From: an uncultured Rickettsiella sp.
GTDB taxonomy: Bacteria; Pseudomonadota; Gammaproteobacteria; Diplorickettsiales; Diplorickettsiaceae
Reading direction: 5' to 3'
DNA: 64,000 nt
Assembly (NCBI GenBank): GCA_947058615.1
Contig: CAMSHF010000001.1
Coordinates: 186,001-250,000 of the forward strand
Each line of letters starts with the position of its first letter. Position 1 is the first letter of the stretch. Below are positions 1-64,000 of this stretch, piece by piece. The translations under genes were made by a program, and so were the position numbers. Under the pieces are notes generated by a model. The model saw only the letters and a list, made by a program, of their open reading frames with translations. It was not told the origin of the DNA and did no database searches.

Positions 1-25
1 CTTGTTTCTTTTTTTACCCTATTTT

Positions 26-1345
26 ATGAATCTTATCAATCGTGACCGACAACATATCTGGCATCCTTGCTCACAAATGAAGGATTATGACGCTTTCCCC
101 CCCTTAGTAATAAACAAAGCTTATGGTTCCTATATCGAATTAAAAGATGGAAGACGCATAATAGATGCCATTTCTAGCTGGTGGTGCAAATCATTGGGCC
201 ATAATCATCCGCGCTTAAAAATGGCGCTCAACGCCCAGTTAAATAAGTTTGAGCACGTGATATTTGCTAATAGCACCTATGAAACCATCGTTCAACTTTC
301 TGAAAAATTAGGCCAACTTTGCCCTGGTTTAAATAAAGTATTCTATGCGAGTGAAGGCTCTTCGGCAGTTGAAATCGCTTTAAAAATGAGTTTACATGCC
401 CAGCAATTACTTGGACAAAATCAGCGGATACAGTTTACTTCATTAGAAAATGGCTATCATGGCGAGACATTTATGGCTTTAGGACTTAGCGATCTGGGTC
501 TTTATCGCCAAGCCTACGAAGCCCATTTAATAAAACCTAACTTCATTAAAAATATACCTTACGTGCATTCGAGCTCAAACCCAATTTGGAACGATTGCTC
601 CGCTATGTGGCCTGACATTGAAAAACAGCTTGAAATACAAGCTGAAAACTTAGCAGCTATTATCGTTGAACCGATAGTACAAGGAGCGGGGGGTATGAAG
701 CTCTATAGTCAAGATTTTCTTCGCCGATTAAGTAAATGGACAAAAGCCCATGGTATTTATTTAATAGCCGATGAGATTATGACTGGATTAGGCAGGACAG
801 GGTTTGCATTAGCTTGCCAGCATGCGCAAATTAAACCTGATTTTATCTGCTTAAGTAAAGGCCTAACATCTGGCTGGTTACCAATGAGTGCGGTATTAAC
901 ACAGTCTGAAATTTATAATTTATTTTATGATGATTACTCATCTGGAAAAAGTTTTTTACATTCACACACCTATAGTGGTAATGCATTGGCAGCAGCCGTC
1001 GCATTAGAATGTCTAAATATTCTAGAAGATGAACAAATATTTAAACAGGTACGAGAAAAAGAAATTATTTTAAAAAATTTGATGTATGAGGTTCAAAATA
1101 AAACAGAAAAATTAATAAATATTAGAGGTATCGGAGCCATCATCGCAGCCGACTTATTGCTAAAAGAAAAAGAAAAAAATCAACGCATCGGATACCAAAT
1201 TTTTCAGAAAGCTTTAAAAATGGGGGCTTGGTTACGTCCTTTAGGAAATACAATTTACTGGTTACCGCCTTTAAACATATCACTACCAACCCTTAAAGAA
1301 TTATGTGATATTACCAAATTTTCAATATTACAAATTTTAAAATGA
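26..1345 (+). CDS. bioA: adenosylmethionine–8-amino-7-oxononanoate aminotransferase
   Basis: PLP-dependent class III aminotransferase of biotin synthesis. It transfers the amino group of S-adenosylmethionine to KAPA, giving DAPA, in the cytoplasm. Seen: the BioA-type N-terminus with IWHPCSQMKDY, an SSWW motif near residue 50, GYHGET near 142, and the PLP lysine in LSKGLT at residue 278. Length of 439 aa from the ATG matches the family. I chose the ATG at 26 because conserved sequence begins there; an in-frame TTG at 2 would add eight hydrophobic residues and the upstream region is outside the window. No other bio gene is visible here, but birA lies at 27.2 kb. It converges with the VUT transporter gene. 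Confidence 0.95.
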   Translation: MNLINRDRQHIWHPCSQMKDYDAFPPLVINKAYGSYIELKDGRRIIDAISSWWCKSLGHNHPRLKMALNAQLNKFEHVIFANSTYETIVQLSEKLGQLCPGLNKVFYASEGSSAVEIALKMSLHAQQLLGQNQRIQFTSLENGYHGETFMALGLSDLGLYRQAYEAHLIKPNFIKNIPYVHSSSNPIWNDCSAMWPDIEKQLEIQAENLAAIIVEPIVQGAGGMKLYSQDFLRRLSKWTKAHGIYLIADEIMTGLGRTGFALACQHAQIKPDFICLSKGLTSGWLPMSAVLTQSEIYNLFYDDYSSGKSFLHSHTYSGNALAAAVALECLNILEDEQIFKQVREKEIILKNLMYEVQNKTEKLINIRGIGAIIAADLLLKEKEKNQRIGYQIFQKALKMGAWLRPLGNTIYWLPPLNISLPTLKELCDITKFSILQILK

Positions 1346-1385
1346 TAAATAATATTTTAAAGGATACAATAAAAGAATTTAAACT

Positions 1386-1916
1386 CTAAGTTTGATTGGC
1401 GGTAAGTACCTTTAAACGATCTGACAAATTACGTTTCTCACGATTACGCCAACCGTACCAAACAATTAATACCCCCATAATTTTAGCTAATGATAAGACC
1501 AGAATCCCCAACCAATTTAATTGATGAATAATCCATAAAAAAACACTACTGTCTATCGGAGCACTCAGACTAGCAGACCAAAGTATGCGTTGAGATAAAG
1601 GGCGTTTAGTAAAAGTATAGACCGACCAATCGACAAATTCTGCAATTAAAAATGCACTCATACTGGCTATGGCTAAATTTTTATCTGCTAAAATGTAACT
1701 GATTAAGCTGCCGATGAGCATAGCAAAAATAACTTTATGTTCTAATTCTCGTTGAGCAAAATCACGCAAAACATAAACGGCTCCTACTGTCCAATCCATA
1801 GGAGAAATTTCTGTACTCAATACTTGCACTAATGGAACATAACCAAACAAAGTATTAAGTAAAATGATTAAAATTATATAGACGATACTATATTTATAAT
1901 TAAATAACCCGTTCAT
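1386..1916 (-). CDS. VUT-family membrane transporter (YhhQ-like, possible queuosine-precursor uptake)
   Basis: Small integral membrane protein of 176 aa with about five to six hydrophobic segments. The segment GAVYVLRDFAQRE, followed by a hydrophobic stretch and an EFVDWSVYTF block, is characteristic of the VUT family (Pfam Vut_1). Characterised members such as E. coli YhhQ import the queuosine precursors preQ0/preQ1. The family is recognised from these motifs; the substrate is inferred from homologues. The protein is somewhat shorter than YhhQ (about 220 aa). It lies downstream of rpoS on the same strand, 30 bp apart, so it could be cotranscribed with it. Confidence 0.8.
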   Translation of the reverse strand: MNGLFNYKYSIVYIILIILLNTLFGYVPLVQVLSTEISPMDWTVGAVYVLRDFAQRELEHKVIFAMLIGSLISYILADKNLAIASMSAFLIAEFVDWSVYTFTKRPLSQRILWSASLSAPIDSSVFLWIIHQLNWLGILVLSLAKIMGVLIVWYGWRNREKRNLSDRLKVLTANQT

Positions 1917-1946
1917 ATTCTTAAAATTTTATTTTTTTAATAAAAA

Positions 1947-2939
1947 TCAATCATACAATAAATTAGAAAAAAAACCCTGTTTTTCCATTATTTTTCTTAA
2001 GGTCTTTAATCCTTCAACCTGGATTTGGCGGACCCGCTCTCGTGTTAAGCCAATAACTTCACCTACTTCTTCTAACGTCATACGATCGCAGCCTAACAAC
2101 CCATAGCGTCGAGCAATAACTTCGCGTTGATTAGTCGATAATTGTTCCAACCATCCTTCTAAACGTTTACGTAAATTTTCGCCTTCTAATATATATTCAG
2201 GATCATTTTCCCGATTATCAGATAATGTTTCAAGTAAAGGTTTATCCGCCTCACTACTGGCCGGCGCATCGACAGAAGTAATATGTTCATTTAAACCGAG
2301 CATTCGTTCTACCTCTTCAAAAGGTCTATCCAGCCATTTTGCAATTTCATCTGAAGTAGGTTTATGATCTAATTTTTGTGTGAGCTCTCTTGCGGCTTGT
2401 AAATAAACATTAAGTTCTTTTACCACATGGATAGGTAGACGAACTGTTCGAGCTTGGTTCATAATAGCCCGTTCAATGGCTTGACGGACCCACCATGTCG
2501 CATAAGTAGAAAAACGAAAGCCTCTTTCTGGGTCAAATTTTTCTACTGCATGCATTAAACCTAAATTACCTTCTTCTATCAAATCTAAAAACTGTAATCC
2601 GCGATTATTATAATGTCTGGCTATTTTTACTACTAAGCGCAAATTACTTTCTATCATTCGTTTTCGGGCATCTTGATCCCCTTTTGCAATAAGGCGCGCG
2701 TAGTAAACCTCCTCTTCAGCAGTTAATAAAGGAGAAAACCCTATTTCATTTAAATATAACTGGGTTGCGCCAAGCGTCTCATCACGTCGAACATATTTAT
2801 GTGGTGTTGTATCAGTCTCACCTGTTTCACGACTTACTAAAAATTTTTCCCGTTTATTTTGAAATACTTGTTCAGACGTTAAATGATCTTGCTGTTTTTT
2901 TCCTCCTCTTTTTTTAAATGAACTTCCTTTGTTACCCAT
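1947..2939 (-). CDS. rpoS: RNA polymerase sigma factor RpoS
   Basis: Sigma-70 family stationary-phase sigma factor, 330 aa. Seen in order: region 1.2/2.1 ([18 protein letters not shown]), region 2.2 ([12 protein letters not shown]), region 2.3–2.4 ([18 protein letters not shown]), region 3, and a region 4.2 helix-turn-helix at about residues 288–311 ([19 protein letters not shown]). Absence of the long 1.1 acidic region and of the RpoD insert, together with the linkage to surE, identifies RpoS rather than RpoD or RpoH. The ATG is preceded by a strong GGGAGAG ribosome-binding site. The usual neighbour nlpD is absent; a yqaA-type gene takes that position. In intracellular relatives RpoS controls the switch between replicative and persistent forms (known for Legionella and Coxiella). 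Confidence 0.96.
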
Positions 2940-3162
2940 ATTAACTCTCCCTGAATTAAATAACCTGGATAATAGTAAAATAAGTACTTTTTTCGATGCG
3001 TTAATGTTTTTAAAAAAATGTAAGATGTCTTAGATATGTACAAATTGATTGTTTTATTGAATATCAAAATCTAATGTAAACCAACTAGTATTTCATAGAA
3101 TGCATTGAATTTATAATCATGAAATAGAGGAAAACCTATATTATCATTCTAAATTTACTTTC

Positions 3163-3747
3163 TTAACCCCAGATTTTAAGAGAAGTAAAAATGGCAACTC
3201 CTAGCAATAAAATAAACCAAGATAACCTATCAATGTAATGTCGTAATAATTTATCAATATGAACACCGCCCCAACGCATCAAAAAAGCAACTAAAAAAAA
3301 TCTTCCACCACGCCCAAGCAATGACCCCAAGATAAAGGGTAAAAACGCAACATGCAAGGCCCCAGCTGCTATAGTAAATAACTTATAAGGGATAGGAGTA
3401 AATCCTGCCAAAAAAAATATCCAAGAATTCCATTGGTTAAATCCCTGTCCAATCTGCTGATAAGTCTCTTCATAACCAAATTGTAAAATATAGGGATGTA
3501 TCCAATCAAATGCGGCACTCCCTATCCAATAACCAAATAATCCGCCTAAAACAGAAGCTACCGTCGTCATATAAGCATAACGCCATGCGTAATCCGGCCT
3601 AGCTAAGGACATCGGTGCTAACATAACATCAGGTGGAATAGGAAAAAAAGAAGACTCGGAAAAACTTAAAATAAACAAATAAAAGGGCGCATGTTTATGC
3701 TTAGCTAATGCAAGCATTTTGTCATAAAGTTTTGAAAAATACTTCAT
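3163..3747 (-). CDS. yqaA: YqaA-family DedA/SNARE-associated membrane protein
   Basis: Inner-membrane protein of 194 aa with about four to five hydrophobic segments. The SESSFFPIPPDVMLAPM motif near the N-terminus and the FLAGFTPIPYKLFTIAAGAL block are typical of the YqaA subgroup of the DedA (VTT/SNARE-associated) superfamily. DedA proteins support membrane homeostasis and phospholipid carrier flipping in characterised cases; the role of YqaA itself is not established. It sits between surE and rpoS on the same strand, a placement I know from Legionellales, and is probably part of that transcription unit. Confidence 0.85.
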   Translation of the reverse strand: MKYFSKLYDKMLALAKHKHAPFYLFILSFSESSFFPIPPDVMLAPMSLARPDYAWRYAYMTTVASVLGGLFGYWIGSAAFDWIHPYILQFGYEETYQQIGQGFNQWNSWIFFLAGFTPIPYKLFTIAAGALHVAFLPFILGSLLGRGGRFFLVAFLMRWGGVHIDKLLRHYIDRLSWFILLLGVAIFTSLKIWG

Positions 3748-3805
3748 TATAAACTAATAGTTAGAAAAAATAGGATAAACTTTTTTAATTCGTTAATTAA
3801 AAAAC

Positions 3806-4570
3806 TTATAGTTCAGGATCCATATTAACAATCCAATCTTCGATCTGGTCACGAACAGTATGGTGCGTTAAATCAAGCTGTAAAGGTGTGATGCTGACCT
3901 GTTGATGATTCAAAGCATAAAAATCAGTACCTTTTCCAGCATCATCTTCTTTACCCGAACTTCCTATCCAGTAAATAGTATGTCCTCTTGGGTCTTTACT
4001 AGGCATCATTCTATCGGCATTATGCCGTGTGCCTAATCGTGTGACCTTATAGCCTTTTAACTGATCGAATGCAATATCGGGAATATTTACATTTAAAATA
4101 GTTTTTTCTGGGATGGGTTTTTCATATAAAAGGGTTACCAATCTTTTTGCAACTTCAGCCGCTGTAGAGTAATACATAGGTTCATTTCCCATTATTGAAA
4201 AAGCAATGGCGGGAATACCTAAAAACCGTCCTTCCATTGCAGCGGCTACTGTTCCTGAGTAAAAAACATCTTCTCCTAAATTGGCGCCCGCATTAATACC
4301 CGATACAACCATATCAGGAAGTTTATCTTCGTTTAATAGGCCCGTTAGTGCTAAATGAACACAATCTGTGGGCGTACCCTGAACGCTTATGACGCCTTCA
4401 TCAAAGTATCTTAACCTTAAGGGATGCTGCAAAGTAAGCGAATTACTAGCGCCACTACGATCCCTATCGGGAGCAACAATAGTAACTTCAGCAATTTGGG
4501 CTAAAGCTTTAGCTAAAATAGATAAGCCGGGGGCATGTACACCATCATCATTACTGATAAGAATCTTCAT
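3806..4570 (-). CDS. surE: 5'/3'-nucleotidase SurE
   Basis: Metal-dependent survival protein that dephosphorylates nucleoside 5'- and 3'-monophosphates and short polyphosphate. Seen: the N-terminal [11 protein letters not shown] metal-binding motif with Asp8 and Asp9, Ser39 in [11 protein letters not shown], and the [11 protein letters not shown] segment carrying the Asn ligand. Length of 254 aa is normal. Its ATG begins one base after the TAA of the upstream IcmC/D-like gene (TAAAATG), so the two are translationally coupled. Downstream come yqaA and rpoS on the same strand. surE–rpoS linkage is ancestral in gammaproteobacteria, usually with pcm and nlpD, which are missing here. Confidence 0.97.
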
Positions 4571-4571
4571 T

Positions 4572-4892
4572 TTAAGATACTCTGGAAACTAAAGTTGCAC
4601 TTTCAGAAAATTTGGTAAGTATAGGTAATATGACTAAAATTACACCAAATACTAATAAAGTAACAGGCCGGCTCAAGGGAACTTGTGAAGGATTATTGCG
4701 ATAGTTTTTATATTGTATTAGAGCACCAAAAAGCAAAGCGATTCCAATAGCTAAACTCATATTATAGAGCGCGCTTGTTAATAGAGACATAGGCAATAGA
4801 AGTCTATTTGATAAATCACCCAATGAATCTGGAATTAAGGCATAAGCATAGCTTGAAACTAAAAATAGAATATAAAGGGTAATTCTTTTCAT
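4572..4892 (-). CDS. IcmC/DotE–IcmD/DotP-like small membrane protein
   Basis: Protein of 106 aa with a signal-like N-terminus (likely cleavage after SYAYA), a short amphipathic stretch, a hydrophobic helix (about residues 43–60), a polar [16 protein letters not shown] loop, and a second hydrophobic helix ending in ILPIL. Two helices separated by a [YF]K-x-[YH]-[KR]-[DN]NP-x-Q-x-P-[LI]-x-x-P loop is the pattern I associate with the small Dot/Icm type IVB secretion proteins IcmC/DotE and IcmD/DotP. It is outside any dot/icm cluster and is coupled to surE by a one-base gap. Whether it is the sole IcmD/IcmC of the genome or a paralogue cannot be told here. The assignment rests on motif pattern, not on a search. 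Confidence 0.6.
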
Positions 4893-5230
4893 AATAAAAT
4901 TTTTTAGTCTTTTTTAACAGAAATATATAGAATCTCATATATGAAGATACGAATTTTATGAGTTTATTGCAAGCGCTATTAGGAAACCTATTCTTTTGAA
5001 CTTCAGAAAAAGAGGATTTTAGATAACACAAGGCATAGTTTTGACAAGGAAGAAAGCTAACGTAATTATGGAAGCCTCTCAAACGAGTTAACAGTAAGGC
5101 GATTTGTTAAGCCCAACTTTTCGCATAATCTCGATCTAAAGCCAGTAAAGCTTATCCGGTTTAAACTATCGATTTTTCCCTAAAAGTTAATATGAAAAGA
5201 GAAAGTTTTTTAATTACCCACAATCCCTTT
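4893..5230. other. intergenic region, no recognised feature
   Basis: This 338-bp stretch lies upstream of the IcmC/D-like gene and downstream of the pseudopilin gene, both on the minus strand, so it probably holds the promoter of the surE–rpoS block. Short open frames are present on the minus strand, but none shows a recognisable protein motif. I see no convincing hairpin, RNA gene or repeat. Confidence 0.4.
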
Positions 5231-5773
5231 TTAGGTTATTTTTTTATCTACCCTTATTCTTCCAGTTTGGCTTATCTTAACTAACCATACCATTTTTTTT
5301 GAAAATGCCTGGGTACAGACAATGAAACTACCATTTTGTCCATAAGAACCGTCTGGGTATATCTGTAGATAATCACTCGAATGAAATCCATGCCATTCTA
5401 AAAAACCAATAAGACCCAAAGAAGGATAAGTTTGTAGCAGTTTTCCTTTTTTGAAGGTTGAGGATTTATTTAGTATAACTATCCATCCATCGTTCCAACT
5501 ACCCGAACAGCTGTTAGCATTGTTACTTTTACATAGTGTAATAACATTTTGACGTCTAATTGCTTCACTTCGAGCATAATATAATGTTGCGCAAATTCTT
5601 TCCGTTAAAATAAATAGGCGAAGCTTAAGTATTAAATCTCTACATACTGGAAATGTTAATGTCAATAAAATACTGATTAATGCAATAATAAAAAGCAACT
5701 CAAGTAAACTGAAACCCAATCCAAATGAACTATTTTTATTAAATCTAACTATTTGATTTTTTTCATAACGCAT
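5231..5773 (-). CDS. GspH/FimT-family type IV pseudopilin
   Basis: Minor pseudopilin of a type IV pilus or type II secretion machine, 180 aa from the chosen ATG. The N-terminus has the class III prepilin motif G-FSLLELLFIIALISILL: cleavage after Gly, a Glu at mature position 5, then a hydrophobic helix. The C-terminal half has the GspH/FimT pattern: YYARSEAIRRQ, a Cys-containing NSCSGSWNDGWIV segment, and a final GRIRV strand. I chose this ATG because longer versions overlap much more of the upstream uracil-DNA glycosylase gene; it still overlaps that gene by 25 bp. With comM and the ComEA-like gene in this window it suggests a competence-type pilus. Confidence 0.85.
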   Translation of the reverse strand: MRYEKNQIVRFNKNSSFGLGFSLLELLFIIALISILLTLTFPVCRDLILKLRLFILTERICATLYYARSEAIRRQNVITLCKSNNANSCSGSWNDGWIVILNKSSTFKKGKLLQTYPSLGLIGFLEWHGFHSSDYLQIYPDGSYGQNGSFIVCTQAFSKKMVWLVKISQTGRIRVDKKIT

Positions 5774-6477
5774 AAATCTAATTGTTTTTTTACATATTGC
5801 ATATCCTGCCAAGCTTTACATTTTTCGCGTGGTGAACGGAGTAAATAAGCAGGATGATAAGTCACTAATAAAGGAATTTTATTTACGCCAAAATGAAATA
5901 AATTTCCGCGCAAATTCGCCATAGACGCATCCGTTGACAATAAATAATGTGCGGCAATCCGCCCCACTGCTAAAATTAATTTTGGTTTAATTAAACTGAT
6001 TTGCCTCAATAAATAAGGCGTACACGCTTTGACTTCTCTCAATGAAGGATCGCGATTATTAGGTGGCCGTGATTTTAAAATATTGGCGATATAATAATCT
6101 TCTCGTTCATAACCAATTGCAGACAACATATTTGTCAATAATTGTCCTCCACGGCCTACAAAAGGTTCTCCTTGTTTATCTTCATTCGCACCCGGTGCTT
6201 CACCAATCACCAATAAATCCGCATTTGGATTCCCCACACCAAATACAGGGTTGGTACGTGTTTTATAAAGATCACAGGCTTTGCAATGATTGACTGCCGA
6301 TTTTAATTCCTGCCAATTCAACGTCGAAATTTTTTGTTCACGATTCATTGTTGAAGTTCTCGGCATATCATCGCCCTTAACTATTTTTTCGGATAACCTA
6401 TCGATGTTCTCACGTAAACTCCAAAGTGGAATTTCCATTTTTTTAAAATAATCGAGCCGTTTTTCTTTATCCATCAT
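5749..6477 (-). CDS. family 4 uracil-DNA glycosylase
   Basis: Removes uracil from DNA to start base-excision repair. Seen: Cys65 and Cys68 in CKACDLYKTR, motif 1 GEAPGANEDKQGEPFVGRGG, the NILKSRPPNNRDP loop, KACTPYLLRQ, and motif 2 TYHPAYLLR. Family 4 enzymes bind a [4Fe-4S] cluster through four cysteines. Here the residue normally Cys in the K-C-R-P-P segment is Ser (codon TCA), so one ligand appears to be lost. The N-terminal 50 residues are variable and charged; either of the two leading Met codons could be used. The pseudopilin gene starts inside its 3' end. Cytoplasmic DNA repair is the likely role. Confidence 0.88.
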   Translation of the reverse strand: MMDKEKRLDYFKKMEIPLWSLRENIDRLSEKIVKGDDMPRTSTMNREQKISTLNWQELKSAVNHCKACDLYKTRTNPVFGVGNPNADLLVIGEAPGANEDKQGEPFVGRGGQLLTNMLSAIGYEREDYYIANILKSRPPNNRDPSLREVKACTPYLLRQISLIKPKLILAVGRIAAHYLLSTDASMANLRGNLFHFGVNKIPLLVTYHPAYLLRSPREKCKAWQDMQYVKKQLDLCVMKKIK

Positions 6478-6631
6478 TTGTGCTTGAAAAAATTAGAGAG
6501 CAACCATTATTTTAGCAAAATTAAATCTGATTCGTTAAACTTAAGATTTCTAATTAAAAAACGGGATTTTTCTTGCATTAAACTTTTCATCTATTCAATA
6601 ACCTATAAAGATCCAGTATACTTTCTGAACT

Positions 6632-7279
6632 ATGGAACCTAAGCAATTCATTGTACGGCCTTTACAACATGGCGACTATAATACAATCGCGCAAGCTATG
6701 TATGCTTTTACTGACATGCGTACCTCTGAAACGCTCGATGAAATTTGGCTTATTGAACATAACCCCGTTTATACCTTAGGACTGGCTGGCAAGTTGGAAC
6801 ACATTCTTAACCCGGGAAATATACCCATAGAGAAAACGGATCGGGGCGGACAAGTAACCTACCACGGCCCTGGGCAATTGGTGATATATCCTCTTTTAAA
6901 CCTTCGCCGACTAAAGCTAGGCATACGCGAACTAGTCACTCTACTAGAAAATACCGTAATTCACTTATTAGCGAATTACAGCATTCATGCCGAGGCGAAA
7001 AAAGATGCGCCAGGTGTCTATGTCAATTCGGCGAAGATCGCTTCTATCGGACTACGTATTCGACGGGGCTACTGTTATCACGGCCTCGCTTTTAATGTGT
7101 CCATGGATCTTAGCCCTTTTACTGGAATTAACCCTTGCGGTATAAGCCAACTTACTATCACTCAACTTTCTGATTTGGGAGGACCTAAGAATCTTAATAG
7201 GGTAGCAAAGGACTTTATCAAGCAATTTCAACAAGAAATAGAGATTCATAAAAAAGCTAAAGGTTCAAAAGTTGACTAG
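6632..7279 (+). CDS. lipB: octanoyl-[acyl-carrier protein] octanoyltransferase LipB
   Basis: Transfers octanoyl from acyl-carrier protein to the lipoyl domains of 2-oxoacid dehydrogenases and GcvH, the first step of endogenous lipoate synthesis. Seen: the substrate loop [13 protein letters not shown], the catalytic Lys in SAKIASIG and the catalytic Cys in GINPCGI. Length of 215 aa is normal. No good Shine–Dalgarno sequence precedes the ATG. lipA follows 71 bp downstream on the same strand, the canonical pair. Confidence 0.96.
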
Positions 7280-7350
7280 CTAAAAAACTTACTTATATCT
7301 TATATCATCTTACTGTATATTAAAATGCTCATTACAACATATTAAAAGCT

Positions 7351-8301
7351 ATGGAAAAAAAAACACCGGATTCTAAGCAAAAACAACGTGGGGCAGAAAA
7401 GATGTCTCGCATTCCAATAAAGATCGAGCCAAAAGCCCCTTTGCGTAAACCGGATTGGATTCGCATTAAATTACCGATAACATCGGTTGTAGATCAACTT
7501 AAAATGATGCTAAGAGAAAATCGTCTTCATACAGTCTGTGAAGAAGCTTCGTGTCCAAATTTAAGTGAATGCTTTAGTCACGGCACAGCTACATTTATGA
7601 TCATGGGAGATAAATGTACTCGACGCTGCACCTTTTGTGATGTTGGCCATGGGCGTCCTGATCCATTAGATCCAGAGGAACCAGAAAATTTAGCTAAGAC
7701 AGTTAAACAAATGGCCCTGCGTTATGTTGTTATTACCTCAGTTGATCGAGATGATCTAAGAGATGGCGGTGCAGCTCACTTTACTGCGTGTTTACAGGCA
7801 TTACGCAAGCGTTGTCCGACACTTACTATAGAAGTTCTCGTACCTGATTTTCGTGGTCGCATGGATGTTGCTTTAAATGCAATCGCACCTGGGTTACCCG
7901 ATGTATTCAATCATAACATTGAAACTATACCAAGATTATACAAACAGGCACGTCCAGGTTCTGACTATCAGTGGTCCCTACAATTATTACTTGAATTTAA
8001 AAATCGCTTTCCAGGAATACCCACTAAATCCGGTTTGATGCTAGGACTCGGAGAAACATTGGAAGAAGTGAAACAAGTGATGCATGATTTGCGTAAGCAT
8101 CAAGTCGATATGATAACTATCGGACAATACCTTGCACCGAGTCGCTATCACTTTCCTGTTGCTCGTTATGTTTCGCCTCAAGAGTTTAAGGATCTCGGTC
8201 ATTTGGCAAAAGGAATGGGATTTATTCGTGTTGCCAGTGGACCACTCGTTCGTTCTTCATATCATGCGGATAAACAGGCGGCTGGAGAAAATGTAGCCTA
8301 A
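7351..8301 (+). CDS. lipA: lipoyl synthase LipA
   Basis: Radical SAM enzyme inserting two sulfurs into octanoyl groups to form lipoyl cofactors. Seen: the auxiliary-cluster motif [12 protein letters not shown], the radical SAM motif [10 protein letters not shown], and the C-terminal VRSSYHAD, whose Ser ligates the auxiliary cluster. Length of 316 aa is typical. The first ATG is used here; an internal ATG at 7402 ([10 protein letters not shown]), preceded by a GGGG stretch, is an alternative start that would remove a low-complexity Lys-rich leader. The stop codon overlaps the ATG of the next gene (TAATG), which implies cotranslation. Confidence 0.97.
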
Positions 8302-10301
8302 TGACACTTCCCGATCTCAAACCTTTTTTTGATTGGCTACAAATTCACCCTTATTTCGCAGGTGTAATTACCTATTTTATTTCGTTACTTGAATGCTTGG
8401 TAATGATCGGTCTTTTAGTACCGGGTACTGTTTTTATGACGGCTATTGGTACTTTAATTGGAATTGAAGTTTTACCTTTTACATCTACTGTTTTATGGGC
8501 AATTGCCGGAGCTATTACGGGCGACGTGCTAAGCTTCTGGATAGGTAGACATTACCATCGACATACTAAAGATTTTTGGTTATTCCGCCGTTACCCACAA
8601 CTTTTACGCAAAGGAGAAGATTTTTTTGACAAACATGGCGGAAAAAGTATTTTCTTTGGTCGATTTATTGGGCCTATTAGGGCTATTTTACCTTTTATCG
8701 CCGGCATGGTACGAATGCCTTGGCGTCAATTTTTGATTGCCGACATCATTTCTGCGATTGCATGGGCTCCGTCCTATATGTTGCCAGGAATTCTTTTAGG
8801 GCAAGCTTCTCAGCAATTACCCCCTGAAGTTGCAACTAAATTAATTATCTTTGTCGTTTTACTATTATTGTTTTTTTGGTTAGTTTATTCTTTTATAAAG
8901 GCATGTTACGCTTGGTTTAGTCGCTTATTAGATAAACAAGTCGCCTATTTATGGCATTTCACGCGTAATCACCCAAAGCTCAAAACTATAACTTCTCTTC
9001 TAACAGACTTTAAACATCCGCAATCACACACTCAATTAGCACTCGCTTTAATTTGTTTTTTTTGTGCACTTGGTTTTTTAGCTGTCGTATTTTCTATTGT
9101 ACATCATGGTACTGCAACCTACCTAAATGAACCCATTTACTATCTAATGCGTAGCTTACGTCAACAAAATTTAGATAAATTTTTGGTTGTTATGGCTGAG
9201 CTGAGCCCAAAAGTACTCGCTGTATTTTGGATGCTAATGTTGGGCTTTTTTTTAGTAAAAAGAAATTTTTGGTTAAGTCTACATTGGGGACTAGTTGGAT
9301 TATTAAGTTATGGTTTAGGTGAACTATTCAAACATTTTCTGCATGTCGCACGCCCCAATGGTGTAATACAAATACCACTGGGCGCATCTTTCCCTAGTGG
9401 TCATACGGTAAGTAGTATTTCAATACTAGGTTTTTTTTCCATCTTAATTGCCATAGAAAGGCCTAAACCACAACGAATGCTGATTTATGGGTTAACGAGT
9501 TTAATCATTTTATTAGTCATGTTTTCACGCATTTACTTAACTGCACATTGGTTTAGCGATATCTTAGGTGGTGCTTTGCTTGGAATTAGTATCCTCTCAA
9601 GTCTGACACTTTCCTATCGTAGAAAGATAGAACATACCACTATTTCATCAGGAAAAATTGCTGCGGTCGGTACAGTAGTCATACTACTATGTTGGGGAGC
9701 TAATCTAAATTATAATTACAAAAAATTACTCTCAAATTCTCAACTTCTTTTCCATAAACAAACTCTCAACGCTTCAATCTGGTGGAATAAAGCTAAATTT
9801 CAACAACCCATTTATCGAATGGGCTATTTTGGTCAAAAAATTGAAGCGTTAAACATTCAATGGGCCGAAAAACTTTCAAATATCAAAAGTCATTTAGAAA
9901 AACATGCTTGGCATACGCTTCCAAAAACAAAAATTTATACCACACTTTACAAATTAAGCTTACATAACAATAATCACCTTCCTTTGATTGTTTCGTCGAA
10001 TGCAGGAAGAGCTCCGGCATTAACTATGACAAAATATTTCCCAGCAACCCATAATTTATTAGTTTTAAATCTCTGGGATTCACATAAAACGCTAAATAAT
10101 GGTGTCCCAATTTGGTTAGGTTTAATTCACTATCATAAAACCTGGCATTTACAGTTTCAGCCGATAAAAAAACAATCTATTACGCAACCTCTTATACCTG
10201 CTGATCAGTTATTGTTGCAGGATCTTAAAGACTACAGGGTAAAAAAGGTAAGCTACGATTATTTTCATACCTCAGTATTGTTTATCAAAAATAGGCCCTA
10301 G
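8301..10301 (+). CDS. DedA–PAP2–LssY_C multidomain membrane phosphatase
   Basis: Protein of 666 aa with three modules. Residues about 1–190 are a DedA/SNARE-associated domain (FFGRFIGPIRAILPFIAGMV). Residues about 245–430 are a PAP2 acid phosphatase domain with the full signature: KHFLHVARP, then FPSGHT, then SRIYLTAHWFSDILGG. Residues about 470–650 form a soluble LssY_C-type domain. PAP2 enzymes dephosphorylate lipid phosphates such as undecaprenyl pyrophosphate, and DedA proteins help recycle that carrier, so an envelope lipid role is likely. The same architecture occurs as LssY in Legionella. Its ATG overlaps the lipA stop. About eleven hydrophobic segments are expected. The substrate is not determined. 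Confidence 0.88.
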   Translation: MTLPDLKPFFDWLQIHPYFAGVITYFISLLECLVMIGLLVPGTVFMTAIGTLIGIEVLPFTSTVLWAIAGAITGDVLSFWIGRHYHRHTKDFWLFRRYPQLLRKGEDFFDKHGGKSIFFGRFIGPIRAILPFIAGMVRMPWRQFLIADIISAIAWAPSYMLPGILLGQASQQLPPEVATKLIIFVVLLLLFFWLVYSFIKACYAWFSRLLDKQVAYLWHFTRNHPKLKTITSLLTDFKHPQSHTQLALALICFFCALGFLAVVFSIVHHGTATYLNEPIYYLMRSLRQQNLDKFLVVMAELSPKVLAVFWMLMLGFFLVKRNFWLSLHWGLVGLLSYGLGELFKHFLHVARPNGVIQIPLGASFPSGHTVSSISILGFFSILIAIERPKPQRMLIYGLTSLIILLVMFSRIYLTAHWFSDILGGALLGISILSSLTLSYRRKIEHTTISSGKIAAVGTVVILLCWGANLNYNYKKLLSNSQLLFHKQTLNASIWWNKAKFQQPIYRMGYFGQKIEALNIQWAEKLSNIKSHLEKHAWHTLPKTKIYTTLYKLSLHNNNHLPLIVSSNAGRAPALTMTKYFPATHNLLVLNLWDSHKTLNNGVPIWLGLIHYHKTWHLQFQPIKKQSITQPLIPADQLLLQDLKDYRVKKVSYDYFHTSVLFIKNRP

Positions 10302-10374
10302 GTTTGAACCCCTTTTATAATCTTTATGCATGTGAACGGCGGCTTGCGTAAAGTCAGCAGAACGTATTAGGTTT

Positions 10375-11256
10375 TCAAATTAAAGCAAATGAAAGAATTT
10401 TATAGGCAAGTTTTGCGACCAAAAAATCACAACTATGCAAGCAAGGAATTGGAGCAAGCTCGTTAATATCTGCACCCACTATTGTTCCAACCTGGCTCGC
10501 TGCCGTAATAATTTCTATGACGTCTTCCCACAACAAACCACCAGGTTCCGGTGTTCCTGTTGCAGGCATAACACTTGAATCAAATCCATCGACATCGAAG
10601 GTTAAATAAATTGGACGATCTTTTAGATGAGATACTATTTGCTTAATTTCCCAATTTTTTTTATCTTTTCCCCAGTAAATATGGATCCTGTGACGGTTTT
10701 CTTCAATGAAAGGAATTTCTTCTTTAGAAACATTTCGAATTCCAACCGAAACTACTTTAAGCTTATCGTAATCTAAACAACGTCTTATTGCTGAAGCATG
10801 TGAGTAATGTTGGCCTTGATATCCATTTCGTAAATCAGCATGAGCATCGAAGTGCAACAAAACTACATCACCATATTTTTTCATAAAAGGTCGAATAGCA
10901 CCAATAGAAATAGAGTGTTCGCCACCAAAAACAAAAGGAAATTTTCCATCTTCTAATACTTGTTTGACCATATTTTCTAGTTGTTTCAAAGCTGCAGAAA
11001 TCTCTAGTTCAATTTTTGGTTCATCCAGTGTTACTATACCAATTTGACGAAAAGGTTCGCACCACAAATGCTCATCAAATAATTCAACTTCATGTGAAGC
11101 ACGGATAATAGCTGCGGGGCCTTTAGCTGTGCCTCCGCCATAAGTTACGGAATTTTCAAGTCCAAAAGGAATAATGACTGCTTTAGCTTCGGTATAAGCC
11201 ACGGCATCTTTAGAATCTAATCCTAAAAAACCTTTTTTCGGTACCATGCATTGCAT
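10375..11256 (-). CDS. speB: agmatinase/arginase-family ureohydrolase
   Basis: Binuclear manganese ureohydrolase releasing urea from a guanidino compound. Seen: GGEHS, HFDAHADLR and DVDGFDSS, carrying the His and Asp metal ligands, then the C-terminal GADINELAP. The N-terminal SVTYGGGTAKGP loop is more agmatinase-like than arginase-like. I set the start at the ATG at 11256 (MQCMVP), because it follows an AAAAGG site and clears the upstream gene; the longer frame would run into the 3' end of that gene. It is the last of three polyamine genes on this strand. Substrate (agmatine, an aminopropyl-agmatine or guanidinobutyrate) is not proven. Confidence 0.85.
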   Translation of the reverse strand: MQCMVPKKGFLGLDSKDAVAYTEAKAVIIPFGLENSVTYGGGTAKGPAAIIRASHEVELFDEHLWCEPFRQIGIVTLDEPKIELEISAALKQLENMVKQVLEDGKFPFVFGGEHSISIGAIRPFMKKYGDVVLLHFDAHADLRNGYQGQHYSHASAIRRCLDYDKLKVVSVGIRNVSKEEIPFIEENRHRIHIYWGKDKKNWEIKQIVSHLKDRPIYLTFDVDGFDSSVMPATGTPEPGGLLWEDVIEIITAASQVGTIVGADINELAPIPCLHSCDFLVAKLAYKILSFALI

Positions 11257-11269
11257 GTTTAAAACCTTT

Positions 11270-12316
11270 TTATTGATTAAATAATTCAGCAAAACGCCGT
11301 CGACTTCGAACTTTCCAATAACCACGATGGTAGACATCACTTGCTAAAAGTGGCAAAACAGAACTTGCTTCAGCAAAGACCATTTGTTCATAAGCTCTAT
11401 CCACTTTACCCCAAGAACAAGCTTCTTTTAAGGTTGAACTGGAACACGCACCATCTCGCACATCGGCTACTGTGATTTGAATTGCATACTTATGCATATC
11501 TACAGGTTTACCAAGAATCTCAGCACACACTACTGTGTCTTGAACAAAATTTTTTGGAACGCCTCCACCAATCATCAATAAGCCAGTAGTATCCGATTTG
11601 ATTTTGAGGTTAGTAAGTTCTCTAAAATCTCGAATAGAATCAATTGTAAGATGATTATTAGGATTTTTTACCTGATGAAGTACTAAACCAAATCCTGCAG
11701 AGGAATCGGTAAAAGCAGGGCAAAAAATTGGAACATCATGTTCATAAGCCAGTTGAACTAAAGAATCTTGTTTTTTAGCATGTTCTTTTGCTAAATAAGC
11801 GCCCATTGCACGAATAAATTCTCGAGAGCTATAGGTTTTAGGTTCAAGCTGATTTGCTATTTCAAAAATCACACGATCACAACGTTGTAATTGCTCTTCA
11901 TCAATATAGGTATCATAAATCCGATCAATTTGTAAATCGCGTAGCTTTCCGTCGTCAAAAGAAGCGCTTCCTTGATAATGTCGAAAACCTAACGCTTCAA
12001 AAAAATCCATATCGACTATGCTTGCTCCAGTAGCTACTATTGCATCCACCATATTGTATTTTATTAAATCGGCATAAAGCTTCATGCAACCACCCGCAGA
12101 TGTGGATCCTGCTATCGATAAAATAATACTACAGCGCTCATCCTGAAGCATAGAATTAAAAATCTGTGTAGCTCGCGCTAAATCACGCGAAGTAAATGAC
12201 ATATTTGCCATCGAATTAATAATAGGGCGAGCATCAAAAAGCGTAATATCAATATGCTCAACGAATTTACTCAAAATTTTCTCTTTTAATGAATTTTTAC
12301 AAACTTGCGTATCCAT
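11270..12316 (-). CDS. deoxyhypusine synthase-like aminobutyl/aminopropyl transferase
   Basis: NAD-dependent enzyme of the deoxyhypusine synthase superfamily, 348 aa. Seen: the nucleotide-binding SIAGSTSAGG and VATGASIVD stretches, the PIFCPAFTDSSAG block, and the lysine in IGGGVPKNF at the position of the catalytic lysine of deoxyhypusine synthase, so an active enzyme is plausible. Bacteria lack eIF5A, and homologues in bacteria are thought to act on free polyamines (for example homospermidine-type synthesis). It sits between an ornithine decarboxylase-like gene and a ureohydrolase gene, which supports a polyamine role. A good AAGGA site precedes the ATG. The true donor and acceptor are unknown. 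Confidence 0.85.
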   Translation of the reverse strand: MDTQVCKNSLKEKILSKFVEHIDITLFDARPIINSMANMSFTSRDLARATQIFNSMLQDERCSIILSIAGSTSAGGCMKLYADLIKYNMVDAIVATGASIVDMDFFEALGFRHYQGSASFDDGKLRDLQIDRIYDTYIDEEQLQRCDRVIFEIANQLEPKTYSSREFIRAMGAYLAKEHAKKQDSLVQLAYEHDVPIFCPAFTDSSAGFGLVLHQVKNPNNHLTIDSIRDFRELTNLKIKSDTTGLLMIGGGVPKNFVQDTVVCAEILGKPVDMHKYAIQITVADVRDGACSSSTLKEACSWGKVDRAYEQMVFAEASSVLPLLASDVYHRGYWKVRSRRRFAELFNQ

Positions 12317-12337
12317 TAGTTTTCCTTATAAATAAAA

Positions 12338-13528
12338 TTATTCTTTGGCGACCAATTCTTGCGTTTTCTGTAAATTAACTGTAGAAAACATACTCATTAT
12401 AGGCTTATCTGAAACTGCAATAACACCTTCTTCTTGCTTAAAACCATTAAATCCTGTTGAAAGCGCCCTACCATAAGCTCCCACCTGTCCAATTTCAATA
12501 TAGTTTCCTTCTCTTACATCGCTAGGTAGATAAAAAGGCCCCTCCATATAATCCAAAGAATCACACGTAGGGCCATAAAAACTAAATGGAACAAGATCCT
12601 TATTTTTTCTAGGTGTTGTATGTATTAAACGTACTGGGAAAATAAAATGCGGAATACCGGCATCAAAAAGACTACCGTAAGTTCCATCATTAATATATAA
12701 ACGATTTTTTTTTCTTGACTCTACACGCACAATAACAGATGTACTTTCTGCTACTAAACCTCGACCCGGTTCACAAAGTAATTCAATTTGAGGAGCCATA
12801 TTTGTAATTTCCTCAAATTCTTTATGAATAACATCGAAGTAAATATCGAGTGCGGGCGGTATCATGCCAGGATAAATAGATGGAAATCCTCCACCTACAT
12901 CAAAATATTCAATCTGTGTATTTGATTGGCCAATCAATTTATTAGCTAATCGTATAGCTATTCGATAGGCATCCGGATGCATACACTGTGAGCCCACATG
13001 AAAAGTAATACCCAATTTATAGGCTACTTTTCGTATTTTTTTTAAAAGCTGTGGGGCTTCGTCTAAATTAATACCAAATTTAGCCGATAAATTAAATTCA
13101 GCAAAAGTATTTGGAATTGCTAAACGCAAATGCAAACACAAATCTTTGGCATTTTCAGTACATTGAATAATTTTTTTTAGCTCATCTAAACTATCCAAAG
13201 CAAAATGCTTTACTCCATAATAAAAATAGGCTTCTCGGATTGCAAAAGAAGATTTTACTGGATGCATAAAATAGAGCTCAGCATCAGGAACAAGATCTTT
13301 AATCCTACGAATTTCTTCATACGAAGCCACATCAAAAGCTTTAATACCTTGCAACTGCAAAAGATTTATAACTTGTTTTTCGGGATTTGTCTTAACGGCA
13401 TATAAAATACGTCCTTGAAATCGTGTACGAAAATAATTAATCGCACACTTCATGATATGAGGTCGAAAAACAAAAACCGGCTGAGAAGGCTCGCTATCCA
13501 CAACAGACGAAATAGTTTTTAGTTTCAT
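12338..13528 (-). CDS. ornithine/diaminopimelate-type basic amino acid decarboxylase (alanine racemase fold)
   Basis: PLP-dependent decarboxylase with the group IV fold, 396 aa. Seen: the PLP lysine in LYAVKTNPE, FHVGSQC, FDVGGGFPS, the phosphate-binding EPGRGLV, and the catalytic-cysteine loop FYGPTCDSLD. The FYGPTCDS-type loop without an obvious diaminopimelate-specific motif suggests ornithine (or lysine) decarboxylase giving putrescine (or cadaverine). I prefer the second Met (13528), since the AGAGG site lies nine bases upstream of it and only three from the first Met. It is the first gene of a three-gene cluster with the deoxyhypusine synthase-like and ureohydrolase genes. A 10-bp inverted repeat lies just upstream. 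Confidence 0.87.
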   Translation of the reverse strand: MKLKTISSVVDSEPSQPVFVFRPHIMKCAINYFRTRFQGRILYAVKTNPEKQVINLLQLQGIKAFDVASYEEIRRIKDLVPDAELYFMHPVKSSFAIREAYFYYGVKHFALDSLDELKKIIQCTENAKDLCLHLRLAIPNTFAEFNLSAKFGINLDEAPQLLKKIRKVAYKLGITFHVGSQCMHPDAYRIAIRLANKLIGQSNTQIEYFDVGGGFPSIYPGMIPPALDIYFDVIHKEFEEITNMAPQIELLCEPGRGLVAESTSVIVRVESRKKNRLYINDGTYGSLFDAGIPHFIFPVRLIHTTPRKNKDLVPFSFYGPTCDSLDYMEGPFYLPSDVREGNYIEIGQVGAYGRALSTGFNGFKQEEGVIAVSDKPIMSMFSTVNLQKTQELVAKE

Positions 13529-13556
13529 ATTCATATACCTCTTTCCAATATGTATT

Positions 13557-13584
13557 TTTTAAAAGCTCGTACGCGCTTTTAAAA
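13557..13584 (-). promoter_or_regulatory. 10-bp inverted repeat in the leader of the polyamine cluster
   Basis: TTTTAAAAGC and GCTTTTAAAA form a perfect 10-bp inverted repeat around an 8-base centre that can pair further (CG/CG). It lies 23 to 50 bp upstream of the decarboxylase start. There is no T-run to make it an obvious terminator on either strand. It could be an operator or a leader-RNA hairpin; function is inferred only from position. Confidence 0.35.
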
Positions 13585-13892
13585 TCTTCCGAGAGGTATT
13601 AGTTTTAGCATTGTCAGACAGACAAAAAGAGATTAATGCTTCATAATTTTCAGCATTTATAGTCACAAGGTAAAATTTCATATTGAAAAGCCAACCTTTT
13701 ATAAGGTTATTTTAACGATAGTATCGTCTAAAGCGACCTGATACCAATACCTTTTGCAACTTAGATAGGTTATTTATAAGTTTTAAGACCATTATATCTT
13801 GGTTCTATCCATCATGCATATGAGCAACTTTTTTCTTTCATCTATTAACCAGATTTAAATTAGATCTATTACTTTTTTACATAAAGCTTAGA
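13585..13892. other. intergenic region upstream of the polyamine cluster
   Basis: About 310 bp between the decarboxylase leader and the 3' end of apaH. Both neighbours are on the minus strand, so the promoter of the polyamine cluster is expected here. I see no protein-coding remnant, RNA gene or clear terminator. Confidence 0.4.
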
Positions 13893-14699
13893 TTAATCAT
13901 CGCACTTAATATTTATTCGTACTTTATCCTCTAAACGCATTGCAGTTAAACATCTTCCCCATACGCAACCTGTATCTAAAGCATAGACATTCGGTTCATT
14001 AGTTCGACCCTGTAATGCTGCCCAATGACCAAAAAGAATATTTAAATCTTTACTACATCGATTAGGTAACTTAAACCAAGGAAAATAATTGTCCGATGTG
14101 ATGTTAATTCCCTTGGTCGTTAACTCTAAATTCCCTTTGATATCACAAAACCTTATACGGGTCAAACAATTTGTAATAAAGCGTAATCGCTCCCAACCTA
14201 CTAGACTATCGTTCCATTGAGAAGGCTCATTCCCATACATATTTTTTAAAAAATCTTTGTACTGCTCACTTCTTAATACTATTTCTACTTCTTTGGCACA
14301 TTCCATTGCTTTATTTAGGTTCCATTGAGGCGGAAAACCTGCATGGACTAAGGTATAGCCTAAACTAGAATCATGATGTAATAAAGATCTATTCCGCAAC
14401 CAAGTACATAATTCTTCTTTATCCGGTGCATTAACAATAGCTTGCAAATTATTTTCAGAATTACAATTCACATCAGTATAAACGATGGCCAAAAGATATA
14501 AATCATGATTTCCCAATACAATCTGTGTGTTTTTTAAATTTTTTATAAAACGAAGAACCTCTAATGATTTAGGCCCTCTATTAACAAGATCGCCTGTAAA
14601 CCACAAGGTGTCCCGATGTGAATCAAACTTAATTTGGTCTAACAATCGCAGCAAAGAATCAAAACAACCTTGAATATCTCCAATGACATAGGTTGCCAT
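13893..14699 (-). CDS. apaH: symmetrical bis(5'-nucleosyl)-tetraphosphatase ApaH
   Basis: Hydrolyses diadenosine tetraphosphate to ADP and, in E. coli, also decaps Np4-capped RNA. Seen: the calcineurin-like phosphoesterase motifs GDIQGC at the N-terminus, GDLVNRGP, GNHD and LVHAGF, and the C-terminal FGHWAALQG and ALDTGCVWG. Length of 268 aa is typical. It starts two bases after the stop of the MobH-like gene, so the two probably form an operon. Cytoplasmic alarmone turnover is the expected role. Confidence 0.96.
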   Translation of the reverse strand: MATYVIGDIQGCFDSLLRLLDQIKFDSHRDTLWFTGDLVNRGPKSLEVLRFIKNLKNTQIVLGNHDLYLLAIVYTDVNCNSENNLQAIVNAPDKEELCTWLRNRSLLHHDSSLGYTLVHAGFPPQWNLNKAMECAKEVEIVLRSEQYKDFLKNMYGNEPSQWNDSLVGWERLRFITNCLTRIRFCDIKGNLELTTKGINITSDNYFPWFKLPNRCSKDLNILFGHWAALQGRTNEPNVYALDTGCVWGRCLTAMRLEDKVRINIKCDD

Positions 14700-14701
14700 A
14701 A

Positions 14702-15970
14702 TTAAAATTTACTAGTTAAATTGGGCGGAGTAAAATTTCGTGTTGAATTTAATTTAATATTCTGTATTTGGATATTTGATGTAATGAGAGAAATCAAACG
14801 AATATCCCCTTGTAAAATCCGCTGCACCGAATTTTTTTGACTTTCCTGAACAGCAGATATCCCACCTAAAGCTCGATATCTTTTACTTAAATCGCCTAAC
14901 CCGGATAAGCCGCCAAAACCTCTATAACGTTGATCTAATTCACTAATGGAAATTTGATAAAGCTTTGCAACATCAATAAATTGTTTCTCTATAATTTCTG
15001 GATGTTTATAATTTGGATTTACATTTGTAAATTCTTGAAAAATAGCAGTAGATATAAATATTTTTCCATTAGATATGCTTATTTTAGCATCTTTTTCATT
15101 AATTAAAATTTTTTCCTCCACCAGCTCTTTACGTAACCATTTCAAAAATGCCTCGCCACCCGGATCAGTGACAGCTACTTGTGCATTCAATCGTGAGGTT
15201 TCAATTAGATCGATTTCCGCACGTGGAACCATAGACATAAATGACGTCATAGGAATTCGATCTTCTTCCCCGGTTAATAAACAAATCCAAAGTTTCAAAA
15301 CACTTAGATCAGAGGCTATCCAATTAAAACCTTTTGTATGTAAAGAAACAGCGTTTACACTATCTAAAATTTGACGCGCTAACAATAGAGTAATCGAATT
15401 TTCTAAATCATTATAATTTTCTTCTATATAATCGACTTTATAATAATCTCCTAAACCTAACATCGAACCAGAAAAAAGATTCCATTCTTTAGTTGGGTTG
15501 TTTTTTTTATCAAAAAGCATTATTGAGTATTTAAGAGCAAGTTTACCGACATCCAAAAATAATGCGGCAGTAAATGTCGCATAAATCTCTAAAGAATCAT
15601 TATTAGAAATATTAATAAAATTATTTTCTTCAGGAAAAAAATATTTCAAACATAAAGAAAGTGCCCTTACACCCCGCTCTAAACCTCTTTCTAAAAAATT
15701 AATTTTCTGATTAAAAAAACCAGGTTGCATTAAAGGGATAGCCTGGACAAATTCAGCAAATTTCCTAATGGTTGGTAAATAGATATAATTAAAGTGACTA
15801 GAAGGTTTAATAAGTGATTTAACAATTTCAATTGATGCTAAATTATTTTTTGTATTTAATAAATCATCCGCTGTTTTAATAACACAGCGATCAATTTGGG
15901 CATGTGCCTTTTTAGATTTATTTATTTTTTTAAAAGAGGGACTTAAACCTCTGAACATTACCATTTTCAA
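14702..15970 (-). CDS. MobH/TraI_2-like protein with degenerate HD site
   Basis: Protein of 422 aa. The N-terminal part follows the pattern of MobH-type relaxases (TraI_2 domain) of conjugative elements: MFRGLSP, then IKTADDLLNT, then YLPTIRKFAEFVQAIP, then LERGLERGVRAL. The HHxxxGGLLxHSLE metal-binding region of true relaxases is replaced here, and the later HD position reads LFLDVGKLAL with LD instead of HD, so nuclease activity looks lost. The C-terminal half, about residues 240–390, has Arg/Gly-rich RYRGFGGLSGLGD-like repeats and no motif I know. It is tightly linked upstream of apaH and no other conjugation gene is near. Domestication of an element gene is an inference. Confidence 0.5.
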   Translation of the reverse strand: MKMVMFRGLSPSFKKINKSKKAHAQIDRCVIKTADDLLNTKNNLASIEIVKSLIKPSSHFNYIYLPTIRKFAEFVQAIPLMQPGFFNQKINFLERGLERGVRALSLCLKYFFPEENNFINISNNDSLEIYATFTAALFLDVGKLALKYSIMLFDKKNNPTKEWNLFSGSMLGLGDYYKVDYIEENYNDLENSITLLLARQILDSVNAVSLHTKGFNWIASDLSVLKLWICLLTGEEDRIPMTSFMSMVPRAEIDLIETSRLNAQVAVTDPGGEAFLKWLRKELVEEKILINEKDAKISISNGKIFISTAIFQEFTNVNPNYKHPEIIEKQFIDVAKLYQISISELDQRYRGFGGLSGLGDLSKRYRALGGISAVQESQKNSVQRILQGDIRLISLITSNIQIQNIKLNSTRNFTPPNLTSKF

Positions 15971-16215
15971 ATACCTTCTCAGTTTTGGACAATGCTTAGT
16001 TAAGCAGCTGATAATAAATTAAATCTATAGGTTAATTAATACTAATTAAAATGATCAATTTTCACCGGGGTCTTAATGCGTAGATTTACAAGCCGTTTTG
16101 AATAATTTTTCAGTAAACTAAGCTTAAACCCTATTTATCCGTATAAAAAAGATAAACTTCTATACAGTTTAGCATGGGCCTGGCAAAATAAAAGAGTAAT
16201 AAATGAGAGGTTTTT

Positions 16216-16416
16216 ATGTCATTACCATTGAAAAAGCGCAGCCAAACTAAACGTTATTATGAAATTAGTCCTCAAAATCTCCCTCTATCATGTCCTTTAA
16301 AAACTAGCGCTCTATGGGACTCACACCCTAGAGTGTATTTGCCTATTACTAGAACCAGTGATGTTACTTGCCCTTATTGCGGAACTGAGTATTTTTTAAA
16401 AGATAAAACGAGTTAG
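16216..16416 (+). CDS. zinc-finger domain protein (zf-CHCC type)
   Basis: Small protein of 66 aa with the C-x(n)-H-x(n)-C-x2-C arrangement of the zf-CHCC family (Pfam PF10276): Cys in LSCPLK, His in DSHPRVYLP, and CPYCG near the C-terminus, ending FLKD. The bacterial family relates to the NDUFS6 subunit of complex I, and its members are short and often stand alone; a precise function is not established. An AGAGG site lies six bases before the ATG. waaF follows 37 bp downstream on the same strand, so the two may share a transcript. Confidence 0.85.
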   Translation: MSLPLKKRSQTKRYYEISPQNLPLSCPLKTSALWDSHPRVYLPITRTSDVTCPYCGTEYFLKDKTS

Positions 16417-16453
16417 CCTCTCTATCCATTATTCATGACTATCGAGAATCTTT

Positions 16454-17518
16454 ATGAATAGCCCCAAGAAAATTCTTATTGTTAGCCCTGCATGGATAGG
16501 GGATATCGTCATTGCGCAATCCTTATTTAAATATATCAAACAACGGAATTCAGAAACAATAATTGATATTTTAGCGCCTGCCTACAGTCATGAATTATAT
16601 TCTATTATGCCAGAGATTAACGAAATATTTGTTATGCCTTTAGGACACTCTCAATTTCAATTGAGAAAACGGTGGCAGATTGGCAAATCGTTGCGCATTA
16701 AAAAGTATTGCCAGGCAATTATTCTTCCGAACTCATGGAAATCTGCAATCATTCCTTTTGTCGCTCACATACCGCTAAGAACAGGGTGGCTTGGCGAAAT
16801 GCGTTTTGGATTATTAAATGATTGGCGAATATTAAATAAAAAAATATATTCCATGATGGTCCAACGGTTCTTAATGTTAGGAGCAACTAAAACTTTAGCT
16901 AAAACTAATAAAAATTTAGACTGGCAATCGTTTCAACCTCGTCTAGAAATTAAGAAAAATCATGAAAATATTAAGTTTAGAAACTTATTTTTAGTTGAAG
17001 AGAAACCTTTACTTATACTATGTCCTGGTGCCGCCTATGGTCCTGCAAAATGTTGGCCTGCGGAATACTTTGCAGAAATTGCAAATTATAAAAAACCAAA
17101 AGATTGGCAAATTGTATTATTGGGTTCTGAATCTGATAAGTCTACGGGGGTTAAAATACAGGAACTTACTAAAAACGCTTGTATTGATCTGATTGGTAAA
17201 ACATCTTTAATAGAAGCTATAAATGTTCTATCTTCTGCTACATTAGTTATTAGCAATGATTCGGGACTCATGCATTTAACCGCAGCTTTAAATCGACCTT
17301 TAATTGCACTTTATGGCTCAAGTAGCCCAGAATTTACACCTCCTTTATCTACAAAAGCTAAACTACTTTATTTAAAACTTAGCTGTAGTCCTTGTTTTGA
17401 AAGAAAATGTCCTCTCGTTCATTTGAATTGTCTAAAAGAATTAACACCAAAAATTGTCTTAAAAACCATTGATGACTTAATAAATAATAAAAATTTATTT
17501 ACCGATACAAAAGCTTGA
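16454..17518 (+). CDS. waaF: ADP-heptose:LPS heptosyltransferase II WaaF
   Basis: GT-B fold glycosyltransferase (family GT9) adding the second L,D-heptose to the LPS inner core at the cytoplasmic face of the inner membrane. Seen: the N-terminal ILIVSPAWIGDIVIAQSL, the LPNSWKSA and RTGWLGEMR segments typical of WaaF, and the C-terminal nucleotide-sugar site ISNDSGLMHLTAAL with GSSSPEFTPP. Length of 354 aa is normal. The hldE and hldD genes that make its donor are at 42–45 kb. The 3' end overlaps the convergent mnmE gene by 24 bp, an unusually compact arrangement. Confidence 0.95.
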   Translation: MNSPKKILIVSPAWIGDIVIAQSLFKYIKQRNSETIIDILAPAYSHELYSIMPEINEIFVMPLGHSQFQLRKRWQIGKSLRIKKYCQAIILPNSWKSAIIPFVAHIPLRTGWLGEMRFGLLNDWRILNKKIYSMMVQRFLMLGATKTLAKTNKNLDWQSFQPRLEIKKNHENIKFRNLFLVEEKPLLILCPGAAYGPAKCWPAEYFAEIANYKKPKDWQIVLLGSESDKSTGVKIQELTKNACIDLIGKTSLIEAINVLSSATLVISNDSGLMHLTAALNRPLIALYGSSSPEFTPPLSTKAKLLYLKLSCSPCFERKCPLVHLNCLKELTPKIVLKTIDDLINNKNLFTDTKA

Positions 17519-18886
17519 AAAAATTTTTTCTAACAAATCATTCGTCGTAAACTGACCGGTAATTTCCCCTAAATAATTTTGTGCTATAAAAAGATCTTCG
17601 GCAAGCAATTCTGGAAAGTGATTTTCTTTTAATTTTAGTAATCCATTAGATAGCGCAACTTCGGTATTCATTAAAGCCTCTAAATGTCTACGTCTAGCAC
17701 TAAAATTACCTTCAGAAGAAGTAGTAAATCCTATACGTTTTTTTAAATAATTACATAGTAATGTTAGACCTTCACCCGTCTTTGCAGACAATTTTATAAC
17801 ATCAAACTCCATTTCTTTATCTATGCTTGCTTTTTCTTGTTTAAGATCGATTTTGTTTCTTATAATAATAATACGTTTATCAATAAAAATATTTTCAAAA
17901 AAATTCTGCTGCTCTTTCCAAAATTTTAAATCTCCAATCCAAGTGGTCGTATGATCAACTACCCATAAAATAAAATCCGCTTTAGCTATTTCTGCTAACG
18001 TTCGTTTAATACCTTCTGTTTCGATTTCGTCGGTAGTAATTCTAAGCCCCGCAGTATCTACAACATTTAAAAATAAACCTTCTATTTGAATCTTTTCCCT
18101 AATAACATCGCGAGTAGTACCCGCAAAAGAGGTTACAATTGAAGATTCTTGTGCACTTAGTTTATTTAGTAAACTTGATTTCCCTGCATTGGGTGGACCC
18201 ACAATAGCAAGGCTTATTCCTTCCCGTAATAAACTGCCTTGCTTTGCTAAATTTTTTACTTTTTGAATATCCGCTAGAATAAAGTGTAATTTATTAGTAA
18301 TTTCTGTGTTTTTTAAAAAATCGATATTTTCTTCTGAAAAATCAATTGATGCTTCTAACCGCGCTCTTAAATCTATTAAAGTATCTCTCATCTGCGTTAT
18401 GTGCTGTGAAAAATCTCCTTGTAGTGAGCGCATTGCTGCACGAGCCGCTTGTTCCGATTCGGCATCGATTAAGTCTGAAATAGCTTCCGCTTGCACAAGA
18501 TCTATTTTTGAATTTAAAAAAGCCCGCTCTGTGAATTCACCGGGTCGAGCCAATCGCGCACCTAGTTGAATCACACGTTTCAATAAACAATCTATAACAA
18601 CAGGCCCTCCGTGACCTTGTAATTCAAGTACATCTTCACCTGTAAAAGAATTAGGAGCAGGGAAATACAAACCAAGACCTTGATCGATAGTACTTCCATC
18701 TTCTGCCAAGAATGAAAGATATTCTGCAACTCTTTTTTTCGGGATATGGCCCAGTAGTTGAGTGGCGATAGGTTGAACATTTGAACCTGAAATACGAATA
18801 ACAGCCACTCCCGCTCTACCATGAGATGTTGCCAAAGCGACAATGGTTTGATTATCCTTCTTTAAAATAGCTTCAAAATTATTCAC
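17495..18886 (-). CDS. mnmE: tRNA uridine-5-carboxymethylaminomethyl modification GTPase MnmE
   Basis: GTPase that with MnmG modifies U34 of certain tRNAs. Seen: N-terminal folate-binding TrmE domain (GPVVIDCLL, RPGEFTERAFLN), a central helical domain, an inserted G domain with GPPNAGKSSLLN, DTAGL and RNKID, and the C-terminal FCIGK whose Cys is conserved. Length of 463 aa is typical. It follows yidC on the minus strand, as in many gammaproteobacteria; mnmG is not in this window. The 3' end overlaps waaF. Confidence 0.97.
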   Translation of the reverse strand: MNNFEAILKKDNQTIVALATSHGRAGVAVIRISGSNVQPIATQLLGHIPKKRVAEYLSFLAEDGSTIDQGLGLYFPAPNSFTGEDVLELQGHGGPVVIDCLLKRVIQLGARLARPGEFTERAFLNSKIDLVQAEAISDLIDAESEQAARAAMRSLQGDFSQHITQMRDTLIDLRARLEASIDFSEENIDFLKNTEITNKLHFILADIQKVKNLAKQGSLLREGISLAIVGPPNAGKSSLLNKLSAQESSIVTSFAGTTRDVIREKIQIEGLFLNVVDTAGLRITTDEIETEGIKRTLAEIAKADFILWVVDHTTTWIGDLKFWKEQQNFFENIFIDKRIIIIRNKIDLKQEKASIDKEMEFDVIKLSAKTGEGLTLLCNYLKKRIGFTTSSEGNFSARRRHLEALMNTEVALSNGLLKLKENHFPELLAEDLFIAQNYLGEITGQFTTNDLLEKIFSSFCIGK

Positions 18887-18902
18887 TCACTTTTAACCAT
18901 AG

Positions 18903-20534
18903 TCATCGTTTCTTTTTTGATAAATCAATGCTCATTCGACGCATAATAAACCATTGCTGTAAAATTGAAAGCGCATTATTAACAACCCAATATAAAACTA
19001 ATCCGGAAGGAAAATTTAAAAACAAAGCCGTAAAAAAAATAGGTAAAAACTGCATCACTTTAGCCTGAGTAGGGTCTGGCGGTGGTGGATTTAAGCGCTG
19101 CTGAATAAACATAGTTATACCCATTAAAATGGGTAAAATATAATAGGGATCTTTGGCCGACAAATCATGAATCCACAATATGAAAGGCGCTTGTCGCAAT
19201 TCAACACTTTCTAATAACATCCAATAAAGCGCAATAAATACCGGAATCTGTACCAAAATAGGCAAGCAACCCCCCAAAGGATTCACTTTTTCGGCTTTAT
19301 AGAGCTCCATAGTCGCTTGTGTAAGTTTTTGCTTATCATCGCTGTAGCGCTCTCTAAGGGCTTGTAAACGGGGTTGCAAATTACGCATACTGGCCATGGA
19401 TCGGTAACTTTTTGCCGATAAATGATAAAAAGCCAGTTTAATTAACACCGTGACGATAACTATTGACCAACCCCAATTTCCAACATATTGGTGAATATGC
19501 TTTAGCAACCAAAAAAGCCCCATTGAAATAAACCATAAAATCCCATAGTCCACAGTCAAATCTAAATGTGGAGCGGCCGCTTTTAAACGATCCATAACTT
19601 CTGGGCCAAGATAAAGTTTGCTCTGATTAATAAACTGCATGCCTGGCTGAATTTGGAAAGGCATACCTATCATGCCGAGTGTATAAATATCTCCTTTTGC
19701 ATCGCTATAAAAATGAAACTCTTGACCAGAAGAAGGTATCCAGGCGCCTAAAAAATAATGTTGCAACATGGCCACCCAACCTGATTGAGTTGCCAATGAA
19801 ATATTTCCTTGCGCCATTTTATCAAAACTAATCTTTTGGTAGGGTTTACTCTCAGTAGAAATTGCCCCGCCGATATAAGAGCTAATATTAAATAAACTAC
19901 GTGCTTGTGAAATTTTTTTTTGTTGAAATTGGATATAAAAGCGTCCTTTCCAAATAGAAGACGAATGGTTTAAAATTTGATAACTCATTGGAATCAAATA
20001 TTCACTTCTTTTAAAGATAAATTGTTTTTGAATTTGGACTTTCCCACAAGAGTTACAAATCAAATTAACTTTAATCTCTGGCTGATCGGGCTTTAAAATA
20101 AAATTATTCTGAGAACTTTGATACTGAAATACCTGCTTTTTATCAGGTAGTATAAATCCGCTTTGAGCAACATAATAACTACTACTATCAGGGCTCAATA
20201 ATTGAAAAGGGGGTGAATTAGCTTGATTAGAATATTGTGGGTACTGTAAAAGATTAGCTTTAACAATATTACCTCCTAAGCTATCTATCCAAACATCTAA
20301 CACGTCTGTTTTTACATGAATAAAACGTTGTTGCTGAGTGTTTTTAATTGGAATATTTGTTTCAATCAGAGGTGTTGGCAATTTAATTTCTTTATTATTT
20401 ACCCCTTGTTTTTTTAAAAAATTTGTAGATCCTATTTCTTGACTGTTAGACGGATATTCATTTTGCCATGCGTTCCACAGCATAAACGCTATCAAAAACA
20501 AAGCGCCTAATAAAAAAACACGGGCCAGTTCCAT
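18903..20534 (-). CDS. yidC: membrane protein insertase YidC
   Basis: Inner-membrane insertase, 543 aa. Seen: an N-terminal membrane anchor, a large periplasmic domain (about residues 60–330) and the conserved insertase core (GWSIVIVTVLIKLAFYHLS, LGGCLPILVQIPVFIALYW, and the last helices with FPSGLVLYWVVNNALS). A basic C-terminal tail follows. Membership of the rpmH–rnpA–yidD–yidC–mnmE block is the standard arrangement, which supports the call and cotranscription. It acts with SecYEG or alone to insert proteins such as ATP synthase subunits. Confidence 0.97.
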   Translation of the reverse strand: MELARVFLLGALFLIAFMLWNAWQNEYPSNSQEIGSTNFLKKQGVNNKEIKLPTPLIETNIPIKNTQQQRFIHVKTDVLDVWIDSLGGNIVKANLLQYPQYSNQANSPPFQLLSPDSSSYYVAQSGFILPDKKQVFQYQSSQNNFILKPDQPEIKVNLICNSCGKVQIQKQFIFKRSEYLIPMSYQILNHSSSIWKGRFYIQFQQKKISQARSLFNISSYIGGAISTESKPYQKISFDKMAQGNISLATQSGWVAMLQHYFLGAWIPSSGQEFHFYSDAKGDIYTLGMIGMPFQIQPGMQFINQSKLYLGPEVMDRLKAAAPHLDLTVDYGILWFISMGLFWLLKHIHQYVGNWGWSIVIVTVLIKLAFYHLSAKSYRSMASMRNLQPRLQALRERYSDDKQKLTQATMELYKAEKVNPLGGCLPILVQIPVFIALYWMLLESVELRQAPFILWIHDLSAKDPYYILPILMGITMFIQQRLNPPPPDPTQAKVMQFLPIFFTALFLNFPSGLVLYWVVNNALSILQQWFIMRRMSIDLSKKKR

Positions 20535-20539
20535 ATAAA

Positions 20540-20806
20540 TTAACTCGTTTTAGTTGGTAGATTAGTTACGGGAAGAGATGGGACAGGATCATATCCCCCC
20601 TTATGCCAAGGATGACAACAGAGAAGTCGACGTATGGTCAGATACGGCCCTTTTAAAACACCATGGCGTCTAATTGCTATTAAAGCATACTTTGAGCAGC
20701 TTGGATAAAAACGACAATTATTCCCAATAAAGGGGCTAATGAAGCAACGGTAAACCTGCAATAAAGCGATCAGACTCTTTTGTAATAAACTACTAACCTT
20801 GACCAT
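20540..20806 (-). CDS. yidD: membrane protein insertion efficiency factor YidD
   Basis: Small membrane-associated protein of 88 aa. Seen: an amphipathic N-terminus, then YRCFISPFIGNNCRFYPSCSKYALIAI with the conserved cysteines, and LRRLLCCHPWHKGGYDPVP, all diagnostic of YidD (DUF37). It assists YidC-mediated insertion. It overlaps the end of rnpA by 37 bp and ends five bp before yidC, so it is part of the same operon. Confidence 0.95.
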   Translation of the reverse strand: MVKVSSLLQKSLIALLQVYRCFISPFIGNNCRFYPSCSKYALIAIRRHGVLKGPYLTIRRLLCCHPWHKGGYDPVPSLPVTNLPTKTS

Positions 20807-21156
20807 TGTTTATCTAAATCACACAAAAAAACTTGATTATTATACAAAGACCGATTTGTAACGGCTATGACGATATCTATATCCGGTAATCTATACTGAT
20901 TAAGCCTAAAACTTTCCCTTATGAGACGCTTAAACCGGTTTCTAGATACCGCACTTGGAATTACCCTTTTCGCTATAGCTAAACCTAACCTAGCATAACC
21001 TAAGCCATTAAGCCTAGTATAGAGAACTAAGCCCCCCTGTTTCTGTTTATTCCCTTGTCGAAAAGTTCGTTGAAAGTCTTCCGAACAATGAAGTCGTAAT
21101 AACTTAATGAAACCTTGGTTAGTCTTTAACAAAGAAGAAAAAACCGTGTTAAGCAC
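20770..21156 (-). CDS. rnpA: ribonuclease P protein component
   Basis: Protein subunit of RNase P, which matures tRNA 5' ends. Seen: the [17 protein letters not shown]-terminal block, the RNR-motif region [16 protein letters not shown], and the terminal VV-type strand. Length of 128 aa includes about 18 extra residues before the usual beginning. The start is a GTG that overlaps the last codons of rpmH; no start codon lies nearer to the conserved region, since the Leu codons there are TTA. This overlap indicates translational coupling. The RNA partner rnpB is not in the window. Confidence 0.93.
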
Positions 21157-21283
21157 TTAAGCGCATACGACCTTTAGCACGACGTCGCTTAAGGATTAAA
21201 CGGCCCTTTTTCGTAGCCATTCTCGCTCTAAATCCGTGTGTTCTCTTACGCTTAAGATTACTGGGTTGATATGTTCTTTTCAT
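21149..21283 (-). CDS. rpmH: 50S ribosomal protein L34
   Basis: A 44-residue basic protein reading [14 protein letters not shown] at the N-terminus, then THGFRARM, then a KRRRAKGR segment and a final LSA. This is the canonical L34 sequence. It is the first gene of the rpmH–rnpA–yidD–yidC–mnmE block and its stop region overlaps the GTG start of rnpA. The gene-free origin region lies upstream, with dnaA divergent beyond it. Confidence 0.98.
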
Positions 21284-21540
21284 AATTATAATACTACCCC
21301 TAAGGGTTATTTACTTAGTAGAGATGACGTATCTTAGGTGACCCTATTTAGATTGTCAATTTCATTCGGTCGTAAGCAAAAAAGGCACCTGGTTATAAAA
21401 TAGTCTAATCTTGCTCAAAAACGAAGTGGCTAGATATAAAGATAGCGTTCTTAGATGAATTTATCATGGAAAAATTCATAAAAGTTGATAGGGGGGCTTC
21501 AGATCGTTTTAATTCTGTTTTATGGCGTAAATGGTAAAAT

Positions 21541-21596
21541 TCTAAATAAATATCATTTATTTAGATTAAAATTTATCTTTAAAGATAAATTTTAAT
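21541..21596. repeat. two adjoining AT-rich palindromes in the origin region
   Basis: The first is an 11-bp inverted repeat (TCTAAATAAAT/ATTTATTTAGA) with a three-base centre at 21541–21565. The second is a perfect, loop-free 32-bp palindrome at 21565–21596, with arms ATTAAAATTTATCTTT and its exact complement. They share one base. Together they could extrude a double cruciform. They may be part of the DNA-unwinding element or a convergent-promoter structure; neither is proven. Confidence 0.8.
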
Positions 21597-21763
21597 AACA
21601 ATTAACTGAATTAAAGAAATGAAATTTTTTGTAAGTTCAGTTTATTACTAATAATAATAATTTAAAAGATAAATGTAGTAATATAGGAAGGATATTTCTG
21701 TTATTAACTAGATTTTTATTAAATTTTTCATAATCTTAAGTGAAAAAATAAATAAAGAAAGAC

Positions 21764-21772
21764 TGTGAATAA
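21764..21772 (-). promoter_or_regulatory. DnaA box
   Basis: TGTGAATAA on the plus strand, which is TTATTCACA on the minus strand and matches the consensus TTATNCACA exactly. It lies about 550 bp upstream of dnaA inside the rpmH–dnaA intergenic region, consistent with either origin function or dnaA autoregulation. Confidence 0.65.
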
Positions 21773-22323
21773 GTGTTAATCTTTTAACCTAGGTTTCAAA
21801 TTAAAGCTTATAACATTTTTTTTCAATACAAATACACACAGGTTATTGATAATTACTAACAGGCATTAATTTGATCTATCTAAGGTTTAAATATTAGTTA
21901 ACAAATTTTTTATGTTGATTTCTTACGGCTTATAAATACATAGCTTAATCCTAATCTGCTAAATTTTATCTCTTATGCCGTTTTTAATATCGTATACGAG
22001 GTAAATTCTGCTAAGGATTGAGTTTGTTCAAAAAAAGTATATTAGTAGTTGAATTAGGAAGTTTTATAAAATTTAATCGTTTAGATAACTCTCAACTTTT
22101 ATACCAATAATATAAATTTTTTTACTTTTTAAAGTAAATTAAGGGGTTTAAAAGTAATAATTTTAAAAAACCTAAAAATTTTCTATGTATATAAAAATTG
22201 CATTAGAAATTACTTGCAAATAATTTCTATCTTTTTTTAATGGTTTAGGCTAGATAAGCTATAAGAATTATGATATGAACTTAAGTCGGTTAACCGTTTA
22301 TTTTATGTGGTAGAGGAATTATT

Positions 22324-23676
22324 GTGGCAACCGCTTTAGTAACATTCATTTGGCAAAAATGTTTAGATCGACTTCAAGATCATATATCACTCCAAGATTT
22401 TAATACTTGGATACGCCCATTGCAGGCTGAACAAAAAGAAGAACAGCTTATTCTATGGGCACCTAATCAATTTGTTTTACACTGTGTAAACGAAAGATTT
22501 TTAGTTCATATTAATCAGATCTTGACTCAATTAGATGAAGCACCCCCGGAAGTTATACTAAGAGTGGGTAGTCGCGATAATCAAACATCTCAAATTTCCC
22601 CTATATTAAGAAATACTCAAGTTTCTAAGGGAAAATCTAAGATTATTAAGGTTTCAGCAACACATATAAATTCAAATTTTACATTTATTAATTTTGTTGA
22701 AGGTAAATCTAACCAATTAGCACGAGCTGCTTCTGTGCAAGTTGCAGAAAATCCTGGAGGGGCCTACAACCCTTTATTACTTTATGGTGGAGTTGGATTA
22801 GGAAAAACTCATTTAATGCATGCAATTGGTAACGCTATTTTACTTAAAAATCCGCATGCCAAGGTGTTATATCTACATTCAGAACGTTTTGTTTCGGATA
22901 TGATCAGAGCTTTGCAAACAAATACAATTAATGATTTTAAAACTTATTATCGCTCATTAGATGCATTATTAATTGATGATATTCAATTTTTTGCAGGAAA
23001 AGATCGTTCTCAAGAGGAGTTTTTTCACACGTTTAATACCTTATTAGAAAGCCAACAACAAATTGTATTAACATGTGATCGATATCCAAAAGAAATGTCA
23101 GGTGTGGAAGAACGTTTAAAATCACGGCTAGGTTGGGGACTGACAGTGGCTATTGAACCACCTGACCTTGAAACACGAGTTGCTATTTTGATTAGCAAGG
23201 CTGAACAAACCAAAATAAGTTTACCACAGGAGGTAGCTTTTTTTATTGCGAAACGAATTCATTCTAATGTGAGAGAACTTGAAGGTGTATTGAAAAGAGT
23301 AGTGGCTTATGCACAATTTACAGGATTACAAATCACACTTGAGTTGGTACGCGAAGCTATTAAAGATGTGCTCGCCTTACAAGATAAATTAGTCACAGTC
23401 GATAATATTATTAAAACAGTTGCAGAGTATTACAAAATTAAAGTTTCGGATTTACTTTCTAAGCGTCGCACATCTTCTTTGGCGCGTGCGCGTCAAATTG
23501 CTATGGCTCTTGCAAAAGAATTAACAAACCACAGTTTACCTGAACTAGGTCGAGCTTTTGGTGGGCGCGATCATACCACTGTATTGCACGCATTCCGAAA
23601 AATTCAAGAATTAAAAAAAACAAATACTGGCGTTGCTGAAGATTTTATAAATTTATTGCGTACTTTATCGAGTTGA
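22324..23676 (+). CDS. dnaA: chromosomal replication initiator protein DnaA
   Basis: AAA+ initiator that binds DnaA boxes and melts oriC. Seen: domain I ([24 protein letters not shown]), a linker, the Walker [11 protein letters not shown] and Walker [10 protein letters not shown] of domain III, and domain IV with the DNA-binding signature [11 protein letters not shown]. Length of 450 aa is typical. The start is GTG at 22324 with a GAGG about seven bases before. dnaN follows 11 bp downstream. The origin-like region precedes it. Confidence 0.98.
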
Positions 23677-23687
23677 GGAAGAAAAAA

Positions 23688-24806
23688 ATGCAATTTACAA
23701 TTAACCGTGAAACTTTATTGAAACCTTTGCAATTGGTAACAGCTGTAATTGAGCGTCGCCAAACTTTACCTATACTTTCAAACCTTTTAATACAATTAAA
23801 AGATAAAAATTTATCTTTATTGGGCACGGATATGGAAGTGGAATTAGCTGGGCGTGTTATTTTAGAAAAGCCAGGAGAATCTGGTAAAACAACAGCTCCG
23901 GCCAGAAAATTAATGGATATTTGTCGAAGTTTACCTGAAAGAAGTGAACTAAAATTCCAACAAAAGAAAGATAAATTATATCTTCAATGTGGCCGTAGTC
24001 GATTTAATTTATCTACTTTACCTGCTTCAGATTTCCCGATGAGTGATGTAGAAGTATTGGATAAACATGCTGAACCGTTAGAGTTTGTTTTGTCACAAAG
24101 GAGCTTACGATCTTTGATAGAATCGACTAATTTTGCTATGGCTCAGCAAGATGTACGTTACTATTTAAATGGGATGTTATGGGAGTTCAATAAAGGAAAT
24201 TTTCGTGCTGTGGCAACTGATGGTCACCGTTTAGCACTTAATGTAAAGCAGGCAAATATAACGGTCGATAGTAACCAAATTATTGTGCCTAGAAAAGCGA
24301 TTTATGAGCTTTCCCGTTTATTAAGTGACGAAGAAAACAATAGCCTAACTATTTTCTTAACTAAGAACCAGCTAAGAATCCATATGCAGGATTATACATT
24401 TACATCAAAGCTAATCGATGGGACATTCCCTGATTATAATAGGGTTATCCCTCAAAGTGGCGATAAAATCCTAGAAATTGATCGAGATTTACTCAAAGCA
24501 TCTTTATCGCGGGTAGGTATTTTGTCTAATGATAAACATAAAAGTGTTTGTTTAGAGTTAAAAACTGGACTATTAAGAATTTTTGCTAATAATCTTGAAC
24601 AAGAGGAAGCGGAAGATCATTTAGACGTGTCTTATTGTGGGGAGGAGCTAAGTATAGCCTTTAATATTAGCTATCTTATGGATGTGTTAAATAGTTTACC
24701 ATCAGGATTAGTTAAAATTACCTTAACCTCTACTGAAGCGAGCGTAAGACTTGAGTCTAAGGAAAAGGATACGGGTGTTTATGTCATCATGCCCATGCGT
24801 TTATAG
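23688..24806 (+). CDS. dnaN: DNA polymerase III beta sliding clamp
   Basis: Processivity clamp, 372 aa. Seen: MQFTINRETLLKPLQLV at the N-terminus, the repeated clamp fold with GTDMEVEL, ATDGHRLA, GTFPDYNRVIP, and a C-terminal YVIMPMRL, which forms the partner-binding pocket edge. I chose the ATG at 23688 because it follows the GAGG at 23675–23678; the in-frame alternative upstream would overlap dnaA. It lies between dnaA and recF in the standard order. Confidence 0.98.
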   Translation: MQFTINRETLLKPLQLVTAVIERRQTLPILSNLLIQLKDKNLSLLGTDMEVELAGRVILEKPGESGKTTAPARKLMDICRSLPERSELKFQQKKDKLYLQCGRSRFNLSTLPASDFPMSDVEVLDKHAEPLEFVLSQRSLRSLIESTNFAMAQQDVRYYLNGMLWEFNKGNFRAVATDGHRLALNVKQANITVDSNQIIVPRKAIYELSRLLSDEENNSLTIFLTKNQLRIHMQDYTFTSKLIDGTFPDYNRVIPQSGDKILEIDRDLLKASLSRVGILSNDKHKSVCLELKTGLLRIFANNLEQEEAEDHLDVSYCGEELSIAFNISYLMDVLNSLPSGLVKITLTSTEASVRLESKEKDTGVYVIMPMRL

Positions 24807-24812
24807 TGTCTT

Positions 24813-25895
24813 ATGCAGTTGGTGCGTCTGAAAGCGAATAGTTTCCGAAATCTTATCGAACTTGATCTTGAGTTTTCACCTGGTTTTAATTTTATTTATG
24901 GACCTAATGGCAGCGGTAAATCGAGTTTACTTGAGGCCATTTATTTTTTGAGTTTAGGTCGATCTTTTCGTAGTAGTTTGGCAAGTCGGGCCATTCAACA
25001 CGGTGCAAAAGGGTTTAATTTATTTTCAAGTATATTAGGAAAATACCCTACAACGTTGGCTCTAGAAAGAATACGTCAAGGAAAAACGAAGGTTAAAATT
25101 GGAAATAATAATAACTCTATTAGTGAGTTGGCTAAATTATTACCGCTACAGTTAATAAATCCCAATAGTTATCATTTATTAAGTGGAGGTCCTAAGGCGC
25201 GTAGACAATTTATCGATTGGGGTGTGTTTCACGTGGAACCACATTTTTTTCAAATTTGGCAACGATTTCAACAGATATTAAGACAACGTAATGCGGCTTT
25301 ACAGCAGCATACTCCTATCAACCAAATTAAAATATGGAATTTAGAACTGGTTGAAATATCGAATCAAGTAACCGTATTTCGAGAAAAGTACGTGCAACAA
25401 TTAACCCCTTTAATTATTGAATTGGTGAAAAAACTTCTTACTTTATCGGGATTAAGTATTGACTTTTATCAGGGTTGGGATAGAAAATATACATTAGATT
25501 CAATTTTGGACAGCTCATTTACGCGTGATTCTAATCTTGCTTATACACAATTTGGTCCACATAGAGCAGATTTAGTAATAAAACTAAATAGGGATCCCGT
25601 TCATGAGATATTATCTCGGGGCGAACAAAAATTATTAACGTGTGCACTTCAATTGGCGCAAGGGATGTTACTAAAAAAGATAACACATAAATCATGTATC
25701 TATTTATTTGATGATTTGTTTGCAGAACTTGATCATGTTAAACAGCATCTGTTTATGAGCTTACTTAATGGTTTGGAAGCTCAAGTTTTTATTACAGTAA
25801 TAGAAGAATCCTTGATAAAAGCATTAAAATCTAGAGTGTTAAAAAAAATATTTCAAGCAGAGAAAGGAAAAATTATAGAAAAATACCCAATTTAA
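24813..25895 (+). CDS. recF: DNA replication and repair protein RecF
   Basis: SMC-like ATPase of the RecFOR recombination mediator pathway that loads RecA at gaps. Seen: Walker A GPNGSGKSSLLEAI near residue 30, the signature LSRGEQKLLTCALQLAQG and Walker B LFDDLFAELD in the C-terminal quarter. Length of 360 aa is typical. It begins six bases after dnaN. In most gammaproteobacteria gyrB follows; here an SMR transporter does. Confidence 0.97.
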   Translation: MQLVRLKANSFRNLIELDLEFSPGFNFIYGPNGSGKSSLLEAIYFLSLGRSFRSSLASRAIQHGAKGFNLFSSILGKYPTTLALERIRQGKTKVKIGNNNNSISELAKLLPLQLINPNSYHLLSGGPKARRQFIDWGVFHVEPHFFQIWQRFQQILRQRNAALQQHTPINQIKIWNLELVEISNQVTVFREKYVQQLTPLIIELVKKLLTLSGLSIDFYQGWDRKYTLDSILDSSFTRDSNLAYTQFGPHRADLVIKLNRDPVHEILSRGEQKLLTCALQLAQGMLLKKITHKSCIYLFDDLFAELDHVKQHLFMSLLNGLEAQVFITVIEESLIKALKSRVLKKIFQAEKGKIIEKYPI

Positions 25896-25925
25896 AGAAA
25901 AAAACTTAATATAAAGAGGGCATAT

Positions 25926-26249
25926 ATGAATTCTTGGTTAACTTTACTGATAGCAGGTTTGTTTGAAGTGGGTTTTACAACATGTATGAAATTGTCAGAG
26001 GGATTTACGCAATTAAAGTACACATTGGGTTTTTTATTTTTTTCTATCTTAAGTTTATATTTTTTAAATAAAGCCATTACACATATACCATTAGGAACAG
26101 CTTATGCCGTATGGACTGGAATAGGAGCTTTTGGTACGGTTTTAATAGGAATTATTTTTTTTAAAGATCCCGTATCTTTGACCAGAATTCTTTTTTTAAT
26201 TTTATTAATAGGGTCTATTTTAGGTTTAAAATTTGTATCATCCCAATAA
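25926..26249 (+). CDS. small multidrug resistance transporter (SugE/Gdx-like)
   Basis: Four-helix SMR protein of 107 aa. Seen: W4 and the essential membrane Glu14 in IAGLFEVGF, followed by LKYTLGFLFF, the AYAVWTGIGAFGTVLIG motif of helix 3, and a hydrophobic C-terminus. SugE/Gdx members export guanidinium in exchange for protons, and EmrE members export quaternary cations; the N-terminus resembles the Gdx subgroup, but the specificity is inferred. It lies where gyrB usually follows recF, 30 bp downstream of that gene. No guanidine riboswitch fits in that gap. Confidence 0.85.
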   Translation: MNSWLTLLIAGLFEVGFTTCMKLSEGFTQLKYTLGFLFFSILSLYFLNKAITHIPLGTAYAVWTGIGAFGTVLIGIIFFKDPVSLTRILFLILLIGSILGLKFVSSQ

Positions 26250-26252
26250 AAC

Positions 26253-26290
26253 TCAAACCATAAGGTTTCACATGAAACCTTATGGTTTGA
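26253..26290 (-). terminator. 18-bp perfect hairpin between convergent genes
   Basis: TCAAACCATAAGGTTTCA and its exact complement flank a two-base centre. The structure begins four bases after the SMR gene stop and ends 32 bp before the trhO stop. Read on the minus strand it is followed by GTTTTATT, so it best serves as the trhO terminator; on the plus strand the tail is A-rich, which is weaker. It could also block read-through in both directions. Confidence 0.75.
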
Positions 26291-26322
26291 AAAATTACTG
26301 AAACTAATGTTAATGAGGTCTC

Positions 26323-27033
26323 TTAAGAAGAGGTTACATATTCCCTTTGATCAAATACAAAACAAGTACCTTTAAAGTAGCCTTCTCCGCATTTTTCAAA
26401 ATAATTTAATACCCCCCCCTTTAATTGGTAAACTTCTTTAAATCCAAGTTTTATTAAATAAGTAGCTGCTTTTTCACAACGAATTCCACCAGTACAAAAA
26501 GTGACAATAGGTAATTTTTTAAATTCTTCAGGTAATTTTTTCACGGCCATTGGAAAGTCTCGAAATCGTTTAAGATTTAAGTTTATGGCATTGGTAAAAC
26601 TACCATAAGCGATTTCAAAAGTATTTCGTGTATCTATTAATATTAAGTTAGTGCGTTTTAATAGCCAATTATTAAGGGTTTCAGGAGTTATGTAAGGGGC
26701 AGTAGATTTTATGGGATTAATGTTGTCGAGACCAAAGGGGATAATTTCTTTTTTGATCTTGATTAACATTTTTTTAAAAGGTTGAAAACTTGAAAAACTT
26801 TCCCGAAATTCTAGATTTTGAAAATATGAAAACGTGTTTAGAAAATTCTGAAAGCTACTAATTGAATTTTTTTTACCGGCGATAAATAAGTTAATGCCTT
26901 CTACACTTAGCAGAACAGTTCCTTTTAAATTTAATTCTTTAGCTTTTTCTTTAAAAGAAATTTGTAAAGTGGGTAAAATTTTATTAGATAGTTGAATAAA
27001 TCGATAAGCGGCTATATTCGTTGTAGATAACAT
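26323..27033 (-). CDS. trhO: tRNA uridine(34) hydroxylase TrhO (rhodanese family)
   Basis: Oxygen-dependent enzyme making 5-hydroxyuridine at position 34 of tRNAs, formerly YceA/UPF0176. Seen: an N-terminal acylphosphatase-like domain (LKGTVLLSVEGINLFIAG), and a rhodanese domain with LIDTRNTFEIAYGSF and the active-site loop VTFCTGGIRCEKAATYL, containing the catalytic Cys. Length of 236 aa is shorter than the E. coli protein (about 350 aa), the C-terminal Zn/Cys extension being absent, which is common. It starts 32 bp downstream of the tRNA-Thr(UGU) gene on the same strand, a tRNA with U34. Confidence 0.92.
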   Translation of the reverse strand: MLSTTNIAAYRFIQLSNKILPTLQISFKEKAKELNLKGTVLLSVEGINLFIAGKKNSISSFQNFLNTFSYFQNLEFRESFSSFQPFKKMLIKIKKEIIPFGLDNINPIKSTAPYITPETLNNWLLKRTNLILIDTRNTFEIAYGSFTNAINLNLKRFRDFPMAVKKLPEEFKKLPIVTFCTGGIRCEKAATYLIKLGFKEVYQLKGGVLNYFEKCGEGYFKGTCFVFDQREYVTSS

Positions 27034-27065
27034 ATTGTCATTAAAGATAAAAAATTAGAATTTTC

Positions 27066-27141
<76 letters not shown>

Positions 27142-27192
27142 TATGAATCGGAGAGCCAAATTGTAGACAATTTAATATAAATTAGCAATTTT

Positions 27193-28194
27193 TTAATTCT
27201 CAGTTTTTAGTTTTACTTGAATTTCTCCATTATTAAAATAAACATATTTATTTTTAATTTTTACGCAAAGCTGGCCTTGTGAGTTTATTCCTTTTGCGAT
27301 TCCTTCTATAGGAGGTTGAGAAGAAGTTTTTAAGATAATTTTTTTGCCTGCTAAATAATCAAGACGATGCCAATCAGACAAAAAGTAACAAAAATCTTTA
27401 GTTTTAAATTCAATAAGTATATGAAGCAAATTTTTCAGAATAAGTATAGCTAATAGATTACGTCTTGGAGGTAAGTTTTCTAAAGAGGAGACACTTGTAG
27501 CAGTTTGATTATATAAAAGAGAATGGTTTTTGGGGTTGTAAAGGTTTAGTCCGATACCGATTACTATTTTTTGGATTTTATTTAACCTAGATTGGGTTTC
27601 AGTTAAAATCCCTCCCAATTTTTTTCCTTCATGAATAATGTCATTGGGCCATTTAAGTTGTATTCCTTTTAATCCATATTCTTCAAGTGCCTTAACGATA
27701 GCGATACCTACAACCAATGTTAATCCGGCTAATTTATTAAGTGGTTTGGAGAATTCCCATAAAAGAGACAGTGCAATATCTTTTCCAAAGTTTGAAAACC
27801 AGGTACGATTGAATTGGCCCCTGCCAGCTGTTTGTTGTTCTGCAAAGACAGCATAATTACCTTTGTATTTCCTTTTATTGAGCAAATAACTATTAGTTGA
27901 GTCAATCAGCGTCAGCACTTCAAGTTGTGAAAGTAATTGTTTAACTTCGCCTAATTCATTATATATATGGGAAGCGTCAAGCAGTTCTAAGCTATCTGCT
28001 AAGCAATAATTTTTGTCATTGATAACTTCTAAATTTATTGATGACTCGGCTATAAACTTTAATATTTCAGGAACTACGGTATATGGGATATCTAAAATTT
28101 TGCTTATTTCCTGAGCTGAATGAAAGCTACCATCTACCAATAAAGTCAAAATAGATTTTAACAAGGACGTTTTAAAAGCTTTGTGATAAGGCAT
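27193..28194 (-). CDS. birA: bifunctional biotin–[acetyl-CoA carboxylase] ligase/biotin operon repressor
   Basis: Attaches biotin to AccB and, in forms with a helix-turn-helix, represses bio genes. Seen: an N-terminal winged HTH (about residues 10–60, SAQEISKILDIPYTVVPEIL), then the ligase core with EQQTAGRGQFNRTWFS and LKWPNDI, and a C-terminal SH3-like domain. Length of 333 aa with both domains implies the repressor-type enzyme, so bioA may be its target, although no operator was identified. It lies just upstream of tRNA-Thr on the same strand. Confidence 0.95.
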   Translation of the reverse strand: MPYHKAFKTSLLKSILTLLVDGSFHSAQEISKILDIPYTVVPEILKFIAESSINLEVINDKNYCLADSLELLDASHIYNELGEVKQLLSQLEVLTLIDSTNSYLLNKRKYKGNYAVFAEQQTAGRGQFNRTWFSNFGKDIALSLLWEFSKPLNKLAGLTLVVGIAIVKALEEYGLKGIQLKWPNDIIHEGKKLGGILTETQSRLNKIQKIVIGIGLNLYNPKNHSLLYNQTATSVSSLENLPPRRNLLAILILKNLLHILIEFKTKDFCYFLSDWHRLDYLAGKKIILKTSSQPPIEGIAKGINSQGQLCVKIKNKYVYFNNGEIQVKLKTEN

Positions 28195-28229
28195 TTTTTT
28201 TAAAAAACTTTATACTTTATTGTAAAGCG

Positions 28230-29108
28230 CTAAATTAAATAAAGTCCAGTAAAGTTTTCCAAAATATGAAGAGGCGCTTCTTCGGGATTCGCCATAGACA
28301 TCGTGGGCAAATAAAAGGTTTGCTCAAGGACGTATTGTCCTGAAATAGTGGCATGAGATACTTGATCAGTAGAAACTATCCAACTTGTGCCTGGAGGAAA
28401 ACTAATTTCTTTATATTTAACTTGTTTTTGATAGTCTATGTCGAGCTTCATTCTATCATGAAGCATTAACATAATATGATCATAATGTGTACGAATATTT
28501 TTTGTGATGCCTAGCCAATGTAAAAATTTAGCACTACCCGGAATAGGTTTATTAATTTTTGGCAAAAAGCGTTGAGCTACCTCTTTAAAATTATCACCTA
28601 TACGCCAAACTCGAGGTTCACCATAAGGATTGATATTAGAAAATAAACGTAGAATACGATTACCTTGACTAGGACTTGCAGCAAATGCATCGATATGTAA
28701 ACGCCGGTCATCTTTGCGGGCAGAAGTTTTACGGTTTTTTATTTGTACTGGACGATAGCTAGTACGACCCATATTAAGTGAATTCGTATAATGGAAAAAT
28801 AATGAGTTCATGAAGCGATTCGATTGTTCAGAAAAACGAGCGAGTACAGATTTTAAACATTTTTGATGTTTTTGATTGGCTTTAATTCCCTTTAAACGGT
28901 TTTCTTTTAAGTTAAAGCTAATGTTTTTTGTTTTTTTGTTTATTAAATAAGGGGTAAAGAGCACTTGCTCCGATGAGTCTATATTGAATGAAAGTTGTGG
29001 GCAAAAAATAATTTTCCCAGATTCAAGCGCAGAAACAGCTGTTTCTTGTTCATTTTTTTTAAATTCTACACCCCAATTAGTCGCGGTACAGATAGAGAGT
29101 ATATCCAT
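28230..29108 (-). CDS. Kdo hydroxylase (KdoO-like Fe(II)/2-oxoglutarate dioxygenase)
   Basis: Protein of 292 aa matching the Kdo hydroxylase family (Pfam Kdo_hydroxy, formerly DUF2843). Seen: KDDRRLHIDAFAASPSQGNRILR with the HxD iron motif, and the distal His in VSTDQVSHATISGQYVLEQTF, followed by the conserved PEEAPLHILE. Known enzymes (Burkholderia, Yersinia) hydroxylate C3 of the outer or inner Kdo to give Ko in the LPS inner core. The residues fit an active enzyme. Heptose genes elsewhere in the window support core synthesis. The start Met follows a short AT-rich gap from comM. Confidence 0.85.
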   Translation of the reverse strand: MDILSICTATNWGVEFKKNEQETAVSALESGKIIFCPQLSFNIDSSEQVLFTPYLINKKTKNISFNLKENRLKGIKANQKHQKCLKSVLARFSEQSNRFMNSLFFHYTNSLNMGRTSYRPVQIKNRKTSARKDDRRLHIDAFAASPSQGNRILRLFSNINPYGEPRVWRIGDNFKEVAQRFLPKINKPIPGSAKFLHWLGITKNIRTHYDHIMLMLHDRMKLDIDYQKQVKYKEISFPPGTSWIVSTDQVSHATISGQYVLEQTFYLPTMSMANPEEAPLHILENFTGLYLI

Positions 29109-29219
29109 TTTTTAGTTAAGTCCATTTAGAAAATTTCATTCTATAACCTTTTAAAATAGTTTTCCATAATGGTTAACTTTTAAATAAATCAGATATTTTT
29201 TTATAAAAATTTAAAATTT

Positions 29220-30716
29220 TTATTTTTTTATAAGTCGATAATTTAAGGCCTCCATTAAATGTGAATTCTCAATTTTTTCACATTCTGATAAATCTGCGAT
29301 AGTACGTGCTACACGTAAAATACGATGGTAAGAACGCATTGAAAGTTGAAATTTTTCTAGTGCAGTTTCTAAAATTTTATGATCTTTAGTGGATAATTTA
29401 CAAGCAATTTCTAGTAGTTTACCTGACAAGTTATGATTAAATTTACCAAATTTTTTAAATTGTTTATTTCGTGCTTTTTTTACTCGAATACGAACTGCTT
29501 CACTACTTTCTTCTTTGTTAGTTTTTAGAAAATAATTTTTCGGTAACGGATTAATTTCAAGGCACATATCAATACGATCTAAAAAAGGAGCAGATATTTT
29601 TTTACGATAACGTTGAATCTGTTGTGGTGAACAGGCGCAATGATTTATTTGACTTCCTAAGTAGCCACATGGACAAGGATTCATTGCAGCGATTAGTTGG
29701 AAATTAGCAGGAAATTCTGCTTGTTGAGTAGCACGTGATATAGTTATGCTTCCTGACTCTAAAGGTTCACGTAAAGCTTCTAATGCATGGCGATTAAATT
29801 CAGGTAATTCGTCCAGAAATAAAACACCATAATGTGCTAATGATATTTCTCCGGGATAAGGAGGATTGCCTCCTCCAACTAACGCTATACTTGATGCGGT
29901 GTGATGTGGATTTCGAAAAGGGGGGAAATTCCAAGCATTGAGTTCTATACTTTTTCCACTAATTGAGTGTATTGCAGCAAGCTCTAATGCTTCTTCATCG
30001 TTGAGTAAAGGCAATATACTGATTAAACGAGATGCAAGCATTGTTTTTCCATTACCTGGGGGACCTATCATTAATAAACTATGTCTTCCTGCCGCACTAA
30101 TTTCTAAAGCTCGTTTAGCATGCATTTGCCCGTATACATCAGATAAATCGGGTAGTAAACGATAGTGAGGTTTGGGTTCTTGGGGTAAATAATTTATTAA
30201 GGCTTCTCGTCCATGCAGATGGGAACAAATTTGTAAAATGTTTTTAGCAGGCAAAATGTTTGTTTTTTTACAGAAACTGGCTTCTTTAGCATTTTCTAAA
30301 GGTATTATAATTGTATGGCTGGCTTTTTGTGCAGCTAAGGAGAAAGGTATAATACCGGAAACAGGTCGAAGTTCTCCTGATAATCCTAGCTCTCCAATAA
30401 ATTCATATTGATGTAAAGTATTGCCCGGTATTTGATTGGAAGCGGCAAGTATACTTAATGCTATTGGTAAATCAAATCGCCCTCCCTGTTTTGGAAGATC
30501 AGCAGGAGCAAGATTAATAGTGATTCGTCGGGCAGGGAATTCAAATTGCGCATTAATTATAGCGCTGCGTACCCGATCTCGGCTTCCTTTAGCGGTTGTT
30601 TCAGGAAGTCCAACTATAGATAAGCTAGGTAAGCCATTAGATATATGAGTTTCGACATTGACAGGAAGTGAATGAATTCCAACATTTGCACGAGTTTGCA
30701 CAATAGAGAGTGACAT
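29220..30716 (-). CDS. comM: ComM/YifB-family Mg-chelatase-like AAA ATPase
   Basis: Hexameric helicase promoting branch migration in natural transformation. Seen: an N-terminal Lon-like domain (IVGLPETTAKGSRDRVRSAI), Walker A GPPGNGKTML, Walker B GVLFLDELPEF, sensor region with NPCPCGYLGS and CACSPQQIQRY zinc-type cysteines, and the C-terminal Mg_chelatase_C (RSYHRILRVARTIADL). Length of 498 aa is typical. ubiK is 71 bp upstream on the same strand, a common pairing. With the FimT/GspH and ComEA-like genes it fits a natural-competence set. Confidence 0.94.
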   Translation of the reverse strand: MSLSIVQTRANVGIHSLPVNVETHISNGLPSLSIVGLPETTAKGSRDRVRSAIINAQFEFPARRITINLAPADLPKQGGRFDLPIALSILAASNQIPGNTLHQYEFIGELGLSGELRPVSGIIPFSLAAQKASHTIIIPLENAKEASFCKKTNILPAKNILQICSHLHGREALINYLPQEPKPHYRLLPDLSDVYGQMHAKRALEISAAGRHSLLMIGPPGNGKTMLASRLISILPLLNDEEALELAAIHSISGKSIELNAWNFPPFRNPHHTASSIALVGGGNPPYPGEISLAHYGVLFLDELPEFNRHALEALREPLESGSITISRATQQAEFPANFQLIAAMNPCPCGYLGSQINHCACSPQQIQRYRKKISAPFLDRIDMCLEINPLPKNYFLKTNKEESSEAVRIRVKKARNKQFKKFGKFNHNLSGKLLEIACKLSTKDHKILETALEKFQLSMRSYHRILRVARTIADLSECEKIENSHLMEALNYRLIKK

Positions 30717-30787
30717 ATTCCAGCTCCTTCTGTATTTATTATTTTAATTAGTCACTAAGAAAAAATTTTAAATTAAATATTATTATT

Positions 30788-31054
30788 TCATATCCCCCCC
30801 CTTTTTGATTTTGCTAACTTATTTTCAAAATAAGTTATTTTTTTTTCTAACGCATTTATTTTAATGCGTGTTTTTGCTAAAACCTTTTTTTGTACATCAA
30901 ATTCTTCTCGTGTTACTAAATCAAGTTTAGCAAACATACTTTGCAAAATTACTCGAAAATTTTTTTCTAGCTCTTTTTTGAATTTATTTAGTCCCGGTGG
31001 TAGACTTTGACTAAGCCGTTTGACGGTATCCTCAATAAATTTCGTATCAAACAT
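30788..31054 (-). CDS. ubiK: ubiquinone biosynthesis accessory factor UbiK
   Basis: Small YqiC/BMFP protein of 88 aa. Seen: the N-terminal amphipathic segment FIEDTVKRLSQSLPPGL, a VTREEFDVQKKVLAKTR block and a C-terminal coiled coil (about residues 55–80, with INALEKKITYFENKL). UbiK is an accessory factor that supports the aerobic ubiquinone complex together with UbiJ. It lies upstream of comM on the same strand. Length is normal for the family. Confidence 0.9.
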   Translation of the reverse strand: MFDTKFIEDTVKRLSQSLPPGLNKFKKELEKNFRVILQSMFAKLDLVTREEFDVQKKVLAKTRIKINALEKKITYFENKLAKSKRGGI

Positions 31055-31197
31055 GAAAAAGTCCTCTTTTAGAAACTATATTTTAACCTAATCTCTCATA
31101 AATAGCATTGAGATGGTTCGGGCAAGTTTGATATTTTCACAAAAAAACTATTACATACATTTTGTACTTCAAGCCCTCTTCATTCGTCCTAACTAAC

Positions 31198-32778
31198 TCA
31201 ACCGCCAGCACACTCATTATTATGAGAACAAATACTATTTAAAGCCATTTTAAAGTTGCTTAATTTATCGTCAATAACGAAAGCATGTTGTTGTTCAGAT
31301 TTTGATAAGGGTTCGTTCAGTTTTTTTTGGAGTTGCAATATCAAGCTATTAGCCTCGGAAATAGGTTTATTTTGTATTCTACGTTTTTTAATGCGTTGTA
31401 TTATTTCGGTATCATTCGTTTGACAATGAAGTATAAAAAAAGGAACTTTTAAAAGTTTAGCTAAGTTATAGAACATTATCCTTTGATTATAAAGAAGAAA
31501 TGTGGCATCAATTAACGCATTAAATCCTGCCTTAATAACGATTTTTGCCAAATCTAAAAGCCTATTATAAGTTTTTTCGGTTGATTCAGGCGTGTAAATT
31601 CCTCCATAAGGAGCAGAATGGGAATTTTCATATAAGGGTATGTTAAATAATTGTTTGCGAATAATGTCGGAACTTATTTGTATGCCACCGCATTCAAAGA
31701 CTATTTTTTTTGCGATAGTTGATTTTCCTGAACCAGCGAACCCATACATGATAATTAAACAGGGTTTATTAGGTTGAGTGTAGGATTCTGCTAAATTTAT
31801 GAAATTGTAATAGTCATTACGAATATCTAATTTTTCTTTATCATTCAAGTCTTTTTGATTTAATCGAAATAAGGCTATTTTAGCACGAACTACGGCTCGA
31901 TAAGATAGATAATAAGCTAATAAGTTAAGTCCTTTATAATCTCCAGTGAATTGTAGATAAACATTAATTAATTGATGAGCTAGTTTAACTTGATTTTTTC
32001 CTGACAAATCCATCGCTAAAAAAGCGAGATCTGCAATAACATCAGTCCATCGCAAATCTTCATTAAATTCTAACCGATCAAAAAGAATAAGTTTATTATG
32101 ATAGAAAATAATATTCGCTAAATGTAAATCTCCATGGCAGTCACGAATAAAACCTTGTTCTTTGCGTTGTCCAAATAATTTTTGATATTTTGTAAATTGT
32201 TTATTAGCCCATATTTTTAATTTTTGTATTTGTTCTATATCCGATGGATTTTTGAGCAAAGAAATAATTTGTTCAAAATTTTGCTGAGTAGGAGCATGTA
32301 CTTCATGGGGGAGTCCAAAGCGCGAATTTTTAGGTGCAATAGGTGTTTTTTTATGGAATTCTGCAATTAATTGTCCTAATTGGTTAATAATTGTGATACT
32401 TAATTTTCCTTGTTTAAGAAGTGCACTTAGTAAATTATCTTGAGAAAACTCGCACATCTTAATGGCGTACTCTAAAATAGGTCCTGTGTCACCGTTAATC
32501 TGAGGTTGTTCAATAGTTCCTGTAATGGGTACTACAGCAAGATAAATTTCGGGCGCAAATAGTTGACCCAATCGTAATTCCTCTTCGCAGAAATATTTAC
32601 GTTTTTTCAAAGTTGAAAAATCTAAAAAACCAAAATCAACGGGTTTTTTTATTTTATAAGCATATTTTCCAGTTAATATGACCCAGGAAACATGTGTTTC
32701 AATAAGTTCAAGTTGATGAGTTGGATGGTTAAAAGCGCGGTCAGAGATGAGATTTTTAATTAAAGAAGGATTAGACAT
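31198..32778 (-). CDS. bifunctional aminoglycoside phosphotransferase-like/AAA ATP-binding protein
   Basis: Two-domain protein of 526 aa. The N-terminal half has a kinase-like APH fold with IRDCHGDLHLANI (catalytic Asp) and a downstream LFDRLEFNEDLRWTDVIADLAFLAMDL segment. The C-terminal half (from about residue 345) is a zeta-toxin-like P-loop kinase with LIMYGFAGSGKSTIAKKI. The fusion is a widespread family of unknown substrate in proteobacteria. Intact motifs suggest two active phosphotransfer sites. It is divergent from cfa, 110 bp away. Function is not known; I do not claim antibiotic resistance. Confidence 0.85.
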   Translation of the reverse strand: MSNPSLIKNLISDRAFNHPTHQLELIETHVSWVILTGKYAYKIKKPVDFGFLDFSTLKKRKYFCEEELRLGQLFAPEIYLAVVPITGTIEQPQINGDTGPILEYAIKMCEFSQDNLLSALLKQGKLSITIINQLGQLIAEFHKKTPIAPKNSRFGLPHEVHAPTQQNFEQIISLLKNPSDIEQIQKLKIWANKQFTKYQKLFGQRKEQGFIRDCHGDLHLANIIFYHNKLILFDRLEFNEDLRWTDVIADLAFLAMDLSGKNQVKLAHQLINVYLQFTGDYKGLNLLAYYLSYRAVVRAKIALFRLNQKDLNDKEKLDIRNDYYNFINLAESYTQPNKPCLIIMYGFAGSGKSTIAKKIVFECGGIQISSDIIRKQLFNIPLYENSHSAPYGGIYTPESTEKTYNRLLDLAKIVIKAGFNALIDATFLLYNQRIMFYNLAKLLKVPFFILHCQTNDTEIIQRIKKRRIQNKPISEANSLILQLQKKLNEPLSKSEQQHAFVIDDKLSNFKMALNSICSHNNECAGG

Positions 32779-32888
32779 AGTCTGATGAGATACTAATATT
32801 CATTACTTATAAATACTATAACGTAACTTGAAATGAGTTGTAAGGGGTATAAGGTTCATAATAGGAAATTTTATAAGGAATAGTTCAA

Positions 32889-34034
32889 ATGAATTTGTTG
32901 TATGCTAAAAAATTAATCCAGCAGTTATTAAGAGAAGCACAGATTGAGATTAATGGAAAAAATTCTAGAGATATTCAAATTCACAATGAAAAATTTTATA
33001 CAAGATTGTTTAAAAATCCAATTTTAGCTTTAGGTGAATCCTATGTGGAAGGATGGTGGGATTGCGAAGCGCTTGATGAATTCTTTTTTTATTTATTACG
33101 TACTGAGTTACCTGAAAATATTAAAAAAAATAAATATTTCTTGTATTATTTTATAAAAGAAAAATTTCGTATGATTGTTATGAGCTGTTTTAATTTGCAA
33201 GCAAAATCGCGAGCATTTGAAGTGGGTAAACATCATTATGATAAAGGGAACTCTTTGTATCAAGCAATGTTAGATAAAGATTTGACCTATAGCTGTGCAT
33301 ATTGGAAGAAAAGTAAAACTTTAGATGAAGCGCAGCAAGCTAAATTAGAATTGGTTTGTAAAAAATTAAAACTAAAACCAGGTATGCAAATACTTGATAT
33401 TGGGTGCGGTTGGGGAAGTTTTGCTCGGTATGCGGCGGAAAATTATGGAGTATCAGTACTCGGACTGACCATATCTAAAGAGCAATATCATTATGCTAAA
33501 AAAATTTGTCAAGGTTGGCCTATTGAAATTCTTTTTAAAGACTATCGAGACATTACAGGATTGTTTGATCGTGTTTGCTCAATAGGCATGTTTGAACATG
33601 TAGGACCAAAAAATCATAAAGCTTATATGAAAATTGTGCACCGCTGCTTAAAAAAGTCGGGATTATTTTTGTTACATACAATAGGGAGCAATATATCAAA
33701 ATATCACCCTAACCCATGGATACATAAGTATATTTTCCCCAATGGAATTTTACCCTCTATTCGCCAAATTGGAAAAGCAAGTGAGGGATTTTTTATCATG
33801 GAAGATTGGCATAATTTTGGAGCCTACTATGATAAAACACTAATTACTTGGTTCGAAAATTTTAATAAAGCTTGGATTTTTTTAAAAAAAGATTATGACT
33901 ATGCTTCTTTTTATAGGATGTGGAAATATTATTTATTAGCCTGCGCAGGAGCATTTAGAGCACGTGATCTTCAGTTATGGCAAATTGTCTTTTCTAAAGG
34001 AGGTATAATTAATGGATATGAATCTATTCGTTAG
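32889..34034 (+). CDS. cfa: cyclopropane-fatty-acyl-phospholipid synthase
   Basis: SAM-dependent methyltransferase converting membrane cis-unsaturated fatty acids to cyclopropane acids. Seen: an N-terminal domain typical of Cfa, HYDKGNSLYQAMLDKDLTYSCAYW, the SAM-binding ILDIGCGWGSFARYAAE, GLTISKEQ, and the C-terminal MWKYYLLACAGAFRARDLQLWQIVFSKGG. Length of 381 aa is typical. A GGAAT stretch precedes the ATG. The enzyme is often RpoS-dependent and protects membranes in stationary phase, but that is known from other species only. Confidence 0.96.
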   Translation: MNLLYAKKLIQQLLREAQIEINGKNSRDIQIHNEKFYTRLFKNPILALGESYVEGWWDCEALDEFFFYLLRTELPENIKKNKYFLYYFIKEKFRMIVMSCFNLQAKSRAFEVGKHHYDKGNSLYQAMLDKDLTYSCAYWKKSKTLDEAQQAKLELVCKKLKLKPGMQILDIGCGWGSFARYAAENYGVSVLGLTISKEQYHYAKKICQGWPIEILFKDYRDITGLFDRVCSIGMFEHVGPKNHKAYMKIVHRCLKKSGLFLLHTIGSNISKYHPNPWIHKYIFPNGILPSIRQIGKASEGFFIMEDWHNFGAYYDKTLITWFENFNKAWIFLKKDYDYASFYRMWKYYLLACAGAFRARDLQLWQIVFSKGGIINGYESIR

Positions 34035-34236
34035 TTAAGCAATTAAGCCTTTTTTAAATCTCTACTTCTCATTTTAAGCTAAATTTGCTCAAGATAGACT
34101 CAATTTTTTCCTTTTTTTAAGGATTATTTTTTTCTAATGATTAGATGAAAATAAAATAAACGTTGGAATCTAAGATGGTTTACCCTCTAGTGCTTTTATG
34201 AAACAATGTAAGCCTAATTTATGTGGAGAGTATCGT

Positions 34237-34776
34237 GTGATTGATGAGGAAGGTTTTCGTATAGGCGTTGGCATTATTGTGGCTAATCCCGATGGACAAG
34301 TTCTTTGGGCTAGACGTATTGGCCAGCATGCTTGGCAATTTCCTCAGGGAGGCCTTCAATTTAATGAAACTCCTGAACAGGCTCTATTTAGAGAACTCTA
34401 TGAAGAATTAGGGTTAGAAGGTTCAGATGTTGAACTCTTGGGAGGTACAAAAAATTGGTTGTATTATTGGCTGCCTCCTCATTTACGGCGTTCGCATATG
34501 CAACCATTATGTATAGGACAAAAACAAAAGTGGTTTTTGCTTTGCTTAAGGGGCAATCCAGAAAAAATTCGTTTTGATGTGACTCGTTCCCCTGAATTTG
34601 ATCGATGGCGTTGGGCTCCTTATTGGTATCCTATTAGGCAAGTTATCACATTTAAGAGACATGTTTATCGCCGTGCGTTAGAAGAATTAGCGATGTTACT
34701 TCCCTCCGAAGTGATGCAACCGAGAAGGGTTAGTAGACTGTGTAACAACTTAACGTTGGTAGAAAAGGTCGAATAA
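34237..34776 (+). CDS. rppH: RNA pyrophosphohydrolase RppH
   Basis: Nudix hydrolase that removes pyrophosphate from 5' ends of mRNA and starts decay. Seen: N-terminal [15 protein letters not shown], the Nudix box [23 protein letters not shown] (in two segments), and the [14 protein letters not shown] block. I place the start at a GTG (MIDEEGFR), because a GGAGAG ribosome-binding site lies six bases upstream and the family begins with MIDxEGFR. An in-frame ATG at 34198 would add 13 poorly conserved residues without a good site. It precedes ptsP, the classical rppH–ptsP linkage. Confidence 0.95.
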
Positions 34777-34888
34777 TCAAATAAATATAAACTTATTTGA
34801 GCATGCTACGGTTTTAGAAAGGGCACGAATTTTTTATTAAACCGTAATTTATTGATATGCCCAAATACTAATTAGTTAGGTGTTTGCT

Positions 34889-37162
34889 ATGTTGAAAATA
34901 CTCCGTCGTATTGTCCTAGAGATTAGCACAGCGCAAAGTTTTAAAGAGGCTTTGCAAACATTAGTAAGACGAATTCGTGAAGCGTTGAATACACAATCCT
35001 GTACGGTTTTTTTACTTGATACCGAAAAAAATTATGTTTTGCTTGCAACTGAAGGGCTAAATCCTAATTGCGTAGGAAAAGTACGTTTTAGTTTTGAGCA
35101 AGGCTTAGTCGGCTTAGTTGGCAAAAGCGGAGAATTAATTAATATAGAAAATGCACCTGAACATCCTGCTTTTTTATATATTGCTGATATCGGTGAAGAG
35201 CGTTATAAGGCTTTTCTGGGCGTACCTATTATTCATAATCGTGCTCTATTGGGCGTGTTAGTAGTTCAACAAGAAGAACAGCGTTGCTTTGATGAAACTG
35301 AAGAGGCTTTTTTAGTGACTATGGCTGCTCAGCTGGGGGGGGTATTAGCACACGCTGAAGCCACTGGAGAGATATTTTCCCTATTTAAAGAAAACAAAAA
35401 ACAACTACAGCAAGATATTAGTTTTCAAGGAATTGCGAGTGCGCCAGGGATTGCTATAGGACAGGTAGTTGTTGCTTATCCGTTTGCGGATTTAGAAGCA
35501 GTCCCCTATAAAAGGGCAGATGATCTGCTTACAGAAATATCTCAGTTAAAGAAAGCTTTTAAAGCAACACGAGATGATATTCATCGTTTAAAAAAACATA
35601 TGGTGTCGGTTTTACCAGAAGAAGAGCAAGCATTATTTGATGTTTATTTAGCAATTTTAAATAAAGCTAGTTTGGAAAAAGAAGTCATAACTTCCATTAA
35701 AACTTCTCATCAATGGGCACAGGCTGCTTTGCAATCGGTTATTAGTATGCATGTGCAGCAATTTGAAAAGGTTGATGATGATTATTTACGTGAAAGAGCG
35801 GCGGACTTAAGAGATCTTGGACGTCGAATATTAATGCATTTACAAAACAATCAATTTACACCACCCCCCTATCCCGAAAACACTATTCTAATTGGCGAAG
35901 AAGTGAGCCCATCCGCTTTGGCAGAGGTGCCTGAAGGTCGGTTGGCAGGGATTGTTTCTGTAAAAGGTTCGAGTCATTCTCACCTTTCTATTTTGGCTCG
36001 TTCTTTAGGAATTCCTGCAGTAACGGGTGTAGAAAATTTACCAGTAAATCAGTTAGAGTCTCAGACATTAATCATAGATGGTTCCCAAGGACGAATTATA
36101 GTAGCGCCTTCAGCTAAAGTTAAAAAAAGTTTTACAACACTGATTCAACAACAAAGTGAATTTACAAATAGTTTGGAAGTCTTAAGAGAGTTACCTGCTC
36201 AAACTTTAGATGGTTATAGTATCTCTTTGTGGGTGAATACTGGTTTGATGGCGGATGCAAGTCTTTCTCTAACAGCAGGTGCAGAAGGTATAGGACTCTA
36301 CCGTACCGAGGCCCCTTTTTTAATTCGTGATTGTTTTCCTGCTGAAGATGAACAGTATGGTTTGTATCGTCAATTATTAGCGGCATTTTCGCCACGACCT
36401 GTCGTCATGCGAACACTTGATATTGGCGGAGACAAGGCTTTACCTTATTTTCCTATTAAAGAAGATAATCCATTTTTAGGCTGGCGTGGAATTCGTGTGA
36501 CGCTGGATCATCCTGAAATATTTTTAATACAAATTCGAGCGATGTTACGGGCTAATTTAGAATTAAATAATTTACGTATTATGTTACCCATGGTGAGTTG
36601 TGTTGCAGAGGCTGAGCATGCTTTACGTTTGATTGAGCAAGCTTATGAAAAAGTAGTAAGCGAAGCCCCTCTTGCTTGTAAACCTCCTATTGGAATCATG
36701 ATTGAGGTTCCCTCTGCAATTTATCAAGCGCGGGCATTAGCCGAAAAAGTTGAGTTTTTATCGGTAGGAAGCAATGATCTGACCCAATATATGTTAGCGG
36801 TCGATCGTAATAATTCACGAGTAGCCAATTTATATGATCCATTTCAACCAGCAGTTTTAAAAGCTTTAGTTCAGATTGTAGAAGCGGCTCATCAGGCAAG
36901 AAAACCGATTAGCATTTGTGGGGAAATGGCCAGCGATCCTTTAGCAATACCTTTGCTTTTAGCAATGGGATTTGATGCATTGAGTATGAATTCCTTTTCA
37001 ATTCCGCGAATAAAATCAGTTATTCGGCAAATTTATTTTAGTGAAACTAGGAATACACTAATACAAATTTTAGCAATGGACAATGCAAAGGATGTAAGAA
37101 AATATTTAAATGAGGAATTGTCAAGATTTAATTTAGATCATTTAGTCTCTGTAACAGGATAG
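34889..37162 (+). CDS. ptsP: phosphoenolpyruvate–protein phosphotransferase PtsP (EI-Ntr)
   Basis: First kinase of the nitrogen phosphotransferase system. Seen: an N-terminal GAF domain (about residues 15–160), the EI core with the phospho-histidine segment VKGSSHSHLSILARSLGIPAV, GIGLYRTE, and the C-terminal PEP-binding domain with RTLDIGGDK, MIEVPSAIYQA, GSNDLTQYMLAVDR and ICGEMASDP. Length of 757 aa is typical of PtsP with GAF. The ATG at 34889 follows TTAGG at nine bases; the GTG at 34880 adds only three residues. It is 112 bp downstream of rppH on the same strand and its 3' end is four bases before the DprE1-like gene. Confidence 0.96.
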   Translation: MLKILRRIVLEISTAQSFKEALQTLVRRIREALNTQSCTVFLLDTEKNYVLLATEGLNPNCVGKVRFSFEQGLVGLVGKSGELINIENAPEHPAFLYIADIGEERYKAFLGVPIIHNRALLGVLVVQQEEQRCFDETEEAFLVTMAAQLGGVLAHAEATGEIFSLFKENKKQLQQDISFQGIASAPGIAIGQVVVAYPFADLEAVPYKRADDLLTEISQLKKAFKATRDDIHRLKKHMVSVLPEEEQALFDVYLAILNKASLEKEVITSIKTSHQWAQAALQSVISMHVQQFEKVDDDYLRERAADLRDLGRRILMHLQNNQFTPPPYPENTILIGEEVSPSALAEVPEGRLAGIVSVKGSSHSHLSILARSLGIPAVTGVENLPVNQLESQTLIIDGSQGRIIVAPSAKVKKSFTTLIQQQSEFTNSLEVLRELPAQTLDGYSISLWVNTGLMADASLSLTAGAEGIGLYRTEAPFLIRDCFPAEDEQYGLYRQLLAAFSPRPVVMRTLDIGGDKALPYFPIKEDNPFLGWRGIRVTLDHPEIFLIQIRAMLRANLELNNLRIMLPMVSCVAEAEHALRLIEQAYEKVVSEAPLACKPPIGIMIEVPSAIYQARALAEKVEFLSVGSNDLTQYMLAVDRNNSRVANLYDPFQPAVLKALVQIVEAAHQARKPISICGEMASDPLAIPLLLAMGFDALSMNSFSIPRIKSVIRQIYFSETRNTLIQILAMDNAKDVRKYLNEELSRFNLDHLVSVTG

Positions 37163-37166
37163 CTGT

Positions 37167-38519
37167 ATGAATTGGTATGAAAAATGTCAATTTAGTTTTA
37201 ATAGTTACCCTATCATACCTCAACCAAAGCATGTATCTCGCCCTGAAAGTTATGCGGAATTGAAGCCGAGTCAAATGATTTCTATTGCACGCGGTTTAGG
37301 TGGTAGTTATGGTGATGCCGCCTTAAATGCACAAGGAGAAGTTATTTTAACAAACCGCTTAGACCGTTTTCTCGAGTTTGATGCACATAACGGTATACTT
37401 TCGGTTGAGTCAGGTGTGAGTTTGGAAAAAATATTGGAACTTATCGTTAAGCAAGGTTGGTTTTTACCTGTAATGCCTGGAACAGCCGAAGTTTCCTTAG
37501 GTGGATGTATTGCTACAGATGTGCATGGAAAGAATCACTGGTATGCCGGTTCTTTAGGGCGGCATGTTATTAGTTTACAACTTATTACGGATACAGGAGC
37601 AAGAATTAATTGTTCACCCAAGGTTTTACCAGAATTATTCTGGGCTACAGTGGGTGGTATGGGCTTAACTGGCATTATTGGTGCAGTGACATTACAATTA
37701 AAACGAATTGAAACGGCTTATATGAAAGTAAAGCACCAAGCCGCATATAACTTAAAACAAATATTAGAGGAATTGAGCCAAGAGGACGATGAGTTTGAAT
37801 ACAGCGTAGCTTGGCTAGATGTTTTAAATAAGCCGTATTCGCAGGGTGTTATTATGAAGGCAAAACATGCAAACTTACTGGAATTGCCTATTAGCAAACA
37901 AGAACACCCTTTTTCACTTACAAAGTATACAACGCTTAAGTGGCCTCCTTATTTGCTATCTTTCTCTCTTCTACACCCTCTAATCATTAGGTTATTTAAT
38001 AAAGTGTATAACTCTTTTTTAGCTAAAAAAGAGGATGCTTATTTACAGGCGTATTCTAATTATTTTTTTCCACTGGATCGGATCAAAAATTGGAATTTTT
38101 TGTATGGAAAAAAAGGTTTTATCCAATATCAATGCGTCATTCCAGCTCAATTTGCTTATTTTGTCATTAAAGATATTTTGAAAACTTTGAAACAGCATAA
38201 ACATCCAATTTATCTGGCCGTGCTAAAGCGCTTTGGACAGGAGAACTTAGCTCCATTATCATTTCCATTACCGGGATTTACTCTAGCGCTTGATATTCCT
38301 ATTTCTGGAGATAAACTATTTTCTTGTTTAGATAGTTTGGACGAAATAGTCATTCAATCGGGTGGACGAGTTTATTTAGCTAAGGATGCACGCTTAAAGC
38401 CTAAGGCATTTCGCGATATGTATAAAAGATATCCTGAATGGTTAACAGTTAAGCAATACTGGGATCCGCATAATAAATTTAGTTCTAGCTTATCCAGACG
38501 TTTAAATATAGGCTCATAA
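37167..38519 (+). CDS. DprE1-like FAD-dependent oxidoreductase
   Basis: FAD-linked oxidase (PCMH/ALO type), 450 aa. Seen: N-terminal RGLGGSYGDAALN, VSLEKILELIVKQGWFLPVMPGT, then VSLGGCIATDVHGKNHWYAGSLGRHV and TVGGMGLTGIIGAV, matching the FAD-binding pattern of decaprenylphosphoryl-ribose 2'-oxidase. The C-terminal part has LYLAKDARL (seen as RVYLAKDARLKP). In mycobacteria DprE1 with DprE2 epimerises lipid-linked ribose to arabinose. A DprE2-like SDR is at 59.6 kb. The gene begins four bases after ptsP, so it is probably cotranscribed. Role in arabinose-type sugar supply is inferred. Confidence 0.82.
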   Translation: MNWYEKCQFSFNSYPIIPQPKHVSRPESYAELKPSQMISIARGLGGSYGDAALNAQGEVILTNRLDRFLEFDAHNGILSVESGVSLEKILELIVKQGWFLPVMPGTAEVSLGGCIATDVHGKNHWYAGSLGRHVISLQLITDTGARINCSPKVLPELFWATVGGMGLTGIIGAVTLQLKRIETAYMKVKHQAAYNLKQILEELSQEDDEFEYSVAWLDVLNKPYSQGVIMKAKHANLLELPISKQEHPFSLTKYTTLKWPPYLLSFSLLHPLIIRLFNKVYNSFLAKKEDAYLQAYSNYFFPLDRIKNWNFLYGKKGFIQYQCVIPAQFAYFVIKDILKTLKQHKHPIYLAVLKRFGQENLAPLSFPLPGFTLALDIPISGDKLFSCLDSLDEIVIQSGGRVYLAKDARLKPKAFRDMYKRYPEWLTVKQYWDPHNKFSSSLSRRLNIGS

Positions 38520-38526
38520 TAAGCCG

Positions 38527-40545
38527 CTAATAAATTAAGTCTAAGCTTTTTAAAAAAGGTTGTATTTTTGGTTCGCGCCCACGAAATCTCTTAAATAATT
38601 CAATAGCATCGATTGCTCCGCCTTGTTCTAAAATACTATGTAAAAAAGCTTTTCCCGTTTCTTCGTTAAAAATCCCATCTTCTTGAAATTTAGCAAATGC
38701 ATCAGAGGCCAAAACCTCTGCCCAAAGATAGCTGTAATATCCAGCAGCATAACCACCTGAAAAAATATGCGAAAATCCATGTTGAAATCGATTGAATGGA
38801 GCTATAGGTATGATTCCAATTTTTTTACGTATTGAATCAAGTAACTTTTGAATTTGTTCATAATTTTTTGTAGAATCAAATTCTATGTGCAGGCGGAAAT
38901 CAAATAAGGACAATTCAAGTTGTCTTAACAATTGTAAACCAGCCTGGAAATTTTTTGCTTCGCGCATTTTTACAATTATTGTATCAGGCAAAGGTTTGCC
39001 CGTTTTATAATGCCTACTAATTTTATTAAGAACTGATTTTTCCCAAACAAAATATTCTAAAAATTGACTGGGTAGTTCTACAGCATCCCAAGCAACACCA
39101 TTTATGCCTGAAATAGCTGAGTAATCAATTATGGTTAACATATGCTGTAAACCATGTCCAAACTCATGAAATAAGGTTAAGACTTCTTCATGTGTTAACA
39201 AAGGAGTTTGAGTTGGATTGGTAGAATCAGAAAAATTACAGGTTAAAAAGGCAATAGGTGTTTGAATGTTACCATTGCTTAAATAGCGTCGTGACTGGTA
39301 GTCATCCATCCAAGCGCCTTCGCGTTTTTCTGGTCTTGCATAAAGATCTAAATAAAACTGACCTCGTAATTTTTGCTGACTATCTGTAATAGCAAAAAAA
39401 CGAACTTGTGGGTCCCAAACTTCAACATCTTTAACTTCTTTGATTTGCATTCCAAATAAACGTTCTATCAAGTCGAAAAGCCCAGAAAGTACTTTATTTA
39501 CAGGGAAATAACAACGTAAGGTATCGTCACAAATACCAAATTTTTTCTCTTTTAATTTTTCACGATAATATAAAATATCCCAAGCTTGTAGGGTATCAAT
39601 TTGATCTTCTGATTGAGCAAAAATAGAAAGTTCTTCCCATTCCTCTTTTGCTTTAGGACGAGTATAGTTAAGTAGCTCCTCTAAAAACTCAAGCACCTCT
39701 TCAGGATTTTTTGCCATTTTATCTGTCGCTAAACTTTTTTGGGCATAATTTTTAAAGCCCAATATTTGGCTTAGTTCGTGACGTAAACTGAGAATATTGA
39801 ACATAATTTTACTATTATCAAGGGCTAAATTATTGAGCTCTGAAGCTCGTGTAATATGAGCTTTATATATTGATTTACGTAAATTACGATTATCAGCGTA
39901 GGTGAGTATGGGAAAATAAGAGGGGTAATCGAGTGTAATTAAATAACCAGTTAGATTTTTTTCTTGCGCTGCTTTTTCTGCACTTGCAATAATATAAGTA
40001 GGAACCCCTTTTAGTTCGGATTTATTTCTAATGCATTTTGACCACTCAACAGTAGCGTCAAGTAAATTTTCCTCAAATTGATTTGATAATTGAGATAATT
40101 GCGTTTGAATTTCTTTATATCTCTTTTGTTGATTTCTAGGTAAATCAACACCTCCTAAATGAAAATCGCGCAACTCATTATGTAAACATTTTTCTTGAGC
40201 ATAATTAAATTGATAATCACTATTAGCTAGATTTTTTATGGATTGATAAAGAGCGTGATTTTGACTTAATTCTGAACTGTATGCACTTATTTTGGGAAGG
40301 CATTCATTATAAGCACGCCGTAAGCTTAAAGTTTGTTTAACGGCATATAAGTGATTGATCGGAGACCAAAAATGTTGAAGTCGATCATCCAAATCATCTA
40401 ATTTCTGTATAAAACTCCAATCGAGAGGAGTGACTTCTGTTAACAATTGAGTTAATTCAGATCGATTGCTTGCAAGTAAAGTATCTAATTCTTTGACTAT
40501 CTTTTCCGGATTAATTTCATTAAATTTAGGTAATGAAGTCTTCAT
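38527..40545 (-). CDS. prlC: oligopeptidase A (M3 family metallopeptidase)
   Basis: Zinc oligopeptidase degrading signal peptides and small peptides in the cytoplasm. Seen: the HEXXH site in LTLFHEFGHGLQHML and the downstream conserved EFVW and AVELPSQFLEYF segments. It also has GGYAAGYYSYLWAEVLASDAF near the C-terminus. Length of 672 aa is typical. It is convergent with the DprE1-like gene, eight bases apart. No signal peptide is present. Confidence 0.95.
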   Translation of the reverse strand: MKTSLPKFNEINPEKIVKELDTLLASNRSELTQLLTEVTPLDWSFIQKLDDLDDRLQHFWSPINHLYAVKQTLSLRRAYNECLPKISAYSSELSQNHALYQSIKNLANSDYQFNYAQEKCLHNELRDFHLGGVDLPRNQQKRYKEIQTQLSQLSNQFEENLLDATVEWSKCIRNKSELKGVPTYIIASAEKAAQEKNLTGYLITLDYPSYFPILTYADNRNLRKSIYKAHITRASELNNLALDNSKIMFNILSLRHELSQILGFKNYAQKSLATDKMAKNPEEVLEFLEELLNYTRPKAKEEWEELSIFAQSEDQIDTLQAWDILYYREKLKEKKFGICDDTLRCYFPVNKVLSGLFDLIERLFGMQIKEVKDVEVWDPQVRFFAITDSQQKLRGQFYLDLYARPEKREGAWMDDYQSRRYLSNGNIQTPIAFLTCNFSDSTNPTQTPLLTHEEVLTLFHEFGHGLQHMLTIIDYSAISGINGVAWDAVELPSQFLEYFVWEKSVLNKISRHYKTGKPLPDTIIVKMREAKNFQAGLQLLRQLELSLFDFRLHIEFDSTKNYEQIQKLLDSIRKKIGIIPIAPFNRFQHGFSHIFSGGYAAGYYSYLWAEVLASDAFAKFQEDGIFNEETGKAFLHSILEQGGAIDAIELFKRFRGREPKIQPFLKSLDLIY

Positions 40546-40677
40546 AGGATTTCCTAAGAGTTTTATATTTATCTAGACACGCTGCCCGCTTTTGACCGAT
40601 TTCTCTGCTGTGAATTTGTGTAAAATATCAGTAACATTGCGATAGTACTCAAAGTTTTCTTGAGCAATCAAGAAAGG

Positions 40678-41148
40678 TTATTTTTGTTGAAGATAAATTT
40701 TTTGGGATACTTTTATCTGTTCGAGTGTGAAGCCACGATATTGAAGATAATGCATTTGACGTAACTGTTCTTTTGGTTGATGGTTAGGTTGAAATTTTTT
40801 ATGGAGAATTTTCTGAATAGCGGTTAACCAAACTTCCTCGTCTTGGGGAAGTCGAGAAAAAATAATATCGTTACTTAAACCATATTGTTTACATTCAGTA
40901 GTGATTCGAAGAGGTCCATACCCTTGCCTTATACGTTTTTGAATAAAAGTCTCACAAAAACGTGATTCATTTAAAAATCCTTGTTGAATTAAAACATCTA
41001 AAACGGCTTCCACTGATTGAGGTAAAAATCCTTTCTGCATTAATTTTTTGCAAAGAGTGAGGCGAGTATGTTCTCGCCTCGCTAAATAGTCTAAGGCAGT
41101 TTGATGGAGGTTATTGTCAATTTCTATTGCATTAGCAGAGTTGGGCAT
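40678..41148 (-). CDS. recX: regulatory protein RecX
   Basis: RecA modulator of 156 aa. Seen: an N-terminal ALDYLARREHTRLTLCKKLMQKGF, then LNESRFCETFIQKRIRQGYGPLRI, which is the RecX tandem three-helix pattern. It lies 18 bp downstream of recA on the same strand, the standard arrangement. Its Met start is near a gap of only 18 bases, so it is probably translated from the recA transcript. RecX binds the RecA groove and limits filament extension. Confidence 0.95.
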   Translation of the reverse strand: MPNSANAIEIDNNLHQTALDYLARREHTRLTLCKKLMQKGFLPQSVEAVLDVLIQQGFLNESRFCETFIQKRIRQGYGPLRITTECKQYGLSNDIIFSRLPQDEEVWLTAIQKILHKKFQPNHQPKEQLRQMHYLQYRGFTLEQIKVSQKIYLQQK

Positions 41149-41166
41149 AAGTCAAGCGCTGATCAA

Positions 41167-42216
41167 TTATTCTAAAAGCTCTGTTTCAGTTTCTTGTATT
41201 TCAGATATCGTTTCGAACGGTTTATGAAGCATTTGTTTTCGGATTTCTGTTTCTAATTTTTGACAGATTTCAGTGCGTTCTTTCAAAAATTGTTTTACGT
41301 TCTCTTTTCCTTGCCCAATACGATCACCTTGATAGCTATACCAGGCGCCTGCTTTATCGATTAATCCGTGAGTTACACCGAGATCGATAATCTCTCCAAT
41401 ATGACAAATCCCTTGATTATAAAGAATTTCAAATTCAACTTGTCTAAATGGAGGAGCAACTTTATTTTTTACTACTTTGACGCGTGTTTCATTTCCAATG
41501 ACTTCATCACCCTTTTTAATCGAACCTGTGCGTCGAATGTCAAGACGTACCGAAGCATAGAATTTTAGTGCATTTCCACCCGTTGTGGTTTCAGGATTGC
41601 CAAACATAACGCCAATTTTCATACGGATTTGATTAATAAAAATGACGAGAGTATTTGAGCGCTTAATATTTCCTGCAAGTTTACGTAAAGCTTGTGACAT
41701 TAAACGTGCTTGTAAGCCCATATGGGAATCACCCATTTCCCCTTCTATTTCAGCTCGGGGAGTCAATGCCGCTACAGAATCGACTACAATGATATCGACT
41801 GCATTGGAGCGGACTAACATATCGACAATCTCTAGCGCTTGTTCTCCGGTATCGGGCTGAGAAACTAAAAGATCGGCTATTTTTACACCTAATTTAGTTG
41901 CATAAATAGGGTCAAGTGCGTGTTCTGCATCAACAAAAGCGGCGGTACCCCCTAATTTTTGACATTCAGCAATAGTTTGTAAGGTAAGCGTAGTTTTACC
42001 AGAAGATTCAGGTCCATAGATCTCGATGATCCGTCCGCGCGGTAATCCACCTATTCCTAAGGCAATGTCTAAACCTAAAGAACCCGTGGAGATAACGTCT
42101 ACAGGAACCTGACTAGAATCACCAAGGCGCATAACAGCACCTTCTCCGTGTTGTTTTTTTATCTGGCTTATTGCCATTTTAAGGGCTTTTTCTCGTACAT
42201 TACTCGCATCGGTCAT
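41167..42216 (-). CDS. recA: recombinase RecA
   Basis: Strand-exchange ATPase and LexA/UmuD coprotease. Seen: Walker [23 protein letters not shown], the Walker B LIIVVDS-type [15 protein letters not shown]1 MSQALRKL and L2 [30 protein letters not shown]. Length of 349 aa is typical. recX follows. The 225 bp upstream to hldE, divergent, should contain its promoter; I did not find a convincing LexA box (CTGT-N8-ACAG) by eye. Confidence 0.98.
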
Positions 42217-42441
42217 AGTAAAAATACCTTTATTAAGGAAAAAATGTGTAAAAATAGACTCTAACCAGCATTATCGCATAAACTAATCGGTCGTCTCTAT
42301 ATGCTTTTTCAAGATTTGATTGTAAATAAGTAGTTCGTTTAAGATTTAAGCAGATTTTGAGAAGCTTGAAGTAATTTATGTCAGTTTTTTGTAGAGATTA
42401 ATTATTTAAAAATGTAAGAAAAAGGTTTGATAAGAGGTCAA

Positions 42442-43884
42442 ATGAAAATACAAGTTCCTTCATTTCAATCTGTCCGCGCTTTAGTTGTAGGTGATGTGAT
42501 GTTGGATCGCTATTGGTCCGGTGATACATCAAGAATTTCTCCAGAAGCACCTGTACCCATAGTACACGTAAAAAACATTGATGAGCGTCCAGGTGGTGCA
42601 GGTAATGTTGCTTTAAATATTGCCGCGTTAGGGGCGCAGGTTGATTTACTTAGTTTTTGTGGAGACGATGAAGCGGGAGATATACTTGAGAAAAAATTAA
42701 GTCAGGCAGGAGTCAATTGTTATTTGTATAAAATACCACAATCCCCTACTGTAACTAAGCTTCGTATTCTTAGTTTGCATCAGCAATTGATACGATTGGA
42801 TTTTGAAGAAATTTCTTATCAATTTAAATATACTTATCTAAAACAATTATTTGAGCAGAAAGTAATCTCTTGCGATGTCGTCATACTTTCAGATTATGCT
42901 AAAGGAAGTTTGGCTAAGGCTCAGGATCTCATTCAATTAGCGCGAAAGGCGGGTAAACCAATATTCGTAGACCCTAAGAATAACGATTTTAATATCTACA
43001 AAGGAGCGACCGTGTTAACCCCTAATCGGCGAGAATTTGAAGGAGTTGTTGGTAAATGCGATAGTGAACAGTCTTTGTTAAAGAAAGGGAGACACCTTTT
43101 AAAAGCATATAATTTTGAAGCGATACTCGTGACGCGTGGTGAACAAGGGATGACGTTAATTCAAAAGAATAAATCTGAGGTTTCTTTATCCACTTTTGCA
43201 AAGCAAGTTTACGATGTGACAGGTGCAGGTGATACAGCGATTGCTTGTTTGGCATTAACTTATGCTAAGCAGGTCGATTTAATTCAATCAGCGCAACTTG
43301 CTAATGTTGCAGCAAGTATAGTTGTTGGGAAATTAGGGGCGGCTACAGTCAACCCTGCGGAATTAAGACGAGCGGTTCAAATTCAGCCGTTTTCATTTCA
43401 TAGAGGTATTTTGACGGAAGAGGAACTTAAAATCGTTGTAAGAGACGCGAAAGCACACAATGAGAAAATAGTCATGACAGGAGGTTGTTTCGATATTTTA
43501 CATGCCGGTCATGTTAGTTATTTAGAGGAAGCAAAACGTTTAGGTGACCGACTCATAGTAGCAGTTAATGATGATAATTCTGTTTCAAAATTAAAAGGTT
43601 CAGGAAGACCTGTTAACAATTTAGCTAATCGAATGGCTGTATTAGCAGGATTAAGTGGAGTGGATTGGGTGGTGCCCTTTAATGAAACAACTCCAGAGCG
43701 TCTTATTAAATTGATATTACCCGATGTGTGGGTAAAAGGGAGTGATTATCAGATGCATGATCTTTCCGAAGCAAAAGCAATTCAGGAATACGGTGGTCAG
43801 GTTAAATTTGTTAATTTTGTAGAGGGGTGCTCCACTAGTATGATAATTTCTAAAATTCAAGAACAAGAAAAGGAAACTTCATGA
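42442..43884 (+). CDS. hldE: bifunctional heptose-7-phosphate kinase/ADP-heptose synthase HldE
   Basis: Makes ADP-D-glycero-manno-heptose for the LPS core. The N-terminal PfkB kinase domain (residues about 10–315) has DVMLDRYW, RPGGAGNVALNIAALG and the catalytic VTGAGDTAIACLAL. The C-terminal cytidylyltransferase-like domain (about 345–480) has MTGGCFDILHAGHVSYLEEA and the VNDDNSV segment. Length of 480 aa is normal. ATG at 42442 follows AAGAGG at 42432–42437, so I prefer it to an upstream TTG. hldD overlaps the stop (ATGA), indicating coupling. Confidence 0.97.
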   Translation: MKIQVPSFQSVRALVVGDVMLDRYWSGDTSRISPEAPVPIVHVKNIDERPGGAGNVALNIAALGAQVDLLSFCGDDEAGDILEKKLSQAGVNCYLYKIPQSPTVTKLRILSLHQQLIRLDFEEISYQFKYTYLKQLFEQKVISCDVVILSDYAKGSLAKAQDLIQLARKAGKPIFVDPKNNDFNIYKGATVLTPNRREFEGVVGKCDSEQSLLKKGRHLLKAYNFEAILVTRGEQGMTLIQKNKSEVSLSTFAKQVYDVTGAGDTAIACLALTYAKQVDLIQSAQLANVAASIVVGKLGAATVNPAELRRAVQIQPFSFHRGILTEEELKIVVRDAKAHNEKIVMTGGCFDILHAGHVSYLEEAKRLGDRLIVAVNDDNSVSKLKGSGRPVNNLANRMAVLAGLSGVDWVVPFNETTPERLIKLILPDVWVKGSDYQMHDLSEAKAIQEYGGQVKFVNFVEGCSTSMIISKIQEQEKETS

Positions 43885-44834
43885 TTGTGGTAACAGGCGG
43901 AGCAGGTTTTATTGGTAGCAATTTAGTTCAACAGCTTAACAGTGTTTATCCTAGTATGCCGATTATAGTTGTTGACGATCTAACAGATGGAGCTAAGTTC
44001 AGAAATATTGTGGATTGTTCGATTGCTGATTATTTAGATAAAAATGAATTTTTAGATAAACTTAAAAAAAATAAGCCTTTTCCTAATCTAAAGGCTATTT
44101 TTCATCAAGGTGCTTGTGCTAAGACGACAGAATGGGATGGGCAATATATGATGAATAATAATTATGAATATTCTAAAATACTATTACATTACTGTCTGAT
44201 TTGGAAGATTCCTTTCATTTATGCTTCAAGTGCTGCTGTTTACGGTCTAGGAACTGTTTTTAAAGAAGAAATAATATATGAAAAACCAGTAAATGTATAC
44301 GCTTATTCTAAATATTTATTTGATCAATATGTAAGAAGTATTTTTAACAAAATAGAAAGTCAGGTAGTAGGTTTACGTTATTTTAACGTTTATGGTCCTA
44401 AAGAGGGCCATAAAGGTAATATGGCGAGTGTAATACTACATGCAGATAAACAGCTTAAAAACACAGGCATTATCAATTTATTTGAAGGAACGGATGGTTA
44501 TGCTAACGGTGAACAAGTTAGAGATTTTGTCCATGTAGATGATGTGGTTGATGTTAATCTATGGTTGTTCAAATCAAGAAAAAGTGGAATTTACAATGTA
44601 GGAACAGGTAAGAGTGAGAGTTTTAATACGCTTGCTCAAGCAGTTATTGATTTTTACGCGCATGGAAAAATCCATTATATTCCATTTCCAGAGCATTTGC
44701 GAACGTGTTACCAGAATTTTACTCAAGCAGATATTTCCAAATTGCGTGATGTGGGCTATCGGGGAACCTTTCGCAACTTGGTTAATGGGGTGAAAGATTA
44801 TTTATCTATTATCCATAAAAATATTACCGTTTAA
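43881..44834 (+). CDS. hldD: ADP-L-glycero-D-manno-heptose 6-epimerase HldD
   Basis: SDR epimerase that inverts C6 of ADP-D,D-heptose to the L,D form used by WaaF. Seen: NAD-binding GGAGFIGSN at the N-terminus, ASSAAVYG, the catalytic YAYSKYLFDQ (Tyr/Lys) and the C-terminal YNVGTGKSESFN. Length of 317 aa is typical. It starts within the hldE stop codon. Together with hldE and waaF it accounts for the heptose part of the core. Confidence 0.97.
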   Translation: MIVVTGGAGFIGSNLVQQLNSVYPSMPIIVVDDLTDGAKFRNIVDCSIADYLDKNEFLDKLKKNKPFPNLKAIFHQGACAKTTEWDGQYMMNNNYEYSKILLHYCLIWKIPFIYASSAAVYGLGTVFKEEIIYEKPVNVYAYSKYLFDQYVRSIFNKIESQVVGLRYFNVYGPKEGHKGNMASVILHADKQLKNTGIINLFEGTDGYANGEQVRDFVHVDDVVDVNLWLFKSRKSGIYNVGTGKSESFNTLAQAVIDFYAHGKIHYIPFPEHLRTCYQNFTQADISKLRDVGYRGTFRNLVNGVKDYLSIIHKNITV

Positions 44835-44908
44835 TAGGTTGTTTCATTTATTTTTTAGCCATAAAATAAAGATTCCAATAGAAAAATTTTAAAAAGGAGT
44901 TTTGTTTT

Positions 44909-45247
44909 ATGGATATTTATTCTTCTGTATTTGCCACTTTCTTTGCATCAATTATAGCGGCTCCGGCTTTAGCAACAAGTAACCCTTTTATTCATCCTGT
45001 TAATCCAAGCTTAATTTCTTCTCCGGAAAAAACAATAGCTAATCCAGTTTCTGCGCGTGTTAATATTAACATAGCTGATGAAGAAACCTTGGTGGCAGAA
45101 CTGAAAGGGATTGGCATAAAACGCGCGAAGGCAATTCTTACTTATCGCGATGAACATGGACCTTTTAAATCGATCGATGATTTAATGAAAGTTAAAGGGA
45201 TAAGTAAAAAGATAGTGGATAAAAATCGTGAAAAAATAATGGTTTAA
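44909..45247 (+). CDS. ComEA-family helix-hairpin-helix protein
   Basis: Exported protein of 112 aa. Seen: an N-terminal hydrophobic stretch consistent with a signal peptide or anchor (about residues 5–22), a low-complexity linker, and a C-terminal HhH domain from about residue 50: VNINIADEETLVAELKGIGIKRAKAILTYRDEHGPFKSIDDLMKVKGI. ComEA proteins bind incoming DNA in the periplasm during natural transformation. A GGAG site precedes the ATG. It sits next to the hldE–hldD pair, 74 bp downstream. Its role is inferred from family; other members occur without competence. Confidence 0.88.
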   Translation: MDIYSSVFATFFASIIAAPALATSNPFIHPVNPSLISSPEKTIANPVSARVNINIADEETLVAELKGIGIKRAKAILTYRDEHGPFKSIDDLMKVKGISKKIVDKNREKIMV

Positions 45248-45259
45248 TAGAAATTTAGT

Positions 45260-45411
45260 AATTGGGACTTACGTTAAGATTAAGATGGTTTTTAGATAAA
45301 GCGCAAGGTGTGAACACGATCAAGAGTAGAGTTAACTTAAGTAACCAAAAGCAGATAAGTTCGCACAGTATAGTGGTTTACCAAAAACGGATTTTTTCGT
45401 AAGTCTTAATT
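45260..45411. repeat. 152-bp element with imperfect 14-bp terminal inverted repeats
   Basis: AATTGGGACTTACG at 45260–45273 and CGTAAGTCTTAATT at 45398–45411 match as inverted repeats with two mismatches over 14 bases. They enclose about 124 bp of non-coding sequence between the ComEA-like gene and the cytochrome gene. The size and ends resemble a MITE or the remains of an insertion sequence. No target duplication is evident by eye and no second copy exists in this window. Confidence 0.4.
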
Positions 45412-45413
45412 TG

Positions 45414-45857
45414 TTAAACACGTAATTGTTCTAACATATAGTTAATGGCTGCTTTTAAATCTGATATTGAACATTCAAAACAGGTTCCTTTAGGCGGCAT
45501 AGCCCGATAACCTGTTATGACATGTTTTAATAAAAGTGAAAATTTTTTTTTGATCCGCAGTGCCCAATCCAATTGGTTTCCTAAACGTGGTGCACCTGCT
45601 ATACCGTTTTTATGACATAAGATACATTTAGTTTCAAATATTTTTTCCCCTAATTGGGTTTCTTGATTAGCATCAGTTAATGATGAAAGATTGATTTTTG
45701 AATGAGTTACTTTAACTTTTCCAATGGGAGCAATACGCTCTTCAAGTGCAGTCGTAGAATTATCAAGAAATTCTGCATGACTAGGTATCTCAAAAATAAA
45801 AACGAAAATAAAAAAAAATAGATTTAATTTTCTTCTAAAATTTAACACGCAAACCAA
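45414..45857 (-). CDS. c-type cytochrome (cytochrome c5-like)
   Basis: Periplasmic monohaem cytochrome of 147 aa. Seen: a hydrophobic signal segment ending near IPSHA, haem-binding CILCH near residue 80, AGAPRLGN after it, and the methionine-ligand region ITGYRAMPPKGTCFEC with two further cysteines as in cytochrome c5. The C-terminal DLKAAINYML helix fits the family. Electron carrier between the bc1 complex and a terminal oxidase is the usual role. The 5' Met is followed by a basic NFRRK stretch typical of signal peptides. Confidence 0.85.
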   Translation of the reverse strand: MVCVLNFRRKLNLFFFIFVFIFEIPSHAEFLDNSTTALEERIAPIGKVKVTHSKINLSSLTDANQETQLGEKIFETKCILCHKNGIAGAPRLGNQLDWALRIKKKFSLLLKHVITGYRAMPPKGTCFECSISDLKAAINYMLEQLRV

Positions 45858-45926
45858 AATATAAATTTTTTATGTTAATGAGAGTAGTCTATTAATTATT
45901 TGCGAGTTGAAATACAAATTATAGGT

Positions 45927-46970
45927 TTAAACAAAACTTGTTTCAGCCTCTTTTTCTTCTGTTTCCATACTTGACTGATACTGGCCTTTACAAGCCGCCG
46001 CATTAAGTTTTGCACGTTTATAAAAAGCACGCTGTGCTGCTTTTACATTATGTGTTTTCCCGTTCCATATTTTTAGCGCAGGCTCTTGTAGGGCTCGTCC
46101 ATAAGAAAAGCTTAAGCGCCAAGGATGACGAGAGGGTTGTAGTTTATTCATAGTATTTAAATGAGCAGTAGCGGCCTCTGGTGTTTGACCTCCCGAAAGA
46201 AAATTGATACTTGGTACTGCTGCGGGAACTGTTTGGCGTAATATTTTTAACGTTGCAGCGGCAACTTCAGCGATACTAGGTTGAGGCTTATGCTGGTTTC
46301 CGGCAATCACCATACTGGGTTTTAGTATTATGCATTCTAATGACACTTGATGTTTACGGAGTTCTTTGAATAAAGTAAAAAGAACATTTTCAGTCACTTC
46401 AGCACAACGTGTGATACCATGGTCGCCGTCTATTAATACTTCGGGTTCTACAATAGGAACAACGCCATTGCTTTGACAAATATAGGCATAATAGGCTAAA
46501 AGCTGGGTATTTGTAGTGATAGCTAAAGAGGTGGGTAGCGTATTAGATATAGAGAAAACAGCTCTCCATTTGGAAAAACAAGCCCCGAGATTTTTATAAG
46601 TTAGAAGACGTTCGGATAAACCATCTAGGCCTTGGGTTACTTTCTCTTTGCTATTTAAAGGAATCAGCCCTTTATCAACTTTTACCCCTGGGACTATGCC
46701 TTCGTTATCTAAGTAATCGGGGAATAATAATCCCTCTTTTGTTTTTTGTGCTAAGGTTTCTTCATGGAGAATAACCCCATTGATAAATGCTTCAATACCA
46801 GGTGTAGTAAAAAGGAGTTCGCGATAATTACGACGATTCTCTATCGTCGACTCTAAATGCAGGATAGCGAACCGCTTGGCAATTGTTGCTTGGCTTTCAT
46901 CTGCTGCTAAAATTCCTTTTCCTGGTACTGTCAATCGTTGAATTGTTCCTTCAAGCTCGTGAGTGGCCAT
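45927..46970 (-). CDS. class I fructose-bisphosphate aldolase
   Basis: Glycolytic aldolase of the Schiff-base type, 347 aa, resembling the eukaryote-like (PF00274) enzymes. Seen: GKGILAADESQATIAKRF, the LFPDYLD loop region, KVDKGL, CFSKWRAVF (Lys146 position), VEPEVLIDGDH, the Schiff-base Lys in CIILKPSMVIAG, and SFSYGRALQ at the C-terminus. All catalytic lysines are present, so the enzyme should be active. Class I enzymes of this type occur sporadically in bacteria, including Legionellales. It is preceded on the plus-strand side by the atp gap region and probably transcribed alone. Confidence 0.93.
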   Translation of the reverse strand: MATHELEGTIQRLTVPGKGILAADESQATIAKRFAILHLESTIENRRNYRELLFTTPGIEAFINGVILHEETLAQKTKEGLLFPDYLDNEGIVPGVKVDKGLIPLNSKEKVTQGLDGLSERLLTYKNLGACFSKWRAVFSISNTLPTSLAITTNTQLLAYYAYICQSNGVVPIVEPEVLIDGDHGITRCAEVTENVLFTLFKELRKHQVSLECIILKPSMVIAGNQHKPQPSIAEVAAATLKILRQTVPAAVPSINFLSGGQTPEAATAHLNTMNKLQPSRHPWRLSFSYGRALQEPALKIWNGKTHNVKAAQRAFYKRAKLNAAACKGQYQSSMETEEKEAETSFV

Positions 46971-47403
46971 GATGTTGCTCCTTACATTTTTTTGACGTAT
47001 AAAGCTAATTTATAAAATCTAACACTATATAGAACAATAAGAGTAATTTCTAGTAAAGGTTACAGATCTTGATGCTATGAGTGTTAATCAATTATTTTTG
47101 CAAGCTTTTGCAGAGAGCTTTTTTAGAGACGCAGGTTAGAAAAAAATAGAAATTTTATTCATTAGATTTACACAAAAAATGCTAGTTTGTTGTTAGGCGT
47201 GGCATCAATTTTCGAAGGAACGAAGTTTATTAAAAATATTTACTATAAAACGACATATTTTTTCATTCGATAATGAAATTTATTATATTGTAGCTAGCGC
47301 TCAAGTGAAACTGAAAAAAGGAAAATTCCTTCTTGTTTAGGATTGCATAAAGGCGTTGTGCTTATTATACTGTCCGACAATTTATAAGTCGGGGATAGCT
47401 GAA
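46971..47403. other. intergenic region upstream of the atp operon
   Basis: 433 bp between divergent aldolase and atpI genes, so it should contain the promoters of both. An AAGGAA-AA-TTCCTT inverted repeat is visible near the atp end. I see no coding remnant, RNA gene or named operator. Confidence 0.4.
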
Positions 47404-48604
<1,201 letters not shown>

Positions 48605-48621
48605 TTATTTATTAATACTAA

Positions 48622-48942
<321 letters not shown>

Positions 48943-48967
48943 ATGATAATAAACTTGAGAAAACATC

Positions 48968-49438
48968 GTGGAAATTAATATAACCTTATTAGGGCAGTTA
49001 ATTACATTTTCTGTTTTTGTGTGGTTTACCATGAAATTTGTATGGCCGCCCATACTAAAAGTAATGAAAGAGCGAGAGCAACGTATTGCGGATGGTTTAG
49101 CCGCTGCAGAGCGTGGTCAACAGGCTTTAGAATTAGCTCGATTGAAGGCAGACGAGTATCTACAGGAAGCAAAGCAGCAAGCCGCCGAGATCATTGAACA
49201 AGCAAATAAACGTGCTAATCAACTGTCTGAAGATTCTAAGCAACAAATAAGAACAGAAAATGAGCGGCTGCTAGCTATAGCTCGAGCTGATATTCAGCAA
49301 GAATGGCAGGCTGCACAGCAGAAACTGCGTACAGAGGTAGCTAATTTAGTGATTACAGCAACTGAGAAAATTTTGGCACAATCGCTTGATAGTGTCGCTC
49401 AACATGCACTTGTTAAGCAATCGTTGGAAGAAATTTGA
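48968..49438 (+). CDS. atpF: F0F1 ATP synthase subunit b
   Basis: Peripheral stalk subunit, 156 aa. Seen: an N-terminal membrane helix (ITLLGQLITFSVFVWFTMKFVWPP), then a long charged coiled coil of EAKQQAAEIIEQANKRA type. The start is a GTG, preceded by GAGAAAA rather than a strong site. The stop TGA overlaps the atpH ATG (TGATG). It is the fourth gene of the operon. Confidence 0.96.
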   Translation: MEINITLLGQLITFSVFVWFTMKFVWPPILKVMKEREQRIADGLAAAERGQQALELARLKADEYLQEAKQQAAEIIEQANKRANQLSEDSKQQIRTENERLLAIARADIQQEWQAAQQKLRTEVANLVITATEKILAQSLDSVAQHALVKQSLEEI

Positions 49439-49974
49439 TGGCTGATTTCACTTCCATTGCGAGACCTTATGCACGAGCGGCATTTGATTGTGCCACCGAA
49501 AAGAATAACATAAATGCTTGGTCTGCCTTGTTAAAACAGGCTGCAAAAATTATTGGCAAGAAATCGATGCAAAATTTACTAAAAAATCCATGTATCGATA
49601 AAATGGTGGCATATGAATGTTTACTAGAATTTTGTAAAACATTGATATTTCCTTTTGGAAAAAATTTCTTGAAATCGATGGCCGTTAAGCAACGGTTATT
49701 AATACTTCCAGAGGTTGAGCGTTTGTTTGAGCGTTATAAGGCTGCTCAAGCTAAGGAAATTACCGCCTATGCTATTTCTGCGGTACCTTTATCTAAAGTA
49801 GAAGAGCAATCTTTAGCGAAAAAGTTATCAGGGCGTTTTCAAAACCATATAAAATTAGATAACCATGTTAATAAGGACCTATTAGGTGGATTAATCATTC
49901 GTGTCGGAGATTTAGTTATCGATGATTCTGTACGTGGAAAATTAGAACGGTTACATGCGGCATTAGTGAATTAA
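49438..49974 (+). CDS. atpH: F0F1 ATP synthase subunit delta
   Basis: Stalk subunit linking F1 to b, 178 aa. Seen: the N-terminal [12 protein letters not shown] and the C-terminal [25 protein letters not shown], the family signature. The start ATG overlaps the atpF stop; an in-frame TTG one codon upstream is less likely. It is followed 16 bp later by atpA. No irregularity is seen. Confidence 0.96.
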
Positions 49975-49990
49975 GAGGCAGTATAAACAA

Positions 49991-51535
49991 ATGCAACAAT
50001 TAAGCACATCTGAAATAAATGAATTAATCAAAGAACGTATCCAGAAATTTGATCTTTCTGCAGAGACGCGTACAGAAGGAAGTATCGTCAGTCTTCGTGA
50101 TGGGATTGTGCGGATCTATGGTTTGAATGATGTCATGTTGGGAGAAATGATAGAGTTTTTACCTCAATGTTATGGCTTAGCTTTAAATCTGGAACGCGAT
50201 TCTGTAGGCGCGGTTGTTTTAGGTGACTATGATCAATTAAGCGAAGGTCAAACAGTTAAATGTACTGGACGAATTCTTGAGGTGCCGGTAGGTGAAGCCT
50301 TACTGGGCCGAGTTGTTAATGCTTTAGGGCATCCTATCGATGGTCGGGGTTCTATAGAGACTGAAAAAAATGCGCCTATAGAGCAAGTTGCCCCAGGAGT
50401 TATTTGGCGTCAAAGCGTGTCTCAGCCATTACAAACGGGTGTATTAGCTATTGATAGTATGGTGCCTATTGGGCGTGGTCAGCGCGAATTGATCATTGGT
50501 GATAGACAAACTGGAAAAACAGCGCTCGCTATCGATGCAATTATTAATCAAAAAAACACCGGTGTAAAATGTATTTATGTTGCCATAGGCCAAAAAGCTT
50601 CGTCTATTGCAGCTGTAGTGCGTAAGTTGGAAGAACAAGATGCATTAAAACACACTATTATAGTTTCAGCGAGTGCCGCTGATTCCGCGGCGTTACAATT
50701 TATTGCCCCTTATGCAGGTTGCGCAATGGGTGAGTATTTTCGTGATTTAGGTGAAGATGCCCTTATTATCTATGATGATTTAACGAAACAAGCTTGGGCC
50801 TATCGGCAAATATCTTTGTTACTGCGACGTCCACCTGGTCGAGAAGCTTATCCAGGAGATATATTTTATTTACATTCACGTTTACTTGAACGTGCTGCGA
50901 GAGTTAATGAGGAATTTGTTGAAAAGGCTAGTAATGGGTGTATAAAAGGAAAAACGGGTTCATTAACGGCGCTGCCTATTATCGAAACTCAGGCGGGGGA
51001 TGTATCCGCTTTTGTTCCCACGAACGTCATTTCAATTACGGATGGTCAAATTTTTTTAGAAACAGATTTGTTTAATGCTGGTATACGTCCTGCGATTAAT
51101 GCAGGTTTATCTGTTTCACGAGTGGGTTCAGCGGCCCAAACAAAGATTATAAAGAAATTAGGCGGTGGTGTTCGATTAAGTTTGGCACAATATCGCGAAC
51201 TGGCTGCCTTTTCTCAGTTTATGTCAGATTTAGATGAAGCAACACGTAAGCAGCTGGAGAGAGGTCAGCGTGTTACAGAAATTTTAAAACAAAAACAGTA
51301 TGCTCCTTTAAGTGTTGCAGAAATGGCGGTGTTATTGTTTGCTGCTGATAAAGGTTATTTAGATGACATTGAACTAACTAAAATTGTTGAATTTGCTGAA
51401 GGGTTGTTAGCGTATATGCATTCAGAGCAGGAAGCATGTCTAAAAAGAATTAACCAAAAAGGTGATTATAACGAGGAAATAGCCAGCGAGTTACAAGAAG
51501 CAATTACCGCTTTTAAAGCCACACAAAATTGGTGA
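49991..51535 (+). CDS. atpA: F0F1 ATP synthase subunit alpha
   Basis: Nucleotide-binding F1 subunit, 514 aa. Seen: Walker [46 protein letters not shown], and the signature [17 protein letters not shown]. Length is typical. It lies between atpH and atpG in canonical order, with seven bp to atpG. Catalysis occurs at the beta subunits; alpha contributes the arginine finger. Confidence 0.98.
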
Positions 51536-51541
51536 TAGACG

Positions 51542-52402
51542 ATGAGTTTTGCGCAAGAGATACGCGGAAAAATTGCTAGTATTAAAGGTACTCAAAAAAT
51601 AACGCGAGCAATGGAAATGGTTGCGGCTAGTAAAATGCGAAGGGCTCAGGAGCGTATGGCACTTTCGCGACCTTATGCACACAAAATGTTGGATTTAGTC
51701 TATCATGTCGCAAGCAGTCATGCAGAATATCAGCATCCTTATTTACAGGTGAGGGAGATAAAACGAGCCGGTTTTCTTGTTATTACAACGGATAAAGGAT
51801 TATGTGGAGGATTGAATACTAATTTATTAAAGTTAGTTTTACAGGAATTTCGAGAATGCCAATCTAAGTGTATAGAGATCGATTTGGCTATTATAGGTGG
51901 AAAAGGCGAGGCTTTTTTTAAGCGAGTGGGTGGCCATGTGGTCGCGCATGCCAATCATTTGGGAGATGCTCCCCAATTGCAGGATTTAATTGGGGTTGTT
52001 AAAGTTTTATTAGATGCTTACAAGCAAGGTGAGTTAGATAGTGTAACTATTTTCTATAATGACTTTATTAATACAATGACGCAAAAAGCACAAGCTTTAC
52101 CCTTGTTGCCTATAATACCTTCTGAAAAATCAAAGCTTAATTATCGCTGGGATTATCTTTATGAACCTGATGCAAAACCCTTATTAGAATTAGTGTTAAC
52201 GCGCTATATTGAATCCCAGGTATATCAAAGTGTTGTAGAAAATACGGCGTGTGAACAAGCGGCTAGGATGGTTGCTATGAAAAATGCGACAGATAATGCC
52301 GGTGAATTAATAAGTGATTTACAATTAGCTTATAACAAAGCTCGCCAAGCCGCGATTACTAAAGAATTAGCTGAAATAGTTGCTGGTGCTGAAGCTGTTT
52401 AG
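51542..52402 (+). CDS. atpG: F0F1 ATP synthase subunit gamma
   Basis: Central rotor shaft, 286 aa. Seen: the N-terminal [30 protein letters not shown] and the C-terminal [40 protein letters not shown], the family signature. It begins seven bp after atpA. No irregularity is seen. Confidence 0.97.
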
Positions 52403-52422
52403 ATTTAACCTGATATGAATAA

Positions 52423-53829
<1,407 letters not shown>

Positions 53830-53846
53830 TAGTGTTAGAGAAGTAC

Positions 53847-54278
53847 ATGGCTAAAACTATGCAGATCGAAATTGTTAGTGCAGAAAAAGCGATTTTTTTA
53901 GGTGAAGCTACACATATAGTCGTTACAGGTTCGTTAGGCGAGCTTGGTATTTATCCAGGTCACACTCAACTATTAACCGCATTAAAGCCAGGACCTGTGC
54001 GAATTGTAAGATTGAACGGTGAAGATGAAATTCTGTATATTTCTGGTGGTATTTTAGAAGTTCAACCGCAGCTCGTTAGTATACTTGCGGATACTGCTAT
54101 TCGAGCTTCGGACTTAGATGAGATGGCTGCTTTAGAAGCCAAGGAGCATGCCGAAAGAATATTAAATGATAAACAAGCAGATATTGATTACGCAAAGGCA
54201 ACTGTGGAATTAGCGCAAGCAGTTGCTCAATTACAAGTGATATCTAAATTAAAGAAAAAACTTACCGGTAGAATTTAA
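53847..54278 (+). CDS. atpC: F0F1 ATP synthase subunit epsilon
   Basis: Regulatory F1 subunit, 143 aa. Seen: [39 protein letters not shown], and the [23 protein letters not shown] strand region, then a C-terminal helical hairpin. I chose the ATG at 53847 after AGAGAAG; a GTG at 53832 is a longer alternative. It ends the atp operon. glmU follows 78 bp later, a common arrangement. Confidence 0.96.
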
Positions 54279-54356
54279 CTTTAAGCTTTTTTAAGAATTT
54301 AAAGGGCAAGTAATATCTAGCAAAAACCGAAGTTTTAAATAGGTTAGTTTTGAAAT

Positions 54357-55730
54357 ATGAAGTTACTTGATGTTATCATTTTAGCAGCTGGTCATGGAAA
54401 GCGTATGCAGTCTACTTTACCTAAAGTATTGCATAGGTTAGCAGGGAAACCTTTATTACAATATATCGTTGAAACAGTAAAAGGTTTGCAACCTCATGAA
54501 ATATATGTAGTTTATGGAAATGGGGGTGCTCAAGTTCCCAAATATTTAAGATATTTAGCGGTTAATTGGGTAAAGCAAACAGAATTATTAGGTACGGGTC
54601 ACGCAGTTGCTCAAGCTATTCCCCGAATTAAACAAGATGACAACCATATACTTATTTTACTTGGAGATACTCCTTTAGTAAGTTTAGCAACCTTAAAAAA
54701 ATTAATTAACGCGACTAAGGCACATCAAATAGGTTTAATTACGTTAACTACTCAACAACCTTTTGGTTTAGGGCGAATTTTACGGAATCAACAGGGAAAA
54801 GTTATTCAAATTATTGAAGAAAAAGACGCAAACATTGAGCAAAGGAAAATACAGGAAGTTAATAGTGGTATTTTTTACGTACCGATAAAATTATTAAAGC
54901 ATTGGTTACCTAAAATTCAAAAAACTAATGCTCAAGGTGAATATTATTTAACGGATATTATTAAAATGGCTGTGGATGGGAAGATAGAAATAGTGACGGT
55001 ATCTTCAGATATTGATGGTGAAATGCAAGGAGTCAATGATCGTATCCAGCTCGCAAAGCTTGAGCGTTATTTCCAACATCAAGCCGCTGAAAAATTGATG
55101 TTAGCTGGAGTTACATTACGCGATCCGAACCGATTTGATTTACGTGGACAGTTAACAGTCGAAAAAGATGTGATTATCGACGTCGATGTCATTGTAGAAG
55201 GGGAAAATACTATTGGATCGAATAGTTCAGTGGGATCGCATACAATCTTAAAAGATGTCAAAATTGGGAGAAATGTTGAAATTAAGCCTTATTGCTTAAT
55301 TGAAGGTGCAATTATCGGAGATAATTGTATTATTGGTCCATTTGCACGTATTCGACCGGGATCAATTCTCAAAAATAATGTTCACATAGGAAATTTTGTA
55401 GAGGTTAAAAAAAGTCATATAGCGCAAGAAACCAAAATAAGTCACTTAAGTTATATCGGTGACGCAAATATAGGCAAAAACGTTAATATTGGTGCGGGTA
55501 CTATTACCTGTAATTATGATGGCGCAGTCAAACATCAAACACAGATAGAAGAAGATGTATTTGTAGGCTCCAATACTGCTTTAATAGCACCCATACGAAT
55601 ACAAAAAGGTGCAACAATTGGAGCTGGATCTACTTTAAATAAAGACGTTCCTCCTGGAAAATTAACTTTAAGTAGAGCAGAAACAAAAACTATTGCAAAT
55701 TGGAAGCGTCCTTTGAAAAAACAGGATTAG
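54357..55730 (+). CDS. glmU: bifunctional UDP-N-acetylglucosamine pyrophosphorylase/glucosamine-1-phosphate acetyltransferase
   Basis: Makes UDP-GlcNAc for peptidoglycan and LPS. Seen: the N-terminal uridyltransferase motif ILAAGHGKRMQSTLPKVLH and LLGDTPLVS. The C-terminal left-handed beta-helix of hexapeptide repeats has GDNCIIGPFARIRPGS and the acetyltransferase site with NIGAGTITCNYDGA. Length of 457 aa is typical. It lies directly after atpC on the same strand. Confidence 0.97.
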   Translation: MKLLDVIILAAGHGKRMQSTLPKVLHRLAGKPLLQYIVETVKGLQPHEIYVVYGNGGAQVPKYLRYLAVNWVKQTELLGTGHAVAQAIPRIKQDDNHILILLGDTPLVSLATLKKLINATKAHQIGLITLTTQQPFGLGRILRNQQGKVIQIIEEKDANIEQRKIQEVNSGIFYVPIKLLKHWLPKIQKTNAQGEYYLTDIIKMAVDGKIEIVTVSSDIDGEMQGVNDRIQLAKLERYFQHQAAEKLMLAGVTLRDPNRFDLRGQLTVEKDVIIDVDVIVEGENTIGSNSSVGSHTILKDVKIGRNVEIKPYCLIEGAIIGDNCIIGPFARIRPGSILKNNVHIGNFVEVKKSHIAQETKISHLSYIGDANIGKNVNIGAGTITCNYDGAVKHQTQIEEDVFVGSNTALIAPIRIQKGATIGAGSTLNKDVPPGKLTLSRAETKTIANWKRPLKKQD

Positions 55731-55913
55731 CTTAATAGAGCTTTCAGCTAATCTGTATAGTCAAAATAGTGTTTATTTCCAAAATATAATAGTTGCTTAG
55801 CAACCCACTATGGTAGATATTTTCTTCTCTAATATAGTTAGGAACATAAAATAAATTGGGCTAAAACTATTTATTGAAAAAAAGCTCTTTTAAAAATAAA
55901 GAGAAATGAATAA

Positions 55914-56375
55914 TTAATTATTAAATTTTTTAGAACGAATAATATCCCACCAATTTTCTTTTAAATAATTAATAAGAATAGATTTATCTTCTTCAACAAA
56001 ATTTTTTTTGATATTAATTAATAACGTTTGCCCAACCTGTTTATCAAGATTATCGAGTAAAATACCACCCGCATGAGGTGAGGAGCACAAAATGAGTTGT
56101 TTGTATCGGTGGCTATCAAGACCTTTTTTTAAATAATCAGCCAAAATTTTAGTAAAATGATCAAGCTCTATTTCATGAGGACTGCTTGGCGCTTCATAAG
56201 CTCCTTTTGCAGAATGCATCGTTTGATAATGACCTGGTCTGTCTGAAACCAGATCACTTTCTTTTAATTTTGCACTGGGGTTTTTAAAACTTTCTAATAA
56301 GGTTAAATTATGATTTTTGGGTTCATAAGAATAAATATGACCTAAACTACTATTTAAACTAATAACCCAAATCAT
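55914..56375 (-). CDS. host attachment family protein
   Basis: Protein of 153 aa of the host-attachment family (Pfam PF10116). Seen: WVISLNSSLGHIYSYEP at the N-terminus, KNPSAKLKESDLVSDRPGHY, an HEIELDHFTKILADYLKKGLD block, then LILCSSPHAGGILLDNLDKQV. The family was named from a protein needed for Agrobacterium attachment to plant cells, but it is widespread, probably cytoplasmic, and its biochemical role is not known. It is followed by the amidase gene on the same strand upstream, 66 bp away. A role in host contact is not proven. Confidence 0.75.
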   Translation of the reverse strand: MIWVISLNSSLGHIYSYEPKNHNLTLLESFKNPSAKLKESDLVSDRPGHYQTMHSAKGAYEAPSSPHEIELDHFTKILADYLKKGLDSHRYKQLILCSSPHAGGILLDNLDKQVGQTLLINIKKNFVEEDKSILINYLKENWWDIIRSKKFNN

Positions 56376-56441
56376 TTAGCCTCCTTAAAAGTAAGCTTTT
56401 AAGTATAGCAGGTTTCGAAAATCTAAATCGGATAGAGTGCT

Positions 56442-57845
56442 TTATGGAAATAAAATGGGTTTTTGCCATCCGCCTAATAGTATTTCTAATTTTTGACCGA
56501 TCAAAAGCGCTATATTATCATGCCAGGGCTTAGCAACGATTTGTATTCCTATAGGCAAACCTTCTGCAGAAGAACCGCAGCGTACAGTTAAAACCGGCCA
56601 GCCAGTTAAATTGTATATACTCAGATAACTAAAATCATGACCTTCAATAAATGAGCGTCCTAATAATTTGGCGGGTGTCGCAGCTACAGGACAGATGATT
56701 GCATCATAAGGAAAAAAAAACTTTTCTAAAGAGATGCGTAATTCGTCAATCCGACGAAAACGCTGATGTAATTCAGTAATTGAAAATTCACATCGACGGG
56801 CAATTGCTAAAAACTCTTTAACCAGATAGGAGGGTTTATTTATACTCAAATGGTTTAGTAAATTTCTTAGTCCAAGACCTTTATCACCTCCCAAAATAAA
56901 TGTTTCCGTAATAAGGTAATAAAATTCTTTTAAGTTAGGAGGACATTGATATTCAATTTGCTGTACTTCATGTTGTAAAACATGCGCAACTTGATTAATC
57001 GTTTGTAGAGTAGCTTCATCCGGTGAGGCGATGCCATTGTCGTTATAAAAAGCAACTCGTAAATCTTTACATTTAGTACGGGAATTTTGAACTGAAATAG
57101 GCATAGCATCTGGATCAGAATTATCCGGTCCAGCTAATAAGGGTAGCGTTAATATAATATCATCAACAAATCGCGCCATAGGGCCATAAGTAGTTAATAG
57201 GCGTGATAAACCTCTACCCTCTGAAGGGATATTACCTGAATTTGGTATTAAACCCCGTGTGGGTTTTAGACCTACAATTCCTGTATTATGAGCGGGTTGG
57301 CGAATGCTTCCTGCTCCATCAGTAGCTAAACCTATTACTGAGCCACCTGCAGCAATAATAGCAGCTTCTCCCCCACTACTTCCGCCAGGAGTTCGACTCA
57401 AATCATAAGGATTTAAGGTTGAGCCATAACGATCGTTATCTGTTTCATAAGCAATATTGAATTCGGGAACATTGCTTATACCTAAAATAATTCCACCCGC
57501 TGTTTTTAATCGAGCGACAACTGTTGCATCTTCTTTAGAAAGAAAATTGTAACCAAAGCTTCCTTTACTCATAACAAAGCCTTGGACTTTACAACAATCT
57601 TTAATGGTAATAGGAAGACCATGTAAAGGTTTCAGAATTTGATTTTTAATTATTTTTTCATCCGCTAAACGCGCTGTTTTTAATGCTACTTCTGGATCAA
57701 CGAGTTGAATAAGCGCATTAAGTTTAGGATTAATCTGTTGGATGCGTTCTAAATAAATTTGGATTACTTCAACACAAGAAATTTTTTTTTCTTTAATAAG
57801 TTTAGCTAATTTCCTTGCGGGTAAAAAATAAAGTTCTGAACTCAT
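56442..57845 (-). CDS. amidase signature family hydrolase
   Basis: Amidase of 467 aa with the Ser–cisSer–Lys triad. Seen: the Lys in GLPITIKDCCKV, the GGSSGGEAAIIAAGGS glycine–serine segment and the nucleophilic Ser in ATDGAGSIRQPAHNTG. The family includes GatA and many amide hydrolases. Absence of a linked gatB/gatC and the family's broad range make a GatA call unsafe. The C-terminal half (SAEGLPIGIQIVAKPWHD) is also typical. The substrate is unknown. It lies 66 bp upstream of the host-attachment gene on the same strand. Confidence 0.85.
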   Translation of the reverse strand: MSSELYFLPARKLAKLIKEKKISCVEVIQIYLERIQQINPKLNALIQLVDPEVALKTARLADEKIIKNQILKPLHGLPITIKDCCKVQGFVMSKGSFGYNFLSKEDATVVARLKTAGGIILGISNVPEFNIAYETDNDRYGSTLNPYDLSRTPGGSSGGEAAIIAAGGSVIGLATDGAGSIRQPAHNTGIVGLKPTRGLIPNSGNIPSEGRGLSRLLTTYGPMARFVDDIILTLPLLAGPDNSDPDAMPISVQNSRTKCKDLRVAFYNDNGIASPDEATLQTINQVAHVLQHEVQQIEYQCPPNLKEFYYLITETFILGGDKGLGLRNLLNHLSINKPSYLVKEFLAIARRCEFSITELHQRFRRIDELRISLEKFFFPYDAIICPVAATPAKLLGRSFIEGHDFSYLSIYNLTGWPVLTVRCGSSAEGLPIGIQIVAKPWHDNIALLIGQKLEILLGGWQKPILFP

Positions 57846-57951
57846 GAGATTATTATAAGTTATTGCGTTAGCAGCCGAAAAAAATTATTTAAAAACCAAT
57901 ACTTACTTATTCTAGCAAGCTATAAAAAAGTCCAAATCTTGAAGCGGCACT

Positions 57952-58114
57952 TTATTTAATAATACCACAGGCTATTCGTGCAACCACCACCTAATTTAAC
58001 AGGAATATCGGAGTAATTGTCGCTATCTGCATGGATTATTAAAGAATCTCTTTAAATTCTCTTAAGAGACGTCAAGTACATGGATATAAAAATATCGGTA
58101 AGGGCTCTATGACA
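57952..58114 (-). pseudogene. sodC: decayed superoxide dismutase [Cu-Zn] C-terminal fragment
   Basis: Minus-strand translation gives SLIIHADSDNYSDIPVKLGGG, matching the conserved C-terminal end of bacterial Cu/Zn superoxide dismutase (LMIH-x-GGDNYSD-x-P-LGGGGAR). One extra base at 57982 breaks the frame; removing it restores GGGARIACGIIK-stop, the canonical ending, with TAA at 57952–57954. A TAA stop also interrupts the frame at 58052–58054, where the family has Lys in LKDLKG. Further upstream only a weak trace (HRALTDIFIS) is visible. The N-terminal two-thirds, with the copper ligands, is gone. Confidence 0.82.
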
Positions 58115-58310
58115 GATTAATAAAAAAATACTAATAAACGATGGCTTAATAAGCTTTAATATAAAAAATTATCTTTTTGAATAACCTCTAAGTATAGCGC
58201 CCATAAAATAATATGGATGGGATTTCAGTAAGTTATTTACCGTATTTAAATTCTGACAGTAAGCCATAAAATTTTTATTTCTAATGCTGCTAAGTCTGCT
58301 TAGAATTTAT

Positions 58311-58348
58311 TTTTTACCATTAAAAAATAAGTAATTTTTAATGGTAAA
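58311..58348. repeat. 15-bp perfect stem hairpin
   Basis: TTTTACCATTAAAAA and TTTTTAATGGTAAAA are perfect complements around an eight-base loop. It lies between the sodC remnant and the LysR gene. The right arm is followed by TT and then A-rich sequence, so it is not a clear terminator. It may be an old terminator of the decayed gene or a small repeat. Confidence 0.45.
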
Positions 58349-58596
58349 ATTAAAGCTTTAGGGAAAGGAATAGTTTTTCTAATTGTAACGCTAAAGAAAT
58401 AAATAAAGAAAAATTTTTAATTTAATAAGCAAATAAAAGACTGCATACCAGTTACAATGTGATGTGGATTTTTTATAAGGATAATAGTCATAGTGTTACT
58501 TATCCGGTATTATAGTTTTGTGATTTATATATAAATCTTAGATAAAGTTTAGATTGAAATGGTGTCGGATTTAAATAATGATAATTTGAAATTTTT

Positions 58597-59472
58597 ATGC
58601 GTATTACCCTTAAACAACTTGAAGTTTTTGTTGCAATTGCTAAAACTGGAAATGTAAGTCACGCTGCTAAAAAAATGTATCTTTCTCAGTCCGCATGCAG
58701 CATGGCACTTGCTACATTAGAAGAACAATTAGAAGGCTCGATCTTTGATAGACATGGGAAACAATTATTTTTAAACGAACGAGGGCGAGTTTTATTGCCT
58801 AAGGCGAGTAGTGTTATATCGCAAATATCTGAACTTAAAGATATGATGTTGGAAAATAAAAAGGATAAATTATCAGGTCAATTAAACGTAGGGGCAAGTA
58901 AGACTATCGGTAATTATTTATTACCAAAACTTATTTCTGAACTTGCTTATACACATAAAAATATTCAAATTAGTTTAAAGATAGCGGCCACTAAAGTCAT
59001 ATTATCTAGATTACTTACATTTAATATTGATATTGCCTTAATAGAAGCTAATTGTTTTTCTGATAAAGTGCATACTTATCCTTGGAAAAAAGATGAATTA
59101 GTTATCATTGCTGCCCCGAAATATCCTCTAAATAAAAAAAAGAAATTGACACTGTCAGATATTGCTAATGCACGTTGGTTACTTAAAAAACAGAGTTCTA
59201 GTATACGAGAAAAATTAGAAGAAAAGATTGGTGGAAAGATTCGCCCTTTTTTAGAGTTGGATGATACAGACGCACTTAAACAGGCAACTCAAGCAGGTTT
59301 AGGAATAAGTTGTCTCTCTCGGTTTGTAGTTGAAGATTCCTTGAAAAATAATACCTTGGTTGAATTGAAAACCCCCTTTCTATCATTAAGTAGAGAGTTC
59401 TACATATTGATACATAAGGAAAAATATCAATCTACAATAATATCCGAATTTTTGAAAAAAGCTAACATGTGA
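58597..59472 (+). CDS. LysR-family transcriptional regulator
   Basis: Transcription factor of 291 aa. The N-terminal winged HTH (residues 1–60) reads TLKQLEVFVAIAKTGNVSHAAKKMYLSQSACSMALATLEEQL, followed by FDRHGKQLFLNERGRVLLP, typical of LysR. The C-terminal effector domain (about 90–290) has SGQLNVGASKTIGNYLLP, as in the CysB/CbbR/YeiE branch. No strongly linked target is visible: the neighbour downstream is the SDR gene, 115 bp away on the same strand. Target and effector are unknown. Confidence 0.92.
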   Translation: MRITLKQLEVFVAIAKTGNVSHAAKKMYLSQSACSMALATLEEQLEGSIFDRHGKQLFLNERGRVLLPKASSVISQISELKDMMLENKKDKLSGQLNVGASKTIGNYLLPKLISELAYTHKNIQISLKIAATKVILSRLLTFNIDIALIEANCFSDKVHTYPWKKDELVIIAAPKYPLNKKKKLTLSDIANARWLLKKQSSSIREKLEEKIGGKIRPFLELDDTDALKQATQAGLGISCLSRFVVEDSLKNNTLVELKTPFLSLSREFYILIHKEKYQSTIISEFLKKANM

Positions 59473-59587
59473 AAAAGCATATGACTAAATTATTGTCTTT
59501 CCAAACTAGATATCCAATAGTCTAGCAGTCTTAATTTTTATTGTTTAATATAAGGTTTAAACTATATTTATTAAATATAATCGATTT

Positions 59588-60304
59588 ATGCAATCCATAT
59601 TAATTTTAGGGGCTACTTCGTCTATAGCTAGGGCCTGTAGCGAGATTTTTGCCTTGAAGCATTGCAAACTTTTTCTTGCAAGTCGGAATATTGAAGAGTT
59701 AAACCGTATCGCGACTGATCTTAAGATCAGGTTTAATATCGATGTTGATTATGCTTTTTTTGATATTACGCAGCTGGATTCACATGCACTTTTTTTGGAG
59801 AAAGTTACCAATAGAATGGGTTTCATTGATGGTCTATTAATGGCTGTAGGCTTGATAGATAAATTAGACTATCAGAAAGTAATAGGAGCTAATTTTATCG
59901 GCCCAGTTTCCTTTTTAGAACTATTTGTTAATTACCTAATTATTCGGAAAAAAGGTTTTATTATTGGGTTAAGTTCAGTTGCAGGAGATAGAGGGCGAAA
60001 ACCAAATTATGTCTATGGCGCTAGCAAAGCTGGGTTGACTGTGTACTTACAAGGCTTACGGAATTATCTGTATCCTTCTAATATAAAAATATTAACGATC
60101 AAGCTAGGATTAATTGATACAAAGATGGTTTTTGGAGGAAAGTACCCACTTTATCTGGCGGCTAATCCAAAAAAAACGGCAATAAAAATCGTCCGTGCGT
60201 TAGATAAAGGGAAAGAGAGCCTATATGTTCCTGGAATTTGGCGGAGTATAATGTTAATTATTCGGCTCATACCAGAAAAAATTTTTAAACGACTAAGTTT
60301 TTAG
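59588..60304 (+). CDS. DprE2-like short-chain dehydrogenase/reductase
   Basis: SDR oxidoreductase of 238 aa. Seen: the N-terminal cofactor motif ILGATSSIARACSEIFA, a DITQLD segment, the catalytic Ser region GLSSVAGDRGRKPN and the YVYGASKAGL Tyr–Lys pair. The SSVAGDRGR-x-NYVYGASKA pattern is typical of DprE2-like decaprenylphosphoryl-keto-ribose reductases and their homologues. A DprE1-like oxidase at 37.2 kb is the likely partner. In mycobacteria the two genes are adjacent; here they are 21 kb apart. No signal or membrane segment is evident. Specificity is inferred. Confidence 0.8.
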   Translation: MQSILILGATSSIARACSEIFALKHCKLFLASRNIEELNRIATDLKIRFNIDVDYAFFDITQLDSHALFLEKVTNRMGFIDGLLMAVGLIDKLDYQKVIGANFIGPVSFLELFVNYLIIRKKGFIIGLSSVAGDRGRKPNYVYGASKAGLTVYLQGLRNYLYPSNIKILTIKLGLIDTKMVFGGKYPLYLAANPKKTAIKIVRALDKGKESLYVPGIWRSIMLIIRLIPEKIFKRLSF

Positions 60305-60629
60305 TGCTCTTAGATTTAGCCTTTGTTATTTAAGTAGATGTGTGGCAGTGTTTCGGCATTAGCCTCTCCTCTGAGATTGAAAGCCCTGTGAAGAAAATTA
60401 CAGCAGACCGAATTTACAATAAAGACTCTATGTATGACGTATTATCCAATAAATTTTCGGAGGTAGATATTATTTATTTACCGGATAGGGATGCTGTTTG
60501 AATAAAGTGACTCAATTGGACATGCCGATTAGCTATCGGTGCACCTGAATTTCGGGACGCATAAAATGTTACAAAGTAAAGAAAAAAACCATTATTTTTT
60601 TAATTTTATGTACTTATTAATTGTTCAAT
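60305..60629. other. intergenic region with a possible coding remnant
   Basis: 325 bp between the SDR gene and the convergent acnB 3' end. An open frame from GTG 60388 to TGA 60501 reads KKITADRIYNKDSMYDVL and onward for 37 codons with protein-like composition, but I do not recognise it. A preceding 17-codon frame (MCGSVSALASPL) in another register starts at 60338. Together they could be the relics of a gene broken by a frameshift. A short CCGAT/ATCGG hairpin follows near 60520. Confidence 0.3.
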
Positions 60630-63197
60630 TTATTCTGAAAAATTTTGGTAATCTGCCATTTGATCAAAATTTAGATAACGATATAAATTTTCACCTATCG
60701 TATCCATATATTTCATTTTTTTTCTATATTCATCTAAATTTGGGATATAACCTAAAATTGCAGTTATTGTAGATAATTCTGCAGAAGCTAAAAAAACATT
60801 CGCGTCTTTTCCCATACGATTAGGAAAGTTTCGAGTTGAAGTGGAAATCACGGTTGCACCATCACGTACTCTCGCTTGATTACCCATACACAAAGAACAT
60901 CCCGGCATTTCTGTTCGTGCGCCTACGATACCATAGATTGCGTAATAACCTTCTTGCATTAATTGATAAGCATCCATCTTAGTAGGAGGGGCTATCCATA
61001 ATACAGTGGGTAAACGATGATTAAAGTTTTTTAATAAACTACCTGCTGCACGATAGTGACCGATGTTAGTCATGCAAGAACCTAAAAATACTTCATCCAC
61101 TTTGGTTTGTGATACAGCTGATAAAGGCTTAATATCATCGGGATCGTTTGGGCAAGCTAATAAAGGTTCTTTGATTTGATTGAGATCAATTTCAATGATT
61201 TCTGCATATTCTGCATCGGAATCGGCTTTTAATAAAATTGGTTCTGCCAACCAAGCTGCCATTGCATCAATCCGGCGCTGTAGACTACGAATATTTTGGT
61301 AACCGTTTCTTATCATCCACTTTAGAAGAGAAATATTAGCGTTTAAATATTCAACAATAGGTTCTTTGTTTAATCGAACGGTGCAACCATTTGCAGAACG
61401 TTCTGCAGATGCATCAGCAAATTCAAAAGCTTGTTCAATTTTAAGATTAGGTAAACCTTCAATTTCTAAAACTCGACCTGAAAAGATATTTTTTTTATTT
61501 TTGCTGTCTAGTGTGAGTAAGCCTCGTTGTATAGCAATATAAGGAATTGCATTAACGAGATCGCGTAAGGTGATAGTGGGTTGAATTTCACCAGTAAACC
61601 TAACTAATACAGATTCGGGCATAGTTAAGGGCATCACGCCCATTGCTGCTGCAAAAGCGACAATACCTGAGCCTCCGGGGAAACTAATACCTATTGGAAA
61701 GCGGGTATGGGAATCTCCACCAGTGCCTACTGTGTCGGGTAACAACATTCGATTAAGCCAAGAATGAATAATCCCATCTCCAGGTCTTAATACAATCCCG
61801 CCTCGGGAAGAGAAAAAATCAGGTAAGTTGTGTTGGGTTTTTATATCAATAGGTTTTGGATAAGCGGCAGTATGGCAGAAACTTTGCATAACAAGATCGG
61901 CTGAAAACCCAAGACAAGCAAGTTCTTTTAACTCATCTCTTGTCATGGGTCCCGTCGTATCCTGTGAACCTACGGTTGATATTTTCGGTTCGCAGTAGGT
62001 TCCAGGTCTGATGCCAGCTACACCACAGGCTTTACCCACTATTTTTTGAGCCAAGGTAAATCCCTTATTATTTTTAAGCGAGGTTGCTGTAGGGCGATTA
62101 AATTCTTGAGAAAAAGGATAAGATAAAGCGGCTCGTACGTTATCGGTAAGTGACCGGCCAATAATTAAAGGGATTCGGCCTCCTGCCCGTACGGCGTCCA
62201 ACAGGGGAAGGTTAGGTGTAAAACAGGCAATTTCTTGATCATGCTCATTTTCAATTCGACCTTGATAAGGATATATATTAATAATATCACCCATTTCAAG
62301 TTGACTTACATCGACTTCAATAGGAAGCGCACCTGAATCTTCTGCAGTTGTACGAAAAATCGGGGCAATTTTACCTCCTAAAATAACTCCACCCCGGTTC
62401 TTATTAGGCACATAAGGGATTTCATAGCCAATATGCCATAATAATGAATTGATAGCTGATTTTCGCGATGATCCGGTACCAACTACATCCCCCACAAACG
62501 CAAGAGGATGGCCTTTAGTTTTTAATTGCTTAATAATTGGAAGCGCGTCCGGCATTCGATTATGCAACATAACTAAGCTATGTAAAGGGATATCAGGGCG
62601 ACTCCAAGCTTCGGTTGCGGGAGAAAGATCATCCGTATTGATTTCACCAGACACTTTAAAAACCGATAAAGTGAGTTTGTCGGGCACTTTAGGTTTGGCG
62701 AGAAACCATTCAGCATTTGACCAGGCTTCTAAGGTCTGGTGAGCATAAGGGTTACCTTTTTTTGCCTTAGCTATGACATCATGGTAGGCATCAAACATTA
62801 ATAATGTATGAGAAAGTTGTTTTGCCGCTACCTCAGCCAAGTCAGACGAGCTATCGAGCAATTCAATAAGGATAGGTACATTATAGCCTCCCAACATACT
62901 TCCTAAGAGCTCAATGGCGAGTTTAGGGACTATAAATGGGCTGTTAACTTCATTCTTTGCAAGTGCTGCAAGAAAGCCTGCTTTTACATAGGCAGCGGGA
63001 TCGACTCCGGGTGATACGTGTTCGGCGAGTAACTTGACTAGAAAAGAGGTTTCATGAGAAAAAGTAGCATTCTTTATTAAATCAATACACGAGGTAACTT
63101 GTTTTGCGTCAAGCGGAAGAGGCGGAATGCCTTGTTCAGCTCGTTGCCGGATATGTTCTCGGTAAGCGGCTAAAAAATTGGATAGTGATACAGACAC
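60630..63197 (-). CDS. acnB: bifunctional aconitate hydratase 2/2-methylisocitrate dehydratase AcnB
   Basis: TCA-cycle aconitase of 855 aa. Seen: the N-terminal HEAT-like domain beginning FLAAYREHIRQRAEQGIPPLPLDAKQV, a swivel domain with FKVSGEINTDDLSPATEAW, GDVVGTGSSRKSAIN, and the catalytic domains with TGGDSHTRFPIG, LGSCMTNIGHYRAAG and CSLCMGNQARV, whose three cysteines bind the [4Fe-4S] cluster. The start is a GTG, as ATG codons upstream are out of frame. AcnB also binds RNA when the cluster is lost in E. coli. It converges with no close gene; its 3' side faces the SDR gene. Confidence 0.97.
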   Translation of the reverse strand: MSVSLSNFLAAYREHIRQRAEQGIPPLPLDAKQVTSCIDLIKNATFSHETSFLVKLLAEHVSPGVDPAAYVKAGFLAALAKNEVNSPFIVPKLAIELLGSMLGGYNVPILIELLDSSSDLAEVAAKQLSHTLLMFDAYHDVIAKAKKGNPYAHQTLEAWSNAEWFLAKPKVPDKLTLSVFKVSGEINTDDLSPATEAWSRPDIPLHSLVMLHNRMPDALPIIKQLKTKGHPLAFVGDVVGTGSSRKSAINSLLWHIGYEIPYVPNKNRGGVILGGKIAPIFRTTAEDSGALPIEVDVSQLEMGDIINIYPYQGRIENEHDQEIACFTPNLPLLDAVRAGGRIPLIIGRSLTDNVRAALSYPFSQEFNRPTATSLKNNKGFTLAQKIVGKACGVAGIRPGTYCEPKISTVGSQDTTGPMTRDELKELACLGFSADLVMQSFCHTAAYPKPIDIKTQHNLPDFFSSRGGIVLRPGDGIIHSWLNRMLLPDTVGTGGDSHTRFPIGISFPGGSGIVAFAAAMGVMPLTMPESVLVRFTGEIQPTITLRDLVNAIPYIAIQRGLLTLDSKNKKNIFSGRVLEIEGLPNLKIEQAFEFADASAERSANGCTVRLNKEPIVEYLNANISLLKWMIRNGYQNIRSLQRRIDAMAAWLAEPILLKADSDAEYAEIIEIDLNQIKEPLLACPNDPDDIKPLSAVSQTKVDEVFLGSCMTNIGHYRAAGSLLKNFNHRLPTVLWIAPPTKMDAYQLMQEGYYAIYGIVGARTEMPGCSLCMGNQARVRDGATVISTSTRNFPNRMGKDANVFLASAELSTITAILGYIPNLDEYRKKMKYMDTIGENLYRYLNFDQMADYQNFSE

Positions 63198-63285
63198 GGT
63201 GACCCCATTTATTGTTTGGTACTAGGCGTATTATACGCTTTTAAATTACCATAAGTAACCAAATTACAGCTATATATCACGAAAT

Positions 63286-63606
63286 ATGACTAATAGCATT
63301 TTTACCTCCTTTTTACAGGTTAAAGAAAAGGTAAGAAATACAGAGTGTCGTTTTGGACGATCTCCCGGCGCAGTTAAGCTAATTGCTGTTAGCAAAGCTC
63401 AAAATCTTGAGGCGATAAGATCATTGATTGTTAGCTGGATATCACGCTTAAGCTTAGAAAAATTACAAGAATTAAATTTCGGTTTAGATACTTTGTCTAT
63501 GGGAATGTAGGATTTTTTTGAAGCAGCTATTGCGGAAGGATCAACTTATGTTCGGTTAGGAACAGCTATTTTTAGGGAAAGAAACGATAATTTTTATAAA
63601 AAATAA
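63286..63606 (+). pseudogene. truncated YggS-type PLP-binding protein, internally deleted with in-frame stop
   Basis: The reading starts like YggS/PROSC proteins: residues 3–45 with RFGRSPGAVKLIAVSKAQNLEAIRS, including the PLP-lysine context IAVSK. It then jumps to the C-terminal signature LDTLSMGM, followed by TAG at 63508–63510. Translation in the same frame past the stop continues DFFEAAIAEGSTYVRLGTAIF and ends at TAA 63604–63606, which is the expected YggS C-terminus. About 120–130 central residues are missing. The frame is intact on both sides of the stop, so a deletion plus a nonsense change disabled it. Its 3' end overlaps the glycyl-tRNA synthetase stop by 13 bp. Confidence 0.85.
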
Positions 63607-64000
63607 TTTTTAATATATTTCTCTAGATGAGCTAATTGGATGCGAGTTTGCTGCATTGTATCACGATCACGGACAGTAATTGTGTCATGATTCTCAAAAT
63701 TTTCACTTTTACCGATAGTATCGAAGTCAACGGTAATACAAAGCGGAGTTCCTATTTCATCATGACGCCGATAACTTTTGCCAATATTACCACTATCTTC
63801 AAAAGAAATTCGGCCTATCCCTAGGGACTGTATTGTATTTTTCAACATTTTGGCTTTTCCAACTAGCAAACTATTGTTGCGTTTCAATGGGATAATAGCC
63901 ACTTTAACGGGAGCAAGATGCGGTTTTATTTTTAAAACGATACGTTTTTTACCATCTTTTAATGTTTCTTCCTCATAAGCGTCAGTAAGAAGAGCGAGTA
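63594..64000 (-). CDS. glyS: glycyl-tRNA synthetase, dimeric (alpha2) type, C-terminal part
   Basis: The minus-strand frame is open from its stop at 63594–63596 to the window edge. It reads LALLTDAYEEE, then LKIKPHLAPVKVAIIPLKRN, then FEDSGNIGKSYRRHDEIGTPLCITVDFDT and VTVRDRDTMQQ (seen as TITVRDRDTMQQ), the anticodon-binding domain of the class II glycyl-tRNA synthetase of the single-chain dimeric type. About 135 C-terminal residues are visible. The dimeric type contrasts with the glyQ/glyS tetramer found in most gammaproteobacteria. The upstream part lies beyond the window. Confidence 0.88.
   Translation of the reverse strand, partial: LALLTDAYEEETLKDGKKRIVLKIKPHLAPVKVAIIPLKRNNSLLVGKAKMLKNTIQSLGIGRISFEDSGNIGKSYRRHDEIGTPLCITVDFDTIGKSENFENHDTITVRDRDTMQQTRIQLAHLEKYIKNYFL

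Follow-up and report, generated by a model that had tools for sequence, protein, structure and literature searches.

The window analyzed here, a 64,000-nt stretch of a contig from an uncultured Rickettsiella sp., carries rpmH (21149-21283, minus strand) and dnaA (22324-23676, plus strand) in divergent orientation with a 1,040-bp gap between them, as an earlier sequence-only reading of the same DNA had correctly named them. Within this gap, ATTAAAATTTATCTTTAAAGATAAATTTTAAT is perfectly self-complementary over 32 bp, with arms of 16 bases and a loop of 0, in full agreement with what that reading had described. An exact inverted repeat, TCTAAATAAAT-ATC-ATTTATTTAGA, lies at its left side; the repeat itself was confirmed, but the two elements do not merely abut, as had been claimed, since they have one base in common (Table 1). 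Their arrangement can be described from the segment 21555-21580, the first 11 bases of which are copied in inverted form on the left across the 3-nt loop, while the last 16 bases are copied in inverted form on the right. The palindrome is present in a single genomic copy and in none of the viral contigs, and a multi-copy repeat was therefore rejected.

Table 1. Features of the rpmH-dnaA gap, in window coordinates
Feature	Position	Strand	Basis or remark
Probable rpmH promoter, TTGACA-17-TAAGAT	21331-21359	-	Kept in most of the genus; points away from the palindrome
Probable DNA-unwinding element (DUE): the 150 bp with the lowest stability in the gap, palindrome included	21535-21685	.	Nearest-neighbour stability
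Inverted repeat, 11-bp arms, 3-nt loop	21541-21565	.	Base 21565 shared with the palindrome
32-bp perfect loop-free palindrome ATTAAAATTTATCTTTAAAGATAAATTTTAAT	21565-21596	.	Longest loop-free palindrome in 1.315 Mb; absent in 9 congeners
Inverted core ATCT-N4-AGAT, centre of the palindrome	21575-21586	.	Common to the genus; shuffle-tested
Left portion of the genus/family-conserved block: A/T repeat TTATTACTAATAATAATAATTT	21642-21663	+	Alignments
Putative DnaA-trio-like TAG-TAA-TAT	21676-21684	+	Followed after 14 bp by DnaA-box position 1; criteria of PMC8287927
DnaA-box position 1, degenerate (TTAATAACA)	21699-21707	-	Aligned place is a perfect TTATCCACA in G014 and G015
DnaA box TTATTCACA (second position)	21764-21772	-	Exact match to TTATNCACA
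DnaA-box position 3, degenerate (AAATACACA)	21830-21838	+	Exact TTATACACA or TTATGCACA in G003, G005, G006, and G009

The cumulative GC skew reached its minimum at ~21.3 kb, at the gap and not elsewhere, when the skew check proposed in the sequence-only reading was run. In the complete chromosome of the congener G007, sampled at 20 points, the sign of the skew changes at dnaA and about halfway round (positive from dnaA to ~0.76 Mb, negative from ~0.84 Mb to the end). Because of this minimum and the flip at dnaA in G007, the rpmH-dnaA gap is, by the usual compositional criterion, very probably the replication origin of the genus, and its earlier designation as a probable origin is further supported by a conserved block that holds DnaA-box positions and an AT-rich element. 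The locus resembles dnaA-linked bacterial chromosomal oriC of the rpmH-dnaA type in gene order, in the change of skew sign at the locus, in its intergenic DnaA-box positions (one exact TTATTCACA and two orthologous degenerate positions), and in an extremely A/T-rich, easily melted unwinding stretch beside the boxes. It differs from such origins in that, among the three DnaA-box positions of the genus, two are degenerate here and that a perfect palindrome overlaps the DUE edge.

Alignment of the gap across 10 genomes of the genus resolved, from left to right, the region of the rpmH promoter, a spacer that aligns poorly, a block conserved from ~21640, and a conserved stretch preceding dnaA. The conserved block lies just to the right of the palindrome and is recognizable in sister genera as well, where the order TATTATTATAAT..., AGATAG...GATGATAA, TCTGTGGATAA is retained, with TCTGTGGATAA including the perfect box TTATCCACA in G014 and G015. 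The palindrome lies within the left part of the least stable stretch, than which only 0.002% of windows genome-wide are less stable. The quality of the DnaA boxes is distributed differently among species: the middle box is exact here, with the first and third degenerate, and several congeners combine an exact third box with a mismatch in the middle box. The basal unwinding system described in PMC8287927 consists of a DnaA box, a spacer, and DnaA-trios, in that order, with the box bearing at most two mismatches to TTATCCACA and lying within 16 bp of at least three NAN trios. The same order is found here, with the trio-like TAG-TAA-TAT, a 14-bp spacer, and a DnaA-box position; by inspection, however, the box TTAATAACA deviates from TTATCCACA at three of nine bases, one more than the strict definition permits, although this box is perfect in G014 and G015.

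Classical E. coli-type 13-mers (GATCTnTTnTTTT) were rejected as an explanation, given that none was found near the palindrome and that the single match within two mismatches in the gap region overlapped the rpmH start. For the IHF consensus WATCAANNNNTTR, only candidate matches, each with one mismatch, were found, and IHF-like genes are present in the genome with scores below the NCBIfam cut-offs. Four genes of the HU/IHF family were located in this genome, G000 (C8:36641-36907, C4:106172-106441, C7:17513-17782, and C2:37724-38005), of which the C2 gene is divergent. Sequestration through SeqA and GATC sites was also rejected, with no SeqA match in the genome and two GATC in the gap.

A palindrome of this kind is not expected from base composition. 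Among 3,000 first-order Markov sequences modelled on the gap (1,040 bp, 23.8% GC), loop-free arms did not exceed 13, a length reached once, and an arm of 16 never occurred; five third-order Markov genomes likewise gave loop-free arms of at most 13. No longer loop-free palindrome was found in 1,315,332 of the 1,366,247 genome bases (96%), where the runner-up had an arm of 13. Elsewhere in the genome there are inverted repeats whose arms measure 14-18 and whose loops are small, and long inverted repeats as such are therefore not rare.

The sequence-only reading had argued that loop-free palindromes this long are unstable and rarely kept, so that selection would be plausible. The argument is weak, and our data do not support the view that such a palindrome is too unstable to persist without selection. 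The lower size limit of SbcCD in vitro has been placed at palindromes of 20-36 bp, a limit that, according to the authors, ensures that natural genomic palindromes escape targeting (PMC4245961), and the 32-bp palindrome falls inside this range. Moreover, SbcD (TIGR00619) was matched in none of 16 family genomes (this one and 15 others), compared with 13 of 14 control genomes. Given this size range and the lack of a detected SbcD, keeping the palindrome needs no special explanation, and in such a family palindromes may accumulate more freely.

In the gap alignment, the long palindrome was absent from all nine congeners, which are at best 90% identical in DNA at rpmH and align poorly in the spacer; absence from close relatives is one of the outcomes that the sequence-only reading had itself listed as refuting its view. 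The left arm of the 11-bp repeat also had no counterpart in this alignment, which is loose at that place. What the genus has in common is the 4+4-bp core: of eight representative genomes, six (among them this one) carry ATCT-N4-AGAT exactly, and all eight have it with at most one mismatch, whereas dinucleotide shuffles of the spacers gave an expectation of 0.09, none of 2,000 reaching either observed count. When all 4N4N4 words were considered, none of 300 shuffle sets contained one that came to six. The match in G002 sits at a shifted place, and in G008 the right half of the core differs from that of its near sister G007. Shared ancestry partly accounts for the sharing of the core, though the spacer around it can barely be aligned. 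At positions beyond the core, congener bases paired at 37 of 90, compared with 28-41 for partners slid by up to four bases, and there is thus no sign that long arms were kept; the arms are neither retained nor compensated among these relatives, contrary to what a conserved functional palindrome would show. Exact cores were lacking in the sister genera (G010, G011, and G013-G015), with one-mismatch forms in G010, G014, and G015, and the other gammaproteobacterial rpmH-dnaA gaps that were scanned contained no exact ATCT-N4-AGAT and had best arms of 11 or less. The suggestion that the long palindrome is under selection was therefore not upheld by the relatives, and its proposed function finds no support in this comparison, although a lineage-specific role may exist.

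The reading that we consider probable, with considerable room for doubt, combines an ordinary dnaA-linked oriC, a small core shared by the genus, and a species-specific perfection of that core by template switching. The palindrome sits at the left end, distal to the DnaA boxes, of the probable unwinding region of a normal origin, a place where the genus carries the short inverted motif ATCT-N4-AGAT, probably the ancestral state. Most likely, a nascent 3' end in this species snapped back during replication and copied the left arm, an event that the single-stranded state of the DUE at every initiation would favour, so that the short inverted repeat became a perfect palindrome of 32 bp; the neighbouring 11-bp repeat was perhaps made in the same manner. 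In replication, the stretch would then act chiefly as A/T DNA that opens readily rather than by virtue of its symmetry, and any contact of the core with a protein at the DUE edge is a guess on our part.

Consistent with such an event, the 14 bases to the left of the core scored above their own shuffles in comparison with seven of eight congeners (z up to 3.9), whereas the 14 bases to the right scored at or below theirs (z at most 0.2), the z-scores referring to 14-nt flanks in non-independent genomes. Template switching would be expected to leave such a footprint, with a left arm that is orthologous and a right arm that is new and repeats it exactly in inverted form, and this asymmetry, seen in short flanks of related genomes, is suggestive of it. 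Perfect hairpins are known to arise by template switching, which can also correct imperfect ones (PMC8794818, PMC7202029). The likeness extends to a short shared motif at the orthologous place (within one mismatch in eight of eight genomes, shifted in G002), a long perfect version in one lineage, and, as the short flanks suggest, one arm that resembles the relatives and another that does not; the present case differs from theirs in that a single event is deduced from the comparison of one strain of the species. Two points weigh against this history. The palindrome may be old and lost in other lineages, considering that the congeners are not very close (at most 90% DNA identity at rpmH, with a poorly aligned spacer), and selection could have acted on it recently, in view of 16-bp arms without one mismatch.

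Alternatively, ATCT-N4-AGAT could be a candidate site for a dimeric protein or ATP-DnaA at the DUE-distal edge, with the long palindrome as an accidental extension, which we consider doubtful. The core is common within a hardly alignable spacer and keeps a roughly constant distance to the conserved block in most congeners. Low-affinity sites for ATP-DnaA resemble AGATCT, and ATCTnTT resembles the E. coli DUE 13-mers. Against such a site stand the lack of an exact core in the five sister-genus genomes, the altered right half in G008 relative to G007, the displaced match in G002, and the absence of genome-wide enrichment (30 occurrences versus 20-35 simulated), which also led us to reject a genome-wide regulator site. 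For tests of protein binding, the 4+4 core common to the genus is the most rewarding part.

It is unlikely that the palindrome itself was selected for origin opening, by extruding, under negative supercoiling, a cruciform (or a pair of hairpins) at the edge of the DUE that would absorb supercoils or define, for the loading of DnaA/helicase, how far the opening extends to the left. The palindrome does lie in a stretch that ranks among the least stable of the genome, its predicted DNA hairpins (-12.2 kcal/mol over 72 nt) are markedly stronger than those of congeners (-0.5 to -5.6 kcal/mol), and the longest loop-free palindrome of the genome (96% checked) is situated exactly at the origin. Yet no congener possesses it despite the common conserved origin block, its arms outside the core pair no better than slid controls, and the look of a maintained palindrome in this genus is displayed by the nearby parS-type site described below. 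An even less probable extension holds that the genus has a previously undescribed symmetric oriC element, ATCT-N4-AGAT at the DUE-distal edge, which would have been extended here into a palindrome with a cruciform-based opening or boundary function.

Inverted repeats often terminate transcription, but it is highly improbable that the two repeats form hairpins in a transcript, whether of a terminator or of a small RNA, as neither an Rfam match nor a terminator-like site was found, G-C pairs are almost lacking in the stems, and the two neighbouring genes point away from each other, the likely rpmH promoter standing on the left and the conserved stretch just before dnaA. Equally improbable is an assembly or amplification artefact, which a draft of 14 contigs and the inverted chimaeras that amplification can create might suggest, since the palindrome lies deep inside a 337-kb contig, its 32 bp are easily spanned by reads, and its flanks are collinear with those of congeners.

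Perfection of the core by template switching, if correct, suggests that even a conspicuous perfect palindrome at an origin can be recent and confined to one lineage, the result of copying errors in DNA opened in each cell cycle, and cautions that symmetry alone is no proof of function. The comparison also provides a map of the origin across the family.

The genus has another origin-proximal inverted repeat, which resembles the parS of ParABS. The sequence GTTTCACGTGAAAC, which we take to be the parS-type core and ParB site, occurs in congeners: G007 and G008 have it ~3.9 kb to the right of the dnaA start, and in G001 and G006 it shares a contig with dnaA and lies near that gene. At 3.9 kb to the right of its own dnaA start, the species studied here has GTTTCACATGAAAC within a longer inverted repeat. 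At the parS-type site the flanking arms keep their symmetry, and the differences between G007 and G005 are compensated, a pattern that the 32-bp palindrome does not exhibit among species. In our window, the repeat spans 38 nt (26253-26290; arms of 18, loop of 2) and is centred on GTTTCACATGAAAC, a one-base variant of GTTTCACGTGAAAC; it directly follows a gene for an SMR-family transporter and may double as a terminator. A second parS-like site, GTTTCACGTGGAAC, was observed ~2.9-3.0 kb to the right of dnaA in G003, G005, and G002 (L231, L232, and L235), probably within recF.
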